Assembly: GCF_000423445.1 (NCBI RefSeq) | Contig: NZ_KE384019.1 | Coordinates: 149,297 to 213,296 of the forward strand | Length of the DNA: 64,000 nucleotides | DNA from: Acidipropionibacterium thoenii DSM 20276 | Lineage (GTDB): Bacteria; Actinomycetota; Actinomycetes; Propionibacteriales; Propionibacteriaceae | Direction: 5' to 3' | Shown: piece after piece, positions 1 to 64,000 of the stretch | Layout: the number at the start of each line of letters is the position of its first letter | Numbering within the stretch: position 1 is the stretch's first letter | The notes under the pieces: model-generated | The model's database searches: none | What the model was told of the DNA's origin: nothing | What the model saw: only the letters and a program-made list of their open reading frames with translations | Translations under genes and position numbers: made by a program

Positions 1-38
1 GACTCGCCCAGCGCGGGAAGGGTGACTTCGGTCGACAT
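1..38 (-). CDS. sucB: 2-oxoacid dehydrogenase E2 (dihydrolipoamide acyl/succinyltransferase), first 12 codons
   Basis: Read on the minus strand from the ATG at 38, the window edge encodes MSTEVTLPALGE, which is the usual beginning of the lipoyl domain of actinobacterial E2 components of 2-oxoglutarate/pyruvate dehydrogenase. AAAGGAG lies 9 nt upstream of the ATG (plus positions about 48-54), so the start is well supported. The rest of the gene is outside the window. The exact complex (SucB or a pyruvate E2) cannot be decided from 12 residues. Confidence 0.75.
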   Translation of the reverse strand, partial: MSTEVTLPALGE

Positions 39-96
39 GAGGTGGAGCTCCTTTGCAAGCCGCAACGTGTGGGTTTCAGCCTAGCCCGAGCCGTCG

Positions 97-102
97 TAAT
101 GT
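97..102 (+). promoter_or_regulatory. -10 element, leaderless-type
   Basis: TAATGT ends 7 nt before the GTG at 110. No Shine-Dalgarno sequence is present. Confidence 0.5.
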
Positions 103-109
103 GCATTCG

Positions 110-469
110 GTGACGAACACCGGGTCCGACGCAGTCCGCGATGACGGCGTCAGTGGCGGCCCTCAGACCAGGCGACCGGGGCTGTGGTGGCGTGCCGGGC
201 TCGACATTCTCGTCGTGCTGGCCGGGCTGGCACTGCTGATCTGGGGAGTGGTTGTACTGGCCGATCCGAGCGTGACCTGCCGGGGGGTGGAGATGTCGCC
301 GGGGGACCTGTGCCACAAGTCCAGCTACACCTCACTGCGGACCGACACGGTCCAGAGCTATGAGCAACGGCGCCATGCGGTCGCGCAGTCGCGGCCCACC
401 GTCATCGTGCTGGGCGCAGTGACGACTGCTTTCGGTGCGCTGATGGTCTACCGGCGATTCAGCAGATGA
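110..469 (+). CDS. small two-helix membrane protein, unknown function
   Basis: 119 residues from the GTG at 110. The frame is open further upstream to 53, but the TANNNT hexamer 7 nt before 110 favours the short form. It has two membrane segments (about residues 33-53 and 94-112) separated by an external-type loop with two Cys (CRGVEMSPGDLC), which may form a disulfide. Small proteins of this layout are common in actinobacteria and I do not recognise a function. It is divergent from the E2 gene, and the 5' parts are only about 70 bases apart. Confidence 0.6.
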   Translation: MTNTGSDAVRDDGVSGGPQTRRPGLWWRAGLDILVVLAGLALLIWGVVVLADPSVTCRGVEMSPGDLCHKSSYTSLRTDTVQSYEQRRHAVAQSRPTVIVLGAVTTAFGALMVYRRFSR

Positions 470-504
470 ACCGGTGAACGGGCCTGCTGCTGAGGAGCGG
501 GTCC

Positions 505-723
505 TCAGCCCTCGTCCAAGGACATCGCCGGGCGGACCGGGTGGCCGTCATCGGCGAGGGTGACGGCCTCCACCCCCTCATCGGCGAGGTCCTCCCAGAC
601 CTCGGAGAACCAGGCGTCGGCCTGCTCGGCGGAGTCGAAGTCCTGCTGAGCGCCCAGCTCGGCCAGCGCCTCGGCGGTGGCGGGGGTGGGGTGTGGGATG
701 GACAGGATCCAGGAGAAGCTCAT
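505..723 (-). CDS. hypothetical acidic protein, 72 aa
   Basis: 72 residues, starting MSFSWILSIPHPTP, with acidic composition (LGAQQDFDSAEQADAWFSEVWEDL). It has no membrane segment or signal peptide. There is no good Shine-Dalgarno sequence; TAGGCT lies 8 nt before the ATG on the minus strand (plus 732-737). It sits downstream of the DUF3043 gene on the same strand, with about 77 bases between them. Function unknown; the amino-acid use looks coding rather than like a shadow frame. Confidence 0.55.
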   Translation of the reverse strand: MSFSWILSIPHPTPATAEALAELGAQQDFDSAEQADAWFSEVWEDLADEGVEAVTLADDGHPVRPAMSLDEG

Positions 724-770
724 GGTTGCCGAGCCTAGCTGTCGCGCGAGGATCCGGAGGGGGATCAGAG

Positions 771-786
771 CCGGCTGAGGAGCCGG
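771..786 (-). terminator. weak hairpin after the DUF3043 gene
   Basis: CCGGCT-GAGG-AGCCGG, a 6-bp perfect stem just past the DUF3043 stop. There is no T-run. Confidence 0.3.
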
Positions 787-800
787 GCGGACACCTGTGC

Positions 801-1496
801 TCAGGCCTTTCCGCGCCGGGCGGGCCTGACGGTGGGCACCGGCTTGCGCCAGCGGCGCGGCGTCATGGCCCTGTTGTTGAGATAGCTGAGCAGGCCACGG
901 CGGGAGATCTCGGGGTATCTGGCGATCAGCAGCTTGCGGACCGGGATCCACAGCCGGACGGCGTCGACCACCCACAGCGCGATGACCACCAGCATGACCA
1001 GGGTCATCGCATTGAGGACGATGGGGGAGACGGTTCTCGGAAAAGCGGTGACGATGACGAACCATGCGACCATCACCACCAGGAAGACCGGCATGATGAA
1101 TTCGCTGAAGGTCCGGCGGCCGTCGACGAAGTCGCGGATCAGCACCCGCTCGGGGCGCTTCTCCATGGCTTCCAGGTTCGCCATTCGGGCCTCACGCTTG
1201 GAGAGGCGGTCCTGCTGGCGCACCTCCTTGGCCGACAGATTGGGGTGCAGCCGCTCCATCCGGGCGGCCTCGGCCTCGGCCCGGCTGGGTGTCGGTCCGC
1301 TCTTGCGCTGAGGGCCGCGACGCCGGGTGACCTGGATCTGCCCATCGCCCGATGCCGACTCGGCCTCGGGTGCGGTGGTCTCCTCGACCTGCTTGACGGC
1401 CTCGGACCCGTCCGGCGGCGTCTGTGCCGCGTCCTGACCGGCCTTCTTCCTGCCGGTCTCGGTCTGGCCCTGTTGATAGGGGCGGAAGAGTCCCAC
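801..1496 (-). CDS. DUF3043 domain membrane protein
   Basis: 231 residues from a GTG at 1496, with AAGGA about 9 nt upstream. The N-terminal 110 residues are hydrophilic and charged (Q, E, R and K rich). A basic stretch (KEVRQQDRLSKREARMANLE) leads into two membrane helices at roughly 132-151 and 159-178, and then a basic C-terminus. This layout and the LIRDFVDGRRTFSEF block match the actinobacterial DUF3043 family, whose function is unknown. The long charged N-terminus probably faces the cytoplasm. Confidence 0.8.
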   Translation of the reverse strand: MGLFRPYQQGQTETGRKKAGQDAAQTPPDGSEAVKQVEETTAPEAESASGDGQIQVTRRRGPQRKSGPTPSRAEAEAARMERLHPNLSAKEVRQQDRLSKREARMANLEAMEKRPERVLIRDFVDGRRTFSEFIMPVFLVVMVAWFVIVTAFPRTVSPIVLNAMTLVMLVVIALWVVDAVRLWIPVRKLLIARYPEISRRGLLSYLNNRAMTPRRWRKPVPTVRPARRGKA

Positions 1497-1696
1497 GCTG
1501 AATCCTTGATGATGTACCGGCCCCCGCCTGTCGCGGGGTGCTCCTGGAGGAGGAGACGCGTGCCAGTGTAGAAGATGGGCTCACACCATTGGGTCCGGGC
1601 CCGTAGTCTTGACCCCGTCACCACGGCTCGACCTCGCCGCGGGGCATCCGCGCCCGCGCCAGCGGTCGTACTGAACGGAAGGATCCGACACCACCC

Positions 1697-2455
1697 ATGG
1701 CTGGAATTTTCGAGCGATTCTCGATGATCTTTCGCTCCAAGGCCAACAAGGCCCTGGACAAGGTGGAAGATCCGCGCGAGACCCTGGACTACTCCTATCA
1801 GAAGCAACTCGAGATGCTTCAGAAGGTGCGTCGCGGCGTCGCCGATGTGGCGACCAGCCGCAAGCGCATCGAACTGCAGGCAAATCAGCTCAATGCCGAG
1901 ATCGACAAGATGCAGCGCTCCGCCCAGCGTGCTCTGGAGGCCGGTCGGGAGGACCTCGCCCGCGAGGCCCTCACCCGAAAGGCCGGGCTGCAGTCGCAGC
2001 TCGACGACCTGCAGGCCCAGCACGCACAGCTCCAGGCCGAGGAGGAGAAACTCATCCGAGGCTCCCAGCGGCTGCAGGCCAGGGTCGACGCCTTCCGCAC
2101 CAAGAAGGAGACCATCAAGGCCAGCTACTCCGCGGCTGAGGCCCAGACCCGGATCAACGAGGCCTTCACCGGCCTGTCCGAGGAGATGGGCGACGTCGGG
2201 ATGGCCATCCAGCGCGCTGAGGACAAGACCCTCCAGCTGCAGGCACGAGCCGGCGCGGTCGACGAGTTGATCGAGGCCGGTGCCATCGATGACCCCACCG
2301 ACATGCACAAGGACGACATCACCCGCGAGCTGGACGCGCTGGCGTCCGACTCCTCGGTCGAGGGGGAGCTGGCGGCCATGAAGGCGCAGCTGTCCGCCGG
2401 CCCGGCGGCTCGCCCCGAGCTCGAGCCGGGTGAGGATCAGGAGACGCAGAAATGA
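1697..2455 (+). CDS. pspA: PspA/IM30 family envelope stress protein
   Basis: 252 residues, almost entirely predicted coiled coil, beginning MAGIFERFSMIFRSKANKALDKVED. An amphipathic N-terminal helix followed by long helices is the PspA/Vipp1 fold, which forms membrane-bound ESCRT-III-like scaffolds that protect the membrane. The length matches the family. The ATG at 1697 is preceded by AAGGA, though 13 nt away. It overlaps pspAA by 4 bases (ATGA), so the two are translated together, and the third gene of the operon is a glycerate-kinase-like protein. It is divergent from the DUF3043 gene, with 200 bases between them. Confidence 0.92.
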   Translation: MAGIFERFSMIFRSKANKALDKVEDPRETLDYSYQKQLEMLQKVRRGVADVATSRKRIELQANQLNAEIDKMQRSAQRALEAGREDLAREALTRKAGLQSQLDDLQAQHAQLQAEEEKLIRGSQRLQARVDAFRTKKETIKASYSAAEAQTRINEAFTGLSEEMGDVGMAIQRAEDKTLQLQARAGAVDELIEAGAIDDPTDMHKDDITRELDALASDSSVEGELAAMKAQLSAGPAARPELEPGEDQETQK

Positions 2456-2742
2456 TCATCCGCATCATGGGAGAGGGACAGTGGGAGGTGCCCGACTCCG
2501 ACCTCTCCATCTTCAATGAGATCGACGGGCAGGTGGAGCACGCCGTGACCACCGGATCCCAGACCGAGCTCACCGCCGCGCTGTCGCAACTGGTGGCCAC
2601 CGTGAAGGCTCACGGGCGTCCGATCGCGGACGAGGAGATCACAGACTCCGACCTCATCATCCCCGACGAGGCTGCCACAGTGGAGGAGGTCTCCCAGCTG
2701 CTGGCCGAGAACGCATCGGGAGAGGGCCTGATTCCCGGGTGA
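2452..2742 (+). CDS. pspAA: PspA-associated protein PspAA
   Basis: 96 residues, starting MIIRIMGEGQWEVPDSDLSI. This is the small domain that follows PspA in many actinobacteria and archaea and is thought to help PspA assembly. The conserved GEGQW...FNEIDGQVE block and the ALSQLVATVKAHG helix are visible. It starts inside the pspA stop (ATGA) and its own stop overlaps the next start (GTGA), so all three genes are translationally coupled. It is soluble, with no signal peptide. Confidence 0.85.
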   Translation: MIIRIMGEGQWEVPDSDLSIFNEIDGQVEHAVTTGSQTELTAALSQLVATVKAHGRPIADEEITDSDLIIPDEAATVEEVSQLLAENASGEGLIPG

Positions 2743-3752
2743 GGGTTCTTCTCGCCACCGACCGCTGGCCCGGTGATGATGGCTGGGCCGGCCTGGACTC
2801 CTGGACGGTCGGAACCGCCCTGGCACGCGCCTGGGCAGACCTCGGAGATGAGGTCGCGGTGGTCCCGGTGGGGGCTGCCGGGGCGGGATTCGGAGGATGC
2901 CTGCGTCGGCTCGGGCAGGTTCTGGGATCTGGGACCAGGTCCCCGGTGGCGCTGTCGCCACAATTCGGCCGGTCTGCCGGAATGACCCGGACGGGCCCGG
3001 ATCCCTGGACGGCATCGTCGGCGCCGCTGGCCGGCTGTCTGAAGCAGCTGATGCCGGCTCAGTCGGCGTCGCGCAGATCCACCGTCCTCGAGCTCGCCGG
3101 CGTCCCCTGGCGTGACGGCGGCCGTGGCATGGCGACGGCACTCGGTCTGGCCGGCTCGCCCGGCAACGGGTCCGGTCTGCTGCCGGACACCCTTGTCACC
3201 ACACGTGAGGAGGTCGAACGAGCCCTCACCGGGCTGCGCGGTCTGGTCTCGCTGGAGGGTCGCGAGGAAGGGATGGATCCGGCCCGGATGCTCGAGCTCG
3301 ACCAGCGGCTGTGCGACTGGGCGGCAGAACTCACCGGGGATCCCGATGCCGGCACCGTGCCCGGCACCGGGGCGGCGGGCGGCGTGGGTCTGGTTATTTC
3401 AGCCCTTGGCGGACAGATCACCACCGGCAGCAGATACCTGCTGGACCTGGCGGAGGCCGAGACCACCATCTCCAGCGCTGACCTGGTCGTCACGGGGTGC
3501 CGCGATCTCAGCATGATGAGCCTCGACCAGGAGGTGGTGAGCACCCTGACCATGATGGCCGGGCAGGCCGGTGTTCCAGTGATCGCCGTCACCCGGACCA
3601 CCGTGCTGCCCGCCCGTCAGCTGCGCGAGTCCGGTCTGGAGGCGGCCCTGCCGATCGGCCCGGAGGGTGACTTCCCGGGTCCTGACGATGCGGTCACTGC
3701 GGCGGAGCTCACTCGTCGGACGGTCCCGGTGGCGAGAACCTGGCACTGGTAG
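2739..3752 (+). CDS. glycerate-kinase-like protein with degenerate active-site motif
   Basis: 337 residues from a GTG that overlaps the pspAA stop. The C-terminal half keeps the glycerate kinase (GckA/GarK) hallmark GAAGGVGLVISALGG and the following ADLVVTG, but the usual TGEGRLDxQT signature reads TGCRDLSMMSLDQE here, and the protein is shorter than the usual 370-385 residues. It may therefore not phosphorylate glycerate. Its tight coupling to pspA-pspAA suggests a role tied to envelope stress, or simply co-expression. Assignment to the fold is fairly safe; catalytic function is not. Confidence 0.65.
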   Translation: MRVLLATDRWPGDDGWAGLDSWTVGTALARAWADLGDEVAVVPVGAAGAGFGGCLRRLGQVLGSGTRSPVALSPQFGRSAGMTRTGPDPWTASSAPLAGCLKQLMPAQSASRRSTVLELAGVPWRDGGRGMATALGLAGSPGNGSGLLPDTLVTTREEVERALTGLRGLVSLEGREEGMDPARMLELDQRLCDWAAELTGDPDAGTVPGTGAAGGVGLVISALGGQITTGSRYLLDLAEAETTISSADLVVTGCRDLSMMSLDQEVVSTLTMMAGQAGVPVIAVTRTTVLPARQLRESGLEAALPIGPEGDFPGPDDAVTAAELTRRTVPVARTWHW

Positions 3753-3760
3753 CCAGTTCG

Positions 3761-3787
3761 TTGCCACCTCAACTGATCTCCTACACT
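3761..3787 (+). promoter_or_regulatory. possible erpA promoter
   Basis: TTGCCA and TACACT with a short 15-nt spacer, followed by a leader of about 55 nt. The spacer is suboptimal, so confidence is low. Confidence 0.3.
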
Positions 3788-3848
3788 GGGTGCAACGTGC
3801 CGGGCCAGCTGGCTCTGCACCGCCGTATGACCAGCTTGGAGTACCGAT

Positions 3849-4205
3849 ATGACTGACACCCTCAACGAGGCCCCCGCAGTCGAGGGCATCATCCTCACTG
3901 ATGCCGCCGCCGCCAAGGTGCACGCCCTGCTCGACCAGGAGGGCCGTGACGATCTGGCGCTGCGACTGGCCGTGCAGCCCGGTGGATGCTCCGGGCTGCG
4001 ATACCAGCTGTTCTTCGACGAGCGTCACCTCGATGGTGACGTGGTTCGCAGCTGGAACGGGGTCGACGTCGTCACCGACCGGATGAGCGCCCCCTACCTG
4101 GCCGGGGCCACCATCGACTTCATGGACACCATCGAGAAGCAGGGGTTCACCATCGACAACCCCAACGCCACCTCGACCTGCGCCTGTGGCGACTCGTTCC
4201 ACTGA
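3849..4205 (+). CDS. erpA: iron-sulfur cluster insertion protein ErpA
   Basis: 118 residues, an A-type carrier (HesB/IscA/ErpA) that delivers Fe-S clusters to apoproteins. The three cluster-binding cysteines are visible: one in GGCSGLRY and two in the C-terminal CACGDSFH. GGAG sits 8 nt before the ATG. The gene has its own leader and a strong terminator after it. It lies just ahead of the terminal oxidase genes, close to the Rieske protein gene, a plausible client. Confidence 0.93.
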   Translation: MTDTLNEAPAVEGIILTDAAAAKVHALLDQEGRDDLALRLAVQPGGCSGLRYQLFFDERHLDGDVVRSWNGVDVVTDRMSAPYLAGATIDFMDTIEKQGFTIDNPNATSTCACGDSFH

Positions 4206-4220
4206 TCTGGCAGTTCTGAC

Positions 4221-4267
4221 CGTCTGAGGGCGGCGGCCGCACCGGGTGCGGCCGCCGCCCTCAGACG
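4221..4267 (+). terminator. terminator after erpA
   Basis: A perfect 23-bp inverted repeat with a single central base: CGTCTGAGGGCGGC... at 4221-4243 and its complement at 4245-4267. It starts 15 bases after the erpA stop. GC-rich without a T-run, as is common in actinobacteria. Confidence 0.8.
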
Positions 4268-4473
4268 TCCCCGCAGTGCTCCGGTCGGCCCGGATCGCTG
4301 AATTCTGCTGACAGCGTCGACGAGCCCGATGAAGGGCCTGGATGGCGGTTCCCGGCCTGTTGTCTGATTTCTTCCTCGGACGGGATGGCTCTTTTTCGCT
4401 ATTGTTCGATGCGACGGACACATCGATCTCCTGCGGCGTCAGCGCTGGGGACATCTCGCGGGAAGGGTGAGTC

Positions 4474-5349
4474 GTGAGAGCTCAAGTCGATCCTCGGTGG
4501 GCCAGGGTGCTTCGCCCCCTCGCTGCTGTGGGCGTCGGCCTCGCGCTGGTCGCGCTGTCAGGCTGCAGCAGCGAGACTCAGGGGCAGGCCGCCCGATTCG
4601 GACTGGTCGAGGGAGCATCGGACCGCGCCGGGCACATGGGGTCGCTGTGGACCGGTGCCTGGATCGCCGCGCTGATCGTCGGCGTCTTCGTGTGGGGGCT
4701 CATCATCTTCGTCGTGGTCCGGTTCCGCCGCCGTTCCAGCGATCCGGAGATCCCGCGCCAGAGCCGCTATCACCTTCCGCTGGAAGTGATCTACACGCTG
4801 GTGCCCTTCCTCATCATCGGGGTGCTGTTCTTCTACACCGTGCGCACCCAGGACAAGGTGCTGGCCAGGGATCTCGAACCTCAGCACGTCATCAACGTGG
4901 TGGGCCAGAAGTGGTCCTGGACCTTCAACTACATGGAGGCAGGGAACACGGATGCGGGATCGGTGGTCACCCATGAGTCCGGCACCATCGAGAAGATCCC
5001 CGATCTCTATCTGCCCGTCAACCAGTCGGTGCGGTTCCACCTCAACTCCGCCGACGTCATCCACTCCTTCTGGGTGCCGGCCTTCTACTTCAAGATGGAC
5101 GTCATCCCGGGCCATCCGAACCAGTTCGATCTCACGCCGACCAGGGTCGGGGTCTACGACGGCAAGTGCGCCGAGTTCTGCGGCACCTACCATGCGAACA
5201 TGTTGTTCAAGGTCCACGTGGTACCGGTGGCCGAGTACAACGCCCACCTCCAGCAGCTGAAGGCCGCCGGTCAGACCGGCGAGGTCAAGGCGCCGAGTTC
5301 CGTCACGGCCCTGGCTGGGACGAGCCAGGAAGGAAGTGAGGGAAAGTGA
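4474..5349 (+). CDS. ctaC: cytochrome c oxidase subunit II
   Basis: 291 residues from a GTG with GGAAGGG upstream. It has a lipoprotein signal peptide ending LSGC (lipidated C31), two membrane helices and a periplasmic cupredoxin domain. The binuclear CuA site is complete: the upstream His in DVIHSFWVP and [12 protein letters not shown] (two Cys, His, Met) near the end. It accepts electrons from the bcc complex for the aa3 oxidase. It overlaps ctaD by 4 bases. Confidence 0.96.
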
Positions 5350-7073
5350 GCGCCGCAGCAGAGCCCCTGACTCGCGAGGCCCCAGCCGTTGCAGGGTCGG
5401 CCACCGGGCACCAGATCGGCAAGCTGATCTGGGACTACATGACGACCACCGATCACAAGAAGATCGGTCGGATGTACTTCATCACCACCTTCCTGTTCTT
5501 CCTCTTCGGTGGTGTGCTGGCCCTCATCATCCGCGCCGAGCTGGCCTACCCGGGGATGCAGTTCGTCCACTACGAGACCTTCAATCAGCTGTTCACGATG
5601 CACGGCACGATCATGCTGCTGATGTTCGCGACGCCGTTGTTCTCGGGTTTCGCGAACTACATCATGCCGCTGCAGATCGGTGCACCCGATGTCGCCTTCC
5701 CGCGGCTCAACATGTTCGCGTACTGGCTCTACCTGTTCGGCTCGCTGATCGCCTGCTCCGGATTCCTCACCCCCAGCGGGGCGGCCAGTTTCGGATGGTT
5801 CGCCTACGCCCCGCTGTCGGATGCCATCAACACTCCCGGTGTCGGTGGGGACCTGTGGATGATGGGCGTCTACCTGCTCGGTGTCTCCTCGATCCTCGGA
5901 TCGGTGAACTTCGTCACCACCATCATCACGATGCGCACCCCCGGGATGACGATGTTCCGGATGCCGATCTTCTGCTGGAACGTGCTGGTCACCTCGATCA
6001 TGGTGCTGGCGGTGTTCCCGGTGCTGTCGGCCGGGCTGCTGGTGATGGAGTCCGATCGGCGTCTCGGGTCCCATATCTTCGACGCCGCCAATGGCGGGCC
6101 GATCCTGTGGCAGCACCTGTTCTGGTTCTTCGGCCATCCCGAGGTGTACATCCTGGCGCTGCCGTTCTTCGGCATCGTCACCGAGATCATCCCGGTCTTC
6201 AGCCGCAAACCGGTCTTCGGCTATGTCGGGCTGGTCTTCGCGACCCTGGCCATCGGTGGCCTGTCGATGTCGGTGTGGGCGCACCACATGTTCGTCACCG
6301 GAGCGGTCTCGCTGCCCTTCTTCTCCTTCATGACCTTCCTCATCGCAGTGCCCACCGGGGTGAAGTTCTTCAACTGGATCGGCACGATGTGGGGAGGCTC
6401 GATCAGTTTCGACACACCGATGCTGTTCGTCATCGGCTTCCTGGTGACCTTCCTGTTCGGTGGCCTGACCGGAATCATCCTGGCCAGCCCCCCGATGGAC
6501 TTCAATGTCTCCGACACCTACTTCGTCGTCGCCCACTTCCACTACGTGCTGTTCGGCACCGTGGTCTTCGCGATGTTCGGCGGCTACTACTACTGGTGGC
6601 CCAAGATCACCGGCCGGATGCTCGACGACACCTGGGGCAAGGTCCACTTCTGGACGCTGTTCGTCGGCTTCCACACCACCTTCCTGGTCCAGCACTGGCT
6701 GGGCATCGAGGGGATGCAGCGGCGGATCGCCGACTACGGCGCCTGGGAGGGATTCACCACCCTCAATCAGGTGTCCACCTTCGGTGCCTTCCTGCTGGGC
6801 GTCTCGATGCTGCCGTTCTTCTGGAATGTCTGGATCTCCCGCAAGCACCCCAAGGTCGAGGTCGATGACCCGTGGGGTTGGGGACGCACCCTGGAGTGGG
6901 TCACCAGCTGCCCGCCGCCACCGCACAACTTCGAGCAGATGATCCGGGTCCGTTCGGCCTCCCCGGCTTTCGACGCCGCCCATCCCGAGCTCCAGGGGGC
7001 TTCGAAGACGCTGGCCGAGGAGATCGACGAACCTCGTGAACTGACGGGTTCCGGGAAGCAGGAGGAGCGCTGA
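5346..7073 (+). CDS. ctaD: cytochrome c oxidase subunit I
   Basis: 575 residues with 12 membrane helices. It carries heme a, heme a3 and Cu[12 protein letters not shown] contains the CuB His, the cross-linked Tyr and the D-channel Glu. [11 protein letters not shown] has the proton-entry Asp and Asn. [10 protein letters not shown] holds the His ligands of hemes a3 and a. No key residue looks missing, so it should be a functional A-type proton-pumping oxidase. The start overlaps ctaC (GTGA) and the stop shares one base with the ctaF start. Confidence 0.97.
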
Positions 7074-7468
7074 TGAAGGTCGAACGCTGGGTCTTCGCCG
7101 GGTTGGCGATCTTCCTGTTCGTGGTCACGCCGATCTACTGGCTGTCAGCCCATGAGATCGCCGGGGCTCTGGCGCTGGGCCTGTCGGGCCTGTTCTGCCT
7201 GATGATCTCGGGCTATGTGCTGGCCGTCGGCCGACGGATCGACGCCCGCCCCGAGGACGACAAGCTGGCCGAGGTCATCGACGGCGCAGGAACCCTGGGA
7301 TTCTTCCCTCCGACCAGCATCTGGCCCTTCTGGTGCGCGGTCTGCGTGGCTCTGATCTGCCTGGGACCGCCCTTCGGGTGGTGGATCTCGATACTCGGTA
7401 TCGCCTTCGGCATCTGGGCGACCTCAGGCTGGGCCTTTCAGTACTACCGCGGCGAGTACCAGCATTGA
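7073..7468 (+). CDS. ctaF: cytochrome c oxidase subunit IV (actinobacterial type)
   Basis: 131 residues, starting [23 protein letters not shown], with four membrane helices in two pairs separated by the conserved GRRIDARPEDDKLAEV loop and GFFPPTSIWPF. This small subunit is specific to the actinobacterial aa3 oxidase in the bcc-aa3 supercomplex. The ATG overlaps the last base of the ctaD TGA, giving TGATG coupling. Confidence 0.93.
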   Translation: MKVERWVFAGLAIFLFVVTPIYWLSAHEIAGALALGLSGLFCLMISGYVLAVGRRIDARPEDDKLAEVIDGAGTLGFFPPTSIWPFWCAVCVALICLGPPFGWWISILGIAFGIWATSGWAFQYYRGEYQH

Positions 7469-7510
7469 TCCTGCCCGGGACGGCAGCTCCCTCACGGAAT
7501 GAGCAGCGTC

Positions 7511-7574
7511 ACCACCAGCTCACCCCGCAGGCGAGAGACGCCTCGCCGGCGGCAGGGTGGCTGGCGGTGTGGTG
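7511..7574. terminator. imperfect large hairpin between converging genes
   Basis: An inner stem GGCGAG-N6-CTCGCC (7530-7547) is flanked by ACCACCAGC...CACCC and GGGTGGCTGG...TGTGGT. It lies between ctaF and the oppositely oriented Rossmann gene and could serve both. Confidence 0.45.
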
Positions 7575-7583
7575 CGATCCGGT

Positions 7584-8252
7584 TCAGCTCAGCGCCTCGG
7601 CGACGGGGGTGGGGCCATCGGTGAAGCGGATGAACCGGCGGCTGGTGGTCTGCGGGTGCTCCAGACAACCGACGATCACCTGGGCCACCAGTTGCCGCGA
7701 GGTGGTCTCGGCCGGATGTGCCGAGGAGCCGTCCGGCAGCACCGTGATGCCGCCGGCCGGTTCCAGCGTCAGTGTGCTGGGCCCCAGGATCGTCCAGTCG
7801 ACGTCCGAGGCCATCGTGTGGCGGTCGGCTGCCGCCTTGGCGTCGGCGTAGGCGAAGAAGTCGGTCGCCGGGTCGACGCCGTGATCGGGGCTGCCGGCCC
7901 AGGACACCAGGATGAATCGGGGGCGAGCGGTGGATCTCGCGATCGCGTCGACCACCGCCTGGCAGCCGTCGCGGTCGATGGCATAGGTCTGTGCGGCGCC
8001 GCCCCGGCCACCATTGCCCGCCGACCACACCACCGCATCGGCGCCGTCGATCAGTTCGTCCAGCTCGGCCGGGGTCATCGCCGTCACATCGGCGACCAGC
8101 GGCTCGGCGGCTGCTCTGCGGATGTCCTCGGCCTGCTCGGGATGGCGGATCACCGACACCAGGTGGACGTCGCTGCCGGCCAGTTCATCGGCCAGCAGCA
8201 GGGCGACCTTGCCGTGGCCGCCGATGACAAGGACTCTCGATGAGGTACTCAT
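7584..8252 (-). CDS. NAD(P)-binding atypical short-chain dehydrogenase
   Basis: 222 residues starting MSTSSRVLVIGGHGKVALLLADEL. The glycine-rich nucleotide motif is GGHGKVA, followed by a Rossmann core (ADAVVWSAGNGG). A YADAK motif stands where atypical SDRs keep a Tyr/Lys pair. It matches the NAD(P)H-binding atypical SDR group (YwnB-like), whose substrates are mostly unknown. TACAGT lies 6 nt before the ATG and there is no Shine-Dalgarno, suggesting a leaderless start. The upstream part of the open frame has biased Arg/Gly composition and was not used. Confidence 0.8.
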   Translation of the reverse strand: MSTSSRVLVIGGHGKVALLLADELAGSDVHLVSVIRHPEQAEDIRRAAAEPLVADVTAMTPAELDELIDGADAVVWSAGNGGRGGAAQTYAIDRDGCQAVVDAIARSTARPRFILVSWAGSPDHGVDPATDFFAYADAKAAADRHTMASDVDWTILGPSTLTLEPAGGITVLPDGSSAHPAETTSRQLVAQVIVGCLEHPQTTSRRFIRFTDGPTPVAEALS

Positions 8253-8258
8253 GGCTCC

Positions 8259-8264
8259 ACTGTA
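8259..8264 (-). promoter_or_regulatory. -10 element, leaderless-type
   Basis: TACAGT on the minus strand, 6 nt before the ATG at 8252. Confidence 0.5.
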
Positions 8265-8329
8265 TGCAGCCGCCCAGCGGGGGAGCCTGGTCCCGGCCCT
8301 CGCAGCCTGTCGCCCTGCGGTCGCGGAGC

Positions 8330-9799
8330 TCAGTTCCAGGAGCTCGACAGCGGGCGGCCCTCCTCGTAGCCGGAGGGGGACTGCACCCCCACCACGGCCT
8401 TCTCGTGGAACTCCGTCAGATTCGCGGCCCCGGCGTAGGTGCACGAGGAGCGCAGCCCGGAGGTGATGAAGTCCAGCAGGTCCTCGACCCCGGGGCGGTC
8501 GGGATCCAGGTACATCCGCGAGTGCGAGATGCCCTCCTCGAACAGCGCCGCCCGGGCCCTCTCGAAGGCACTGCGCTGCCGGGTACGGTGGCGCACCGCG
8601 CGCGCCGAGGCCATCCCGAAGGACTCCTTGTAGCGGCGTCCGTCATGGTCGGTGAGCATCTCCCCGGTCGACTCATGGGTGCCGGCGAACCAGGACCCGA
8701 TCATCACCGCACCGGCTCCGCCGGCCAGCGCCAGGGCGACATCGCGGGGGTAGCGCACCCCTCCGTCGGCCCAGATCGACCCGCCCACCTCGGCGGCGGC
8801 CTCGGCGCACTCCAGCACTGCGCTGAACTGTGGGCGTCCCACCCCGGTCTGCATCCGGGTGGTGCACATCGCGCCGGGGCCCACCCCGACCTTGACGACA
8901 TCGGCACCGGCATCCAGCAGGTCCAGGGTGCCGCGTCTGGTGACGATGTTGCCGGCCACGATCGGCACCCTGCGGCCGGCCTGGGAGGCGAACTGCTCGC
9001 GTGCCTGCGCTGCGACCCGGATGGCGTTGATCATCTGGTCCTGATGGCCGTGGGCGGTGTCCATCACCAGAACGTCGGATCCCGCATCCAGGGCGTCTCG
9101 AGCGCGACCGGCGACGTCACCATTGATGCCGACCGCCGTGCCGACCATCAGATGTCCCGACGGGTCGACGGCGGGCTGGTAGATCTCGCTGCGCAGCGCA
9201 CCTCGGGAGGTCATGATGCCCACCAGCTTGCCCTCCTCGTCGACCGCCACCGCCACCTTCTGGTGATGGTCGGCAAGGGTGTTGAAGACCTCGTCAGCGG
9301 TGAGCTCCGGGTCGACGATGGTGAGGTCGGTGGTCATCACCTCGTGGACCTGGGCGAACCTGTCGACCCCTTCGGCCTCACTGGGGGAGACCAGCCCGAC
9401 CGGCTTGTCGTGGTCCAACACGATGACGACGCCGTGAGCGCGCTTCTGCAGCAGGCTCATCGCCTCTCCGACGGTGGTGGTGACATCGACCTTGACCGGG
9501 GTGTCGAAGCGCGTGTCGGCCGCCTTGATGCGATTGATGGAGCGAGTCACGAAGGGCGCCGGGATGTCCTGGGGGAGGATCGCGATGCCGCCGCGGCGGG
9601 CGACCGTCTCGGCCATCCGCCGTCCGGAGATTGCGGTCATGTTCGCCACCACGATCGGGGTCGGTATCGCCAGCGCATCGGTGGAGGTGAGGTCGACATT
9701 CATCCGTGAACCCACCGATGACCGGTTGGGGACCATGAAGACGTCGTTGTACGTCAGGTCGTAGCTGGGCTGTTCATTGAGGAAACGCACGGGCCTCAT
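8330..9799 (-). CDS. guaB1: GuaB1-type IMPDH-family protein, probable GMP reductase with CBS domains
   Basis: 489 residues with the IMPDH/GMPR TIM barrel interrupted by two CBS domains (about residues 95-210: [12 protein letters not shown] and [12 protein letters not shown]). The catalytic Cys is in [13 protein letters not shown]. This is the actinobacterial GuaB1 subfamily, paralogous to IMP dehydrogenase GuaB2; mycobacterial work assigns GuaB1 GMP reductase activity (GMP to IMP with NADPH). The start MRPVRFLNE fits the family N-terminus and no clear RBS is seen. It is divergent from the alkyltransferase-like gene. Confidence 0.88.
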
Positions 9800-9896
9800 T
9801 GTCTCATGGCCGACAACTGGCGATGAACAGATCCACCTCACGGCACAACCCGGCACGGCACCATGACACGTCACGATGACACGGCACAATGACGGG

Positions 9897-10268
9897 ATGG
9901 ACGCCGTGAGCCGCCAGGAGCTGGTTGACAGGGTGCTGCTCGCCGCAGACCTGGTGCCCTGGGGGCGCGTGGTGAGCTATGGCGACATCGCCGAACTGGT
10001 GGGCACCTCGCCGCGTCAGGTGGGCCGGGTGATGGCCACCGCCGGTCACGAGGTGTGCTGGTGGCGGGTGGTCAACTCCTCCGGGGCCCTTCCGGAATCC
10101 CTGATGGCGGCCGCTCGGCGTCACTGGCAGGCCGAGGGGATCACGGTCAAGGTCAACGGCCGGGGATGCCGTATCCGCAGCTGTCGAGCCGACCTGGTGA
10201 GCTGGGCGGTCGGCTACCAGCAGGAGCTGATCGACTGCGAGCCGACCGACGGGCTCGAGCAGGGGTGA
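9897..10268 (+). CDS. alkyltransferase-like protein (MGMT DNA-binding domain, no acceptor Cys)
   Basis: 123 residues from the ATG at 9897; an ATG at 9876 would add 7. It is the C-terminal winged-helix domain of O6-alkylguanine transferases (VPWGRVVSYGDIAELVGTSP, then QVGRVM). The methyl-acceptor PCHR motif is replaced by CWWR: the acceptor position is Trp and the Cys sits one place earlier. By analogy with ATL proteins it should bind alkylated guanine and flag it for nucleotide excision repair. CACAAT lies 6 nt before 9897 and supports that start. Confidence 0.82.
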   Translation: MDAVSRQELVDRVLLAADLVPWGRVVSYGDIAELVGTSPRQVGRVMATAGHEVCWWRVVNSSGALPESLMAAARRHWQAEGITVKVNGRGCRIRSCRADLVSWAVGYQQELIDCEPTDGLEQG

Positions 10269-10270
10269 GG

Positions 10271-10303
10271 ACGGGCCCGTCGGATCAGATCCGACGGGCC
10301 CGT
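10271..10303. terminator. bidirectional terminator between atl and qcrB
   Basis: ACGGGCCCGTCGGATC, one base, then its perfect complement: a 16-bp stem between two converging genes. Confidence 0.8.
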
Positions 10304-10323
10304 GGACAGTTGGCCGAGAAGCC

Positions 10324-12048
10324 TCAGTGCGCCGAACCGGCCTTCTCCACCGAGGGCTGCGAGGCCGACTCCGAGGAGTCGAGTTCCGCTGCCCGGTGGC
10401 TCGGCTCGGCCTCCTTCTCGATGTGGATCTCATCTGCGGTCGGCTTGGCCATGTTGGCCCCCAGGAACCAGCGCGAGAGCCGCGCCCGCCGCTTGGAGAT
10501 GCCATTGCCGACCGGGGCCCCGTCGTCGCCGGTGGTGGCCTCCAGCACCGGGAGCTCGCGCTGCTGGGTGAGGGAGTAGGCCTCATCCCGGCTGATCGGG
10601 GCGTGGGCCTCGGTGAACCTGCCGCTCGGGTCCCGCACGATCTCCCCGGAGGGGGAGCCGTGCTCCAGACGCTGGAGATCGGCGCGCTGCAGGCTGATGC
10701 AGGTGCGCTTGGTGATGTGGTAGGCGATCACCGGGGCGGCGAAGACCGCGGCCCGCATGAAGTAGGTCACCGCGTTGAGGCTGACATGGAAATGGGTGGC
10801 AATGATGTCATTGCCACCGGACAGCCAGAACATCGCGTAGCCGGTCATCGCAGCGACACCCAGGGCGGTGCGGGTCGGTACATTGCGCGGCCGGTCGAGG
10901 ATGTGGTGGTAGGAGTTGTCGGCGGTGATCCAGCGCTCCACGAAGGGCCAGGCCACCAGCGAGGTCATCAGAACGCCCATCAGCAGGACGCCGGGGAAGA
11001 AGATGTTCCAGCTCCAGGTGGTGTGGCCGATGTGGGACTCCCAGTTCGGCATGATCCGCACCGCACCCTCGAGCCACCCCATGTACCAGTCGGGCTGGGA
11101 ACCAGCGGTCACCTGGGAGGGGTTGTAGGGGCCGTACTTCCACACCGGGTTGATCTGCATGAAGGCGGCCATCAAGGTGATGACGCCGAAGACCACGAAG
11201 AAGAAGCCACCGGCCTTGGCCATGTAGACCGGGAACAGCGGGTAACCGACGACATTGCGCTCGGTACGCCCGGGGCCCGGGTACTGGGTGTGCTTGTGGT
11301 AGACGACCAGGGACAGATGGGCGGCGATCAGGCCCAGCAGGATGGCCGGCACCAGCAGGATGTGCACCATGTAGAGGCGGGGCACGATGGCAGTTCCGGG
11401 GAACTCGCCGTTGAAGATGAAGAACTCCAGCCAGGTGCCCACCAGCGGGATCGCCCGGATCAGGCCGTCGACGAACCGCAGACCGGTGCCGGACAGCAGG
11501 TCGTCGGGCAGCGAGTAGCCGGCGAAACCCTCGACCATGGCCAGCATGAACAGCCCGACGCCGATCAGCCAGTTCACCTCGCGGGGCTTGCGGAAGGCTC
11601 CGGTGAAGAAGACTCGCAGCATGTGCGCCATCGCGGCCGCCACGAACAGCAGCGCCGCCCAGTGGTGGATCTGGCGCACCAGCAGACCGCCGCGCACATC
11701 GAAGGAGATATCGAGGGTGGAGGCGAAGGCCTCCGACATCGGTACCCCGCGCAACAGCTGGTAGGAGCCCTGGTAGTCGATCTCGGCCATCGAGGGCTTG
11801 AACCACAAGGTGAGGAAGACACCGGTGATCAGCAGCACCACGAAGGAGTACAGCGCGATCTCGCCGAGCAGGAAGGACCAGTGGTCGGGGAAGACCTTGC
11901 GCAGCCCACCACGCGCCACCTTGGCCAGCCCCAGTCGGTCATCGGCCCAGCTGAGGGTGCCGGTGACCGGGTTCTTCGAGGTGGTCTGCTCAGGGGTCCT
12001 GGGCTCGGTGGCGGGTGAGGTCTCGGCAGTGCCGGTGGGACTGGCCAT
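10324..12048 (-). CDS. qcrB: cytochrome bc1 complex cytochrome b subunit
   Basis: 574 residues, with the long C-terminal soluble tail typical of actinobacterial QcrB. The two b-heme His pairs are visible, in IHHWAALLFVAAAMAHML (14 apart) and in VHILLVPAILLGLIAAHL. It oxidises menaquinol in the bcc-aa3 supercomplex. The start overlaps the last base of the qcrA stop (TGATG), so it is translated with qcrA. Operon order is ctaE-qcrC-qcrA-qcrB, and a strong terminator follows. Confidence 0.97.
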   Translation of the reverse strand: MASPTGTAETSPATEPRTPEQTTSKNPVTGTLSWADDRLGLAKVARGGLRKVFPDHWSFLLGEIALYSFVVLLITGVFLTLWFKPSMAEIDYQGSYQLLRGVPMSEAFASTLDISFDVRGGLLVRQIHHWAALLFVAAAMAHMLRVFFTGAFRKPREVNWLIGVGLFMLAMVEGFAGYSLPDDLLSGTGLRFVDGLIRAIPLVGTWLEFFIFNGEFPGTAIVPRLYMVHILLVPAILLGLIAAHLSLVVYHKHTQYPGPGRTERNVVGYPLFPVYMAKAGGFFFVVFGVITLMAAFMQINPVWKYGPYNPSQVTAGSQPDWYMGWLEGAVRIMPNWESHIGHTTWSWNIFFPGVLLMGVLMTSLVAWPFVERWITADNSYHHILDRPRNVPTRTALGVAAMTGYAMFWLSGGNDIIATHFHVSLNAVTYFMRAAVFAAPVIAYHITKRTCISLQRADLQRLEHGSPSGEIVRDPSGRFTEAHAPISRDEAYSLTQQRELPVLEATTGDDGAPVGNGISKRRARLSRWFLGANMAKPTADEIHIEKEAEPSHRAAELDSSESASQPSVEKAGSAH

Positions 12049-13130
12049 CAGTTGTCACCCTTCTTGAAGTCGTGACGGGAATCGCGCTCGAAGTAGCTCG
12101 GCCCCACCGGAACGGTGAAGTCGCTTCGGGCGACCAGGTAGCCCTCCGAGTTGACCGTGATCGGCAACTGGGGCAGGGCCCTGGCCGCGGGTCCGAAGAC
12201 CACCACTCCGGAGTCTCCCAGGTCGAAGGTCGACTGGTGGCAGGGGCACAGCAGATGGTGGGTCTGCTGCTCCCACAGCGAGATGGGGCACCCGACATGG
12301 GTGCAGATCTTGGAGTAGGAGAGGATCCCGCCGACCTGCCAGTCCTTGCGGGAGTCGGGGATCTTGATCGAGTCGGGGTCCATCCTGACGATGATGATCG
12401 AGGACTTGGCCCGCTCCACCTGTCGCTCGGCCCCTTCGAGCTTCTCGAGGTTCTCGGGTTGGGCGTTGACCAGTTCGCCGATCTCCATGTCGGAGGCCTT
12501 GACCGGGGCGAACGTGACGTCGTTGACCAACCGGACCCCCTCGGCCCAGATGGTCCGCTCGATGGTCTCGGCGCGCAGCTTCGAGGTGGGCTTGGGGCCC
12601 AGGTCGGCAAGGCTGACCAGAGCTGGGAGGGCCAGCGCACCCAGTGCGCTGCCCAGCGCCAGCCCGATCATCTTGCGCCGTCCCAGCCTGGACTCCTCGG
12701 CGCCGGTACGCCAGATCTGGCCCACCGCCTTGCGGTCCTCGGGGGAGGAGGCCAGCTCGTGGCGCTCATCGACCGACTCCCGGTCGTCCATCACCTGCTT
12801 GGCCCAGTGAATCGAGGCAAGCCCGATCAACAGGATGGCCAGCCCGGCGGTGCCGCCCAGCGCCAGGTTCATCGCACTGGTGTGCAGTGGGCCGAACCTC
12901 ACTGCGGCGTCACGGGGAATGGCGAAGTAGAAGACCACGAAGGCCACCGCCAGGATCGGCACCAGGCCGTACATGGTCACGATCTGCCGGTACACCCGGC
13001 GCCCGACCTCCGGGTCGGTGTCGGAGTAGCGCTCGACATAGGGCTCCAGGCCGGGGTCCGGGATCGGCCCGGGAGAGCTCGGCACGATCTGGGCGTCGTT
13101 CATCTTGTCGCTGTCCGCCTCGTCACTCAT
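12048..13130 (-). CDS. qcrA: cytochrome bc1 complex Rieske iron-sulfur subunit
   Basis: 360 residues from MSDEADSDKMNDAQ at 13130, which overlaps the qcrC stop (ATGA). There are three membrane helices in the N-terminal half (about 64-82, 93-115 and 162-180), the actinobacterial pattern instead of one. A Rieske domain follows, with both [2Fe-2S] motifs: CTHVGC and CPCHQSTF. The open frame extends upstream but the overlap and the acidic N-terminus fix the start. It passes electrons from menaquinol to QcrC. Confidence 0.96.
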   Translation of the reverse strand: MSDEADSDKMNDAQIVPSSPGPIPDPGLEPYVERYSDTDPEVGRRVYRQIVTMYGLVPILAVAFVVFYFAIPRDAAVRFGPLHTSAMNLALGGTAGLAILLIGLASIHWAKQVMDDRESVDERHELASSPEDRKAVGQIWRTGAEESRLGRRKMIGLALGSALGALALPALVSLADLGPKPTSKLRAETIERTIWAEGVRLVNDVTFAPVKASDMEIGELVNAQPENLEKLEGAERQVERAKSSIIIVRMDPDSIKIPDSRKDWQVGGILSYSKICTHVGCPISLWEQQTHHLLCPCHQSTFDLGDSGVVVFGPAARALPQLPITVNSEGYLVARSDFTVPVGPSYFERDSRHDFKKGDN

Positions 13131-13930
13131 CGCGACCGGGCTCCCTTCCTCGCCAGCCAGATAGCGACCAGCACACATGCACCGATACCGATGACCCAGG
13201 CCCACAACCCCTCGGAGACCGGGCCGAGGCCACCCAGCGCGAACCCGCCGTCGGAGGGCTGGGCATGGGTGGTGTTGAGATACCCGATGATCTCCTTGAC
13301 GTCCTGGTCGGTCATCGTGCCCTTGGCGAAGACCGGCATCTGCTGAGGCCCGGTGCGCATCGCCTCATAGATGTGCTTGCCGGAGGTCTTCATCAGGGAA
13401 GGCGCGTAGGAGCCGTTCGGCAGTGCGCCGCCGCGGCCCTCGATGTTGTGGCAGGCCGAGCAGTTGGTGCGGAACAACTCGCCGCCGCGGGCCAGCTGCT
13501 CGGCGGTCAGACCGGCCGTGGAGTACTGGTCGGAGCTGGGGATCTCGGGACCGGGGGCCAGGCTGGCCACATAGGCGGCCACCTGGGAGATCTCCTCGGA
13601 GGTGAAGTCGGTCGCCTTGGCCGGGGCCTGGGCCTCGGGCCGGGCCATCGGCATCCGGCCGCTTCCCATCTGGAAGTCCACCGATGCGGCCCCGACCCCG
13701 GCCAGGCTGGGAGCCTGACTGGTGCCCTCCCCGTTCATGCCGTGGCAGGAGGAGCAGTTCGTCTCGAAGATGGCCTTGCCGGCCGCCACCTGGCTGGAGA
13801 CGTTGGAATCGGCGCTGCTGGAGGCAGAAGGGCTGATCAGCGCGTAGGCGCTGCCCACCAGGACAAGGGCCAGCAGCAGCAACAGTGGCTTGGCTGCCGG
13901 GTTGCGTCGTCGCGTGGAGAGGAATCTCAC
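13127..13930 (-). CDS. qcrC: cytochrome bc1 complex diheme cytochrome c subunit
   Basis: 267 residues with an N-terminal membrane anchor (residues 15-31), two cytochrome c domains with CSSCH and CSACH heme motifs, and a C-terminal membrane helix (LWAWVIGIGACVLVAIWLA). The diheme QcrC replaces soluble cytochrome c and links the bc1 complex to the CuA site of CtaC. Sixty bases separate it from ctaE. Confidence 0.96.
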   Translation of the reverse strand: MRFLSTRRRNPAAKPLLLLLALVLVGSAYALISPSASSSADSNVSSQVAAGKAIFETNCSSCHGMNGEGTSQAPSLAGVGAASVDFQMGSGRMPMARPEAQAPAKATDFTSEEISQVAAYVASLAPGPEIPSSDQYSTAGLTAEQLARGGELFRTNCSACHNIEGRGGALPNGSYAPSLMKTSGKHIYEAMRTGPQQMPVFAKGTMTDQDVKEIIGYLNTTHAQPSDGGFALGGLGPVSEGLWAWVIGIGACVLVAIWLARKGARSR

Positions 13931-13990
13931 TGGATCGACCTTTCTTGTGTGGCGGGAGGCGCGAAGCGCTGCGCGCTGGAGGGTAGTGGG

Positions 13991-14686
13991 TCAGCCGACG
14001 ATGTAGATGACCGTGAACAGAATGATCCAGATGACGTCGACGAAGTGCCAGTAGTAGGACACCACCATCGCCGTCACCGCCTGCTCGTGGGTGAAGACAC
14101 GTGCCAGGTAGCTGCGGCCGAGGGTGAACAGGAAGGCGATCAGCCCACCGGTGACGTGCAGCGCATGGAAACCGGTGGCCAGGAAGAATGCCGAGAAGTA
14201 GACATTCGAGGAGATGGTGTGACCCTCGGTGATGAGGTTGGCGAACTCCAGGCACTGGCCGGCGATGAAGACCGAGCCCATCACGAAGGTGAGGGTGTAC
14301 CACTCGCGCATACCCCACGAGGTGATCGCTGCCAGGCTGCCCGACCGCCGGACCCGGCCGTGCTCTGCGGCGTGCACGCCCATCTGGCAGGTCACCGAGG
14401 ACAGCACCAGGATGAGGGTGTTCACCGCCGCGTAGGGGACATCCAGGTGGGCCGACTGGGTCTGCCACAGGGTCGGGCTGCCCGCCGGTGCTGCCGCACT
14501 GGTCGTCTCTCGGATCATGAAATAGGCGGCGAACAAAGCGGCGAAGAACATCAGCTCGCTGGCCAGCCATATCCAGACTCCCATCGGGAGTAGATCCGGT
14601 CGGCCGACAGGCGCATGGAGTCGTGAGGGGGCGATCGGGTGGATGGCGCCAGTCGGTCGCTCGGATGTCTGCGATGAAGTGGCCAC
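13991..14686 (-). CDS. ctaE: cytochrome c oxidase subunit III
   Basis: 231 residues from the GTG at 14686, five to seven membrane helices, with [20 protein letters not shown] and [14 protein letters not shown], hallmarks of the COX3 fold. The frame is open 16 codons further up (GTG at 14734), but the -10-like CATAAT 6 nt before 14686 points to the shorter form. It leads the qcrCAB operon, the same order as in mycobacteria, where trpD also sits next door. Confidence 0.95.
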
Positions 14687-14692
14687 GGGCTC

Positions 14693-14698
14693 ATTATG
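14693..14698 (-). promoter_or_regulatory. -10-like element of the ctaE-qcrCAB operon
   Basis: CATAAT on the minus strand, 6 nt before the GTG at 14686. ATGACC 17 nt further up matches 4 of 6 of a -35. It would give a leaderless mRNA. Confidence 0.45.
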
Positions 14699-14957
14699 TC
14701 GGCAATCGTCCAATTGGTCATGTATTCGCTCCACGAAAGTCGGGGTCGGCCCTCACGACCGGGCCACCAAGAGCGTGACGTCAGCCGTCAGCTCGGCCCG
14801 GAGGCTGGCTGCTCGAGGCCGACCGGGGGCGATACGATGCCCTTCGGAGGGATCGGAGCTCGACGCCGGTGCCGGACTTCCCCTCCACCGAGCCACGCCC
14901 GGCGGGAGTCGCAGATTTCACCGTCGGCGCACACATCGAGCTTCATAAGGACGAGTC

Positions 14958-15365
14958 ATGAGCGAAGTACAGACGGGCCCGACGCGAACCCTCAAGGTGC
15001 TGGTCTACTCCGACGACCGCCAGGTACGTGAGCAGATCCGGTTGGCTCTGGGCAGCAGGATCGCCGATGATCTGCCCGAGGTCGAGGCGATCGACGTCGC
15101 CACCCAGGCTGCTGCGGTGCACGCGGTCGATGCCGGTGGTTACGACGTCCTGATCGCCGACGGCGAAGCGGTCCCCGCCGGCGGGATGGGACTGTGCCAT
15201 CAGCTCAAGGACGAGGTGGCCGACTGCCCACCCGTCGTCCTGCTCGTCGCCCGCACCGCCGACGCCTGGCTGGCCAGCTGGTCGCGTGCCGATGCGATAT
15301 CCACTCATCCCGTCGACCCGGTAGAGCTGCCCCGGATCGTCGCTGATCTCGTCCGTGCAGTCTGA
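14958..15365 (+). CDS. pseudo-receiver (response-regulator-like) domain protein
   Basis: 135 residues, one CheY-like domain without an output domain. It begins with LKVLVYSDDRQVREQI (the acidic pair of the receiver fold) and has DVLIADGEAVPAG with an Asp at the phosphorylation site. The conserved C-terminal Lys before Pro is replaced: STHPVDP. Phosphorylation signalling is therefore doubtful. AAGGA precedes the ATG. It ends 10 bases before trpD and is very likely co-transcribed with it; it is divergent from ctaE. Confidence 0.72.
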   Translation: MSEVQTGPTRTLKVLVYSDDRQVREQIRLALGSRIADDLPEVEAIDVATQAAAVHAVDAGGYDVLIADGEAVPAGGMGLCHQLKDEVADCPPVVLLVARTADAWLASWSRADAISTHPVDPVELPRIVADLVRAV

Positions 15366-15375
15366 AGGAGACCCC

Positions 15376-16449
15376 ATGCCGACCGACACACCCGTCACAG
15401 CACCTCGGACCTGGCCCGATCTGATCACCAGCCTGATGGCCGGCGATGACATGGATCAGATCACCGCCGCATGGGCGATGGACCAGGTGCTCTCCGGAGA
15501 TCTGACGCCGGTGCAGATCGCAGGGTTCGCGGTGGCGCTGCGGGCCAAGGGTGAGACGGTCGACGAACTCGCCGGACTGGCCGAGGGAATGCTGGGACGG
15601 GCCACTGAGGTCCATCTGGACGGCCACACCGTTGACGTCGTCGGTACCGGTGGAGATCGTGCCAATACCGTCAACATCTCGACGATGGCGGCCATCGTGG
15701 CCTCTGCGGCAGGCGCCAAGGTCGTCAAGCACGGCAACCGTGCCGCCAGTTCCGCCTGCGGTACCGCCGACTGCCTGGAGGCCCTGGGACTGGTGCTGGC
15801 GGTGCCCCCGGCTCGCCAGCAGGAGGTGCTGGATGAGGCGGGCATCGCCTTCCTCTTCGCGCCGGTCTACCACGCCTCACTGCGGTTCGCCGGCCCGGCC
15901 CGCAAGGAGCTCGGAGTCCAGACCACATTCAATCTGCTGGGCCCCCTCACCAACCCGGCACGCCCGGACGCCGATGCGATCGGGATCGCCGATGCCCGGG
16001 TAGCACCTCTGGTGGCCGATGTGCTCACCCGGCGAGGTGCCCAGGGGCTGGTCTTCCACGGCGGTGACGGTCTGGATGAGCTCACCACCACCACCGACTC
16101 GGCGATCTGGCTGTTCTCCGGAGGCCAGCAGGTCCAGACCAGTCTGGACCCGAAGGATCTCGGCCTGCCGCGTGCCGATCCCCAGAGCCTGGTGGGTGGC
16201 GATCCCGAGCACAACGCCCAGGTCGTCCGCGACGTGCTGGGCGGTCAGCCGGGCCCGATCCGCGAGATCGTGCTGCTCAACGCCGCAGCCACCTTGCTGG
16301 CCTTCGATGGCCCGGATCTGGACTCCCCGCTGGTCCCGCAGCTGGCGCGTCAACTGGAACGCGCGGCGCAGGCCATCGACTCCGGCCGGGCCAGCGAGCA
16401 CCTGGCCCACTGGATCGCGACCACCCAGCGGGTGGCACAGGAGTCCTGA
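15376..16449 (+). CDS. trpD: anthranilate phosphoribosyltransferase
   Basis: 357 residues. Transfers phosphoribosyl from PRPP to anthranilate, the second step from chorismate to tryptophan. The PRPP loop GTGGDRANTVNIST and the anthranilate site KHGNRAASSACG are intact. The start is fixed by GAAGGAG 5-6 nt before the ATG at 15376. No other trp gene is in the window, so the pathway is split, as in many actinobacteria. Confidence 0.95.
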   Translation: MPTDTPVTAPRTWPDLITSLMAGDDMDQITAAWAMDQVLSGDLTPVQIAGFAVALRAKGETVDELAGLAEGMLGRATEVHLDGHTVDVVGTGGDRANTVNISTMAAIVASAAGAKVVKHGNRAASSACGTADCLEALGLVLAVPPARQQEVLDEAGIAFLFAPVYHASLRFAGPARKELGVQTTFNLLGPLTNPARPDADAIGIADARVAPLVADVLTRRGAQGLVFHGGDGLDELTTTTDSAIWLFSGGQQVQTSLDPKDLGLPRADPQSLVGGDPEHNAQVVRDVLGGQPGPIREIVLLNAAATLLAFDGPDLDSPLVPQLARQLERAAQAIDSGRASEHLAHWIATTQRVAQES

Positions 16450-16468
16450 GAGCCGGGCCTGCTGGGGT

Positions 16469-16492
16469 CCCGGTGGCGCCCGGACCACCGGG
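16469..16492. terminator. bidirectional terminator after trpD
   Basis: CCCGGTGG-N8-CCACCGGG, a perfect 8-bp stem just before the stop of the converging peptidase gene. Confidence 0.55.
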
Positions 16493-16494
16493 TA

Positions 16495-17238
16495 CTACCG
16501 ACCCGGCCAGCAGCTGACCGCCAGGGCGATCCAGGGGCCCAGCCACAGGGCTGGGCCGTAGGAGAACACCTGCCCCCAGGGTGAGGGCCTGACTCTGCGC
16601 ACCGCCCAGGTGCCGACCGCCAGCAGCACCCCGACCAGGGCGGAGGCCAACAGACCGGTCAGCCAACCACCGGTGCCCAGTACCGCCGAGACCGCTCCGG
16701 CGCCGGCTGCCAGTCTGACGTCCCCGTACCCGATACCGCCGGTCAGCCGCCACATCAACCAGAAGGGCGCGGCTGCGGCCAGGCCCAGTCCTGCCCAGCC
16801 CAGCACCGCCCAGCCGTGGGTGGTCAGCATGGTGGTCGACCGCACCGCTGGACCGGCCAGCACCAGCCAGGCGATCACGGCGATCGCCGACTCGGCGAGG
16901 CACCACCTCCACAGCCGCACCGGCAGGAAGGTGGTGGCCTGATCCACGACCACCAGGGTGAGGACCGGGCCGGCCCATACCCACCACAGAACCCGGCCCG
17001 GTTCAGGAACCGCAGAGCCGGCCGCCCCCGCGGTGACCGCCAGGACGGCTGTCACGGTCACCCTCCGGGCAGTCACCAGATTCCGGTAGCGGGGCTTGAC
17101 GGCGACCACATCGGCGCCGACCTCCCGGGCATCAGGTTCGTCAAGGCGGGGGACCAGCATCACGAGATGCCCCAACGCCAGTACCAGGGCCACCGTCGCA
17201 CCCAGCCCGGCGTGCGGGAGCGACCATGCGGGGTTCAT
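16495..17238 (-). CDS. A24-family prepilin peptidase-like membrane protein
   Basis: 247 residues with about seven membrane helices. The two catalytic Asp of the aspartic prepilin peptidases are present: D99 in VVDQATTFLP and D173 in GGIGYGDVRLA. It lacks the N-terminal methyltransferase domain with its Cys cluster, so it would only cleave, not methylate. No pilin or Tad gene is in the window, so the substrate is unknown. It is translated with the upstream helix-turn-helix gene through an ATGA overlap. Confidence 0.8.
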   Translation of the reverse strand: MNPAWSLPHAGLGATVALVLALGHLVMLVPRLDEPDAREVGADVVAVKPRYRNLVTARRVTVTAVLAVTAGAAGSAVPEPGRVLWWVWAGPVLTLVVVDQATTFLPVRLWRWCLAESAIAVIAWLVLAGPAVRSTTMLTTHGWAVLGWAGLGLAAAAPFWLMWRLTGGIGYGDVRLAAGAGAVSAVLGTGGWLTGLLASALVGVLLAVGTWAVRRVRPSPWGQVFSYGPALWLGPWIALAVSCWPGR

Positions 17239-17798
17239 CGGGACGCCTCCTCGGCCTCGTCGGTCTCCTCGTCATCGACATGCGCCCACAGCCGATGGTT
17301 CTGGCACGAGGCCAGCGCGCGGATCCTCACCATGGCCGAGCAGTGGGCAGCTCTGCCGGCCGCCAGCCGGAGGAGCTCGTGATGACCGATGTCGAGCTCC
17401 GCGCAGACCCTCCCGATCGGCTGACCTGACTCCAGCAGAGCCCGGACCCGCCTGGAGGTGGCTGCCGCACCGACCTGCCGGGCCTCCAAGAGTGCCAGAT
17501 CGTCGCGATCCAGAAGAAGTAGTCGACGGGCATCGGTGGTCCTGATCCGGCGCAGCGGTCGGCCGGCTCCGAGCAGCCGCCCGACAGTGCGCGGTGAGAC
17601 GCCGGCAGCTATCGCCAGCACTCGCCAGTCCAGGCCGGTCACGGCCAGCAGATGGCGCAGGTGGGCGCCGAACCCGAGGGAGGAGACCCAGCCGTGGTCA
17701 CCTGGATGGCAGTGGGCCGGGATCGATCCGGGGCCGGTGGGGATCGCCGCCGGGGTGACAGATGTCGAGAGGCGGTGGGCGGACAGTGAGCCGGACAT
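17235..17798 (-). CDS. helix-turn-helix protein coupled to the prepilin peptidase
   Basis: 187 residues from MSGSLSAHRL; GGAG 8 nt upstream fixes this start. There are two HTH-like stretches: WRVLAIAAGVSPRTVGRLLG (about residues 88-107) and QPIGRVCAELDIGHHELLRL near 150. The C-terminus is acidic. It looks like a DNA-binding regulator of unrecognised family; it could instead be a phage-type replication or excision factor. The stop overlaps the peptidase start, so the pair probably works together. Confidence 0.62.
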   Translation of the reverse strand: MSGSLSAHRLSTSVTPAAIPTGPGSIPAHCHPGDHGWVSSLGFGAHLRHLLAVTGLDWRVLAIAAGVSPRTVGRLLGAGRPLRRIRTTDARRLLLLDRDDLALLEARQVGAAATSRRVRALLESGQPIGRVCAELDIGHHELLRLAAGRAAHCSAMVRIRALASCQNHRLWAHVDDEETDEAEEASR

Positions 17799-17930
17799 GA
17801 TGAGATCTCCGTGATCCACGGTGGAGCCCTGATGGCCCCTGTCACCCACAACAGGTGCCGATGACACACGCAGATGTGACGGCCGATCGCGAGACCCACA
17901 GCTTGGTCCGGTTGCTCCGGACATGCAGAA

Positions 17931-17960
17931 CCCGCCAGGACTCCAGGAGGTCCTGACGGG
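17931..17960 (-). terminator. hairpin after the sunset-domain gene
   Basis: CCCGCCAGGAC-N8-GTCCTGACGGG, an 11-bp stem with one mismatch, about 30 bases beyond the stop at 17990. Confidence 0.55.
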
Positions 17961-17989
17961 CTCTGCTGCGGATCAGTCGGTTCAGCGGC

Positions 17990-19090
17990 TCAGCGCTGGG
18001 CCTTCGTGAAGCCGGCCTGCTCGGCCGCCTCCTCGGTGGTGAACCAGATGTCGGCGATCGTCCGGTCGTAACCGGCCGAGCCGGGCACGTGGAACTTCTT
18101 GGACCGGTCATTGCCCTTGATGACGTATCCCTGCGGAGGCTCATCGCCCACGTAGGAGCCATCGGCCGCACTGACGGCGGTGGTCTCGTCATCAGGCAGC
18201 GGCGGGGCGCCCTCCCCGGTCATGGTGGCATCACCGGAGATGTCCTCGGCGGAGTCGGCCTCGGGCGACTCGACGTCACCGGCCGCCTGCGGCATCTCCT
18301 CGGCCACATCGGCCGTGGTCTCAGCGGGAACCTGTCCATCGGTGGCCACCGGTGATCCGGCCGGGGTGTCGGCCTCGGCAGGGCTGTCAGCGGCCGGCTC
18401 GGTGGGTGCCTTGGGCGTCCACGAGTAGGTCGCGCTGGGCTCCCGGGCGGTCCAACCGTCATCGGAGGAGGTGAGGAACTTGCGCGCCACGACGATCCCG
18501 GCAGCGCCCAGCGCGCCGAGCACCAGGAAGGTCTTGAGAACCTTGTGGCTCTTCCTCGGAGCGACCAGCTGCTTGGAGGCCGCCTTCTTGGCCTTCTTGG
18601 CAGCCTTCTTGGTGCTCTTGGAGACATCCGGTGAGGCGATCACCGCGTCGGCGGCCTTGACGGTCATCTGCGCGGTCTGGCCCTTGAGAGCATGCAGAGC
18701 GGCCTGGCCGCGGCGGGTGGCCTCCTCGACGGCGGGACTTCCGGCGACCCCCCGGGCGCGCTCCTCCAGCTCGGGCAGGACATCCTTCTGGAAGGTCTCG
18801 TAGGCCTGCTTCACGGCCGGCACCACCTTGTGCTGGGTGACGTCGACGGCATTCACCAGGGCCGGCTGCAACTTCACCTGGGCCTCGGCAATCGCTTTCC
18901 TGCTCTTGTCGGCGGCCTGTTCGGTGAGCGGGCCGATCTTGTCGGCGGCCTGCGCGGCGAGCGGCGCAGCCTTGTCCTGGGCTGCCTTCAGGTAACTGGT
19001 GGCGCCAGCCAGGGCGGCGGCACTCTGCTCTTTCACGGAGGCGGCCGTGGATTCGGCGGCCTCTCGATGTGACTTCTTGCTGCAGAACAC
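17990..19090 (-). CDS. membrane protein with apolipoprotein-like helices and C-terminal sunset domain
   Basis: 366 residues from a GTG at 19090, fixed by AGGAGG 7 nt upstream. Residues 5-160 are long Ala/Lys/Gln amphipathic helices like apolipoprotein/late-embryogenesis-type proteins, and a Lys/Ala-rich basic linker covers about 156-172. There is one membrane helix (about 185-203), then an acidic Pro/Ala/Glu/Thr-rich region. The C-terminal 46 residues ([21 protein letters not shown]...[13 protein letters not shown]) are a sunset domain. Function unknown; it is probably a surface or nucleoid-membrane tether. Confidence 0.72.
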
Positions 19091-19314
19091 GGAGTTCCTC
19101 CTGTGGGTGCGGTGGCTTGTGATCAAGCACTTCCCACAGTAACCGCCCAGATGGCTGCACGACAGGGTTCGGCCCACAGCGAGGGGACCCGTCGGCAGAC
19201 CCGGCAGGGTTTCGGCAAGGAGCCGACAGCAGGACCGCCCCGAGTCGGGAGTCGCTACTGTGGAGCGGGAGATCGGCACCCAATCTCCACACCTCACCTC
19301 AGGAAGGCAGCCAC

Positions 19315-19830
19315 GTGGCCACATCTGCGACCCTGCACACCAATCACGGCGACATCGTCATCACCCTGTTCGACAACCAGGCCCCCAAGACGGTCAAGAA
19401 CTTCCTCGGCCTGGCCGAGGGCACCAAGGAGTACATCGACCCGAACACCGGCCAGAAGACCACCGGCAAGTTCTACGACGGGCTCACCTTTCACCGGGTC
19501 ATCGACGGCTTCATGATCCAGGGCGGCTGCCCGCTGGGGACCGGCACCGGCGGACCCGGCTACGAGTTCGGTGACGAGTTCCATCCCGACCTCAACTTCG
19601 GGCGCCCCTATCTGCTGGCGATGGCCAATGCCGGCCCGGGGACCAACGGCTCCCAGTTCTTCATCACGGTGGCTCCCACTCCTCATCTCAACCGCCGGCA
19701 CACGATCTTCGGAGAGGTGGCCGACGAGGCCTCGAAGAAGGTCGTCGACGAGATCGCCCAGGTGCGCACCGGCCGGATGGACCGCCCGGTCGACCCGGTC
19801 GTCATCGAGAGCGTGGAGATCGCCCACTGA
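19315..19830 (+). CDS. ppiA: peptidyl-prolyl cis-trans isomerase, cyclophilin type
   Basis: 171 residues from a GTG with AGGAAGG upstream. A cytoplasmic cyclophilin that speeds proline isomerisation during folding. The catalytic core [13 protein letters not shown] and the [15 protein letters not shown] strand are complete. There is no signal peptide. The actinobacterial insertion [18 protein letters not shown] is present. Followed at once by a strong terminator. Confidence 0.94.
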
Positions 19831-19853
19831 CACCCTCGCGTCGGCCCTCACGA

Positions 19854-19893
19854 AGGGGTGCGGGCCGACGCCGCGGCGTCGGCCCGCACCCCT
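19854..19893. terminator. terminator after ppiA
   Basis: A perfect 20-bp palindrome (AGGGGTGCGGGCCGACGCCG and its complement), 24 bases after the ppiA stop and ahead of the converging AsnC-domain gene. Confidence 0.78.
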
Positions 19894-19924
19894 CGTGCCC
19901 GGCCGGATGGGCTGATCGGCGAGA

Positions 19925-20200
19925 TCACTCGCCGATGGAGAACAGCGACTCCAGATCGTGATCGGAGTACGTGCGCAAGGCGATATGGGTGTCGGTGTCG
20001 ACGACGCCGCCGACCTTGTTGATCTTGTCGGAGATGATCTCCGCGGCCTCCTCCATGGTGTGGGTCCGCACCATCGCGATGAGATCGATGTGACCGGCCG
20101 TGGAGTACACCTCGGAGACGCCGGGGATGTCCAGAACGGCCTGGGTCACCTCGGGAATCTTCGCAGAACTGGCCTGGATGAGCACGATCGCATTGAGCAT
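19925..20200 (-). CDS. stand-alone Lrp/AsnC ligand-binding (RAM) domain protein
   Basis: 91 residues, starting MLNAIVLIQASSAKIPEVTQAV. It is the alpha/beta RAM domain of Lrp/AsnC regulators with no DNA-binding part: VSEVYSTAGHIDLIAMVRT then the DTDTHIALRTY strand. Such stand-alone domains bind amino acids and oligomerise, and may modulate full-length Lrp proteins. TAAACT lies 7 nt before the ATG with no Shine-Dalgarno, so a leaderless start is likely. Confidence 0.83.
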   Translation of the reverse strand: MLNAIVLIQASSAKIPEVTQAVLDIPGVSEVYSTAGHIDLIAMVRTHTMEEAAEIISDKINKVGGVVDTDTHIALRTYSDHDLESLFSIGE

Positions 20201-20207
20201 GAGGCTG

Positions 20208-20213
20208 AGTTTA
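20208..20213 (-). promoter_or_regulatory. -10 element, leaderless-type
   Basis: TAAACT on the minus strand, 7 nt before the ATG at 20200. Confidence 0.5.
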
Positions 20214-20300
20214 ACGGGGCGGGGGGACGACCCCCTCGCGACCCCCGGGCGCCGTGCGCGGCCCACGACCCCCGCGCGGCGTCGGTGCGCTGGCGACTGC

Positions 20301-22028
20301 TCAGCTCTGCATTCTGAGGGAGACCATCCGAGCGAGCTCCTCATCGGGAACCGCGCAGTGCACCGGCCAGGACCACTGGCCGCTGATGTCGACCAGCCGG
20401 ACCCCGGGTTCCTCCAGCCAGGAGGCCACCAGCTCCGCCTCCTCCACCGAACAGGCAGGGACGCCGTCCGGGCCGGGAAGCACCGTCTCAGCCTCCCGGG
20501 AGACCGCCTCGACGGTCGCCATCGGGTCCATTCCGGGCGGGCTGACCGCAGCCCCTGCCAGCCGGCCGTGTCGCACCAGGTGGATCTGCCAGCTGCGCGA
20601 GCCTCGCCCCCGCTCGGCCGGTCCGGCAGTGACAGGCTGTGCGGCGATCAGCTGTGGGCAGCGCGCCAACGCAGCGATCCGGGCGCGACGCCGAGTGGCT
20701 CTCAGCACCATCTCGGTGCGACTGCTCACCTCACCGGCCTCCTCGAACCTCTCGGCGGCCGACAGCGCGGTGATCCTGTCAGCTGCCTTCTCCAGCACCG
20801 GGCGGATGTCATGGGTCATCGTGGCGCGGGCCATCTCGACGGCGGCGTCATGGTCTGGTGCCTGTGGGTGAAGGCAGGGTGCGGCGCAGCGTGCCATCTC
20901 CGCCAGGGGGCAGCCGTTCGGGTGCTGCGACAGCGAACCCGAGCACTGCCGTATCCCGGTCAGTTCGCGCAACCCACGGCAGGCCTCCTCGGCATGCATC
21001 CGGCCGCTGAAGGGCCCCCAGTACAGCCGACCGTGACGGCCGGCGTCTCGCACCACCGACAGCCGGGGGTGGCGCTCCGCGGTCAGGGTGACCCAGACCA
21101 CCTGATCCTGTCGGCGGGATCGTCGGTTGTATCGCGGCTGGTGGGAGTTGATGAGTCGCAGCTCTCGCACCCCGGCCTCCAGGGTGGTGGCACAGGCCTG
21201 GGCCCGCACCCCGGTGGCGACCCGCACCATCTCGTCCATTCGGCGTCTGGTCTCCGAGGCCGTGAAGTACTGGCGCACCCGTCTGCGCACATTGACCGAT
21301 GTGCCGACATAGAGCACCTCGGGGCTGCTGGAACGCCGATCACTGATGAACCAGTAGACACCGGGGCCCTCCGGAAGGGAGTCCGCCCAGACTCGTTTGG
21401 AGCGGCGGGCCGCCGGTACCGCATGGGTGACCTCGACCAGGTCCTCCAGAGTGGTCACCCCCAGACTGCCGACCCGCTCCAGGATCCCGTGGAGCACGTC
21501 GACGGTGGCACGGGCGTCATCCAGGGCCCGGTGGGTGGGGGAGGTGGCCGCGTGGAAGTGTCGGGCCAGGGTGGCGAGCTTGTAGTTGTTGACCTCGTCG
21601 CGGTGCAGGCAGGAACGGGCCAGAGCCAGGGTGTCGACGACGATGTTGCCGGGCCAGACCCGCTCGTCGGCTGCGCAGGCCCGTTTCAGGAAGCCGATGT
21701 CGAAACGGGCGTTGTGGGCCACCAGCACCGTGCCGCGGCTGAACTCCAGCCAGCTCGGGAGGACCTGTGCCATCGTCGGCGCCCCGGCCACCATCTGATC
21801 GGTGATGCCGGTGAGCAGCTGGACCGAGGCCTGAATATGCGATCGGGGCCGCACCAGGGTGGCCAGTTCGCCCACCGGTCGGCCGCCGCGGACCTTGACC
21901 GCACCGATCTCGGTGATGGCGTCCTCGTCGGTGGTCCCGGTGGTCTCCAGGTCGACGACGCAGAAGGTGACGTCGAACAACGGGACGCCGAGATCCTCGA
22001 AGGAGGGCTGCAGGGTCAGTGAGCTCAT
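20301..22028 (-). CDS. DEDD exonuclease with GIY-YIG (UvrC-like) domain
   Basis: 575 residues from MSSLTLQPSFEDLG. The N-terminal DnaQ-like 3'-5' exonuclease (about 20-180) has VDLETTG, AHNARFDIGFL and HRALDDARAT. A GIY-YIG nuclease follows (GPGVYWFISD...VLYVGTSVNVRRRVRQYF), then a UvrC/Cho-like Cys/His cluster (CPLAEMARCAAPCLHPQ). This two-nuclease fusion is common in actinobacteria and is thought to act in DNA repair. Upstream codons in the open frame are not used because TACCGT sits 7 nt before the ATG at 22028. Confidence 0.87.
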   Translation of the reverse strand: MSSLTLQPSFEDLGVPLFDVTFCVVDLETTGTTDEDAITEIGAVKVRGGRPVGELATLVRPRSHIQASVQLLTGITDQMVAGAPTMAQVLPSWLEFSRGTVLVAHNARFDIGFLKRACAADERVWPGNIVVDTLALARSCLHRDEVNNYKLATLARHFHAATSPTHRALDDARATVDVLHGILERVGSLGVTTLEDLVEVTHAVPAARRSKRVWADSLPEGPGVYWFISDRRSSSPEVLYVGTSVNVRRRVRQYFTASETRRRMDEMVRVATGVRAQACATTLEAGVRELRLINSHQPRYNRRSRRQDQVVWVTLTAERHPRLSVVRDAGRHGRLYWGPFSGRMHAEEACRGLRELTGIRQCSGSLSQHPNGCPLAEMARCAAPCLHPQAPDHDAAVEMARATMTHDIRPVLEKAADRITALSAAERFEEAGEVSSRTEMVLRATRRRARIAALARCPQLIAAQPVTAGPAERGRGSRSWQIHLVRHGRLAGAAVSPPGMDPMATVEAVSREAETVLPGPDGVPACSVEEAELVASWLEEPGVRLVDISGQWSWPVHCAVPDEELARMVSLRMQS

Positions 22029-22035
22029 GATCGTT

Positions 22036-22041
22036 ACGGTA
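22036..22041 (-). promoter_or_regulatory. -10 element, leaderless-type
   Basis: TACCGT on the minus strand, 7 nt before the ATG at 22028. Confidence 0.45.
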
Positions 22042-22118
22042 AGGATTGACACCGACATTTTCCTGAGGGTTGCGATGACTCGCGCGTGCCCATGGAAGAG
22101 GTCGGTCACTCAGAACGC

Positions 22119-22147
22119 TTGCGCCTGATCTGAATAACATCTAAGAT
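22119..22147 (+). promoter_or_regulatory. promoter of the NlpC/P60 gene
   Basis: TTGCGC, 17-nt spacer, TAAGAT, in an AT-rich stretch. It predicts a leader of about 50 nt ending in GAGGAG before the GTG. Confidence 0.55.
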
Positions 22148-22203
22148 TTTCTCAGACGCACGGGTGACAGCCCGACGACGTCCGACATCTTTGAGGAGAC
22201 AAC

Positions 22204-23415
22204 GTGGCACAGGATCGACAGACCGACGTGACCCCCCGGCGGTCCTCGACCATCCCCTCCCGCCGTACGGGCAGGTTCGGGCACGGCCTGGTGGCGATGG
22301 CGCTGAGCGGAGTCATCGTCGCCTCCGGTCTGATCGGAGGTCAGAGCGGGGCCGCAGCCACTCCCGACACGGTCTCCGAGGCCAAGGCCAATCTCGATGC
22401 GATTGAGGCCCAGACCTCCAAGATCCAGGACGACTACACCAGCGCGCAGGCGAATCTTGACAAGGCCTCCAAGAGCCTGGTCACCGCCGAGAAGGATCTC
22501 GCCTCCCAGCGTGTCAAGGTCGCCAAGATGCGATCAACCCTCAGCGTGCTGGCCGTCAACGACTACCAGAACGGCGGCGTGAGCCTGACGGCCCAGCTCA
22601 TCACCAGCGGCGACTCCACCCAGTTCCTGTCCAAGTTGGCGACCGTGCAGAACGTCAGCGATCGCTCTCGCAGCGAGTTCCAGAACTTCCAGTCCCAGCA
22701 GGCCACCCTGCAGACCCTGGAGCAGCAGGCCGCCTCAGACAAGGCCACCATCAAGGCCAGTCGCGACTCCCAGGCCACCCTGCTCAAGCAGGCCAATGCG
22801 AAGCAGGATCAGGCCCAGGACATCCTCAACAAGCTCACCGCCCAGGAGCGCGAGAGGCTCGCCCGGGAACAGGCCGCAGAGGCTGCCCAGGCGGCCGCCC
22901 GGGCAGCGGCCCAGACCTCCCGGTCCCAGTCGCGTCCGGCCGACGGCACCACCGCTGCGGGCACCACCGCTGGTTCAAGCACCAGTGCCGCTGCCGGAAC
23001 CGGCAACAGCACCTCGGCCTCCACCAGCTCCTCGGCCGCCACGGTCACCAGCTCGGCATCGGCCTCCGGCCGTGCCTCGGCAGCGATCTCCTTCGCGATG
23101 TCCAAGGTCGGCGGACCCTATGTCTACGGCGGCACCGGCCCGAGGGGTTACGACTGCTCGGGTCTGATGCAGGCGGCCTGGGGTTCGGCCGGGGTGAGCC
23201 TGCCGCGCACTGCCCGGGAGCAGTTCGGGGCCGGTACGCCTGTCTCCACCAGCTCCCTGCAGCCCGGAGACCTGGTCTTCTACTACTCCGGCATCTCGCA
23301 CGTGGGGATGTACATCGGCAACGGCAAGATCGTGCACGCCGCCAATCCGCGCTCGGGCATCACCACCGCCTCGGTCGGCTCGATGCCGATCCAGGGCGCC
23401 AGGCGGGTCGGCTGA
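22204..23415 (+). CDS. secreted NlpC/P60 peptidoglycan endopeptidase
   Basis: 403 residues from a GTG with GAGGAG upstream. A twin-basic N-region and hydrophobic core (about 30-50) form a signal peptide ending near GAAATPD. Two coiled-coil blocks (55-240) follow, then a low-complexity Ala/Ser/Thr/Gly linker, then NlpC/P60 (about 300-403). Catalytic Cys is in YDCSGLM and His in ISHVGMYIG, with HAANPRSG following. It resembles RipA-type enzymes that cleave stem peptides during cell separation; the coiled coil may be an autoinhibitory or partner-binding part. Confidence 0.9.
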   Translation: MAQDRQTDVTPRRSSTIPSRRTGRFGHGLVAMALSGVIVASGLIGGQSGAAATPDTVSEAKANLDAIEAQTSKIQDDYTSAQANLDKASKSLVTAEKDLASQRVKVAKMRSTLSVLAVNDYQNGGVSLTAQLITSGDSTQFLSKLATVQNVSDRSRSEFQNFQSQQATLQTLEQQAASDKATIKASRDSQATLLKQANAKQDQAQDILNKLTAQERERLAREQAAEAAQAAARAAAQTSRSQSRPADGTTAAGTTAGSSTSAAAGTGNSTSASTSSSAATVTSSASASGRASAAISFAMSKVGGPYVYGGTGPRGYDCSGLMQAAWGSAGVSLPRTAREQFGAGTPVSTSSLQPGDLVFYYSGISHVGMYIGNGKIVHAANPRSGITTASVGSMPIQGARRVG

Positions 23416-23452
23416 TCCGACAGGGCCGCCGAGGAGTCCGAGGCAGCCTGAG

Positions 23453-23458
23453 TAAGCT
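23453..23458 (+). promoter_or_regulatory. -10 element, leaderless-type
   Basis: TAAGCT, 6 nt before the GTG at 23465. Confidence 0.45.
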
Positions 23459-23464
23459 GACACA

Positions 23465-24541
23465 GTGCTGAGCATCGGGATCGACATCGGCGGGACGAAG
23501 GTGGCGGCCGGCGTCGTCGATGAGGCGGGCACCATCCTGCGTCGCCTCAAGAGACCAACCCCCTCCAAGAGTCCGGCAGCAGTCGAGGACGCCATCGTTG
23601 AGGCGGTTCGCGAGCTGTCGTCGGGTCTGGTGATCGGTGCGGTGGGTATCGGTGCTGCAGGCTGGGTGGACACCGAGCAGGCGCTGGTGCGGTTCTCCCC
23701 GCACCTGGCCTGGCGCAATGAACCACTGCGCGACCGGCTCACCAGCCGCATCACGGTTCCAGTGCTCGTCGACAATGACGCCAATGCTGCCGCCTGGGCG
23801 GAGTTCCGCTTCGGCGCCGGGCGGGGATCGCGGGTGATGGTCTGCCTCACGCTGGGGACCGGGATCGGCGGGGCGCTGGTCATCAATGGCAGGCTGTTTC
23901 GGGGTCGCTACGGGATGGCCGGCGAGTTCGGCCACATGACCGTGGTCCCGGACGGGCACTGGTGCCCCTGCGGAAACCGGGGTTGCTGGGAGCAGTACGC
24001 CTCCGGCAACTCATTGGTGAGGGATACCAAGGCACTGCTGGAGGAGGGCTCCCCCCGGGCTCAGGGGCTGCTCGACCACGTCACCGACCGGGATCCGGCC
24101 AAGCTGGTCGGCCCCGATGTCACCGCAGCCGCCCTGGCGGAGGACCAGCTGGCCGTCGAACTGATCGCCGACGTCGGTCACTGGCTGGGACGCGGGATGG
24201 CCGACCTGGCCGCCGCCCTGGATCCCGACCTCTTCGTCATCGGCGGGGGAGTCAGCGATGCCGGGCAGCTGCTGCTGGAACCGGCCAAGACGGCTTTCGC
24301 GAGGCATCTCACCGGTCGTGGCTTCCGTCCGTTGGCCGACATCCAGCACGCCCAGTTCGGCCCGGATGCCGGCCTGATCGGCGCCGCAGACCTGGCCCGC
24401 CATTCGATCAACGAGCCGCCCGGCCCGGCGCGCGGCTTCTGGCCCCGGCGCCGCAGCCCGCGGCGGCCCCGCCGACCGATCCTCCAGAGCCTCGCCGAAG
24501 GGTTCGCGGTCAACAGCGACAGGACCTCTCTCAACCGGTGA
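23465..24541 (+). CDS. glk: ROK-family glucokinase
   Basis: 358 residues. Phosphorylates glucose with ATP (or polyphosphate, not decidable). The phosphate motif DIGGTKVAAGVVD, GTGIGGALVING, the catalytic Asp in VDNDANAAAW and the ROK zinc motif CPCGNRGCWEQ are all present. The C-terminus carries about 45 extra residues, rich in Arg and Pro (FWPRRRSPRRPRRP), not usual in the family. Start by GTG with TAAGCT 6 nt upstream. Confidence 0.9.
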   Translation: MLSIGIDIGGTKVAAGVVDEAGTILRRLKRPTPSKSPAAVEDAIVEAVRELSSGLVIGAVGIGAAGWVDTEQALVRFSPHLAWRNEPLRDRLTSRITVPVLVDNDANAAAWAEFRFGAGRGSRVMVCLTLGTGIGGALVINGRLFRGRYGMAGEFGHMTVVPDGHWCPCGNRGCWEQYASGNSLVRDTKALLEEGSPRAQGLLDHVTDRDPAKLVGPDVTAAALAEDQLAVELIADVGHWLGRGMADLAAALDPDLFVIGGGVSDAGQLLLEPAKTAFARHLTGRGFRPLADIQHAQFGPDAGLIGAADLARHSINEPPGPARGFWPRRRSPRRPRRPILQSLAEGFAVNSDRTSLNR

Positions 24542-24545
24542 CGAT

Positions 24546-24560
24546 CCTCACGCGGTGAGG
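24546..24560. terminator. small hairpin between converging genes
   Basis: CCTCAC-GCG-GTGAGG, flanked by ACGA and TCGT, between glk and the DUF6314 gene. Confidence 0.35.
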
Positions 24561-24579
24561 TGGCGTCGTCGAGGTGACT

Positions 24580-25032
24580 TCACACCCGTGACCCGACGCA
24601 GGGCTGGTAGTGGGTCCTCATCGTGTAGTCCTTGGCCGGACCCGTCACCCGCCAGGTGAGCGTCCAGGCCGCCTGACAGTCCGCGGCGGCTCCGGGATCA
24701 GGGCTGGTCAGCGAGTCGACGTCTCCCCGGTAGGTGTCGCGCCCGCACAGATGGACGACCTCGTCGGCGCTCCACGGGTGGAAGAACCGGCCGTCCTCGA
24801 AGGTGACCGACCAGTCCGCGTTGTCACCGGCGGGAGGTACCAGGAACAGTGTCCGGGTGAAGGCGCTGGACCGGGCCTGCCAGACCAGCCGGCCCTCCTC
24901 GAACCAGCGGATCCTGCCGTCCGGTTCGGCTCCGAATGTGGCGGTGCCGCCGGCCCGGTATTCCGATCGGCTCCGATGGTCTGCGATGGTGCGGGTGAAG
25001 GACCAGCTGCCCAGAAGCTGCGAGGGTGTCAC
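24580..25032 (-). CDS. DUF6314 family protein
   Basis: 150 residues from the GTG at 25032 (VTPSQLLGSWSFTRTIAD). It is a lipocalin-like small beta-rich protein: LGSWSFTRTI at the front, RRF-type strands (YRAGGTATFG, GRIRWFEEGRL), DGRFFHPW, and HLCGRDTYRGD with the closing WTLTWRVTGPAKDYTMRTHY. These are marks of DUF6314; function unknown. TAACCT lies 7 nt before the GTG, so the longer upstream frame was not used. Confidence 0.8.
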   Translation of the reverse strand: MTPSQLLGSWSFTRTIADHRSRSEYRAGGTATFGAEPDGRIRWFEEGRLVWQARSSAFTRTLFLVPPAGDNADWSVTFEDGRFFHPWSADEVVHLCGRDTYRGDVDSLTSPDPGAAADCQAAWTLTWRVTGPAKDYTMRTHYQPCVGSRV

Positions 25033-25039
25033 GCAGCTC

Positions 25040-25045
25040 AGGTTA
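25040..25045 (-). promoter_or_regulatory. -10 element, leaderless-type
   Basis: TAACCT on the minus strand, 7 nt before the GTG at 25032. Confidence 0.45.
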
Positions 25046-25190
25046 CGAGCCTCCCGGACACGGTGAGCACCATCTGGGTTCCCGCCGCGCGGACCCGGCA
25101 TTTTCCCGCCGCCGAGAGGCGGGCTCAGTAGATAATGTGTGGGCGGATGGGACGGCTCGTCCCGGCACCGCGGGTCCAGAGGGGAACTTC

Positions 25191-26024
25191 ATGTGGTACA
25201 AGCTGTTCAAGGTCGGGCTGTTCGGGCCAGGAGTACGTGCGTTGTGGCACCCCTGGGTCGTCGGTGAGGAGAACATCCCCACCCATGGCGGCGCCATCCT
25301 GGCCTGCAACCACATCGAACTGCTCGATCCGGTGATCCTGGCCGCGATGATCGGCAGGCAGCTCACCTACCCGGCCAAGAAGGAGCTCTTCCAGGCCAAC
25401 AAGGGGCTCGGCTCCAAGGTTGTGGCCTGGTTCCTCAAGGCGGTCGACCAGGTGCCCCTGGACCGCTCCGGCGGCCGGCGCAGCGTCGAGGGGATCCGAC
25501 CGGTCATCGATCGGCTGATGGAGGGAGGTCTGGTCGGGATCTTCCCCGAGGGCACTCGATCGGCCGACGGGGAGCTCTACAAGGGCAAGACCGGTGTCGC
25601 CCGGATGGCGCTGATGGCCGATGCCCCCGTCATCCCGGTGGCGCTGGTGGGTACCGAACTGGTCAAGGGCCGATTCGGCATCCCGAAGGTCGACCGGCCC
25701 GGCATCATCATCGGCAGGCCACTGGACTTCTCCGCGCTGCGCGGCCGGGAGGAGGAGGTGGCGGTGCTGCGCTGGGTCACCAACGAGGTGATGGACGCCA
25801 TTCAGCAGCTCGGTGGCCAGGCGTACGTCGACGTCTACGGCTTCCGGGTCAAGTACGGCAATCTCAAGGGCAAGGACCTCACCCCCTGGCAGCGTCCCCG
25901 CCCCGGCGGGGTACCGGTTCCCCCACCCGTGGTGAGTGTTCCCGAGCCAGCCGCCTCCGCCACCGCCCCCGAGCCCGACGGCCCGGAACTGGCTGACGCC
26001 ACCGGCACCAGCGAGCAGTCATGA
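25191..26024 (+). CDS. plsC: 1-acyl-sn-glycerol-3-phosphate acyltransferase
   Basis: 277 residues from MWYKLFKVG; GAGGGG 7 nt upstream supports the start. Acylates lysophosphatidate to phosphatidate on the membrane. The catalytic NH-x4-D box is CNHIELLD and the glycerophosphate-binding box is IFPEGTRS. The C-terminal 40 residues are Pro/Ala-rich. It overlaps the next acyltransferase-like gene by 4 bases (ATGA), starting a five-gene run with macS, macR and the DAHP synthase. Confidence 0.92.
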   Translation: MWYKLFKVGLFGPGVRALWHPWVVGEENIPTHGGAILACNHIELLDPVILAAMIGRQLTYPAKKELFQANKGLGSKVVAWFLKAVDQVPLDRSGGRRSVEGIRPVIDRLMEGGLVGIFPEGTRSADGELYKGKTGVARMALMADAPVIPVALVGTELVKGRFGIPKVDRPGIIIGRPLDFSALRGREEEVAVLRWVTNEVMDAIQQLGGQAYVDVYGFRVKYGNLKGKDLTPWQRPRPGGVPVPPPVVSVPEPAASATAPEPDGPELADATGTSEQS

Positions 26025-26854
26025 TCGGGTCACTGCACTGGGCCGGCGGCGAGGTCACCGTGACCGGTACCCAGCTGCCTGACGGGCCGGCGATCCTGGC
26101 CGTCCATCATGTCCGCCACGACGACGCCGTGCTGGTGCGCGCCGCCCTCACCCAGGCCGGCCGACGCAAGCCCTGGCTCGGCCTGGTGGTGCCGACCCGT
26201 GTCCTGCCCTGGGGCACCTCCGCCCGCTCCCGGGCGCTGGCGGCACTCCACGACGGCGAGATGGTGGTGGTCTTCCCCGAGGGGTCGGTGGCGCCCGGCG
26301 ATGAGATCTTCAAGGGCGACGTCGAGGTTGCCCATCTGGCTCTGGAGGCCGGTGCGCCGGTGGTCCCGGCGGTGATCTCCACCGACCGGACCGAGCTTCG
26401 TGCCGGTGAGGCGCTCGACTTCACCCGGCATGTCGGCACACCGCACAGCAGGGCGGTGCTGCGAGCCGTCACCGATGAGGTGATGGAGGCCATCAGCACC
26501 TTGGCCGGACTGCCCTACCGCGATCTGCCCGCCCAGGCTGCTCGCCAGGAGGCCGCCGATGCCAGGCGTGAGAGGGCCCGGGCGGTGAGGGCCCACCGTC
26601 AGGCGGAGCGGCAGCAGGCGATCCTGGAGCGTCAGGAGATCAGGGCCCAGGCCGCCGCCGAGCAGGCCGACCTGGCTCAGGCGGCCATTCAGGCCCGCGA
26701 GGAGGCCAAGCTCCAGGCCCGACGGGCCGCCCTGGCCGACCAGCTGAGGGCCGCGGGCATCACACCCGGCGTCCATCCCGATGGTCCGATCCGCGATGAT
26801 CCCAGCACACCAGATCCCAGCGAGGACGACCGGGATGTCGAGGACGAGGGCTGA
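26021..26854 (+). CDS. PlsC-like acyltransferase paralogue with coiled-coil tail
   Basis: 277 residues. Residues 1-170 align with PlsC: the His/Asp box reads VHHVRHDD (Asn of NHx4D replaced by His) and VVFPEGSVAPG keeps FPEG. Residues 175-245 are a charged Ala/Arg/Glu/Gln coiled coil not found in the first copy, followed by an acidic Asp/Pro-rich end. It may be a weakened or regulatory acyltransferase. It overlaps plsC by 4 bases and macS by 20, so it belongs to the same operon. Confidence 0.72.
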   Translation: MIGSLHWAGGEVTVTGTQLPDGPAILAVHHVRHDDAVLVRAALTQAGRRKPWLGLVVPTRVLPWGTSARSRALAALHDGEMVVVFPEGSVAPGDEIFKGDVEVAHLALEAGAPVVPAVISTDRTELRAGEALDFTRHVGTPHSRAVLRAVTDEVMEAISTLAGLPYRDLPAQAARQEAADARRERARAVRAHRQAERQQAILERQEIRAQAAAEQADLAQAAIQAREEAKLQARRAALADQLRAAGITPGVHPDGPIRDDPSTPDPSEDDRDVEDEG

Positions 26855-28025
26855 GGACCCCGCCGGCCAGCTCCAACGGGTGGTCAGCGTGCTGCGGTGG
26901 ATGCTGCTGGCCCACGCCGTGCTGATGGCCTGCCTGAGGTGGGCCGATGTTGCGGCTGCCTGGTCGATGGCCGGTCTGCTGACAGTGATGGCCGCCTGGA
27001 CCCTGGCGATGACCGTGCTGGGACACCGCTCCACGCTGCCGCCCTGCGCGATCACGATCGCCGATGTGGCCATCGCGGTGGCGGTGACCCTGGTGTCGCC
27101 GACCGTGCTGGGAGCCGGCATCGACACCTCGGGGTTCCAGGGAGTCGGCTACTACTGGGTGATCTGCGCGGCTCTGTCGGCCGCCCTGACCAGCGGCCCG
27201 GCCATCGGCTGTCTGGCGGCCCTGCTGATCATCTCATCGGGACTGGTGGGAGTTCTCCACACGGGCCGGTGGGCCTGGAGCCCCGACCTGTTGCTGGTGG
27301 TCGCCTGCTGGGCGTTGGGTCGGACCATCGACCAGCTCCGCGCCATGATGGCCGAACGCGACCGTGATCACGCCACGGCCGCCCGGCTCGCCGAACGGGA
27401 GAGACTGGGCAGAATCGTCCATGACGGCGTCCTGCAGGTCCTCTCGATGGTCGAACGGGAGGGGCCCGACCTGGGACCCAGGGGGCAGGTGCTGGCCCGG
27501 GCGGCCCGCGGACAGGGCGGACAGCTGCGCAGGATGCTGCAGACCCCGGTGGTGGAGGCCACCCGCAATGATCCCGGCCATGATCTGGCAGACCTGGTCG
27601 CCACCGTGGCGGCCCATGAGTCCGGGCAGGTGACCGTCTCTGCGATGGCCGGGGAACTGCTGGCGCCGGCCAGAACCGTCGAGGAGATCGACAAGGCCGT
27701 CGCCGAGGTGATCTCCAATGTCGGCCTGCATGCCGGGGACGGCGCGCACTGCTGGATTCTGCTCGAGGAGGAGAATGGCACGATCGTGGTCTCCGAACGC
27801 GACAACGGCACCGGGATGGCCCCCGAGCAGGCTGTCGGGGCCGCTGCCGCGGGCCGGATGGGGATCACCCACTCCATCACCGGGCGGATCCAGGCCCTCG
27901 GCGGATCCACCGTGATGCGAGCCAGCCCCGGGCACGGCGTCGAGTGGGAGATCCGGGTGCCGATCGGGCAGGACGGGCAGCTACCACCATCCGGTGACCC
28001 CGGCCCCGGCTCCGGTTCCTCATAG
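26835..28025 (+). CDS. macS: MacS-family sensor histidine kinase
   Basis: 396 residues from MSRTRAEDPAG, starting inside the upstream gene. There are five to six N-terminal membrane helices (about 20-165), then the dimerisation box ERLGRIVHDGVLQVL with the phospho-accepting His, and an HATPase domain with EVISNVGLHAG (N-box) and ERDNGTGM. This is the MacS type known from Streptomyces. It pairs with the response regulator that follows 60 bases later. The signal is unknown, probably envelope-related given the acyltransferase partners. Confidence 0.85.
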   Translation: MSRTRAEDPAGQLQRVVSVLRWMLLAHAVLMACLRWADVAAAWSMAGLLTVMAAWTLAMTVLGHRSTLPPCAITIADVAIAVAVTLVSPTVLGAGIDTSGFQGVGYYWVICAALSAALTSGPAIGCLAALLIISSGLVGVLHTGRWAWSPDLLLVVACWALGRTIDQLRAMMAERDRDHATAARLAERERLGRIVHDGVLQVLSMVEREGPDLGPRGQVLARAARGQGGQLRRMLQTPVVEATRNDPGHDLADLVATVAAHESGQVTVSAMAGELLAPARTVEEIDKAVAEVISNVGLHAGDGAHCWILLEEENGTIVVSERDNGTGMAPEQAVGAAAAGRMGITHSITGRIQALGGSTVMRASPGHGVEWEIRVPIGQDGQLPPSGDPGPGSGSS

Positions 28026-28085
28026 CGATCGGCCTCTGGCCACATCGGCGTCCGGATGCCAAGCTTGGCCCAGGAGGACAGCGCC

Positions 28086-28790
28086 ATGATCACCCCACAC
28101 CCCGCCGCGGCCCGGCGGGTGATGCTCGTCGATGACCACCCGATGTGGATCGACGCGCTCAGTGAGGATCTGTCCGCCGAGGGGTTCGACGTCGTGGCGG
28201 TCGCGCACGACGGCGCCGAATGCCTGCGCAGAGCCCGAGCCACCAGACCCGATGTGCTGGTGATGGACCTCAAGATCCCCGAACCCGACGGCGCCACCTG
28301 CACCCAGATCCTCACCACCGACTTCCCCGCCCTGGGGGTCCTGGTGATCAGCGCCTCGGGCGAACGCGAGGACGTGCTGCGGGCCGCCAAGGCCGGCGCC
28401 CGTGGATACCTGGTGAAATCGGCCTCCCGCGCCGAACTCGTCGATGGTGTCCGTCGCACCGCCGAGGGTGACGCCGTGTTCACCCCCGGGCTCGCCGGCC
28501 TGGTGCTCGGCGAGTTCCGGCGGATGGCCACGCGCAGCGAGCAGGCCGGGGTGCACACCGGGCCACGGCTGACCGGGCGGGAGATCGAGGTGCTGAGGCG
28601 GGTGGCGCAGGGGATGGCCTACCGGGAGATCGCCGAGGAACTGGTGGTCTCCCACCGCACCGTGCAGAATCACGTCCAGAACGTGTTGCGCAAACTCCAG
28701 CTGCACAACCGGGTCGAGTTGACCCTCTACGCCCTGGAGAACGGAGTCATCCGGCCCGGCGAGAACCAGGGGGACTCCGCCGACAGATGA
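28086..28790 (+). CDS. macR: LuxR-family response regulator partner of MacS
   Basis: 234 residues from the ATG at 28086, with AGGAGG 8 nt upstream. The receiver domain has VMLVDDHPMW (acidic pair), VLVMDLKIPEPDG (phospho-Asp) and GYLVKSASRAELV (Lys). The LuxR-type HTH is TGREIEVLRRVAQGMAYREI...HRTVQNHVQNVLRKL. All key residues are present. An alternative ATG at 28056 lacks a Shine-Dalgarno sequence. Confidence 0.9.
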   Translation: MITPHPAAARRVMLVDDHPMWIDALSEDLSAEGFDVVAVAHDGAECLRRARATRPDVLVMDLKIPEPDGATCTQILTTDFPALGVLVISASGEREDVLRAAKAGARGYLVKSASRAELVDGVRRTAEGDAVFTPGLAGLVLGEFRRMATRSEQAGVHTGPRLTGREIEVLRRVAQGMAYREIAEELVVSHRTVQNHVQNVLRKLQLHNRVELTLYALENGVIRPGENQGDSADR

Positions 28791-28819
28791 CCGGTGCCGG
28801 ACCGGGGGATGGGAGCAGC

Positions 28820-28825
28820 TAGACT
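28820..28825 (+). promoter_or_regulatory. -10 element, leaderless-type
   Basis: TAGACT, 7 nt before the ATG at 28833. Confidence 0.5.
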
Positions 28826-28832
28826 GCCCGCC

Positions 28833-30227
28833 ATGCTTCACGGTGTTCCCAGCCTCGCCTCCCTGCACGCTCTTCCCCAGTTGCAGCAGCCGAGCTATCC
28901 GGACCCGGCCGAGGTGGACCGCGTCGTCGCGGCCCTGCGCAAGCTGCCCCCACTGGTCTTCGCCGGGGAGTGCGATGACCTGCGCGGCAAACTCGCCGCG
29001 GTCGCCGAGGGCCGCGGTTTCCTCCTCCAGGGCGGCGACTGCGCCGAGACCTTCGCCGGCGTCAATGCCGACAACATCAAGGGCAAGCTGCGGGTACTGC
29101 TGTCGATGGCGGTGGTGATGACCTACGGCGCCCAGGTGCCGGTGGTCAAGGTCGGCCGGATCGCCGGCCAGTACGCCAAGCCGCGCTCCCGCGACACCGA
29201 GACCCGCAATGACGTCACCCTTCCCAGCTACCGGGGGGACGCGGTCAACGGTTTCGAGTTCACCCCCGAGTCCCGGGTCCACGATCCGCGCCGGCTGATG
29301 CGGATCTACAATGCCTCGGCCGCCACCCTCAATCTGGTGCGCGCCTTCGTCAAGGGCGGTTTCGCAGATCTGCGCGGGATCAACGCCTGGAATGCCGACT
29401 TCGTGCGCAACTCCAATGTCGAGACCCGATACGAGGTGCTCGCCGGTGAGATCGAGCGGGCGCTGGCCTTCATGATGGCCTGCGGCATCGACGACGACCA
29501 GATCAGCACCGTCGACTTCTACGCGAGTCACGAGGCCCTGCTGCTGGACTACGAGCACGCCATGACACGGATCGACTCACGCACCCAGCTGCCCTACGAC
29601 ACCTCGGGCCATCTGCTGTGGATCGGTGAGCGGACCCGTCAGGTCGACGGCGCCCACGTCGCCTTCATGTCGGCGATCCACAACCCGATCGGCGTCAAGC
29701 TGGGGCCCTCCACCACCGGCCAGGACGCCATTCAGATCGCCGACCTGCTGGATCCCGACCGGATCCCCGGCCGGATCACCTTCATCACCCGGATGGGGGC
29801 CGGCAGTATCCGCGAGAAGCTCCCCCCGATCATCGAGGCGGTCGAGGCCACCGGCCGCAAGGTGGTGTGGACCTGCGACCCGATGCACGGCAACACCTTC
29901 GAGGCCGCCAATGGCTTCAAGACGCGCTCCTTCAGTGATGTCTGTGCCGAGGTCAACGCCTTCTTCGATGTCCACGAGACGCTGGGCAGCTGGCCCGGCG
30001 GGGTGCACGTCGAGCTGACAGGCGACGACGTCACCGAGTGCCTGGGTGGGGTCGATGCCCTCGACGAGGCCGATCTGGCCAGCAGATACGAGACGACCTG
30101 CGACCCACGGCTGAACCGTAACCAGTCCCTGGAGCTGGCCTTCATGATCGCCGAGCGGCTGTCCGACGGCCGGATCAAGCGCAGCGCGGTCAGTCCGCTG
30201 GAGCCCTACCGCGGCATGGACTTGTGA
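28833..30227 (+). CDS. aroG: class II 3-deoxy-7-phosphoheptulonate (DAHP) synthase
   Basis: 464 residues from MLHGVPSLASLHAL. First step of the shikimate pathway: phosphoenolpyruvate plus erythrose 4-phosphate. The class II (plant/actinobacterial) type is clear from LLQGGDCAETF (metal Cys), KVGRIAGQYAKPRS, GLNRNQS-like LNRNQSLELAF, and VWTCDPMHGNT. Length matches the family. The open frame starts 13 codons earlier, but TAGACT 7 nt before 28833 and the family N-terminus fix this ATG. Confidence 0.95.
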   Translation: MLHGVPSLASLHALPQLQQPSYPDPAEVDRVVAALRKLPPLVFAGECDDLRGKLAAVAEGRGFLLQGGDCAETFAGVNADNIKGKLRVLLSMAVVMTYGAQVPVVKVGRIAGQYAKPRSRDTETRNDVTLPSYRGDAVNGFEFTPESRVHDPRRLMRIYNASAATLNLVRAFVKGGFADLRGINAWNADFVRNSNVETRYEVLAGEIERALAFMMACGIDDDQISTVDFYASHEALLLDYEHAMTRIDSRTQLPYDTSGHLLWIGERTRQVDGAHVAFMSAIHNPIGVKLGPSTTGQDAIQIADLLDPDRIPGRITFITRMGAGSIREKLPPIIEAVEATGRKVVWTCDPMHGNTFEAANGFKTRSFSDVCAEVNAFFDVHETLGSWPGGVHVELTGDDVTECLGGVDALDEADLASRYETTCDPRLNRNQSLELAFMIAERLSDGRIKRSAVSPLEPYRGMDL

Positions 30228-30233
30228 GGTCCG

Positions 30234-30267
30234 CCCCCCGATTACCCTCAAATCGGTTGTCGGGGGG
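30234..30267 (+). terminator. hairpin after the DAHP synthase gene
   Basis: CCCCCCG and CGGGGGG pair across 20 bases; the nested CCGATT-N7-AATCGG is an alternative fold. It overlaps the -35 of the next gene. Confidence 0.4.
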
Positions 30268-30285
30268 TGGTGTTACGGCAAGACT
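30257..30285 (+). promoter_or_regulatory. promoter of the MBL hydrolase gene, leaderless-type
   Basis: TTGTCG, exactly 17 nt, AAGACT, then 6 nt to the ATG at 30292. Confidence 0.55.
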
Positions 30286-30291
30286 GGGCTC

Positions 30292-30939
30292 ATGAGAATC
30301 ACACACCTGGGACACTCCTGCATTCTGGTCGAGGCCGCCGACGCCCGGATTCTTATCGACCCGGGCAACTTCTCCGATGCCTGGCACGGGCTGACCGATC
30401 TCACCGCGATCCTGGTCACCCACGCCCATCCAGACCATGTCGATCCCGAGCACATCGCCGGCCTGGTCGACGCCAATTCCGGGGCACTGTGCCGGGCCGA
30501 GGCCGGTGCTGTGACGGCGGTGCCACAGCTGGACGCCGATCCGATCATGCCCGGTGACGTCCTGGAGGTCGGCGGGGCCACCATCCAGGCGGTCGGTGGC
30601 AGACACGCCACCATCCACCGCGACCTGCCGGGGCTGGGCAATGTCGGCTTCCTCATCGGCGAGGGGGTCGGCACCATCCTGTTCCACCCCGGCGACGAGC
30701 TCGACGATATCCCCCATGGCGTCGACGTGCTGGCCTGCCCGGCCTACGGTCCGTGGGCCGCGATGAAGGAGACCATCGACTTCGTCCGTGCGGTGGGCGC
30801 CCGCCAGGGTTTCCTCATCCACGACGGGCTGCTCAATGAGAGAGGCAGGGCGCTGGCCTTCGCCCGCCACGACGAGATGACCGACACGCACTTCCATGAT
30901 CTGGAGGTCGGTCAGACCTGGGATGTCCCCGAGCGCTAG
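30292..30939 (+). CDS. MBL-fold metal-dependent hydrolase (UlaG-like)
   Basis: 215 residues starting MRITHLGHSCILVEA. The metal site THAHPDH is complete, with further ligands in GGRHATIH, FHPGDE and IHDGLLNE, as in UlaG-type L-ascorbate-6-P lactonase relatives. Cytoplasmic; substrate unknown. It has its own promoter and converges on the DMT exporter gene 17 bases downstream. Confidence 0.87.
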   Translation: MRITHLGHSCILVEAADARILIDPGNFSDAWHGLTDLTAILVTHAHPDHVDPEHIAGLVDANSGALCRAEAGAVTAVPQLDADPIMPGDVLEVGGATIQAVGGRHATIHRDLPGLGNVGFLIGEGVGTILFHPGDELDDIPHGVDVLACPAYGPWAAMKETIDFVRAVGARQGFLIHDGLLNERGRALAFARHDEMTDTHFHDLEVGQTWDVPER

Positions 30940-30956
30940 GTCCGGGCCGGCTGGCC

Positions 30957-31877
30957 TCAGCTGGCGGTGGTGAGCTGCTCGGGACGGGCCAGCCTGCCCC
31001 GCCAGACCGGGCGGCGGCGGGCCGGGGCGACGACCAGCACCATCGCCGCCAGGATCGCCACCGAGCCGATCACCACGGAGACGGTCAGCGACTCGCCGGC
31101 CAGCCCGATGGCGAAGACCGCACCCCACAGCGGCTCGGTGCACATCAGGACGGCCGCCCGGTTCGGTTCGACCCGCGCCTGGGCCCAGCTCTGCAGGAGG
31201 GTCACTGCCGCCCCGCACAGCAGCCCCAGGTACAGCACCGCCAGCCACTGGTGGCTGCCGGAGGCGATCTGGATGCCGCCCGGAGCCGCGACCACCAGGC
31301 AGACGATGGTGGTCCCGAGCACCTGGTACAGACCCAGTGAACGCACCGTCTCAGCGGTGGCGACCCGCCCCAGGAACAGGATCTGGCCCGCGTAGCACAG
31401 GGCTGCGGCCAGTGTGATCAACTGACCGAGGCCGATCCCCGAGGACAGATCGGCTGGATTCAGGGCCAGACCGGCCAGACCCAGGGTGGCCAGGCCGACT
31501 GCCATCCAGACCCGGCGACTCACCCGTCCGCCCAACAGCACAGCTCCCAGCAGGGGAGTGGCGACGACATAAAGACCGCCGATGAAGCCGTTGACCGAGG
31601 CCGGCGTGGTGGCCAGCCCGACTCCCTGCAGTACCTGTCCGGCGCCGAACAGTCCTCCGATGCCCAGCCCACGGAGCATGGTGCGGCGGTCGGTGCGCCA
31701 GGCCCGGGGCATCAGAACACCGAAGGCCAGCAGAGCCACCAGATAGCGATTGGCCAGCAGATCCGTCGGCCTCATCGTCGCATAGGCGTCCTTCATGACG
31801 ATCAGGGTGGAACCCCACAAGACGGCCATCAGGAGCAGCGCCATGGGCGCCAGACGCGAGAGACGAGATGCTGACAT
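30957..31877 (-). CDS. EamA/DMT-superfamily exporter
   Basis: 306 residues, about ten membrane helices in two EamA repeats (LMAVLWGSTLIVMKDAY at the front, then LITLAAALCYAGQILFLGRV). Likely exports a metabolite; substrate unknown. I took the ATG at 31877 because TTGATG-N18-TAGCAT ends 7 nt before it. The ATG at 31886 lies inside that -10 and would add three residues. Confidence 0.85.
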   Translation of the reverse strand: MSASRLSRLAPMALLLMAVLWGSTLIVMKDAYATMRPTDLLANRYLVALLAFGVLMPRAWRTDRRTMLRGLGIGGLFGAGQVLQGVGLATTPASVNGFIGGLYVVATPLLGAVLLGGRVSRRVWMAVGLATLGLAGLALNPADLSSGIGLGQLITLAAALCYAGQILFLGRVATAETVRSLGLYQVLGTTIVCLVVAAPGGIQIASGSHQWLAVLYLGLLCGAAVTLLQSWAQARVEPNRAAVLMCTEPLWGAVFAIGLAGESLTVSVVIGSVAILAAMVLVVAPARRRPVWRGRLARPEQLTTAS

Positions 31878-31884
31878 GGCCGTC

Positions 31885-31914
31885 ATGCTAGACGATAAGA
31901 TCTCTTCCCATCAA
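31885..31914 (-). promoter_or_regulatory. promoter of the DMT exporter gene, leaderless-type
   Basis: TTGATG (31909-31914), 18-nt spacer, TAGCAT (31885-31890), 7 nt before the ATG at 31877, all on the minus strand. Confidence 0.5.
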
Positions 31915-31970
31915 GCTGATCGGCAGCAATATCTGAGGTACATCGCGCTTACAGCCGGATGAACAGGTGT

Positions 31971-33470
<1,500 letters not shown>

Positions 33471-33621
33471 GATTGCCTCACAACACGGTCGAGGGGGAAG
33501 AAGAAGGCCGTGTTCGCCTGTGTCCTGAAGTGTAGGGCGTCGGGCCGTTCAGGTCCCGGCTAAGGCGTCCTCCGGCGAGTCCCCGGTTCCAGGACTGCAC
33601 CCTTCAGGTGGCTTCCCGATC

Positions 33622-34722
33622 TCAGGTGTCGCGCCGCACGCACTGGCGGGCCAGTTCCAACAGCCCCCGACGCCCCTGGTCGGTCATCTCGGTGTGCTCC
33701 AGGACGGCCACCGCCTGTCGGTAGCCCTTCTCGATGCTCTCCTCGACCCGGGTGCGTGCCCCGCTGGTCTCGATGATCCGCTGTGCGGTGGCGACGTCGG
33801 CGTCATCCAGTTCGGCCCGGCCCAGCAGAGTCTCCAGGATGGCGGCGTCGGCGGCCGAGGACTGGGCCAGCGCGTGGGCCACCAGCAGCGTGCGTTTGCC
33901 CTCGCGCAGATCCCCACCGGCGGGTTTGCCGGTGAGGTCGGCGTCCCCGAAGACTCCCAGCAGGTCGTCGCGGAACTGGAAGGCTCGACCCAGCGGTGAG
34001 CCGAAGTCCAACATCGCCTGCTGGAGGATGGCACTGCCACCGCCCAGGCTGACCCCGATCTGGGCCGGCCTGACCACGGTGTAACGGGCCGACTTGTACT
34101 CCACCACCCGGTCGGCCAGGTCGACCGCCGATTCGCAGCTGCGACCGGCCAGTCGAGCCTGGGAGGCCACGTCGAGCACCTGGCCGCAGATCACCTCGGT
34201 GCGGACCGCCTCCAGCAGCGGGGTGGCGGCGGCCAGCCGGATCGGGTCCAGACCGGATCCGGAGAACATCTCGGCGCTCCAGACCAGCAGCAGATCCCCC
34301 AGCAGGATGGCGATGTCGGTGCCGTAGCCGGCCGCCGATCCGGCGCCTTTCTGAGCGGTGTGAATCGCCTCGAACCGCTTGTGGGCGGCGGGCAGCCCGC
34401 GGCGGGTGTCGGAGTGGTCCATCACGTCGTCATGCATCAGTGCCGAGACGTGCAGTAACTCGAGACTGGCAGCCGCCCGGATCAGTGGGGCCGAGTACAC
34501 CGGAACTCCCGAGGCCGCGACCCGGCCCCAGCAGCAGAACGCCGGGCGCAGCCGCTTGCCTCCCGATGTGTAGTCATGGGCGGCGGCCAGCACCGGTTCC
34601 AGTTCCGGCCCGATCTCCCTCAGCGTGGCCTGCTGGTCGGTCAGGAAGGCCGACAGGGCGTCCTGGACTGCCAGCCGGAACGGTTCACCGGCTGGAGCGG
34701 CGGGGTCGAAGGAGGCGCACAT
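33622..34722 (-). CDS. polyprenyl (geranylgeranyl-type) diphosphate synthase
   Basis: 366 residues. Condenses isopentenyl diphosphate with allylic diphosphates for menaquinone or carotenoid/undecaprenyl chains. Both Asp-rich motifs are there: HDDVMDHSDTRRG and FQFRDDLLGVFGD, plus GGKRLRP. Chain length cannot be read off safely. TAGGCT lies 6 nt before the ATG with no Shine-Dalgarno. It is divergent from the DyP gene. Confidence 0.92.
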   Translation of the reverse strand: MCASFDPAAPAGEPFRLAVQDALSAFLTDQQATLREIGPELEPVLAAAHDYTSGGKRLRPAFCCWGRVAASGVPVYSAPLIRAAASLELLHVSALMHDDVMDHSDTRRGLPAAHKRFEAIHTAQKGAGSAAGYGTDIAILLGDLLLVWSAEMFSGSGLDPIRLAAATPLLEAVRTEVICGQVLDVASQARLAGRSCESAVDLADRVVEYKSARYTVVRPAQIGVSLGGGSAILQQAMLDFGSPLGRAFQFRDDLLGVFGDADLTGKPAGGDLREGKRTLLVAHALAQSSAADAAILETLLGRAELDDADVATAQRIIETSGARTRVEESIEKGYRQAVAVLEHTEMTDQGRRGLLELARQCVRRDT

Positions 34723-34728
34723 GGGGCC

Positions 34729-34734
34729 AGCCTA
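34729..34734 (-). promoter_or_regulatory. -10 element, leaderless-type
   Basis: TAGGCT on the minus strand, 6 nt before the ATG at 34722. Confidence 0.5.
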
Positions 34735-34812
34735 GGGCCACCCGGCCGCCCCGGCATGCTGCCGATAGGCTCTGTGTGGCACAGATCGTCGCGCAAGGAA
34801 GTTGAGGGCCTC

Positions 34813-35787
34813 ATGGTGGCAGCGCCATCCGCATCGGATCCGAGTTCGGCCGGACGGGTGCCGATCGCTCCCCAGCAGGTGGATTCCCCGCTGACCCGTT
34901 CGGCGATCTTCCTGGTGCTGACCATCACCGACCGCGATGACGCCGTCGAGGCCGTCAAGGGGGTCATCGGCGGGATCGAGGATCTCGTCAAGACGGTCGG
35001 ATTCCGTGATCTGCCAGCTCAGCTGTCGTGCACCGTCGGGATCGGCGCCGGGGTCTGGTCGCAGCTGACCGGTATGCCGGCCCCTGCCGAGCTGCATCCT
35101 TTCAAGGAGGTGCGCGGAGCGGTGCACACTGCGGTCTCGACACCGGGGGACCTGCTCTTCCACATCCGCTGCGACCGCCAGGACATGTGTTTCGAGTTCG
35201 AGAGGCTGCTGCTGGAATCTCTGGGGGACGCGGTGGCCACCGTCGATGAGACCGCCGGTTTCCGCTACTTCGATGCGCGTGATCTGCTGGGCTTCATCGA
35301 CGGGACCGCCAACCCGATCGGCCCCGACCTGCCGGCCTCGACCCTGGTCGGTGAGGAGGACCCGGACTTCGCCGGCGGCTCCTACGTGGTGATCCAGAAG
35401 TATCTGCACTCGTTGAGCGCCTGGCAGTCGTTGCCCACTGAGCAGCAGGAGGCCATCATCGGCCGGCGCAAGGCCGATGATCTGGAGATGGCGGACGCCG
35501 AGCACGGCCAGAAGGCCCACAAGACCCTGGCCACCATCACCGATGACGCCGGCGAGCACGACATCCTGCGCGACAACATGCCCTTCGGCAGCCCGGGCGC
35601 CGGCGAGTTCGGAACCTACTTCATCGGCTACTCGAGGCACCTGTGGGTGACCGAGAAGATGCTGGAGCGGATGTTCATCGGCGATCCGCCCGGCCTCCAC
35701 GACAGGATCCTGGACTTCTCGCAGCCGAGAACCGGATGCGTCTTCTTCGCCCCCTCGGCAGATCTGCTGTCCGGCCTGGCCGACTGA
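34813..35787 (+). CDS. DyP-type heme peroxidase
   Basis: 324 residues from the ATG at 34813, with GAGGG upstream. The catalytic Asp is in GFIDGTANP. The C-terminal half has GEHDILRDNMPFGSPG, with the distal Arg, and a YSRHLWVTEKMLERMF tail. The proximal His lies in the HDILR/KAHKT region. It fits the P-type (formerly B, YfeX/DypB-like) group and lacks a Tat signal, so it is cytoplasmic or could load into an encapsulin; no encapsulin gene is in the window. Confidence 0.9.
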   Translation: MVAAPSASDPSSAGRVPIAPQQVDSPLTRSAIFLVLTITDRDDAVEAVKGVIGGIEDLVKTVGFRDLPAQLSCTVGIGAGVWSQLTGMPAPAELHPFKEVRGAVHTAVSTPGDLLFHIRCDRQDMCFEFERLLLESLGDAVATVDETAGFRYFDARDLLGFIDGTANPIGPDLPASTLVGEEDPDFAGGSYVVIQKYLHSLSAWQSLPTEQQEAIIGRRKADDLEMADAEHGQKAHKTLATITDDAGEHDILRDNMPFGSPGAGEFGTYFIGYSRHLWVTEKMLERMFIGDPPGLHDRILDFSQPRTGCVFFAPSADLLSGLAD

Positions 35788-35879
35788 GTCCCCGTCCGGC
35801 GGGCCACCGGCGGCGGATCTGCAGGCCCGGGGCCGCAGCGACCGGTCTCAGCGTCGCAGGCACTGCAGGCGTGCTGTTC

Positions 35880-35885
35880 TAGGGT
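35880..35885 (+). promoter_or_regulatory. -10 element, leaderless-type
   Basis: TAGGGT, 7 nt before the ATG at 35893. Confidence 0.45.
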
Positions 35886-35892
35886 GTGGGTC

Positions 35893-36840
35893 ATGCTGTC
35901 CTCGACCACCCCCACGGCGACCACCCCCACCGGGACCACCTCGGTGGAGACGATCGCCGATCTGCTGGCGCGCTCCGATCGGCCCCTGCGGTCCTTCGAG
36001 TTCATGCCCCCCCGCAGCGAGGACGACGTCTATCAGCTGTGGCGTGCCACCGACGCGCTGGTTCCCCTGGAGCCCGATTTCATCTCGGTGACCTACGGTG
36101 CCAACGGCTCCAACCGGGACCGCACGCTGCGCTGCACCCGTCACATGGTCACCACCGGGCTGCGCACCGTCGGCCATCTCACCTGCGTCTCGCAGAGCAT
36201 CAGCGAGCTCGAACAGGCCATCGAGGGGTATCGGGAGGCCGGCGTCAACCACATCCTGGCGATCCGGGGGGACATGCCGGGAGGGGCCACCGTGCCCTGG
36301 GTGGCACGGCCCGACGGGCTGGCCAATGCCACCGAACTGGTGAGGCTGGTCAAGAGGACCTACCCGGCTGCCTGCGTCGGCGTCGGCGCCTTCCCCGACG
36401 GACACCCCGCCTCCAATGATCTCGATCTGGACGCTCGTATCCTGGCCGACAAGGCTGCCGCGGGGGCCGAGTTCGCGATCACCCAGCTGTTCTTCATCCC
36501 CGAGCACTACACCTCGTTGGTGGCCAGGGTCCGGGCGCTGGGATGCGACATCCCGATCATCCCGGGAATCATGCCGATCACCTCATTCGGCCAGATCAAG
36601 CGCTTCGGTGAGCTGTCGGGCACCGACGTGCCGGCCGATCTGGTCGCCAGAATCACCGAGGTCTCCGAGGACAGGGCCGCAGTGCGGCAGATCGGCCTTC
36701 AGGCCGCCGCCCGGTTGTGCTGCCGGCTGCTCGACGAGGGAGCTCCCGGCCTGCACTACTACACCCTCAATCGGTCCCGTGCGACCACAGAGCTGCACTC
36801 CATGGTTCGTGATCTGAGGCCCGAGATGCCGGGTCGTTGA
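35893..36840 (+). CDS. metF: 5,10-methylenetetrahydrofolate reductase
   Basis: 315 residues. Reduces methylene-THF to methyl-THF for methionine synthesis, with FAD. The TIM-barrel marks FEFMPPRSEDD, ISVTYGANGSNRDRT, ILAIRGDMP, FAITQLFFIPEHY and PGIMPITSFGQIKRF are all present. TAGGGT 7 nt before the ATG at 35893 favours this start over the GTG at 35884. Its last 74 bases are antisense to the 3' end of helD. Confidence 0.94.
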   Translation: MLSSTTPTATTPTGTTSVETIADLLARSDRPLRSFEFMPPRSEDDVYQLWRATDALVPLEPDFISVTYGANGSNRDRTLRCTRHMVTTGLRTVGHLTCVSQSISELEQAIEGYREAGVNHILAIRGDMPGGATVPWVARPDGLANATELVRLVKRTYPAACVGVGAFPDGHPASNDLDLDARILADKAAAGAEFAITQLFFIPEHYTSLVARVRALGCDIPIIPGIMPITSFGQIKRFGELSGTDVPADLVARITEVSEDRAAVRQIGLQAAARLCCRLLDEGAPGLHYYTLNRSRATTELHSMVRDLRPEMPGR

Positions 36841-39031
36841 GCCCCAGTACCACCAGACGCTGGGTCGGGCGGGTCAGCGCCACATAGAGCACCCGCACCC
36901 CGCCGGGGGCCTCGGCGACGATGTCATCGGGATCGACCACCAGCGCGGCGTCGTACTCCAGGCCCTTGGCCTGCATCGTGGTCACCGGGATCACCCGGTC
37001 TGCCCATGGTGCCAGCGGCTCGGGGCCGGTCACCAGCTGACGGGCCAGCGCGATGAGGGAGGGCGGGCAGATCACTCCGATGGTGCCGTCCACCTCCTCG
37101 ATGAGCCGCCTGACCTGCGTCACGATCTCGTCGATGAGCCCGTCCCGGGTGGTGTGCGCCAGTACCGGCAGCACCCCGGTCGAGCGCACCGCCTCGGGCA
37201 GATCGGCGTCCGGATAGACGGTGGAGATGACATCGGCCGCCAGATCGAAGACCTCGGCGGGGGAGCGGTAGTTCTTGGTGAGCCGGAAGGTCCTGCGTGG
37301 CGCGTGGCCGGTGAGCTCGGCGACAGCGGCGTCGGTCTCGGCCGGATAGGGGTAGGCCGACTGGGCCGGGTCCCCGACGATCGTCCAGGAGGCCTGCGGG
37401 CCGCGCCGACGCAGCATCCGCCACTGCATCGGGGTGATGTCCTGGGCCTCGTCGACCAGGACATGGGCGAAGGTGTCCTGCGGTTCCTCGTCGGATTCCA
37501 GGTTGCGGGCATCGGAGAGGGTGTCGGCCACCGTGACCAGCTCACCGACGTCCTCACCGCCCTCGATGAAGACCGGCTGGTCGGCCTCGGGCTCGGCGGG
37601 GGTCGGGCCGAGTATGGCCATCAGCTCGTCGAGCAGGGCGATGTCGGCCACCGACCAGTCACGCCAGGCTCGCTCCGTGGGATCGGGGATCGAGGCTGCC
37701 AGCACGGCACGGTCGGCCTCGGTCAGCTCGGCGGCGACCCGGTCGATGACGGCCGGATCGGCCAGCCGGGCCAGCTGGTCGGCAGCACTCATCGGCGGCC
37801 ACCAGGCGTTGAGGAACATCCGGAAGGAGGCCTGCGAGCTGATCATCTCGTCGAAATCCTCACGGGTCAGCTCGTAGGAGGTGACGGTCTCCGGTGAGAT
37901 CTTCGACCACAGCTGATCGCGCAGGGACTGCTTGACGACCTCCAGTCCGCGGTTGTACTTGTTGCGCGCCAGAATCCGCGACCGGGTGCGCGCCAGCGCC
38001 TTGGCCGACAGGGTGAGCACCTCGCCCTTGATCGTGACCCTCAGCAGCAGGGCACCCGGGTCGGGGGTCAGCGGCAGCTCGACCAGCCTCTCCAGGATCG
38101 AGACCATCCTCAGACTGCCCTTGAGGGTGGCTGCCCGGGACTCGTCGAGCCGGTCGGAGCCGTGGTGCAGCACGTCGAGGGCCAGGTCGCCGACCGAGCG
38201 CAGCGTCACCGAGTCCTCGCCCAGGCTCGGCAGCACCCGCTCGATGTAGTTCATGAACACCGCGCTGGGGCCCACCACCAGCACTCCGCCATTCTCCAAC
38301 CGGGCGCGGTGGGTGTACAGCAGGAAGGCCGCCCGGTGCAGGGCGACCACGGTCTTGCCGGTGCCCGGGCCCCCGGCGATGGTGGTGACTCCCTGGTAGG
38401 GGGCCCGGATCGCCGTGTCCTGCTCGGCCTGGATGGTGGCCACGATGGAGTGCATCCGGGTGTCGCGGGCCCGGCTGAGCGCCGCCATCAGTGCGCCCTC
38501 CCCGATCACCGGCAGGTGGTCGGGGTTCTCGGCGTCCAGCAGGTCGTCCTCGATGCCGATCACCTTGTCATCGCGGCAGCGCAGCACTCGGCGCCGGGTG
38601 GCCCCCATCGGGGAGGTGGCGGTGGCGCGGTAGAAGGGTTCGGCGGCAGGCGCACGCCAGTCGATGACCAGCGGTTCGTAGTCGGCGTCGCGGACCCCGA
38701 TCCGACCGATGTGGCGCACCTCCCGGTTGGCCGCCAGATCCAGCCGGCCGAAGACCAGGCCCTCGTGCTCGGAGTCCAGCACTGCCAGACGTCGCGCCGC
38801 ATTGAAGGCGAAGGCGTCGCGCTCGAACATCGCGGTGGCGTCCTCCTCGCGGACCCAGCTGGTCCGGTCGGAGTGGTAGATCTGACGGCTGGCGTCGGCC
38901 AGTCTCTTCGCGGCGTCGGTGTCGGACTTGAGTTGCGCGTACACCAGGTCGACATGGGCCTGTTCGGCGGCGATCTCCTGGATGAGGGGATCTACTGTCC
39001 GGGCCGCAGAGGATTCAGAGGTCAACGACAT
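36767..39031 (-). CDS. helD: HelD, RNA-polymerase-recycling UvrD/Rep-like ATPase
   Basis: 754 residues from MSLTSESSAARTV. The coiled-coil N-terminus (EQAHVDLVYAQLKSDTDAAKRLADA) reaches into RNA polymerase in known structures. Walker A is GGPGTGKTVVALHRAAF, Walker B is LVDEAQDITPMQW, and later motifs are VGDPAQSAYPY, TKNYRSP and MQAKGLEYD. The size and order fit actinobacterial (class II) HelD, which frees stalled polymerase; some homologues protect from rifamycins. No rifamycin-associated element was seen upstream. A GTG at 39055 is an alternative start. Confidence 0.88.
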   Translation of the reverse strand: MSLTSESSAARTVDPLIQEIAAEQAHVDLVYAQLKSDTDAAKRLADASRQIYHSDRTSWVREEDATAMFERDAFAFNAARRLAVLDSEHEGLVFGRLDLAANREVRHIGRIGVRDADYEPLVIDWRAPAAEPFYRATATSPMGATRRRVLRCRDDKVIGIEDDLLDAENPDHLPVIGEGALMAALSRARDTRMHSIVATIQAEQDTAIRAPYQGVTTIAGGPGTGKTVVALHRAAFLLYTHRARLENGGVLVVGPSAVFMNYIERVLPSLGEDSVTLRSVGDLALDVLHHGSDRLDESRAATLKGSLRMVSILERLVELPLTPDPGALLLRVTIKGEVLTLSAKALARTRSRILARNKYNRGLEVVKQSLRDQLWSKISPETVTSYELTREDFDEMISSQASFRMFLNAWWPPMSAADQLARLADPAVIDRVAAELTEADRAVLAASIPDPTERAWRDWSVADIALLDELMAILGPTPAEPEADQPVFIEGGEDVGELVTVADTLSDARNLESDEEPQDTFAHVLVDEAQDITPMQWRMLRRRGPQASWTIVGDPAQSAYPYPAETDAAVAELTGHAPRRTFRLTKNYRSPAEVFDLAADVISTVYPDADLPEAVRSTGVLPVLAHTTRDGLIDEIVTQVRRLIEEVDGTIGVICPPSLIALARQLVTGPEPLAPWADRVIPVTTMQAKGLEYDAALVVDPDDIVAEAPGGVRVLYVALTRPTQRLVVLGLNDPASRASDHEPWSAALWSHGTD

Positions 39032-39116
39032 CGCTCTCGCTTCGGGAAAGGACACTTACGGCCCGCGCGCACGCGGGCTGAGGAAAGAGTTTACGCCTCA
39101 AGGCCAGCGGCGCGGT

Positions 39117-40379
39117 TCATGACCGGGCGCCGGTGGGACCGCGCCGGTGGGCGCTGATCCTGCCGTCGGCACCGACCGCGCGGTTGGTGGGGGAGACGTC
39201 CTCGCCGGTGAGCGCCAGATGTGTCCGGTAGGCCGCCAGCGCCCCGGTGAGCAGTTGCGCCCAGGGCTCGGGCCCGCCGTGGGAGGCCGCGCCGGCGGTC
39301 ATGGTGGGGATCCGGTGGCGCTCGGCCCAGGCCAGGGGAGGACGCCGTGCCCAGGCTCTGACCGTGCTGAGAGCCGGGCCGCGCGTCGGGTCGGGGAGCG
39401 GGTGGGTGTGGTCATGGCTGAGGGTGACGAGCTGGTCACCGTGAGTCCACCGCCAGGTGGTCACCGGGCCGTCGGGGGTGTGGACGATGCGTTCCTGGAT
39501 GCCTTCGAGGCGCTGTCCTGCGGAGGGTTCGACGATCCGGGTGCAGGTCGGGGCCCGGTAGGGGGTCCGGTGTTCGAGGACTCGATGCCAGCTGGTCACG
39601 GCCTCGGTGTCGATGGCCACGTCAGGGCGCACTGTCGGTTCAGTGACGACCGCGATGCCGAGTCTGGCCGCCCGGGCGTCGAGCAGGTCCAGCAGGGGCT
39701 GGAGATCGGTCGGACCCTCGGGGCCGAGCAGCTGCCAGCGCCCGAAGACTCTGATGACCGCCAGATCGGCGGCCAGCAGCCACGCTCCGGAGCCCTTCGC
39801 GGTGCCTCCTGCTGTCGGCCCCAGGTCGGTCAGCGCGGCGGCCAGCAGGGGTGGCAGCCCGCCAGCGGCCCCCGACAAGGTCGGTCGAGCTCGCAGTATC
39901 GCCGGCAGCCCGCGGAGTCGTGGCCTGGAGGTGAGGGGCCGCTCCAGGCCGAGAGTCCGCCTCGCCCGCCAGACCTCGTCGGCCTCGTCGAGCAGATCCC
40001 GCCACCTGATGGCCGCGGCCTGGCCGTAGGTCTGGCGGATGGCCGCCAACTGTGCGGCCCGTTCGGTCGGCAGGTTCAGGGTGGCGTCTGCCATCGTGTG
40101 TTCCTGGCCGGGCGCCTCGACCAGTTCGACTCCGCAGCCGGTCAGCTCGGCGTCCATGCTGCGCCCCGACTTGGCGAACAGGTCGCGCCAGGCCGAGGGG
40201 AGCTCCAGAACAGGTGACAGCTCGGCGGCCAGCGGGTGCGCGGCGTCCCTCCGCCAGCGCCTGTCCGATGAGACCAGTTCCACGCAATGGCCCATTCGCG
40301 CGAGCCGCAACGCGGCGGCCAGGGCGACGAGTCCGTCGCCCCGCACGGCGACGCGGAACTGTGGTTGCGAGGGTGGCAC
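39117..40379 (-). CDS. FAD-dependent-oxidoreductase-like protein, degenerate
   Basis: 420 residues from a GTG. The N-terminus VAVRGDGLVALAAALRLARMGHCVELV is a Rossmann beta-alpha-beta with a Gly-x-Gly dinucleotide motif, like phytoene desaturase-type oxidases. A C-terminal THGDQLVTLSHDHTHPLP and TAGAASHGGPEPWAQLLTGALAAY resemble the FAD-closing GG motif region. Catalytic role unknown. CACAAT lies 6 nt before the GTG. It sits 86 bases upstream of helD on the same strand. Confidence 0.65.
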   Translation of the reverse strand: MPPSQPQFRVAVRGDGLVALAAALRLARMGHCVELVSSDRRWRRDAAHPLAAELSPVLELPSAWRDLFAKSGRSMDAELTGCGVELVEAPGQEHTMADATLNLPTERAAQLAAIRQTYGQAAAIRWRDLLDEADEVWRARRTLGLERPLTSRPRLRGLPAILRARPTLSGAAGGLPPLLAAALTDLGPTAGGTAKGSGAWLLAADLAVIRVFGRWQLLGPEGPTDLQPLLDLLDARAARLGIAVVTEPTVRPDVAIDTEAVTSWHRVLEHRTPYRAPTCTRIVEPSAGQRLEGIQERIVHTPDGPVTTWRWTHGDQLVTLSHDHTHPLPDPTRGPALSTVRAWARRPPLAWAERHRIPTMTAGAASHGGPEPWAQLLTGALAAYRTHLALTGEDVSPTNRAVGADGRISAHRRGPTGARS

Positions 40380-40459
40380 CAGTCCATTGTGCCGATGCTG
40401 CGGGCTGCCGCGCGGATGACGGGCACAGTTGTGAGATAGCTCTCAGCGAAGGGCTATTT

Positions 40460-40499
40460 GTCTCTTTATCTGAGACGAGATATTGGTATATGAGACCAA
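40460..40499 (+). promoter_or_regulatory. two tandem inverted repeats, operator/promoter region
   Basis: GTCTC-N7-GAGAC (40460-40476) and TTGGT-N7-ACCAA (40483-40499), with centres 23 bases apart. TGAGAC recurs at 40471 and 40491, exactly 20 apart. A possible promoter is TTGTCT (40458-40463), 17 nt, TATTGG (40481). The region is AT-rich against its surroundings. A repressor or activator site for the ABC importer is likely. Confidence 0.5.
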
Positions 40500-40539
40500 A
40501 TTGTGCATGCCAAATGGTCCGACCTACCTTCTACCTTGG

Positions 40540-40702
40540 CTCTCACCGATGGGGGTCATCGTTGAGAGGAATGCCGGGAGATGGCTGAGCACACCGAAGC
40601 AGCACGCCGCCCAATGAGGGCTCGCGTGATCTGTATGTGCTGCCGTCCCCGCTGAGAATCCGTCGACCGGCTCGGTGCCGGTCGCAGATGGACCACTGGT
40701 CC
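40540..40702 (+). other. structured 5' leader of the ABC importer operon
   Basis: Three hairpins in the roughly 300-nt leader: CTCTCA-c-CGATG / CATCG-t-TGAGAG (40540-40568, loop GGGGT), CGACCGG-N7-CCGGTCG (40664-40684) and GGACCA-c-TGGTCC (40690-40702). It does not match the TPP, SAM or cobalamin riboswitch cores as I know them. The 40380-40795 gap holds no credible gene. Confidence 0.4.
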
Positions 40703-40795
40703 GTCCTCCCGAAACTTTCAGAAACATCGGCGCAGCTGCGGGCGCTCTGACGTCGCGGCGCGCTGGAAGACGCACTTTCACCAGGAGTAGTTGAC

Positions 40796-41929
40796 ATGTC
40801 ATATAAAAGTCCGGATGATTCCGCCTCCGCCGATCCCGGACAGCCCCCGACGGTGCTTCCGTCCGGTGCTGTGCTGGCTGACGAGGGCATCGAGCAGCAA
40901 CCACGCGGAGTCAGCCGCCGCACTCTCATCACCGGGGTCGCGGCTGCCGCACTGGGCGGCCTGGTGGTCGGTGGCGCCGTGGGCGGCCTGATCGGGCGCT
41001 CGAGTGGACAGCGGGCGGGATCGGCGAGTCAGAACCGTCCGCTGTCGATCATCTACGGCGGGGACGTCTGCGACGCGCCATCGATCGTGGCCAAGGAGAA
41101 GGGATTCTTCACCGAGGCCGGACTGGATGTCACCCTGCACCGCACGGTCGGTGACGAGGACATCAAGGCAGCGGTCGGTTCCGGGCAGTACGACGCATCC
41201 TCGGGGATCTTCTACTCCTGGCTCAAGCCGGTGGAGGAGGGCCAGAACGTGAAATTCGTGGCCGGGCTGCACGCCGGCTGCCTGAGGCTCGTGGTGCCCA
41301 AGACCTTCAAAGGCGAGGTGGCCGCCCTCAAGGGGGCCACGATCGGGATCCCCAGCCTGTCCTCCAGCGCCACGATGTTCTTCTCGATGGATCTGCTGGA
41401 CGCCGGCATCAACCCCCTTCCGGAGGCCAAGCAGGTCAACTGGAAGGTGCTGGACCCCTCCACCCTGGCCGACGCCCTGAGGCGCGGTCAGGTGGACGCG
41501 ATCGCCACCTCGGACCCGATCGCCTACCGTCCCGTCCTGGACGGCTACGGAGTCGAGCTGGCCAGCAACATGAGTGGGATGAACAAGCAGGCCTACTGCT
41601 GCTGCACCGCGCTCAACGGTGACCTGGTCAAGAACGAGGAGCCGTTGGCGCGCAAACTCATCGAGGCCTGGGCCCGCGGGTCGCGCTACGTGGCCGGCCA
41701 TGAGGAGGAGGTGGCTCGCATCGAGGTCGACAAGAAGTACGTCGCCGGCGATGTCGCGACCATCACCAAGCTCCTCCAGGGCTATGTCTGGAAGCCGTCG
41801 GTCACGCGGTTGAAGGCCTCCCTGCTGCCCGGAATCGAGAAGTTCAAGAAGACCGGCTATCTGGGTTCCTCCGCCGATCCGCAGCAGCTGGCGGATCAGG
41901 CGTTCCGGACACTCGGCATCAACTGGTGA
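40796..41929 (+). CDS. Tat-exported ABC substrate-binding protein, SsuA/NMT1-like, with Cys triplet
   Basis: 377 residues; AGGAG 8 nt before the ATG. A long N-terminus leads to a twin-arginine signal, SRRTLITGVAAAALGGLVVGG (about 42-62). The NMT1/SsuA-like fold begins SIIYGGDVCDAPSIVAKEKGFF and has ALKGATIGIPSLSSSATMF. YCCCTALNGDLV places three Cys at 268-270. Ligand unknown: sulfonate, nitrate/cyanate and pyrimidine-precursor binders share the fold. First gene of a three-gene importer; its stop overlaps the permease start. Confidence 0.82.
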   Translation: MSYKSPDDSASADPGQPPTVLPSGAVLADEGIEQQPRGVSRRTLITGVAAAALGGLVVGGAVGGLIGRSSGQRAGSASQNRPLSIIYGGDVCDAPSIVAKEKGFFTEAGLDVTLHRTVGDEDIKAAVGSGQYDASSGIFYSWLKPVEEGQNVKFVAGLHAGCLRLVVPKTFKGEVAALKGATIGIPSLSSSATMFFSMDLLDAGINPLPEAKQVNWKVLDPSTLADALRRGQVDAIATSDPIAYRPVLDGYGVELASNMSGMNKQAYCCCTALNGDLVKNEEPLARKLIEAWARGSRYVAGHEEEVARIEVDKKYVAGDVATITKLLQGYVWKPSVTRLKASLLPGIEKFKKTGYLGSSADPQQLADQAFRTLGINW

Positions 41930-43041
41930 GAACGAGGATGGTGAGTGCCGTGTCGGCAATGACGGATGCCGGGTCCCCGAGCGTCGCGCGTGCCCGGACG
42001 ACCCGCCAGCGCGACAGCCTGCTGGCCGCCGATCCGCGCATTCTTGCGGGCCTGAGAGGCCGGTACGAGGAGCGGACGGCGAGCCCGCGCACGGTGGCGG
42101 TCGTGATCGCCGCGTGGTTGGCGACGACCCTGGTGATCTGGCTCGTCCCGGACACCGACTCCTATCAGGTCCATGGCCAGCCGGCGGTGGTGCTTCTCAC
42201 CGCCGCGGTGACGCTGGCGCTGGCGCTCTGCTGGCTGGTCGCCCGCCGGCCGGATGGGCCGCGGGGGCTGCGGGTCTCGCGCTGGTTGGCACGCTGGGCC
42301 AGATGGTGGATCGCGGTGGCTGCGGTGACCCTGCTGTGGGATCTCACCACTGCGAAGACCGGATGGGGCAAGCCGCCCTATCTGCCGCCGCCGGGGCAGC
42401 TGCTCACCGAGGCCTGGGCCGACCGGGTGCTGCTCGGTTCCTCGATCGCGCACTCGGCGGGGCTGCTCGGGCTGGGCCTGCTGATCGGGGGAGTCACCGG
42501 CCTGACGACCGGCCTGTGGATGGGCTGGTCGCGGCAGGCGGGGTACTGGCTGAACCCGATCGTGAAGTACATCGGGCCGGTGCCCACCCTGGCGTGGATT
42601 CCGATCGTCTTCATCGCATTCCCCAACACCTTCTGGGCGGCGGTCTTCCTCGTCTCGCTGACTGTCTGGTTCCCGATGACGGTGCTGACCAATGCCGGCA
42701 TCCGGTCGGTGCCCAAGGCCTACTTCGATGTCTGCCAGACGCTGGGCGCCTCCCCGAAGTTCCTGGTGCTCAAGGTCTCCCTGCCGGCGGCACTGCCGAA
42801 TATCTTCACCGGCATCTTCATGGCCCTTCCGACGGCCTTCGTCACGCTGACGATCGCAGAGACGCTGGGGGTCAACTCAGGCCTCGGCTGGTACATCAAC
42901 TGGAAGAAGGGGTGGAGCGCCTACCCGGCGATGTATGCGGCGATCGTCGTGATGGTGATCTTCTGCGGCACCCTGCTGACTCTCGAACTGGCCATCAGGA
43001 ACCGCGTCCTGGCATGGCAGAAGGATCTGACGAGATGGTGA
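41926..43041 (+). CDS. ABC importer permease, SsuC-like
   Basis: 371 residues from a GTG overlapping the upstream stop (GTGA). The C-terminal 250 residues are a standard SsuC/TauC permease, starting YLPPPGQLLTEAW, with the ATPase-contact loop SVPKAYFDVCQTLGASPKFLVLKVSLPAALP. About 110 extra N-terminal residues hold two more membrane helices (about 54-75 and 86-106), longer than the usual 250-280-residue permease. Overlaps the ATPase gene by 7 bases. Confidence 0.88.
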   Translation: MRTRMVSAVSAMTDAGSPSVARARTTRQRDSLLAADPRILAGLRGRYEERTASPRTVAVVIAAWLATTLVIWLVPDTDSYQVHGQPAVVLLTAAVTLALALCWLVARRPDGPRGLRVSRWLARWARWWIAVAAVTLLWDLTTAKTGWGKPPYLPPPGQLLTEAWADRVLLGSSIAHSAGLLGLGLLIGGVTGLTTGLWMGWSRQAGYWLNPIVKYIGPVPTLAWIPIVFIAFPNTFWAAVFLVSLTVWFPMTVLTNAGIRSVPKAYFDVCQTLGASPKFLVLKVSLPAALPNIFTGIFMALPTAFVTLTIAETLGVNSGLGWYINWKKGWSAYPAMYAAIVVMVIFCGTLLTLELAIRNRVLAWQKDLTRW

Positions 43042-43817
43042 CCGAGGCCCTAGCAGGTAAGACCACCAACACCCGTGGTGCCATTGATCTGCTCGACATC
43101 AGCCAGGCGTTCCTCAGTCATGGGAAGCCGCTGCCGGTGCTCGACCGGGTCAGCCTGTCTGTCCAGCCCGGCAGCTTCGTGAGTCTGGTCGGGCCCTCCG
43201 GGTCCGGAAAGTCCACCCTGCTGAGGTTGGCGGCCGGACTCGACAGGCCGCTGACCGGCAGGATCTACGTTGACGGCCACCAGGTCACCGGTCCCGATCC
43301 CTCGCGTGGCCTGGTCTTCCAGGACCCGACACTGCTGCCCTGGCTCACGGTGGCGCAGAACATCGGGCTGGGGCCCCAAGTCCAGGGTCACGGAGATGAT
43401 CCGATCTGGCGCAGCCGCGTCGAGTCGATGATCGAACTCGTCGGGTTGGAGGCTTTCAGTGAGGCCCTGCCCGCCGAGTTGTCCGGGGGAATGGCCCAGC
43501 GCGCGTCGCTGGCCCGCGCTCTGGTGACCCGTCCCGAGATCCTGCTGCTCGACGAACCGCTGGGGAAGCTCGATGCCCTCACCCGGTCCACCCTCCAGGC
43601 CGAGATCGATCAGTTGTGGCACCGTCAGGGATTCACCGCGCTGATGGTGACCCACGACGTCGAGGAGGCGCTGCTGCTGTCCGACCGGATCGTCGTCTTC
43701 TCCGCCAGGCCGGCTCGGGTGCTGGAGGACCTCACCATCGCCCTACCCAGGCCCAGGACCCGGGATGCCCCGGAGTTCCGCCAGTTGCGACGTGACATTC
43801 TCGGCCTGCTGTCCTGA
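43035..43817 (+). CDS. ABC importer ATP-binding protein, SsuB-like
   Basis: 260 residues from the ATG at 43035, inside the permease end; a GTG at 43038 is possible. Walker A GPSGSGKSTLL, Q-loop VFQDPTLLPWL, signature LSGGMAQRASLARAL, Walker B ILLLDEPLGKLD and the switch His in VTHDVEEALLL are intact. It energises the preceding permease. The frame is open far upstream, across the permease gene, but that part is a shadow. Confidence 0.93.
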   Translation: MVTEALAGKTTNTRGAIDLLDISQAFLSHGKPLPVLDRVSLSVQPGSFVSLVGPSGSGKSTLLRLAAGLDRPLTGRIYVDGHQVTGPDPSRGLVFQDPTLLPWLTVAQNIGLGPQVQGHGDDPIWRSRVESMIELVGLEAFSEALPAELSGGMAQRASLARALVTRPEILLLDEPLGKLDALTRSTLQAEIDQLWHRQGFTALMVTHDVEEALLLSDRIVVFSARPARVLEDLTIALPRPRTRDAPEFRQLRRDILGLLS

Positions 43818-43869
43818 TCGGGACCGGACCAGGGGTGGCACGCACTGCCGGCCGTGATATGAGTCGCAG

Positions 43870-44577
43870 GTGACCACTGACCCGATCGTCTGTCTGCACG
43901 GCATCACCAGTTCCCACACCACCTGGGGTGGCCTGGTGCTGGCCACCAAGCCGCTCGGCAATGACCCGTACTGCCCCACCCTGCTCGGTCACGGACCGGT
44001 GGGCAGACGGCGGAAGATGGCCGGCTACTCTCTGGAGGCATTCGTGGCCGATGTGATGGCCCAGATCAACCGGGCCGGTCTGGACCGCTTCCAGCTGGTG
44101 GGCCACTCCTTGGGAGCCCATCTCGCCAGCATGATCGCCGAGCGCTTCCCCGAGAGGATCACCCGCCTGGTGCTCGAGGAGCTGCCGGTCCCGGCCCGTT
44201 CCCGTCGCGACCCCGGCCCCGTCTACCACCGCTGGTCGGGCCTCCTCATCAAGATCGGAGCACTGAGAGGCTACAAGGACTACGACCCCGTGATGGTCTC
44301 CCGAGTGCTCGACCAGCTCGGCTCCCCGCGACCCGAGTGGTGGCAGCAGCTGCCCAGGCTCACCATGCCGGTGCTGATGATTGGCGGAGGGCCGAGCTCC
44401 TACCTCGACCAGAGACGTTTCCAGATGGTCGCCGATGAGCTGCCCGACGCCCGGCTGATCGAGATCGATGGAGGCCACCGGGTGCACATCACGCGCAGTG
44501 ATGAGTTCCTGGCGCAGGTGGTGCCCTTCCTGATGGCTGACGCTCCCACGCCCTTGGAACATGAGTTGAGCGACTAA
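43870..44577 (+). CDS. alpha/beta hydrolase
   Basis: 235 residues from a GTG. Oxyanion region CLHGITSSHTTWGG, nucleophile elbow VGHSLGAHLAS (catalytic Ser), and the catalytic His in IDGGHRVHITRSDEF. The cap region is short. Substrate unknown. It lies 52 bases after the ABC importer, possibly in the same transcript. Its stop codon is in the loop of the HAIR repeat that controls hsp20. Confidence 0.83.
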   Translation: MTTDPIVCLHGITSSHTTWGGLVLATKPLGNDPYCPTLLGHGPVGRRRKMAGYSLEAFVADVMAQINRAGLDRFQLVGHSLGAHLASMIAERFPERITRLVLEELPVPARSRRDPGPVYHRWSGLLIKIGALRGYKDYDPVMVSRVLDQLGSPRPEWWQQLPRLTMPVLMIGGGPSSYLDQRRFQMVADELPDARLIEIDGGHRVHITRSDEFLAQVVPFLMADAPTPLEHELSD

Positions 44578-44587
44578 CGCTCAACTC
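44563..44587. promoter_or_regulatory. HAIR-type operator (HspR site)
   Basis: GAGTTGAGC-N7-GCTCAACTC: perfect 9-bp arms. The core TTGAG-N9-CTCAA is that of the HspR-associated inverted repeat (consensus CTTGAGT-N7-ACTCAAG). It ends 3 bases before the -35 of hsp20. Confidence 0.72.
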
Positions 44588-44590
44588 TTG

Positions 44591-44619
44591 TTGAATATCC
44601 AAGGAGGGGTGTCTAAAGT
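44591..44619 (+). promoter_or_regulatory. hsp20 promoter
   Basis: TTGAAT, 17 nt, TAAAGT. It gives a leader of about 85 nt, which also holds a CTCAAG half-site near 44633. Confidence 0.6.
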
Positions 44620-44712
44620 TAAGTCCATGAGGCTCAAGGAGCCGAGGGTGGAGGTCAGAGATGGCCGCCCGCCCTTCCAGACAACTGACACCACACATAG
44701 AGGATGATCACG

Positions 44713-45159
44713 ATGGCACGTAGCTTTGATCCCTTCAGCGAGATGGATCGCCTGTTCTCCGGGGCCTCCCGGACCCCTGCATCGGTCGCCATGCCGATGG
44801 ACCTGTACCGCAACGACGACTCCTATGTCGCCGAGATCGATCTGCCCGGGGTGGACCCGGCCAGCATCGACATCGACATCGATGGCCAGACCCTCACCAT
44901 CCGCGCGGAGCGCAGCTCGCACGCTGATGAGCAGTCCCAGTGGCTGACCCGCGAGCGCGCGGCGGGCACCTTCGCCCGTCAGCTCACCCTGGGCAATGGT
45001 CTGGCGACCGACAGGATCGGCGCCGATTACTCCGACGGCGTGCTGCGCCTGACGATCCCGGTGGCCGAGACGGCCAAGCCGCGCAAGATCGAGGTGCGCC
45101 ACAGTGAGGCTGGCACCACGGTCTCCAGCACCACTGAGAAGGCCGGCGTCGAGGCCTGA
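44713..45159 (+). CDS. hsp20: Hsp20/alpha-crystallin small heat-shock protein
   Basis: 148 residues from MARSFDPFSEMDRLF; AGAGG 9 nt upstream supports 44713 over the ATG at 44704. The alpha-crystallin domain runs from PMDLYRNDDSYVAEIDLPGVD to GVLRLTIPVAE, with a Ser/Thr/Glu-rich tail. It holds unfolding proteins. The HAIR repeat and promoter upstream indicate HspR repression and heat induction. Confidence 0.93.
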   Translation: MARSFDPFSEMDRLFSGASRTPASVAMPMDLYRNDDSYVAEIDLPGVDPASIDIDIDGQTLTIRAERSSHADEQSQWLTRERAAGTFARQLTLGNGLATDRIGADYSDGVLRLTIPVAETAKPRKIEVRHSEAGTTVSSTTEKAGVEA

Positions 45160-45194
45160 TCCGGGCTGCTGTCCGCTGCGAGTCCAAGGACACA

Positions 45195-45226
45195 CGCCGC
45201 CCGCCCCTGATCAGGGGCGGGCGGCG
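45195..45226. terminator. bidirectional terminator, hsp20/gntK
   Basis: A perfect 16-bp palindrome CGCCGCCCGCCCCTGA with its complement, between two converging genes. Confidence 0.8.
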
Positions 45227-45231
45227 TCGCG

Positions 45232-45744
45232 TCAGCTGCGGGCCAGCCAGTCGGCGGCCGCGTCGACCACCTCGCGTAACGTCCCTGCAGCATTCAGGGT
45301 GATTCCGGCCTCATCGTCTCCCAGCGGCTCGAGGGTGGCGAACTGTGAGTCGACCAGGCTGACGGGCATGAAGTGGGCGCTGCGGGCCGCGACCCGGTGT
45401 GCGATGAGATCGCGGTCCCCGGCCAGATGGATGAAGACCAGGCCCGGGCACCCGGCGCGCAGCAGGTCGCGATAGCTGCGCTTGAGCGCGGAGCAACCGG
45501 CGATCGCACCCTGGGCGCGATGGTCGTGCAGCCACCGGGCGACCTCCTCCAGCCAGGGACGCCGGTCGGCGTCATCCAGTGGATGACCGGCTGCCATCTT
45601 GGCGACATTGCTGGCCGGGTGCAGGTCGTCGCCGTCGATGAAGTCCAGGCCCAGACGCCGGGCGGCCGCGCTGCCGACCGCCGTCTTGCCGCATCCCGCC
45701 ACGCCCATCACCACGGCGACGACGGGAGCATCCTGTGTTGTCAT
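45232..45744 (-). CDS. gntK: gluconokinase
   Basis: 170 residues, the small GntK/IdnK type. P-loop GVAGCGKTAVG, then DFIDGDDLHPASNVAKMAAGHPLDDADR, which binds gluconate, and CSALKRSYRDLLR. Phosphorylates gluconate to 6-phosphogluconate. GGAGG lies upstream of the ATG. It is divergent from a GntR-type regulator, with 99 bases between them. Confidence 0.94.
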   Translation of the reverse strand: MTTQDAPVVAVVMGVAGCGKTAVGSAAARRLGLDFIDGDDLHPASNVAKMAAGHPLDDADRRPWLEEVARWLHDHRAQGAIAGCSALKRSYRDLLRAGCPGLVFIHLAGDRDLIAHRVAARSAHFMPVSLVDSQFATLEPLGDDEAGITLNAAGTLREVVDAAADWLARS

Positions 45745-45830
45745 ATCTCCTCCGTGAGACGAGTCCTGGAGACCCCCGTCAGGCTAGTGCCCCCACTGCG
45801 ACTGCCACGATGGCAGGTCGCGCTGATCGC

Positions 45831-45836
45831 TAGCAT
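45831..45836 (+). promoter_or_regulatory. -10 element, leaderless-type
   Basis: TAGCAT, 7 nt before the ATG at 45844. The inverted repeat TGCCA-CGA-TGGCA (45803-45815) lies just upstream and may be an operator. Confidence 0.45.
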
Positions 45837-45843
45837 GACGAGT

Positions 45844-46524
45844 ATGGCAAGGGAGTTCCTGGCCCGCAGTGTGTCTGACACGCTTGGCAGGCGGATCGTC
45901 GATGAGACCCTGGCTCCGGGGCAGGTGATGACCTTGGAGGAGCTGGAGGAGGAGTTCGGCGTCTCGCGCAGTGTGGCACGAGAGGCGGTCAAGCTGCTGG
46001 AGTCGGTTCAGCTGGTCCATTCCCGGCGACGGGTGGGCATCCAGGTGCGCGAGGCCGACCAGTGGGACGCGATGGCTCCCAGGGTCATCGAGTGGCATCT
46101 GGCCGGATCCCGCCGTTTCCAGGAGCTGCGCTGGATCAGCGAACTGCGACGCGGGGTCGAGCCGTCCGCCGCCGGTCTGGCCGCCAGCAGGGCCGATGAT
46201 CAGCAGCGCGCCCAACTCTTCGCGGCGGTCGACGCGATGGCCGATGCCGCGGCTGGTCGAGACCTGAGAGGATTTCTGCGCCACGACGTCGACTTCCATC
46301 GGACAATCCTGGAGGCCTCCGGCAATCCCCTGATCGCCTCCCACCAGCAGGTCATCGATGCTGTGCTGGCCGGTCGCACCAGGCTGCTGGCCTTCATGCC
46401 CAGCTCTGCGGTCATCGACCTGCACCGGCGGGTGGCCCGGGCGATCGCCGACCGCGATCCCGGTGCCGCGGAGAGGTGGATGCGGGCAGTGCTGGCCGAG
46501 GCGCAGGGCGCGATGGGCGCCTGA
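45844..46524 (+). CDS. FadR-type GntR regulator, probable gluconate repressor
   Basis: 226 residues from the ATG at 45844; another ATG three codons up overlaps the -10. A winged helix (VSDTLGRRIVDETLAPGQVMTLEELEEEFGVSRSVAREAVKLLE) is followed by an FCD effector domain with LRRGVEPSAAGLAA and the metal/ligand His residues in RHDVDFHRTIL and LHRRVARAI. Its divergent position to gntK suggests control of gluconate use. Confidence 0.87.
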   Translation: MAREFLARSVSDTLGRRIVDETLAPGQVMTLEELEEEFGVSRSVAREAVKLLESVQLVHSRRRVGIQVREADQWDAMAPRVIEWHLAGSRRFQELRWISELRRGVEPSAAGLAASRADDQQRAQLFAAVDAMADAAAGRDLRGFLRHDVDFHRTILEASGNPLIASHQQVIDAVLAGRTRLLAFMPSSAVIDLHRRVARAIADRDPGAAERWMRAVLAEAQGAMGA

Positions 46525-46543
46525 GCCCCCGCGCGGGGTCGCC

Positions 46544-47374
46544 TCAGCGCAGGAACAGGGCTCTCAGCCGCGAGGCCGTCAGCCACAGTCCCAGCCCGGT
46601 CATCACCAGGAAGTAGAGGGCGTGAGGACCGGTCGCCGCAGTGATGTGGCCCACCGACAGCTGCCTCATCATCTCCACCCCGTGCCACAGCGGCATCGCC
46701 TGGACGAGCCACTGGACGGTCTGCGGGTAGACGCTGATCGGGTACAGGGTGGCTGAGAACAGGAACATCGGCAGCATCACGAGGTTGACCATGTCCATCT
46801 GCTGAAAGGTCTTCATGAAGCTGGTGATCCCCATCCCGAAGGACGCGAATCCCAGCGCGACCAACAGTGCGGCGGGAATCATCAGCAGCGCCCACCAGCT
46901 GGTCACCAGACCCATCACCACCAGCACCGCCATGAACCCCAGGGCGTAGAGCAGTCCGCGCAGCAGAGCGAGCAGGATCTCGCCGATGGCGACGTCCAGA
47001 GGTCCCAGAGAGGTCTGCAGCATGGCCTGGTAGAGCTTGGAGAAATTGAGCTTGAAGAAGACATTCCAGGTGGAGTCGTAGATCGCCCCGTTCATCGCCG
47101 AGGTGGCCAGCAGGGCCGGGGCGATGTAGGCGGCGTAGGAGATCGGGTGCCCGCCCGGACCCGCCACGGTGCCGACCAGCCTTCCCATCCCGACTCCCAT
47201 CGCCAGCAGGTAGAGCACCGGCTCGAAGAATCCGGAGACCAGGACCGCCCAGTTCTGGGACCTGATCGCGCGCAGCCCTCGCTCCAGCACGGCGGTGGTG
47301 TTGCCCGAGTACAGGCCGGGTGCCGGGCGGCGTCTCTCCAGCCTCCGGATGATCTGCTGGGTCTGACTGGTCAC
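46544..47374 (-). CDS. ABC-2 type exporter permease (second)
   Basis: 276 residues from a GTG overlapping the preceding stop (GTGA). Six membrane helices in the NodJ/DrrB pattern, with the central SFGMGITSFMKTFQQMDMVNLVMLPMF stretch. It probably forms a heterodimer with the next-door permease. Last gene of a three-gene exporter transcribed leftwards. Confidence 0.88.
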   Translation of the reverse strand: MTSQTQQIIRRLERRRPAPGLYSGNTTAVLERGLRAIRSQNWAVLVSGFFEPVLYLLAMGVGMGRLVGTVAGPGGHPISYAAYIAPALLATSAMNGAIYDSTWNVFFKLNFSKLYQAMLQTSLGPLDVAIGEILLALLRGLLYALGFMAVLVVMGLVTSWWALLMIPAALLVALGFASFGMGITSFMKTFQQMDMVNLVMLPMFLFSATLYPISVYPQTVQWLVQAMPLWHGVEMMRQLSVGHITAATGPHALYFLVMTGLGLWLTASRLRALFLR

Positions 47375-48231
47375 TGCAGCAGCTTCCGGGTGTAGTTGCG
47401 GCATGCCCAGATCATCCCGGTTCCGCTCAGGCCGATGAGCACGACAAGGTGCAGGCCGATCAACCATCCCGGTTCACCGGCACCGTAGCTCACGTCGCGG
47501 GCCAGCTGGGTGCCGTGCCAGATGGGGGAGATCCAGCCGATCCACTGCAGGTAGACCGGCATTGCCGACAGCGGGAAATAGGTCCCCGAGAACAGCACCA
47601 GCGGGATGACGACGAAGCGCAGCACGAAGTTGAACTCCTCCCCCTCACTGTCCAGACCGGCCGCATAGCCCTGCAGGAGGGCACCGAAGGCCGATGCGGA
47701 CAGCATGGTGATGGGTACGCACAGCCAGGACCATGTCCCCGGTGCTGCGCCGAAGGCCAGCATGATGAGCCAGAACACCACCGCCTGGCCGAGGAACCGG
47801 ATCATCACCGCCAGGTGATGTCCCAGGGCGATCTGGGCGGGAGTCACCGGGGTGGCGGCCGGGCCCTGGTAGAGCCGGGTCCAGCGGAAGCCCTGCATCA
47901 CCGGGTAGGAGAACTCGTTGGCGGCGCTCATGGTCGCGGTCAGCACCATGATCGCAGGGGCGACGAAGATCAGATAGGAGACGCCGTCGATGGTGCGGCC
48001 GTTGGCGCTGATGAGGGTGCCCAGCCCGATCCCCATCGCCACCATGTAGAGCAGTGGCTGGCCGATCGACTCGACGACCAGGGACCACATCCACGACCGC
48101 ATCGACAGCAGCTGCCAGCGGGCCACCTGCCAGATGCCGCGACGGGCCATCCGGGCCGACATCTGATCAGGGCGCAGTGGGGTGCCGCGTTGGGTGATCG
48201 CGGAGCCGGCGTCGTGGATGTGGGTGGTCAT
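47371..48231 (-). CDS. ABC-2 type exporter permease (first)
   Basis: 286 residues starting MTTHIHDAGSAITQRGTPLRPDQ. Six membrane helices; ALLQGYAAGLDSEGEEFNFVLRFVVIPLVLFSGTYFPLS is the ABC-2 core. It begins 5 bases after the ATPase gene. Substrate unknown: drug, lipid or glycolipid exporters share this arrangement. Confidence 0.88.
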   Translation of the reverse strand: MTTHIHDAGSAITQRGTPLRPDQMSARMARRGIWQVARWQLLSMRSWMWSLVVESIGQPLLYMVAMGIGLGTLISANGRTIDGVSYLIFVAPAIMVLTATMSAANEFSYPVMQGFRWTRLYQGPAATPVTPAQIALGHHLAVMIRFLGQAVVFWLIMLAFGAAPGTWSWLCVPITMLSASAFGALLQGYAAGLDSEGEEFNFVLRFVVIPLVLFSGTYFPLSAMPVYLQWIGWISPIWHGTQLARDVSYGAGEPGWLIGLHLVVLIGLSGTGMIWACRNYTRKLLQ

Positions 48232-48236
48232 GGTGG

Positions 48237-49190
48237 TCAGTCGATGAGAGAGCGGCCGGTCAGGGTGAGGAAGACGTCCTCCAGGCTGGTGCGCCGTACC
48301 AGTGAGGTGGCCGGTTGCAGGCCGCGGGAGGTGATCTCGGCCATCGCGGCGTCCCCGGACTCGGCGTAGATGAGGATTCGGTCGGGCAGGACCTCCCGGC
48401 GCTGGCCCACGTCATGGAGGGCCGCCACTGCCTCCTCGTTGCGTGACGAGCCGAATCTCAGCTCCAGGACCTCGCGGGAGCAGTACTGGCGGATGAGTTC
48501 GGCGGGGGATCCCTCGGCCATGATGCGGCCGTGGTCGACGACGATGAGTCGGTCGCACAACTGCTCGGCCTCGTCCATGAAGTGGGTGGTGACGATGAGA
48601 GTGACACCTTGCTCCTTGAGGCGGAACAGCCGGTCCCACAGGATGTGGCGAGCCTGCGGGTCCAGCCCGGTGGTCGGTTCGTCGAGGAGCAGGATGCCGG
48701 GTTCGTTGATGAGTCCCCGTGCGATGGTGAGACGGCGTTTCATGCCCCCCGACAGATTGCGGACCTTCTCCTCGGATTTCCCGGTGAGTTGGGCGAAGGC
48801 CAGCAGGTCGGCGACCTTCGGGCGCAGCCAGGAGGTCGGCAGGCCGAAGTATCGGCCGTAGACCAGTAGATTCTCGCGGACCTTCAGTTCCTCGTCCAGA
48901 TTGTCGGACTGTGGGACGACGCCGAGGTGGGCGCGGACCTGGGGACCGCGTTGCTGGGGATCCAGGCCAAGGACCGACAGCTCTCCGCCGGAGCGGCCCA
49001 GGGTGCCGCCGATCATCCGCATCGTGGTGGACTTCCCGGCGCCGTTGGGACCCAGCAGACCGAAGGACTCGCCGGGACGGACCTGGAAGTCGATGCTGTC
49101 GACGGCCACGAAGTCTCCGTAGACCTTCCGCAGGCCACGGGCGAGGACGACCGGCTGGTCGCCGGGCTGGAGGTCGGGGTGCTCGCTCAC
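48237..49190 (-). CDS. ABC-2 exporter ATP-binding protein, DrrA/NodI-like
   Basis: 317 residues from a GTG with TACAGT 7 nt before it. Walker A GPNGAGKSTTMRMI, Q-loop VPQSDNLDEEL, signature LSGGMKRRLTIARGL, Walker B ILLLDEPTTGLD, switch His TTHFMDEAE. The C-terminal extra domain ends RRTSLEDVFLTLTGRSL, as in DrrA. First gene of the exporter operon; its promoter is back to back with that of rarD. Confidence 0.92.
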   Translation of the reverse strand: MSEHPDLQPGDQPVVLARGLRKVYGDFVAVDSIDFQVRPGESFGLLGPNGAGKSTTMRMIGGTLGRSGGELSVLGLDPQQRGPQVRAHLGVVPQSDNLDEELKVRENLLVYGRYFGLPTSWLRPKVADLLAFAQLTGKSEEKVRNLSGGMKRRLTIARGLINEPGILLLDEPTTGLDPQARHILWDRLFRLKEQGVTLIVTTHFMDEAEQLCDRLIVVDHGRIMAEGSPAELIRQYCSREVLELRFGSSRNEEAVAALHDVGQRREVLPDRILIYAESGDAAMAEITSRGLQPATSLVRRTSLEDVFLTLTGRSLID

Positions 49191-49197
49191 CCTCAGG

Positions 49198-49203
49198 ACT
49201 GTA
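49198..49203 (-). promoter_or_regulatory. -10 element of the exporter operon, leaderless-type
   Basis: TACAGT on the minus strand, 7 nt before the GTG at 49190. Confidence 0.5.
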
Positions 49204-49275
49204 TCGGGCAGGGGTGACAGGTTCGGGGGGTCGGACTCGACAGTGTGGCGGGGGACTGAACCAGTGCGCAGGCAC

Positions 49276-49281
49276 TATTCT
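49276..49281 (+). promoter_or_regulatory. -10 element of rarD, leaderless-type
   Basis: TATTCT, 6 nt before the GTG at 49288. Confidence 0.5.
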
Positions 49282-49287
49282 CATGCG

Positions 49288-50217
49288 GTGCCCACCTCCA
49301 CTCCGCCACGCTCCGCGCAGGCCACCCGGCGGCACGGCGTCATCGCTGCTTTCATCGCATACGGGCTGTGGGGCGCATTCCCGCTGTACTTCGTCGCGCT
49401 GGCTCCGGCCGGTGCCATCGAGATCCTCGCTCATCGCATCGTGTGGACGATGGTCACCTGCGCCATCGTGCTGTCCTTCCGCAGGGACTGGGGCTGGTTG
49501 CGCGACCTTCTCCGCCACCCCGCGCTGGCGGCCGGGGTCGCGGGCTCGGGACTGCTCATCACCGTCAACTGGGGCACCTATGTGTGGGCGGTACGGGCCG
49601 ACCGGACCACCGATGCAGCGCTCGGCTACTTCCTCAACCCGCTGGTCTCGATCGGGCTGGGAGTGCTGATCCTTCACGAACGTCTGCGCAGGCTGCAATG
49701 GCTGGCAGTCGGCATCGGACTGGTCGCTGCGATCTATCTGGCGGTCTCGGCCGGCGGCGTGCCGTGGGTGGCGCTCATCCTGGCCCTCACCTTCGGGCTG
49801 TACGGGCTGCTGAAGAACCGGGTCGGGGTCACCTTGCAGCCCTGGCAGTCGCTGTGCGCGGAGAGTGCCACGATGGCTCCCTTCGCGTTGGCCTTCCTCA
49901 TCGCCCTTCAGGTGATGGGCGCCTCCACCTTCCTGGCGCCGGCCGGGGTGCACACCGGGTTGATGGTGGCCTCGGGAGCGGTCACTGCGATCCCACTGCT
50001 CTTCTTCGCCGAGGCAGCTCGCACCATTCCGCTGTCGCTGGTCGGACTCATTCAGTTCATGACCCCGGTCCTGCAGCTGCTGGTGGCTGTCCTGCTGCTG
50101 CACGAGCAGATGTCGGTGACTCGCTGGACGGGCTTCGGAATCGTGTGGATCGCGCTGATCGTGCTGACGGTCGACTCGGTGCTGGCCACCCGAGCCACCA
50201 GCCACGCTCGCGGGTGA
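49288..50217 (+). CDS. rarD: RarD-type EamA transporter
   Basis: 309 residues from the GTG at 49288. Ten membrane helices; the RarD marks are YGLWGAFPLYFVAL, EILAHRIVWT, NWGTYVWAV, LGYFLNPLVSIGLG and the closing GLIQFMTPVLQLLVAVL. Exports an unknown metabolite. The longer frame from 49243 was rejected because TATTCT sits 6 nt before the GTG. Confidence 0.92.
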   Translation: MPTSTPPRSAQATRRHGVIAAFIAYGLWGAFPLYFVALAPAGAIEILAHRIVWTMVTCAIVLSFRRDWGWLRDLLRHPALAAGVAGSGLLITVNWGTYVWAVRADRTTDAALGYFLNPLVSIGLGVLILHERLRRLQWLAVGIGLVAAIYLAVSAGGVPWVALILALTFGLYGLLKNRVGVTLQPWQSLCAESATMAPFALAFLIALQVMGASTFLAPAGVHTGLMVASGAVTAIPLLFFAEAARTIPLSLVGLIQFMTPVLQLLVAVLLLHEQMSVTRWTGFGIVWIALIVLTVDSVLATRATSHARG

Positions 50218-50307
50218 CTGGCATTCGCAGCGGGACGTCATTCATCGCGATGACACTGGCCCATCCTCAGCCAGGGAGGTCGATTTCTGGCGGGATGTCC
50301 AGGAAGG

Positions 50308-50390
50308 TGCCGGAGAAGGGACTCGAACCCTCACGCCCACGGGGCACAGGAACCTAAATCCTGCGTGTCTACCAATTCCACCACTCCGGC
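50308..50390 (-). tRNA. tRNA-Leu (UAG)
   Basis: 83 nt on the minus strand. Acceptor stem GCCGGAG / CTCCGGC, anticodon loop TTTAGGT with anticodon TAG, a long variable arm (class II), T-arm GAGGG-TTCGAGT-CCCTT. Discriminator A; the CCA end is not encoded. Confidence 0.95.
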
Positions 50391-50394
50391 CCGT

Positions 50395-50412
50395 CCGTCC
50401 CCTCGGGGACGG
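50395..50412 (-). terminator. hairpin between bcp and tRNA-Leu
   Basis: CCGTCCCC-TC-GGGGACGG, an 8-bp stem downstream of bcp and just upstream of the tRNA. It may end bcp transcription. Confidence 0.4.
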
Positions 50413-50457
50413 CGGGCAGATCAGCCGGGCACATCAGCACTGAGGGTCAACCAGGGA

Positions 50458-50937
50458 TCAGATCCCCAGTTCCCGGCACAGTTTGTCGACGTGACCGGTG
50501 GCGCGCACGTTGTACTGCGCCACCCGAATGATCGCACGGCCGTCGTCCTGGACGTCCACCACGAAGGTCGAGCGGATCACTCCCTCGATCTCCTTACCGT
50601 AGACGTTCTTCAGCCCGTAGGCGCCGTAGGCCTTCATGACTGCGGTATCGGCGTCCGACAGCAGGGTGATGGACAGCGACTCCTTGGCGGCGAACTGCTG
50701 CAGCCGCTTCTGGGAGTCCGGCGAGATCCCCAGCACGGTGTAGCCGGCTGCGGCGATCGCCTCGTGATGAGTGCTGAAATCAACCGCCTGGACGGTGCAC
50801 CCGGGGGTCATTGCTGCGGGGTAGAAGTAGACGATCACGCGCTTGCCAGCGAAACCCGAGAGGGTGACGGGGGAGCCATCAGCGTCCGGCAGGGTGAAGT
50901 CTGGGGCAATGGAACCGGGGGTGAGGCGCATAGGCAT
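50458..50937 (-). CDS. bcp: thiol peroxidase, Bcp/PrxQ type
   Basis: 159 residues. Reduces H2O2 and organic peroxides with thioredoxin. The peroxidatic Cys is in PAAMTPGCTVQAVDF. The resolving Cys found 5 residues later in many Bcp proteins is absent (VQAVDFS), so it is a 1-Cys form. The usual Arg is in VIRSTFVVD. TATCGT lies 6 nt before the ATG at 50937. Confidence 0.93.
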   Translation of the reverse strand: MPMRLTPGSIAPDFTLPDADGSPVTLSGFAGKRVIVYFYPAAMTPGCTVQAVDFSTHHEAIAAAGYTVLGISPDSQKRLQQFAAKESLSITLLSDADTAVMKAYGAYGLKNVYGKEIEGVIRSTFVVDVQDDGRAIIRVAQYNVRATGHVDKLCRELGI

Positions 50938-50943
50938 GCGCTC

Positions 50944-50949
50944 ACGATA
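50944..50949 (-). promoter_or_regulatory. -10 element, leaderless-type
   Basis: TATCGT on the minus strand, 6 nt before the ATG at 50937. Confidence 0.5.
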
Positions 50950-51073
50950 TAGGCTGTCGCCACGGCTTGGTGCACAGGCCGGCGCTCACAACGTCGAATG
51001 TCGCCGGGACGGTGAGGACTGCGGTCGGCCAAGGGCCAGCCGTTATCGAGCGGTCGTGTCTCAGGAGGGTTAG

Positions 51074-51589
51074 ATGGCTGGCAGTGGACAGCAGAGCAAG
51101 GTGAAGGGCACCCGAACCGTCGAGGAGATCAGGCGGGACATCTCGGTCACGCGGACCAGGACTGCAGCCTTCATCGAGGGGCTGGCGGAGGACTACCACC
51201 CGAACGCCATCAAGCACCGCTTCGTCGAGGATGCCAAGGCCACCGCCCAGGACAAGTACGAGACGGTCCGCGACGGGTTGGTCTCCCAGGTCAAGGACGA
51301 CGAGGGGCAGTGGCGGGTCGACCGTCTGAAGCTGGCCGGTGCCGTCAGTGCAGCAGGAACCTTCGGGATTCTCGTGCTGCGTGCCATCGTGGGTCGTCTC
51401 ACCGGTGCGACCGCCCGCAGGAAGTTGCAGAAGTCCCAGGCCAAGGCCGCCAAGAAGGCCAGCAGGACAGCCAAGAAGGCCGCCAAAACGGCCAGGAAGA
51501 CGGCTCGGAAGACGGCCAAGACCGCCAAGAAGGACGCCAGGAAGACAGCCAAGGCCGCGAAGAAGCAGGCCAGGCGCGCCTCGAGGTAA
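51074..51589 (+). CDS. DUF3618 protein with histone-H1-like tail
   Basis: 171 residues; AGGAGGG before the ATG. The DUF3618 part is TVEEIRRDISVTRTRTAAFIEGLAEDYHP. A membrane helix (about 87-108) is followed by some 60 residues of almost pure Lys/Ala/Arg/Thr (AKKASRTAKKAAKTARKTAR), like histone H1 tails. A membrane-anchored protein with a DNA-binding basic tail is the simplest reading, unproven. It is divergent from bcp. Confidence 0.82.
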   Translation: MAGSGQQSKVKGTRTVEEIRRDISVTRTRTAAFIEGLAEDYHPNAIKHRFVEDAKATAQDKYETVRDGLVSQVKDDEGQWRVDRLKLAGAVSAAGTFGILVLRAIVGRLTGATARRKLQKSQAKAAKKASRTAKKAAKTARKTARKTAKTAKKDARKTAKAAKKQARRASR

Positions 51590-51627
51590 GCGTCCTGCAG
51601 CCAGAGATCAGCTCTGAGCATGACCCT

Positions 51628-51673
51628 GAAGGCGGTCGCTGGGCATCCCATCCGGATGCTCGGCGACCGCCTT
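51628..51673 (+). terminator. terminator after the DUF3618 gene
   Basis: GAAGGCGGTCGC..GGCATCC, 5-nt loop, GGATGC..GCGACCGCCTTC: an 18-bp stem with an internal bulge. The rest of 51674-51908 holds no gene; TAGCAT near 51835 may be a -10 for the next operon. Confidence 0.6.
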
Positions 51674-51908
51674 CTGCTCTGTCAGGAGGCGGCTGCAGCG
51701 CGGCACCGGTGGCCGATCTCGGCACTCCGCAGGCCTTCCGCCGGTCAGCCACAGGGCTCTGAGAAGGGGACACTCCGGCCGGCACTGCCCGATATCGACT
51801 CGACACATCTCTCGTGAAACCGCTACTGACGCTGATAGCATGACTTCACCGCATGGCACGGGAAAGTGTTCGAGCAACTGACCCGGCCCATTCAAAGGAG
51901 AATGAGTG

Positions 51909-53207
51909 ATGTCCGTTTCACGTCGTACTTTCCTCGCCGGCCTCGGAGGTCTCGGTTCGGCTGCAGTGCTCAGCGCCTGCGGATCCAGCTCCGATTCCGG
52001 TTCATCGGCCTCCCCGAGTGCCGATTTCAGTGGCAAGGGTCCCATTACCTTCGCGATGGGCAAGGACACCACAGGAACGCTTCAGAAGATCATCGACGGT
52101 TGGAACAAGGACCATCCCGATGAGAAGGTCACGTTCACCGAGCTCTCGGAGTCCGCAGACGATCAGCGGACCTCGATGATCCAGAACTTCCAGGTGAAGT
52201 CGAGTGCCTACTCGGTGCTGGCCGTCGATCCGATCTGGACCGCGGAGTTCGCCTCCCACCAGTGGCTCCTCCCGCTGCCGGCGGACACCGACACCTCGGC
52301 CTACCTGAAGTCCAGCGTCGACGCGGCCACCTACTTCAAGAAGCTCTACGGGATCCCCTTCGTCACCAATGCCCAGCTGCTCTTCTACCGCAAGGACCTG
52401 CTGGACGCCGCGGGGGTCGGTGTACCGACCACGTGGGACGAGATGTGGGCGGCCTGGGACAAGGTCAAGGGCACCTCGGCCGCCAAGGGGATGTCGGCCT
52501 ACTCCGGCCAGTTCGCCAAGTATGAGGGGCTGACGGTGAACTTCTCATCGGCGGTCGCCTCGGCAGGCGGCAAGCTCTTCGACGATGCCGGCAAGCCGAC
52601 CGCCGACAGCGACGGCGCCAAGGCGGGTCTGCAGGCCATCGTTGACGGATTCGCCAAGGGTTACATCCCCAAGGAGGCGTTGACCTACAAGGAGGAGGAG
52701 TCGCGCCAGGCCTTCCAGGACGGCAAGCTGATGTTCCTGCAGAACTGGCCCTATGTGTGGGCGAAGGCGGTGGCCACCGACGGTTCCTCGAAGGTCGCCG
52801 GCAAGTTCAACGTCGCCCCGGTCCCCGGCATCGGTTCCGGCACCGGGACCACCATCCTCGGTGGCTACCACCTGGGGGTCTCGGCCTATGCCAAGAACAA
52901 GGCCAGCGCGCTGGCCTTCGCCAAGTACATGGCCTCCGCGGGGCCGCAGAAGGCGTGGGCGATCTCGGGCTCCAGGGCGCCGATCCTCACATCCCTCTAT
53001 GAGGACGCCGATCTCATCAAGCAGATGCCCTACACCCCGACCCTCAAGAAGGCTCTCGACAACGCCGGCACCCGGCCCAAGGTGCACAACTACGGCGACG
53101 TCACCCAGGCCATCCAGAACGCTGTCTACCCGGCACTCGGCGGTTCCCCGGCCGTCGACGCTGCGCTGCAGGGCCTGCAGACGAAGCTCGAGGCACTGGC
53201 GTCATGA
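51909..53207 (+). CDS. sugar ABC importer substrate-binding lipoprotein
   Basis: 432 residues from the ATG at 51909, with AAGGAG 8 nt upstream; a GTG one codon earlier is possible. Signal SRRTFLAGLGGLGSAAVLSAC has both a twin Arg and a lipobox (Cys24), so it is probably a Tat lipoprotein. The family 1 extracellular binding fold is clear: PITFAMGKDTTGTLQKIIDGWNKDHP and YGIPFVTNAQLLFYRKDLLDAAG. Ligand is likely an oligosaccharide. First gene of a three-gene importer without its own ATPase. Confidence 0.9.
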   Translation: MSVSRRTFLAGLGGLGSAAVLSACGSSSDSGSSASPSADFSGKGPITFAMGKDTTGTLQKIIDGWNKDHPDEKVTFTELSESADDQRTSMIQNFQVKSSAYSVLAVDPIWTAEFASHQWLLPLPADTDTSAYLKSSVDAATYFKKLYGIPFVTNAQLLFYRKDLLDAAGVGVPTTWDEMWAAWDKVKGTSAAKGMSAYSGQFAKYEGLTVNFSSAVASAGGKLFDDAGKPTADSDGAKAGLQAIVDGFAKGYIPKEALTYKEEESRQAFQDGKLMFLQNWPYVWAKAVATDGSSKVAGKFNVAPVPGIGSGTGTTILGGYHLGVSAYAKNKASALAFAKYMASAGPQKAWAISGSRAPILTSLYEDADLIKQMPYTPTLKKALDNAGTRPKVHNYGDVTQAIQNAVYPALGGSPAVDAALQGLQTKLEALAS

Positions 53208-54226
53208 GCCGGGCGAAGCTGTCGTCCGAGGAGCGCAAGGAGGAGCGGTTCGCCTACCTGCTGTTGCTGCCGACGCTGTTCGTGCTGGCCCTGGTGGTCG
53301 GCTTCCCGCTCATCCTGTCGCTGTGGCAGTCGTTGTTCCGCGGCGCCTCGGGAGTCGATCCGAACACCGGGCTGGTGGAGAAGGGCGACACCTTCGTCGG
53401 GCTGGGCAACTACACCGCGGTGTTCACCGCCGCCGATGCCTCCGGACAGTTCTGGAATGCGTTCTGGAACACCACCTTCTTCACCGTCATCGGGGTGACC
53501 ATCGAGACCGTCCTCGGCGTCCTGATGGCCCTCATCATGGTGCGGGGGATGCGCGGGCTGGGCTGGGTGAGGGCCGGCATCCTGGTGCCCTGGGCGATCC
53601 CGACGATCGTCTCGGCGCTGATGTGGAAGCTGATCTTCAACGCCGACGGGGTGGCCAACAGCCTGCTGGGTACCCAGATCCTGTGGACCACCGAGGGTTG
53701 GCAGGCCAAGGCGGCGGTGCTGATCGCCGACATCTGGAAGACCGCCCCCTACATCGGCCTGCTCACCCTGGCCGGCCTGCAGACCATCGACACCCAGGTC
53801 TACGAGGCGGCGAAGGTCGACGGCTCCAGTCCGTGGCAGTCCTTCTGGCGGATCACCCTGCCGCTGGTGAAACCGGTGCTGGTGGTGGCGGTGCTGTTCC
53901 GCACCCTGGACGCCATGAGGATGTTCGACCTGCCCTACGGCCTGTTGGGGATGCTCGACTCCGGCAAGACCCTCTCGATGCTGTCGTGGTATCAGGCCGG
54001 TCAGTCCAGATTCGGTGAGGCGGCGGCCTACTCGCTGTACCTGTTCGCCTACATCTGCCTCATCGTGCTGGTCTTCGTGCGGGTACTGGGTGCCGACATC
54101 ATGGGCACCCAGAAGGTGGAGCGCAAGAAGACCAAGCGCTCCAGAAAGGGGATCGGCCGCGGGGATGACGCCGGTTCTGCGGCAGCTGCCGAGAAGGTCG
54201 GCGCGGTGACGGGAGGTGCCTCATGA
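53204..54226 (+). CDS. sugar ABC importer permease, MalF-like
   Basis: 340 residues, overlapping the binding protein by 4 bases (ATGA). Six membrane helices, and the EAA loop YEAAKVDGSSPWQSFWRITLPLVKP that contacts the ATPase. The C-terminal 40 residues are Lys/Arg-rich (EKVERKKTKRSRKG-like), longer than usual. It works with the next gene. Confidence 0.93.
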   Translation: MSRAKLSSEERKEERFAYLLLLPTLFVLALVVGFPLILSLWQSLFRGASGVDPNTGLVEKGDTFVGLGNYTAVFTAADASGQFWNAFWNTTFFTVIGVTIETVLGVLMALIMVRGMRGLGWVRAGILVPWAIPTIVSALMWKLIFNADGVANSLLGTQILWTTEGWQAKAAVLIADIWKTAPYIGLLTLAGLQTIDTQVYEAAKVDGSSPWQSFWRITLPLVKPVLVVAVLFRTLDAMRMFDLPYGLLGMLDSGKTLSMLSWYQAGQSRFGEAAAYSLYLFAYICLIVLVFVRVLGADIMGTQKVERKKTKRSRKGIGRGDDAGSAAAAEKVGAVTGGAS

Positions 54227-63700: not shown

Positions 63701-64000
63701 TGGAGCCGGGGCAGTTGGACATCGAGGTGTGCAGTCAGCCGCCGCTGCTGCCCGAGCCGAGCCCGGTGGAGTTGCTGGGTCATGATCTGCGCTCGACCGG
63801 GATCAGTACCGCCGACCATCCGATGCGTCACCTGCGTTCGGCGATGACCGAGCGTGGCGTGCTGCAGATCGCGGCGCTGGGACAGGTGGAGGCGGGACGC
63901 CGCATCGAGGTGGCCGGGGTGGTGACCCATCGGCAGCGTCCGGCCACCGCCGGTGGCATCACCTTCATCAATCTCGAGGATGAGACCGGGCTGCTCAACG
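60769..64000 (+). CDS. dnaE2: error-prone DNA polymerase DnaE2, 3' end missing
   Basis: 1,077 residues to the window edge, about 40 bases after imuB. PHP domain: YAELHCHSYYSFLDGASS and SLTDHDGLYGVVRMAE. The polymerase palm has GRGSAAASAVCYVLGIT and the catalytic Asp in PDIDVDFDARRREKV. Also DLLGLGMLAALQ, ESRAQIGTLPRLKP, and NFGFAESHSLSFAVLVYASSWLKL. The OB region begins at ITFINLEDETGLLN, so only a few dozen residues are missing. A Gly/Arg/Asp-rich insertion covers about residues 855-905. Confidence 0.93.
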   Translation, partial: MTYDNPPISWSELERRMEGKSPDEEDAPSHRRREHFAAHPERPQGPVVPYAELHCHSYYSFLDGASSPEDLVCRAVELGLSGLSLTDHDGLYGVVRMAEAAEACGLPTSIGSELSIGLPAPQNGVADPVGSHLLVLARGAEGYRRLAGAMTEAYLTEEAEKGRPVYDLNSLAGQADGHWIVLTGCRKGAVRQGLVRGGAELAGRELDRLVQLFGHGNVVVELTDHRRPSDSHDNDLLAGLAADRELAVVATNDVHYAGAEQFEISCALAAVRARRTLDEMDGWLPAGPVARMRSGSEMARLFARYPGAVERSVEIAEQTQFSLRASRPQMPEQKVPAGHTPMSWLRHLVDIGCARFYRDDPVARRRLDEELEVIESKDFAGYFLIVHDIVEFAHGHDIMCQGRGSAAASAVCYVLGITVVDPVFYRLPFERFLSALREEEPDIDVDFDARRREKVIQYVYTRYGRHYAAQVANVISYRPKNAIRDMAKVLGYSQGQQDAWSRQVEHWGSRISGREGAEKIPERVRELADKVLGFPRHLGIHSAGMVLTRHAVGQVCPIEPARMAGRTVLQWDKEDCAWMGLVKFDLLGLGMLAALQHTFDLVAEHCGESWTMQSIPRNEPGVYDMLCRADTIGIFQVESRAQIGTLPRLKPRCFYDLAVEIGLIRPGPIQGGAVHPYIRRRTGVDPVTYPHPMLEPVLKRTLGIPLFQEQLMQMATTVGNCTAADADLLRRAMGSKRGVERIDSLRAKLFEGMAANGIADDVAQEIYNRIESFANFGFAESHSLSFAVLVYASSWLKLHYPAAYLAGLLRSQPMGFYSPATLVADARRHGVTVLKPDLMVSGVQAGLELERRDGGGRWGRGDVSRGTAGGRSDCLLDHTEEQIGEFDADAPDDTGSHRRDGGLVVRLGLADVSAISVDAAEQIVAERDGQPFGSLTDLVRRVGLEPDQVEALSLAGALDRLAGSRRGALWQSGQLDGVEPGQLDIEVCSQPPLLPEPSPVELLGHDLRSTGISTADHPMRHLRSAMTERGVLQIAALGQVEAGRRIEVAGVVTHRQRPATAGGITFINLEDETGLLN

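Follow-up and report, generated by a model that had tools for sequence, protein, structure and literature searches.

A tandem operator and a cysteine-codon leader as the probable control region of an ABC importer in Acidipropionibacterium thoenii

In Acidipropionibacterium thoenii DSM 20276, an ABC importer operon (40796-43817) and a divergently oriented gene on the minus strand (39117-40379) are separated by 416 bases. What kind of control does this gap exert? A preliminary description of it had proposed either an undescribed regulatory RNA or a two-site repressor region. Here, we argue that the gap is very probably a two-level control region of a sulfur-source importer, in which a tandem operator is combined with a cysteine leader peptide. 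The window referred to below is the whole 64-kb stretch analysed, which corresponds to positions 149297-213296 of contig C2 in a genome of 2.94 Mb, and the genus genomes compared are five from Acidipropionibacterium (G000 to G004, where G000 is the window's own).

The importer operon

The genes downstream of the gap encode the three parts of an ABC importer:

40783..40787, plus strand: Shine-Dalgarno AGGAG of the binding-protein gene (from the sequence)
40796..41929, plus strand: NMT1/SsuA-like substrate-binding protein (Pfam NMT1_2, 1.2e-16; NCBIfam SsuA_fam, 1.6e-19, under cut-off)
41926..43041, plus strand: ABC permease of the nitrate/sulfonate/taurine type (Pfam, NCBIfam)
43044..43817, plus strand: ABC ATPase (Pfam, NCBIfam)

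The binding protein misses the NCBIfam cut-off of the SsuA aliphatic-sulfonate importer family (70.2 bits versus 163.5). The ligand would be a sulfur source, with SsuA, matched under its cut-off, as the best named family. Whole-genome searches of the five genus genomes for PAPS reductase (PF01507) gave two matches each in G001, G002 and G003 and none in G000 or G004, a distribution that implies loss or gain of sulfate reduction among these species. In the two genomes without PAPS reductase, the importer may therefore be a main route of sulfur supply.

Elsewhere in the window, the segment 36767-39055 resembles a HelR/HelD-like RNA polymerase recycling ATPase, far under the NCBIfam cut-offs (408.7 bits versus 1100).

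A cysteine-codon leader and its folding

The preliminary description had placed three hairpins in the gap, at 40540-40568, 40664-40684 and 40690-40702, and all three are present. Between the first and the second lies a short reading frame that it had overlooked:

40564..40571, plus strand: Shine-Dalgarno GAGAGGAA of the leader ORF, ending 9 bases before the ATG (invariant in 5/5)
40581..40655, plus strand: leader ORF of 24 amino acids, MAEHTEAARRPMRARVICMCCRPR and a stop, with Cys codons 18, 20 and 21 at 40632-40634 and 40638-40643 (conservation, profile)

The frame reads ATG GCT GAG ... ATC TGT ATG TGC TGC CGT CCC CGC TGA. The window holds five ATG ORFs of 8-45 amino acids with at least three Cys among the last 10 residues, and this is the only one of them with a Shine-Dalgarno core. 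The four genus relatives each carry an importer leader of 24 codons with the same Shine-Dalgarno sequence (MAEHEASARRPMWARAMGSCLRSC, MAEHSVATRRPHRARVMCMCPCPR, MVERIVAARRPDRARVMCMCSCPR and MAEQMDSARRPQRACAICMCSCPC). All five leaders align without indels and have Cys near the C-terminal end, with 2 to 5 Cys per peptide, the leader of G003 having only 2 Cys codons. Differences by codon position 1/2/3, summed over the ten pairs of five leaders, are 63/48/83.

A protein profile of the five leaders finds one strong copy in each genus genome (5/5, E 4e-13 to 1e-12) and, among 92 other genomes of the family, nothing of similar strength (best E 6e-4), so that the leader belongs to the importer promoter in this genus. 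A profile search for paralogues across the 97 family genomes returned the five genus copies only, and five weaker loci, upon inspection, were set aside as ordinary coding or unrelated sequence. The window leader matches none of the NCBIfam Cys leader models (NF042934, Ms4527A, Ms5788A), and neither do the importer leader of G003 and six other Cys-rich leaders.

How does this reading frame relate to the RNA structure of the gap? The 283-nt leader folds better than its shuffled versions (z = -2.45; 1/200 shuffles as good), and the following hairpins were considered:

40540..40568, plus strand: hairpin 1, at the predicted mRNA 5' end, its 3' arm overlapping the leader Shine-Dalgarno (71.7% of cells paired in five sequences)
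40573..40652, plus strand: conserved leader hairpin, pairing 40573-40594 with the Cys-codon tract 40635-40652, with an inner stem of 40598-40612 with 40618-40633 (joint folding)
40664..40684, plus strand: hairpin 2, just past the leader stop, weakly kept (sequence, alignment)
40690..40702, plus strand: hairpin 3, weakly kept (sequence, alignment)

Conservation of the stems in relatives turned out to be divided: hairpins 1-3 are partly kept, and the best-conserved stem is another one, inside the leader ORF. Hairpins 1-3 pair in 67% of cells, a level reached by 1/500 shuffles and compared with at most 45% in slid versions, in a region where the alignment is poor. The conserved hairpin, in which the Cys-codon tract folds back onto the surroundings of the leader's start codon, pairs in 88% of cells and includes 6 pairs in which both partners have changed; 0/500 shuffles reach this level and slid versions give at most 54%. 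The covariation support for this hairpin is moderate, because it comes from five related sequences, most of the double changes are in one of them, and both arms are under coding constraint.

An alternative would be a metabolite-binding riboswitch, or some other structured RNA with a regulatory role, in which the ORF is incidental. In its favour are the strong folding of the 283-nt leader, the doubly changed pairs of the conserved stem and the scores of hairpins 1-3 above shuffled controls. However, the Rfam covariance-model search gave no match at gathering, and the only hit is a chance miRNA match (E 5.3). Moreover, the conserved stem lies inside an ORF that 5/5 genomes maintain in frame, length, Shine-Dalgarno and Cys cluster, and the cluster recurs in otherwise unrelated sequences at further sulfur operons (see below). 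A structured RNA of this kind is thus improbable, and the undescribed regulatory RNA of the preliminary description gives way to a cysteine-codon leader peptide. Its broader proposals, that the gap is regulatory and that the leader probably acts at the RNA level, hold up well.

Folding calculations bear on how such a leader might act. When stalling at the Cys codons was modelled, the energy needed to open the ribosome site of the importer shifted by no more than about 0.5 kcal/mol in any of the five leaders, and a comparison of stalled with terminated states over 15 leaders revealed no shared switch. An arrangement of 1:2/3:4 versus 2:3 pairings was drawn by eye for the sulfate-reduction leaders described below, and folding supports it in G002 only. 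The terminator scan found no intrinsic terminator between leader and importer; its one terminator-like site is upstream of the operator.

The tandem operator and its distribution

Upstream of the leader, the preliminary description had pointed to two palindromes, GTCTC-N7-GAGAC at 40460-40476 and TTGGT-N7-ACCAA at 40483-40499, with centres 23 apart, and to a TGAGAC repeat at 40471 and 40491, 20 apart. These elements are all there. Taken by itself, the GTCTC dyad is not remarkable: the window has one copy, with 0.21 expected, and 17/100 shuffles also contain one. TTGGT-N7-ACCAA occurs twice in the window versus 0 in 100 shuffles, and nowhere else in the 64 kb does TGAGAC recur at exactly 20 bp. 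Comparison among sulfur promoters leads to the following operator, for which no strand is assigned:

40461..40476: operator dyad 1 (TCTC-N7-GAGAC) of the tandem pair (cross-group matrix; profile R1, E 1.1e-4)
40481..40496: second operator dyad, spaced exactly 20 bp from the first, with an eroded left arm (TATT) and right arm TGAGAC (alignment, matrix)

Paired 16-bp dyads, 20 bp apart, are found at 14/14 promoters: importer (5), sulfate reduction (3), cysK (4) and thioredoxin (2). Their consensus is TCTCRNAATNTGAGAC-NNNN-TCTCRNNATNTGRNAC. The idea of a two-site operator therefore stands, in a modified form, with one dyad used twice 20 bp apart rather than two palindromes 23 apart. Could the two palindromes instead bind two different repressors? 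Both are present, and TTGGT...ACCAA is commoner in the window than in shuffles. Nevertheless, it is difficult to see much room for this arrangement, which we regard as very improbable, given that TTGGT...ACCAA is kept in 0/4 relatives and the 20-bp repeat of a single dyad recurs at every one of the 14 training promoters.

The 14 sites were chosen by eye, the 9 non-importer ones with the importer pattern in mind, and cross-group matrix tests were run for this reason. A matrix built from the 9 non-importer sulfur sites has its best match in the 64-kb window at 40461-40496 (25.7 bits), and its four top window matches, on either strand, all fall within 40440-40516. The same matrix ranks the importer promoter first in 5/5 importer loci, by a narrow margin in G004 (18.7 bits versus 17.1 at an unrelated place). 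Conversely, when a matrix from the 5 importer sites is applied to the remaining sulfur loci, the promoter scores highest in 9/9 (13.4-28.4 bits). Only 2 of 78 control loci (250,100 bases) pass 11.2 bits with this matrix, and the control is conservative in that some of these loci were fetched by the TCTC-N7-GAGAC pattern. Both matches are sulfur-type promoters: one (L051) is the peptide-importer operator of G004, independently found by profile R1, and the other (L027), in a genome from another family of the order (G039), lies upstream of a binding-protein/ATPase operon with an NF042934-matching leader. The importer operator of A. timonense, at a locus outside all training sets, scores 24.9 bits.

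Several further repeats were observed. A third, weaker left-arm copy (TCTCAGC...) lies a further 20 bp upstream, at 40441-40460, and by eye also in G001 and in G002, where the sequence is TCTCAGCGCAGCGCTGAGA; this copy may serve the divergent gene. A TCTCA-N5-TGAGA dyad occurs between miaB-like and miaA-like genes (named by eye) in 4/5 genus genomes (L072, L074, L075 and L077, at 1501), and it is not among the tandem operator profile matches in the genus genomes. A regulon search with single palindromes gave mostly chance matches and was abandoned, the tandem form alone being informative.

Profile R1, a sequence-only profile of the 14 training sites, recovers 14/14 of them from the five genus genomes and adds 11 further distinct places, 8 of these at E <0.25. 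Five of the 8 have a Cys leader: one cysK-type place on contig C28 of G000, three before a peptide-type permease and one before a MetQ-like importer. The remaining three lack one, and stand before an amino-acid-type binding protein (L171), before an amino-acid permease (L183) and near a transposase-like gene (L140; all named by eye). Among the three weaker places (E 0.59-0.66), the sole one checked (L178) has no leader.

Leaders with Cys clusters thus accompany the operator at several kinds of sulfur operon. A Cys-rich leader precedes the sulfate-reduction operon in 3/3 of the genus genomes with PAPS reductase, the peptides ending in ...CMCRMCC, ...CMCRMCC and ...CMCRMC. Leaders with a terminal Cys cluster directly precede cysK in G001, G002, G003 and G004 (4/5), and a leader ending in ...ACCRMR precedes the thioredoxin-cysM operon in 2/2 cases (G003, G004). 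In G001, G002 and G004, a Cys leader with operator stands before a peptide-type ABC permease (the G001 protein Pfam-tested), and in G003 before a MetQ-like (methionine) importer whose gene was named by eye. For the cysK of G000, contig C33 ends too near the gene to show a leader (L149/L193). Another contig end of that genome (L169, G000:C28:1-2337) carries an operator and a cysK-type Cys leader beside a transposase-like fragment; the cysK promoter on C28 may have been parted from the gene at the end of C33 by an insertion, or the assembly may be broken there.

Outside the genus, the operator is again found before sulfur genes in other members of the family. In the 97 family genomes, 16 have an R1 match at E <=0.01, 11 of these outside the genus, and 11 of the 12 distinct out-of-genus places were inspected: three precede cysK with Cys leaders, one precedes the importer (G093), five precede CbiX-type genes (an assignment Pfam-tested in 3/5 loci) with the operator and no Cys leader, and two are ambiguous. 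Across 196 genomes of the order, 10 match the operator profile at E <=0.003. Of three new loci among these, L224 has a leader before cysK, L223 a leader ahead of a sulfur-transport-like gene, and L225 a cysteine desulfurase-like gene, as judged by eye. The two elements also vary at the importer itself. Its operator lies about 60 bases before the gene in A. timonense and is present in G093, neither having a Cys leader, and the orthologue in G025 has neither element. In an uncultured Propionibacteriaceae MAG (L034), an ORF of 30 codons, seven of them for Cys (MASRGTRFVQDHRAAASCPCCTGHCSHCCR), lies upstream of 2770, before the importer, at a locus with no operator. Counting this ORF as a candidate, the 9 importer orthologues (five in the genus, A. 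timonense, G093, L034 and G025) include 7 with the operator and 6 with a Cys leader; the two layers therefore come and go separately.

Perhaps, then, the DNA operator alone matters and the short ORF is decayed or neutral, as the operator-bearing A. timonense and G093 importers and the 5 CbiX-type loci, all without a Cys leader, might suggest. We consider this unlikely, since the importer leader is kept without indels in 5/5 genomes and Cys leaders occur at 5 further operon kinds in the genus. Under a strict rule (at least 3 Cys in the last ten residues, at most 330 bases away), a Cys-leader ORF is found at 7/20 untrained operator places, among which orthologous places are not independent, versus 62/1500 random 660-nt windows.

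Two levels of control and known systems

Where would transcription begin? The following elements are proposed:

40501..40506, plus strand: possible -35, TTGTGC, 18 nt before the -10 (by eye)
40525..40530, plus strand: possible -10, TACCTT (proposed from its position)

In 5/5 importers, TANNNT lies 27-28 nt after the operator, with TTG 17-18 nt before it by eye. A consensus promoter scan missed the proposed -35/-10, its sole site being at the start of the binding-protein gene. Transcription would start near 40537, at the base of hairpin 1, about 44 nt upstream of the leader ORF. Relative to this predicted start, the dyad centres are near -69 and -49, a position that would suit an activator, or perhaps a repressor.

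The proposed mechanism has two levels. A putative transcription factor would bind the two adjacent dyads, whose 20-bp spacing amounts to two helical turns, immediately before the promoter; because the same tandem operator is found at other sulfur and cysteine operons, transcription would follow sulfur status. The mRNA would then begin with the 24-codon leader, with its cysteine cluster among the last codons. When charged Cys-tRNA is short, the ribosome would slow on the Cys codons and the importer genes would be expressed; when cysteine is plentiful, the leader would be completed and expression damped, either via RNA termination or via hiding of the importer's ribosome site. Since both leader and operator are common to other sulfur operons, a shortage of cysteine in the cell probably turns the importer on.

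By its anatomy the leader fits a type that is already known, the cysteine leader peptide or attenuator, and a response to cysteine would follow from that likeness. Cys-codon leaders without terminators were predicted for cys genes of Mycobacterium, Propionibacterium acnes and Bifidobacterium longum (Seliverstov 2005, PMC1262725). The window leader resembles the actinobacterial leaders covered in that account in being a short ORF with Cys codons near the stop, upstream of sulfur genes and with no conserved terminator, and differs from them in preceding an NMT1/SsuA-like importer and in being paired with a tandem operator. In M. smegmatis, the function of polycysteine leaderless short ORFs was shown by Canestrari et al. 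2020, as cited in PMC9031893 and PMC13236596; as summarized there, a small upstream ORF senses cysteine through its Cys codons and thereby regulates the genes that follow, and the window ORF shares the Cys codons and the upstream position. Unlike those ORFs, it has a Shine-Dalgarno sequence and a predicted 5' stretch, and is therefore unlikely to be leaderless. Folding lends no support to an unmasked ribosome site. The NCBIfam leaders NF042934, Ms4527A and Ms5788A have the same presumed role as the window leader, yet their models do not match it, and in G039 an NF042934-type leader (39.3 bits, cut-off 27) lies downstream of the same operator.

Which factor might bind the operator? The McbR site is TAGAC-N6-GTCTA. 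In Corynebacterium glutamicum, CysR/SsuR and McbR control the genes for sulfate, sulfonate and cysteine in response to sulfur, and the CysR/SsuR sites are of the TGAAtnnAAt type (PMC2580772). Compared with the C. glutamicum sites as described to this extent, the tandem TCTC-N7-GAGAC operator differs from those of both CysR/SsuR and McbR. No Rrf2 (CymR/IscR-type) protein exceeds the cut-off in any of the five genus genomes (0/5), as against 12/14 over cut-off in the control. The listed neighbours of the operator loci include no obvious regulator gene except an AsnC-type gene near the sulfate operon of G003. Our literature search found no description of this operator, or of such leaders in Acidipropionibacterium, and a published account may still exist.

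We suggest, as an idea with about even chances, that an uncharacterised factor, not of the Rrf2 type and with a site unlike that of CysR/SsuR, governs sulfur acquisition in the Propionibacteriales via tandem TCTC-N7-GAGAC dyads. Many such promoters would feed Cys leaders, such that initiation and elongation sense sulfur separately, and the folding of the Cys codons of the importer leader onto its own start would add a third, self-limiting layer. The motif and the list of co-regulated promoters can be used to search propionibacteria for their missing sulfur regulator, and an importer that was a ligand orphan is now pointed toward sulfur supply, an assignment that is directly testable.
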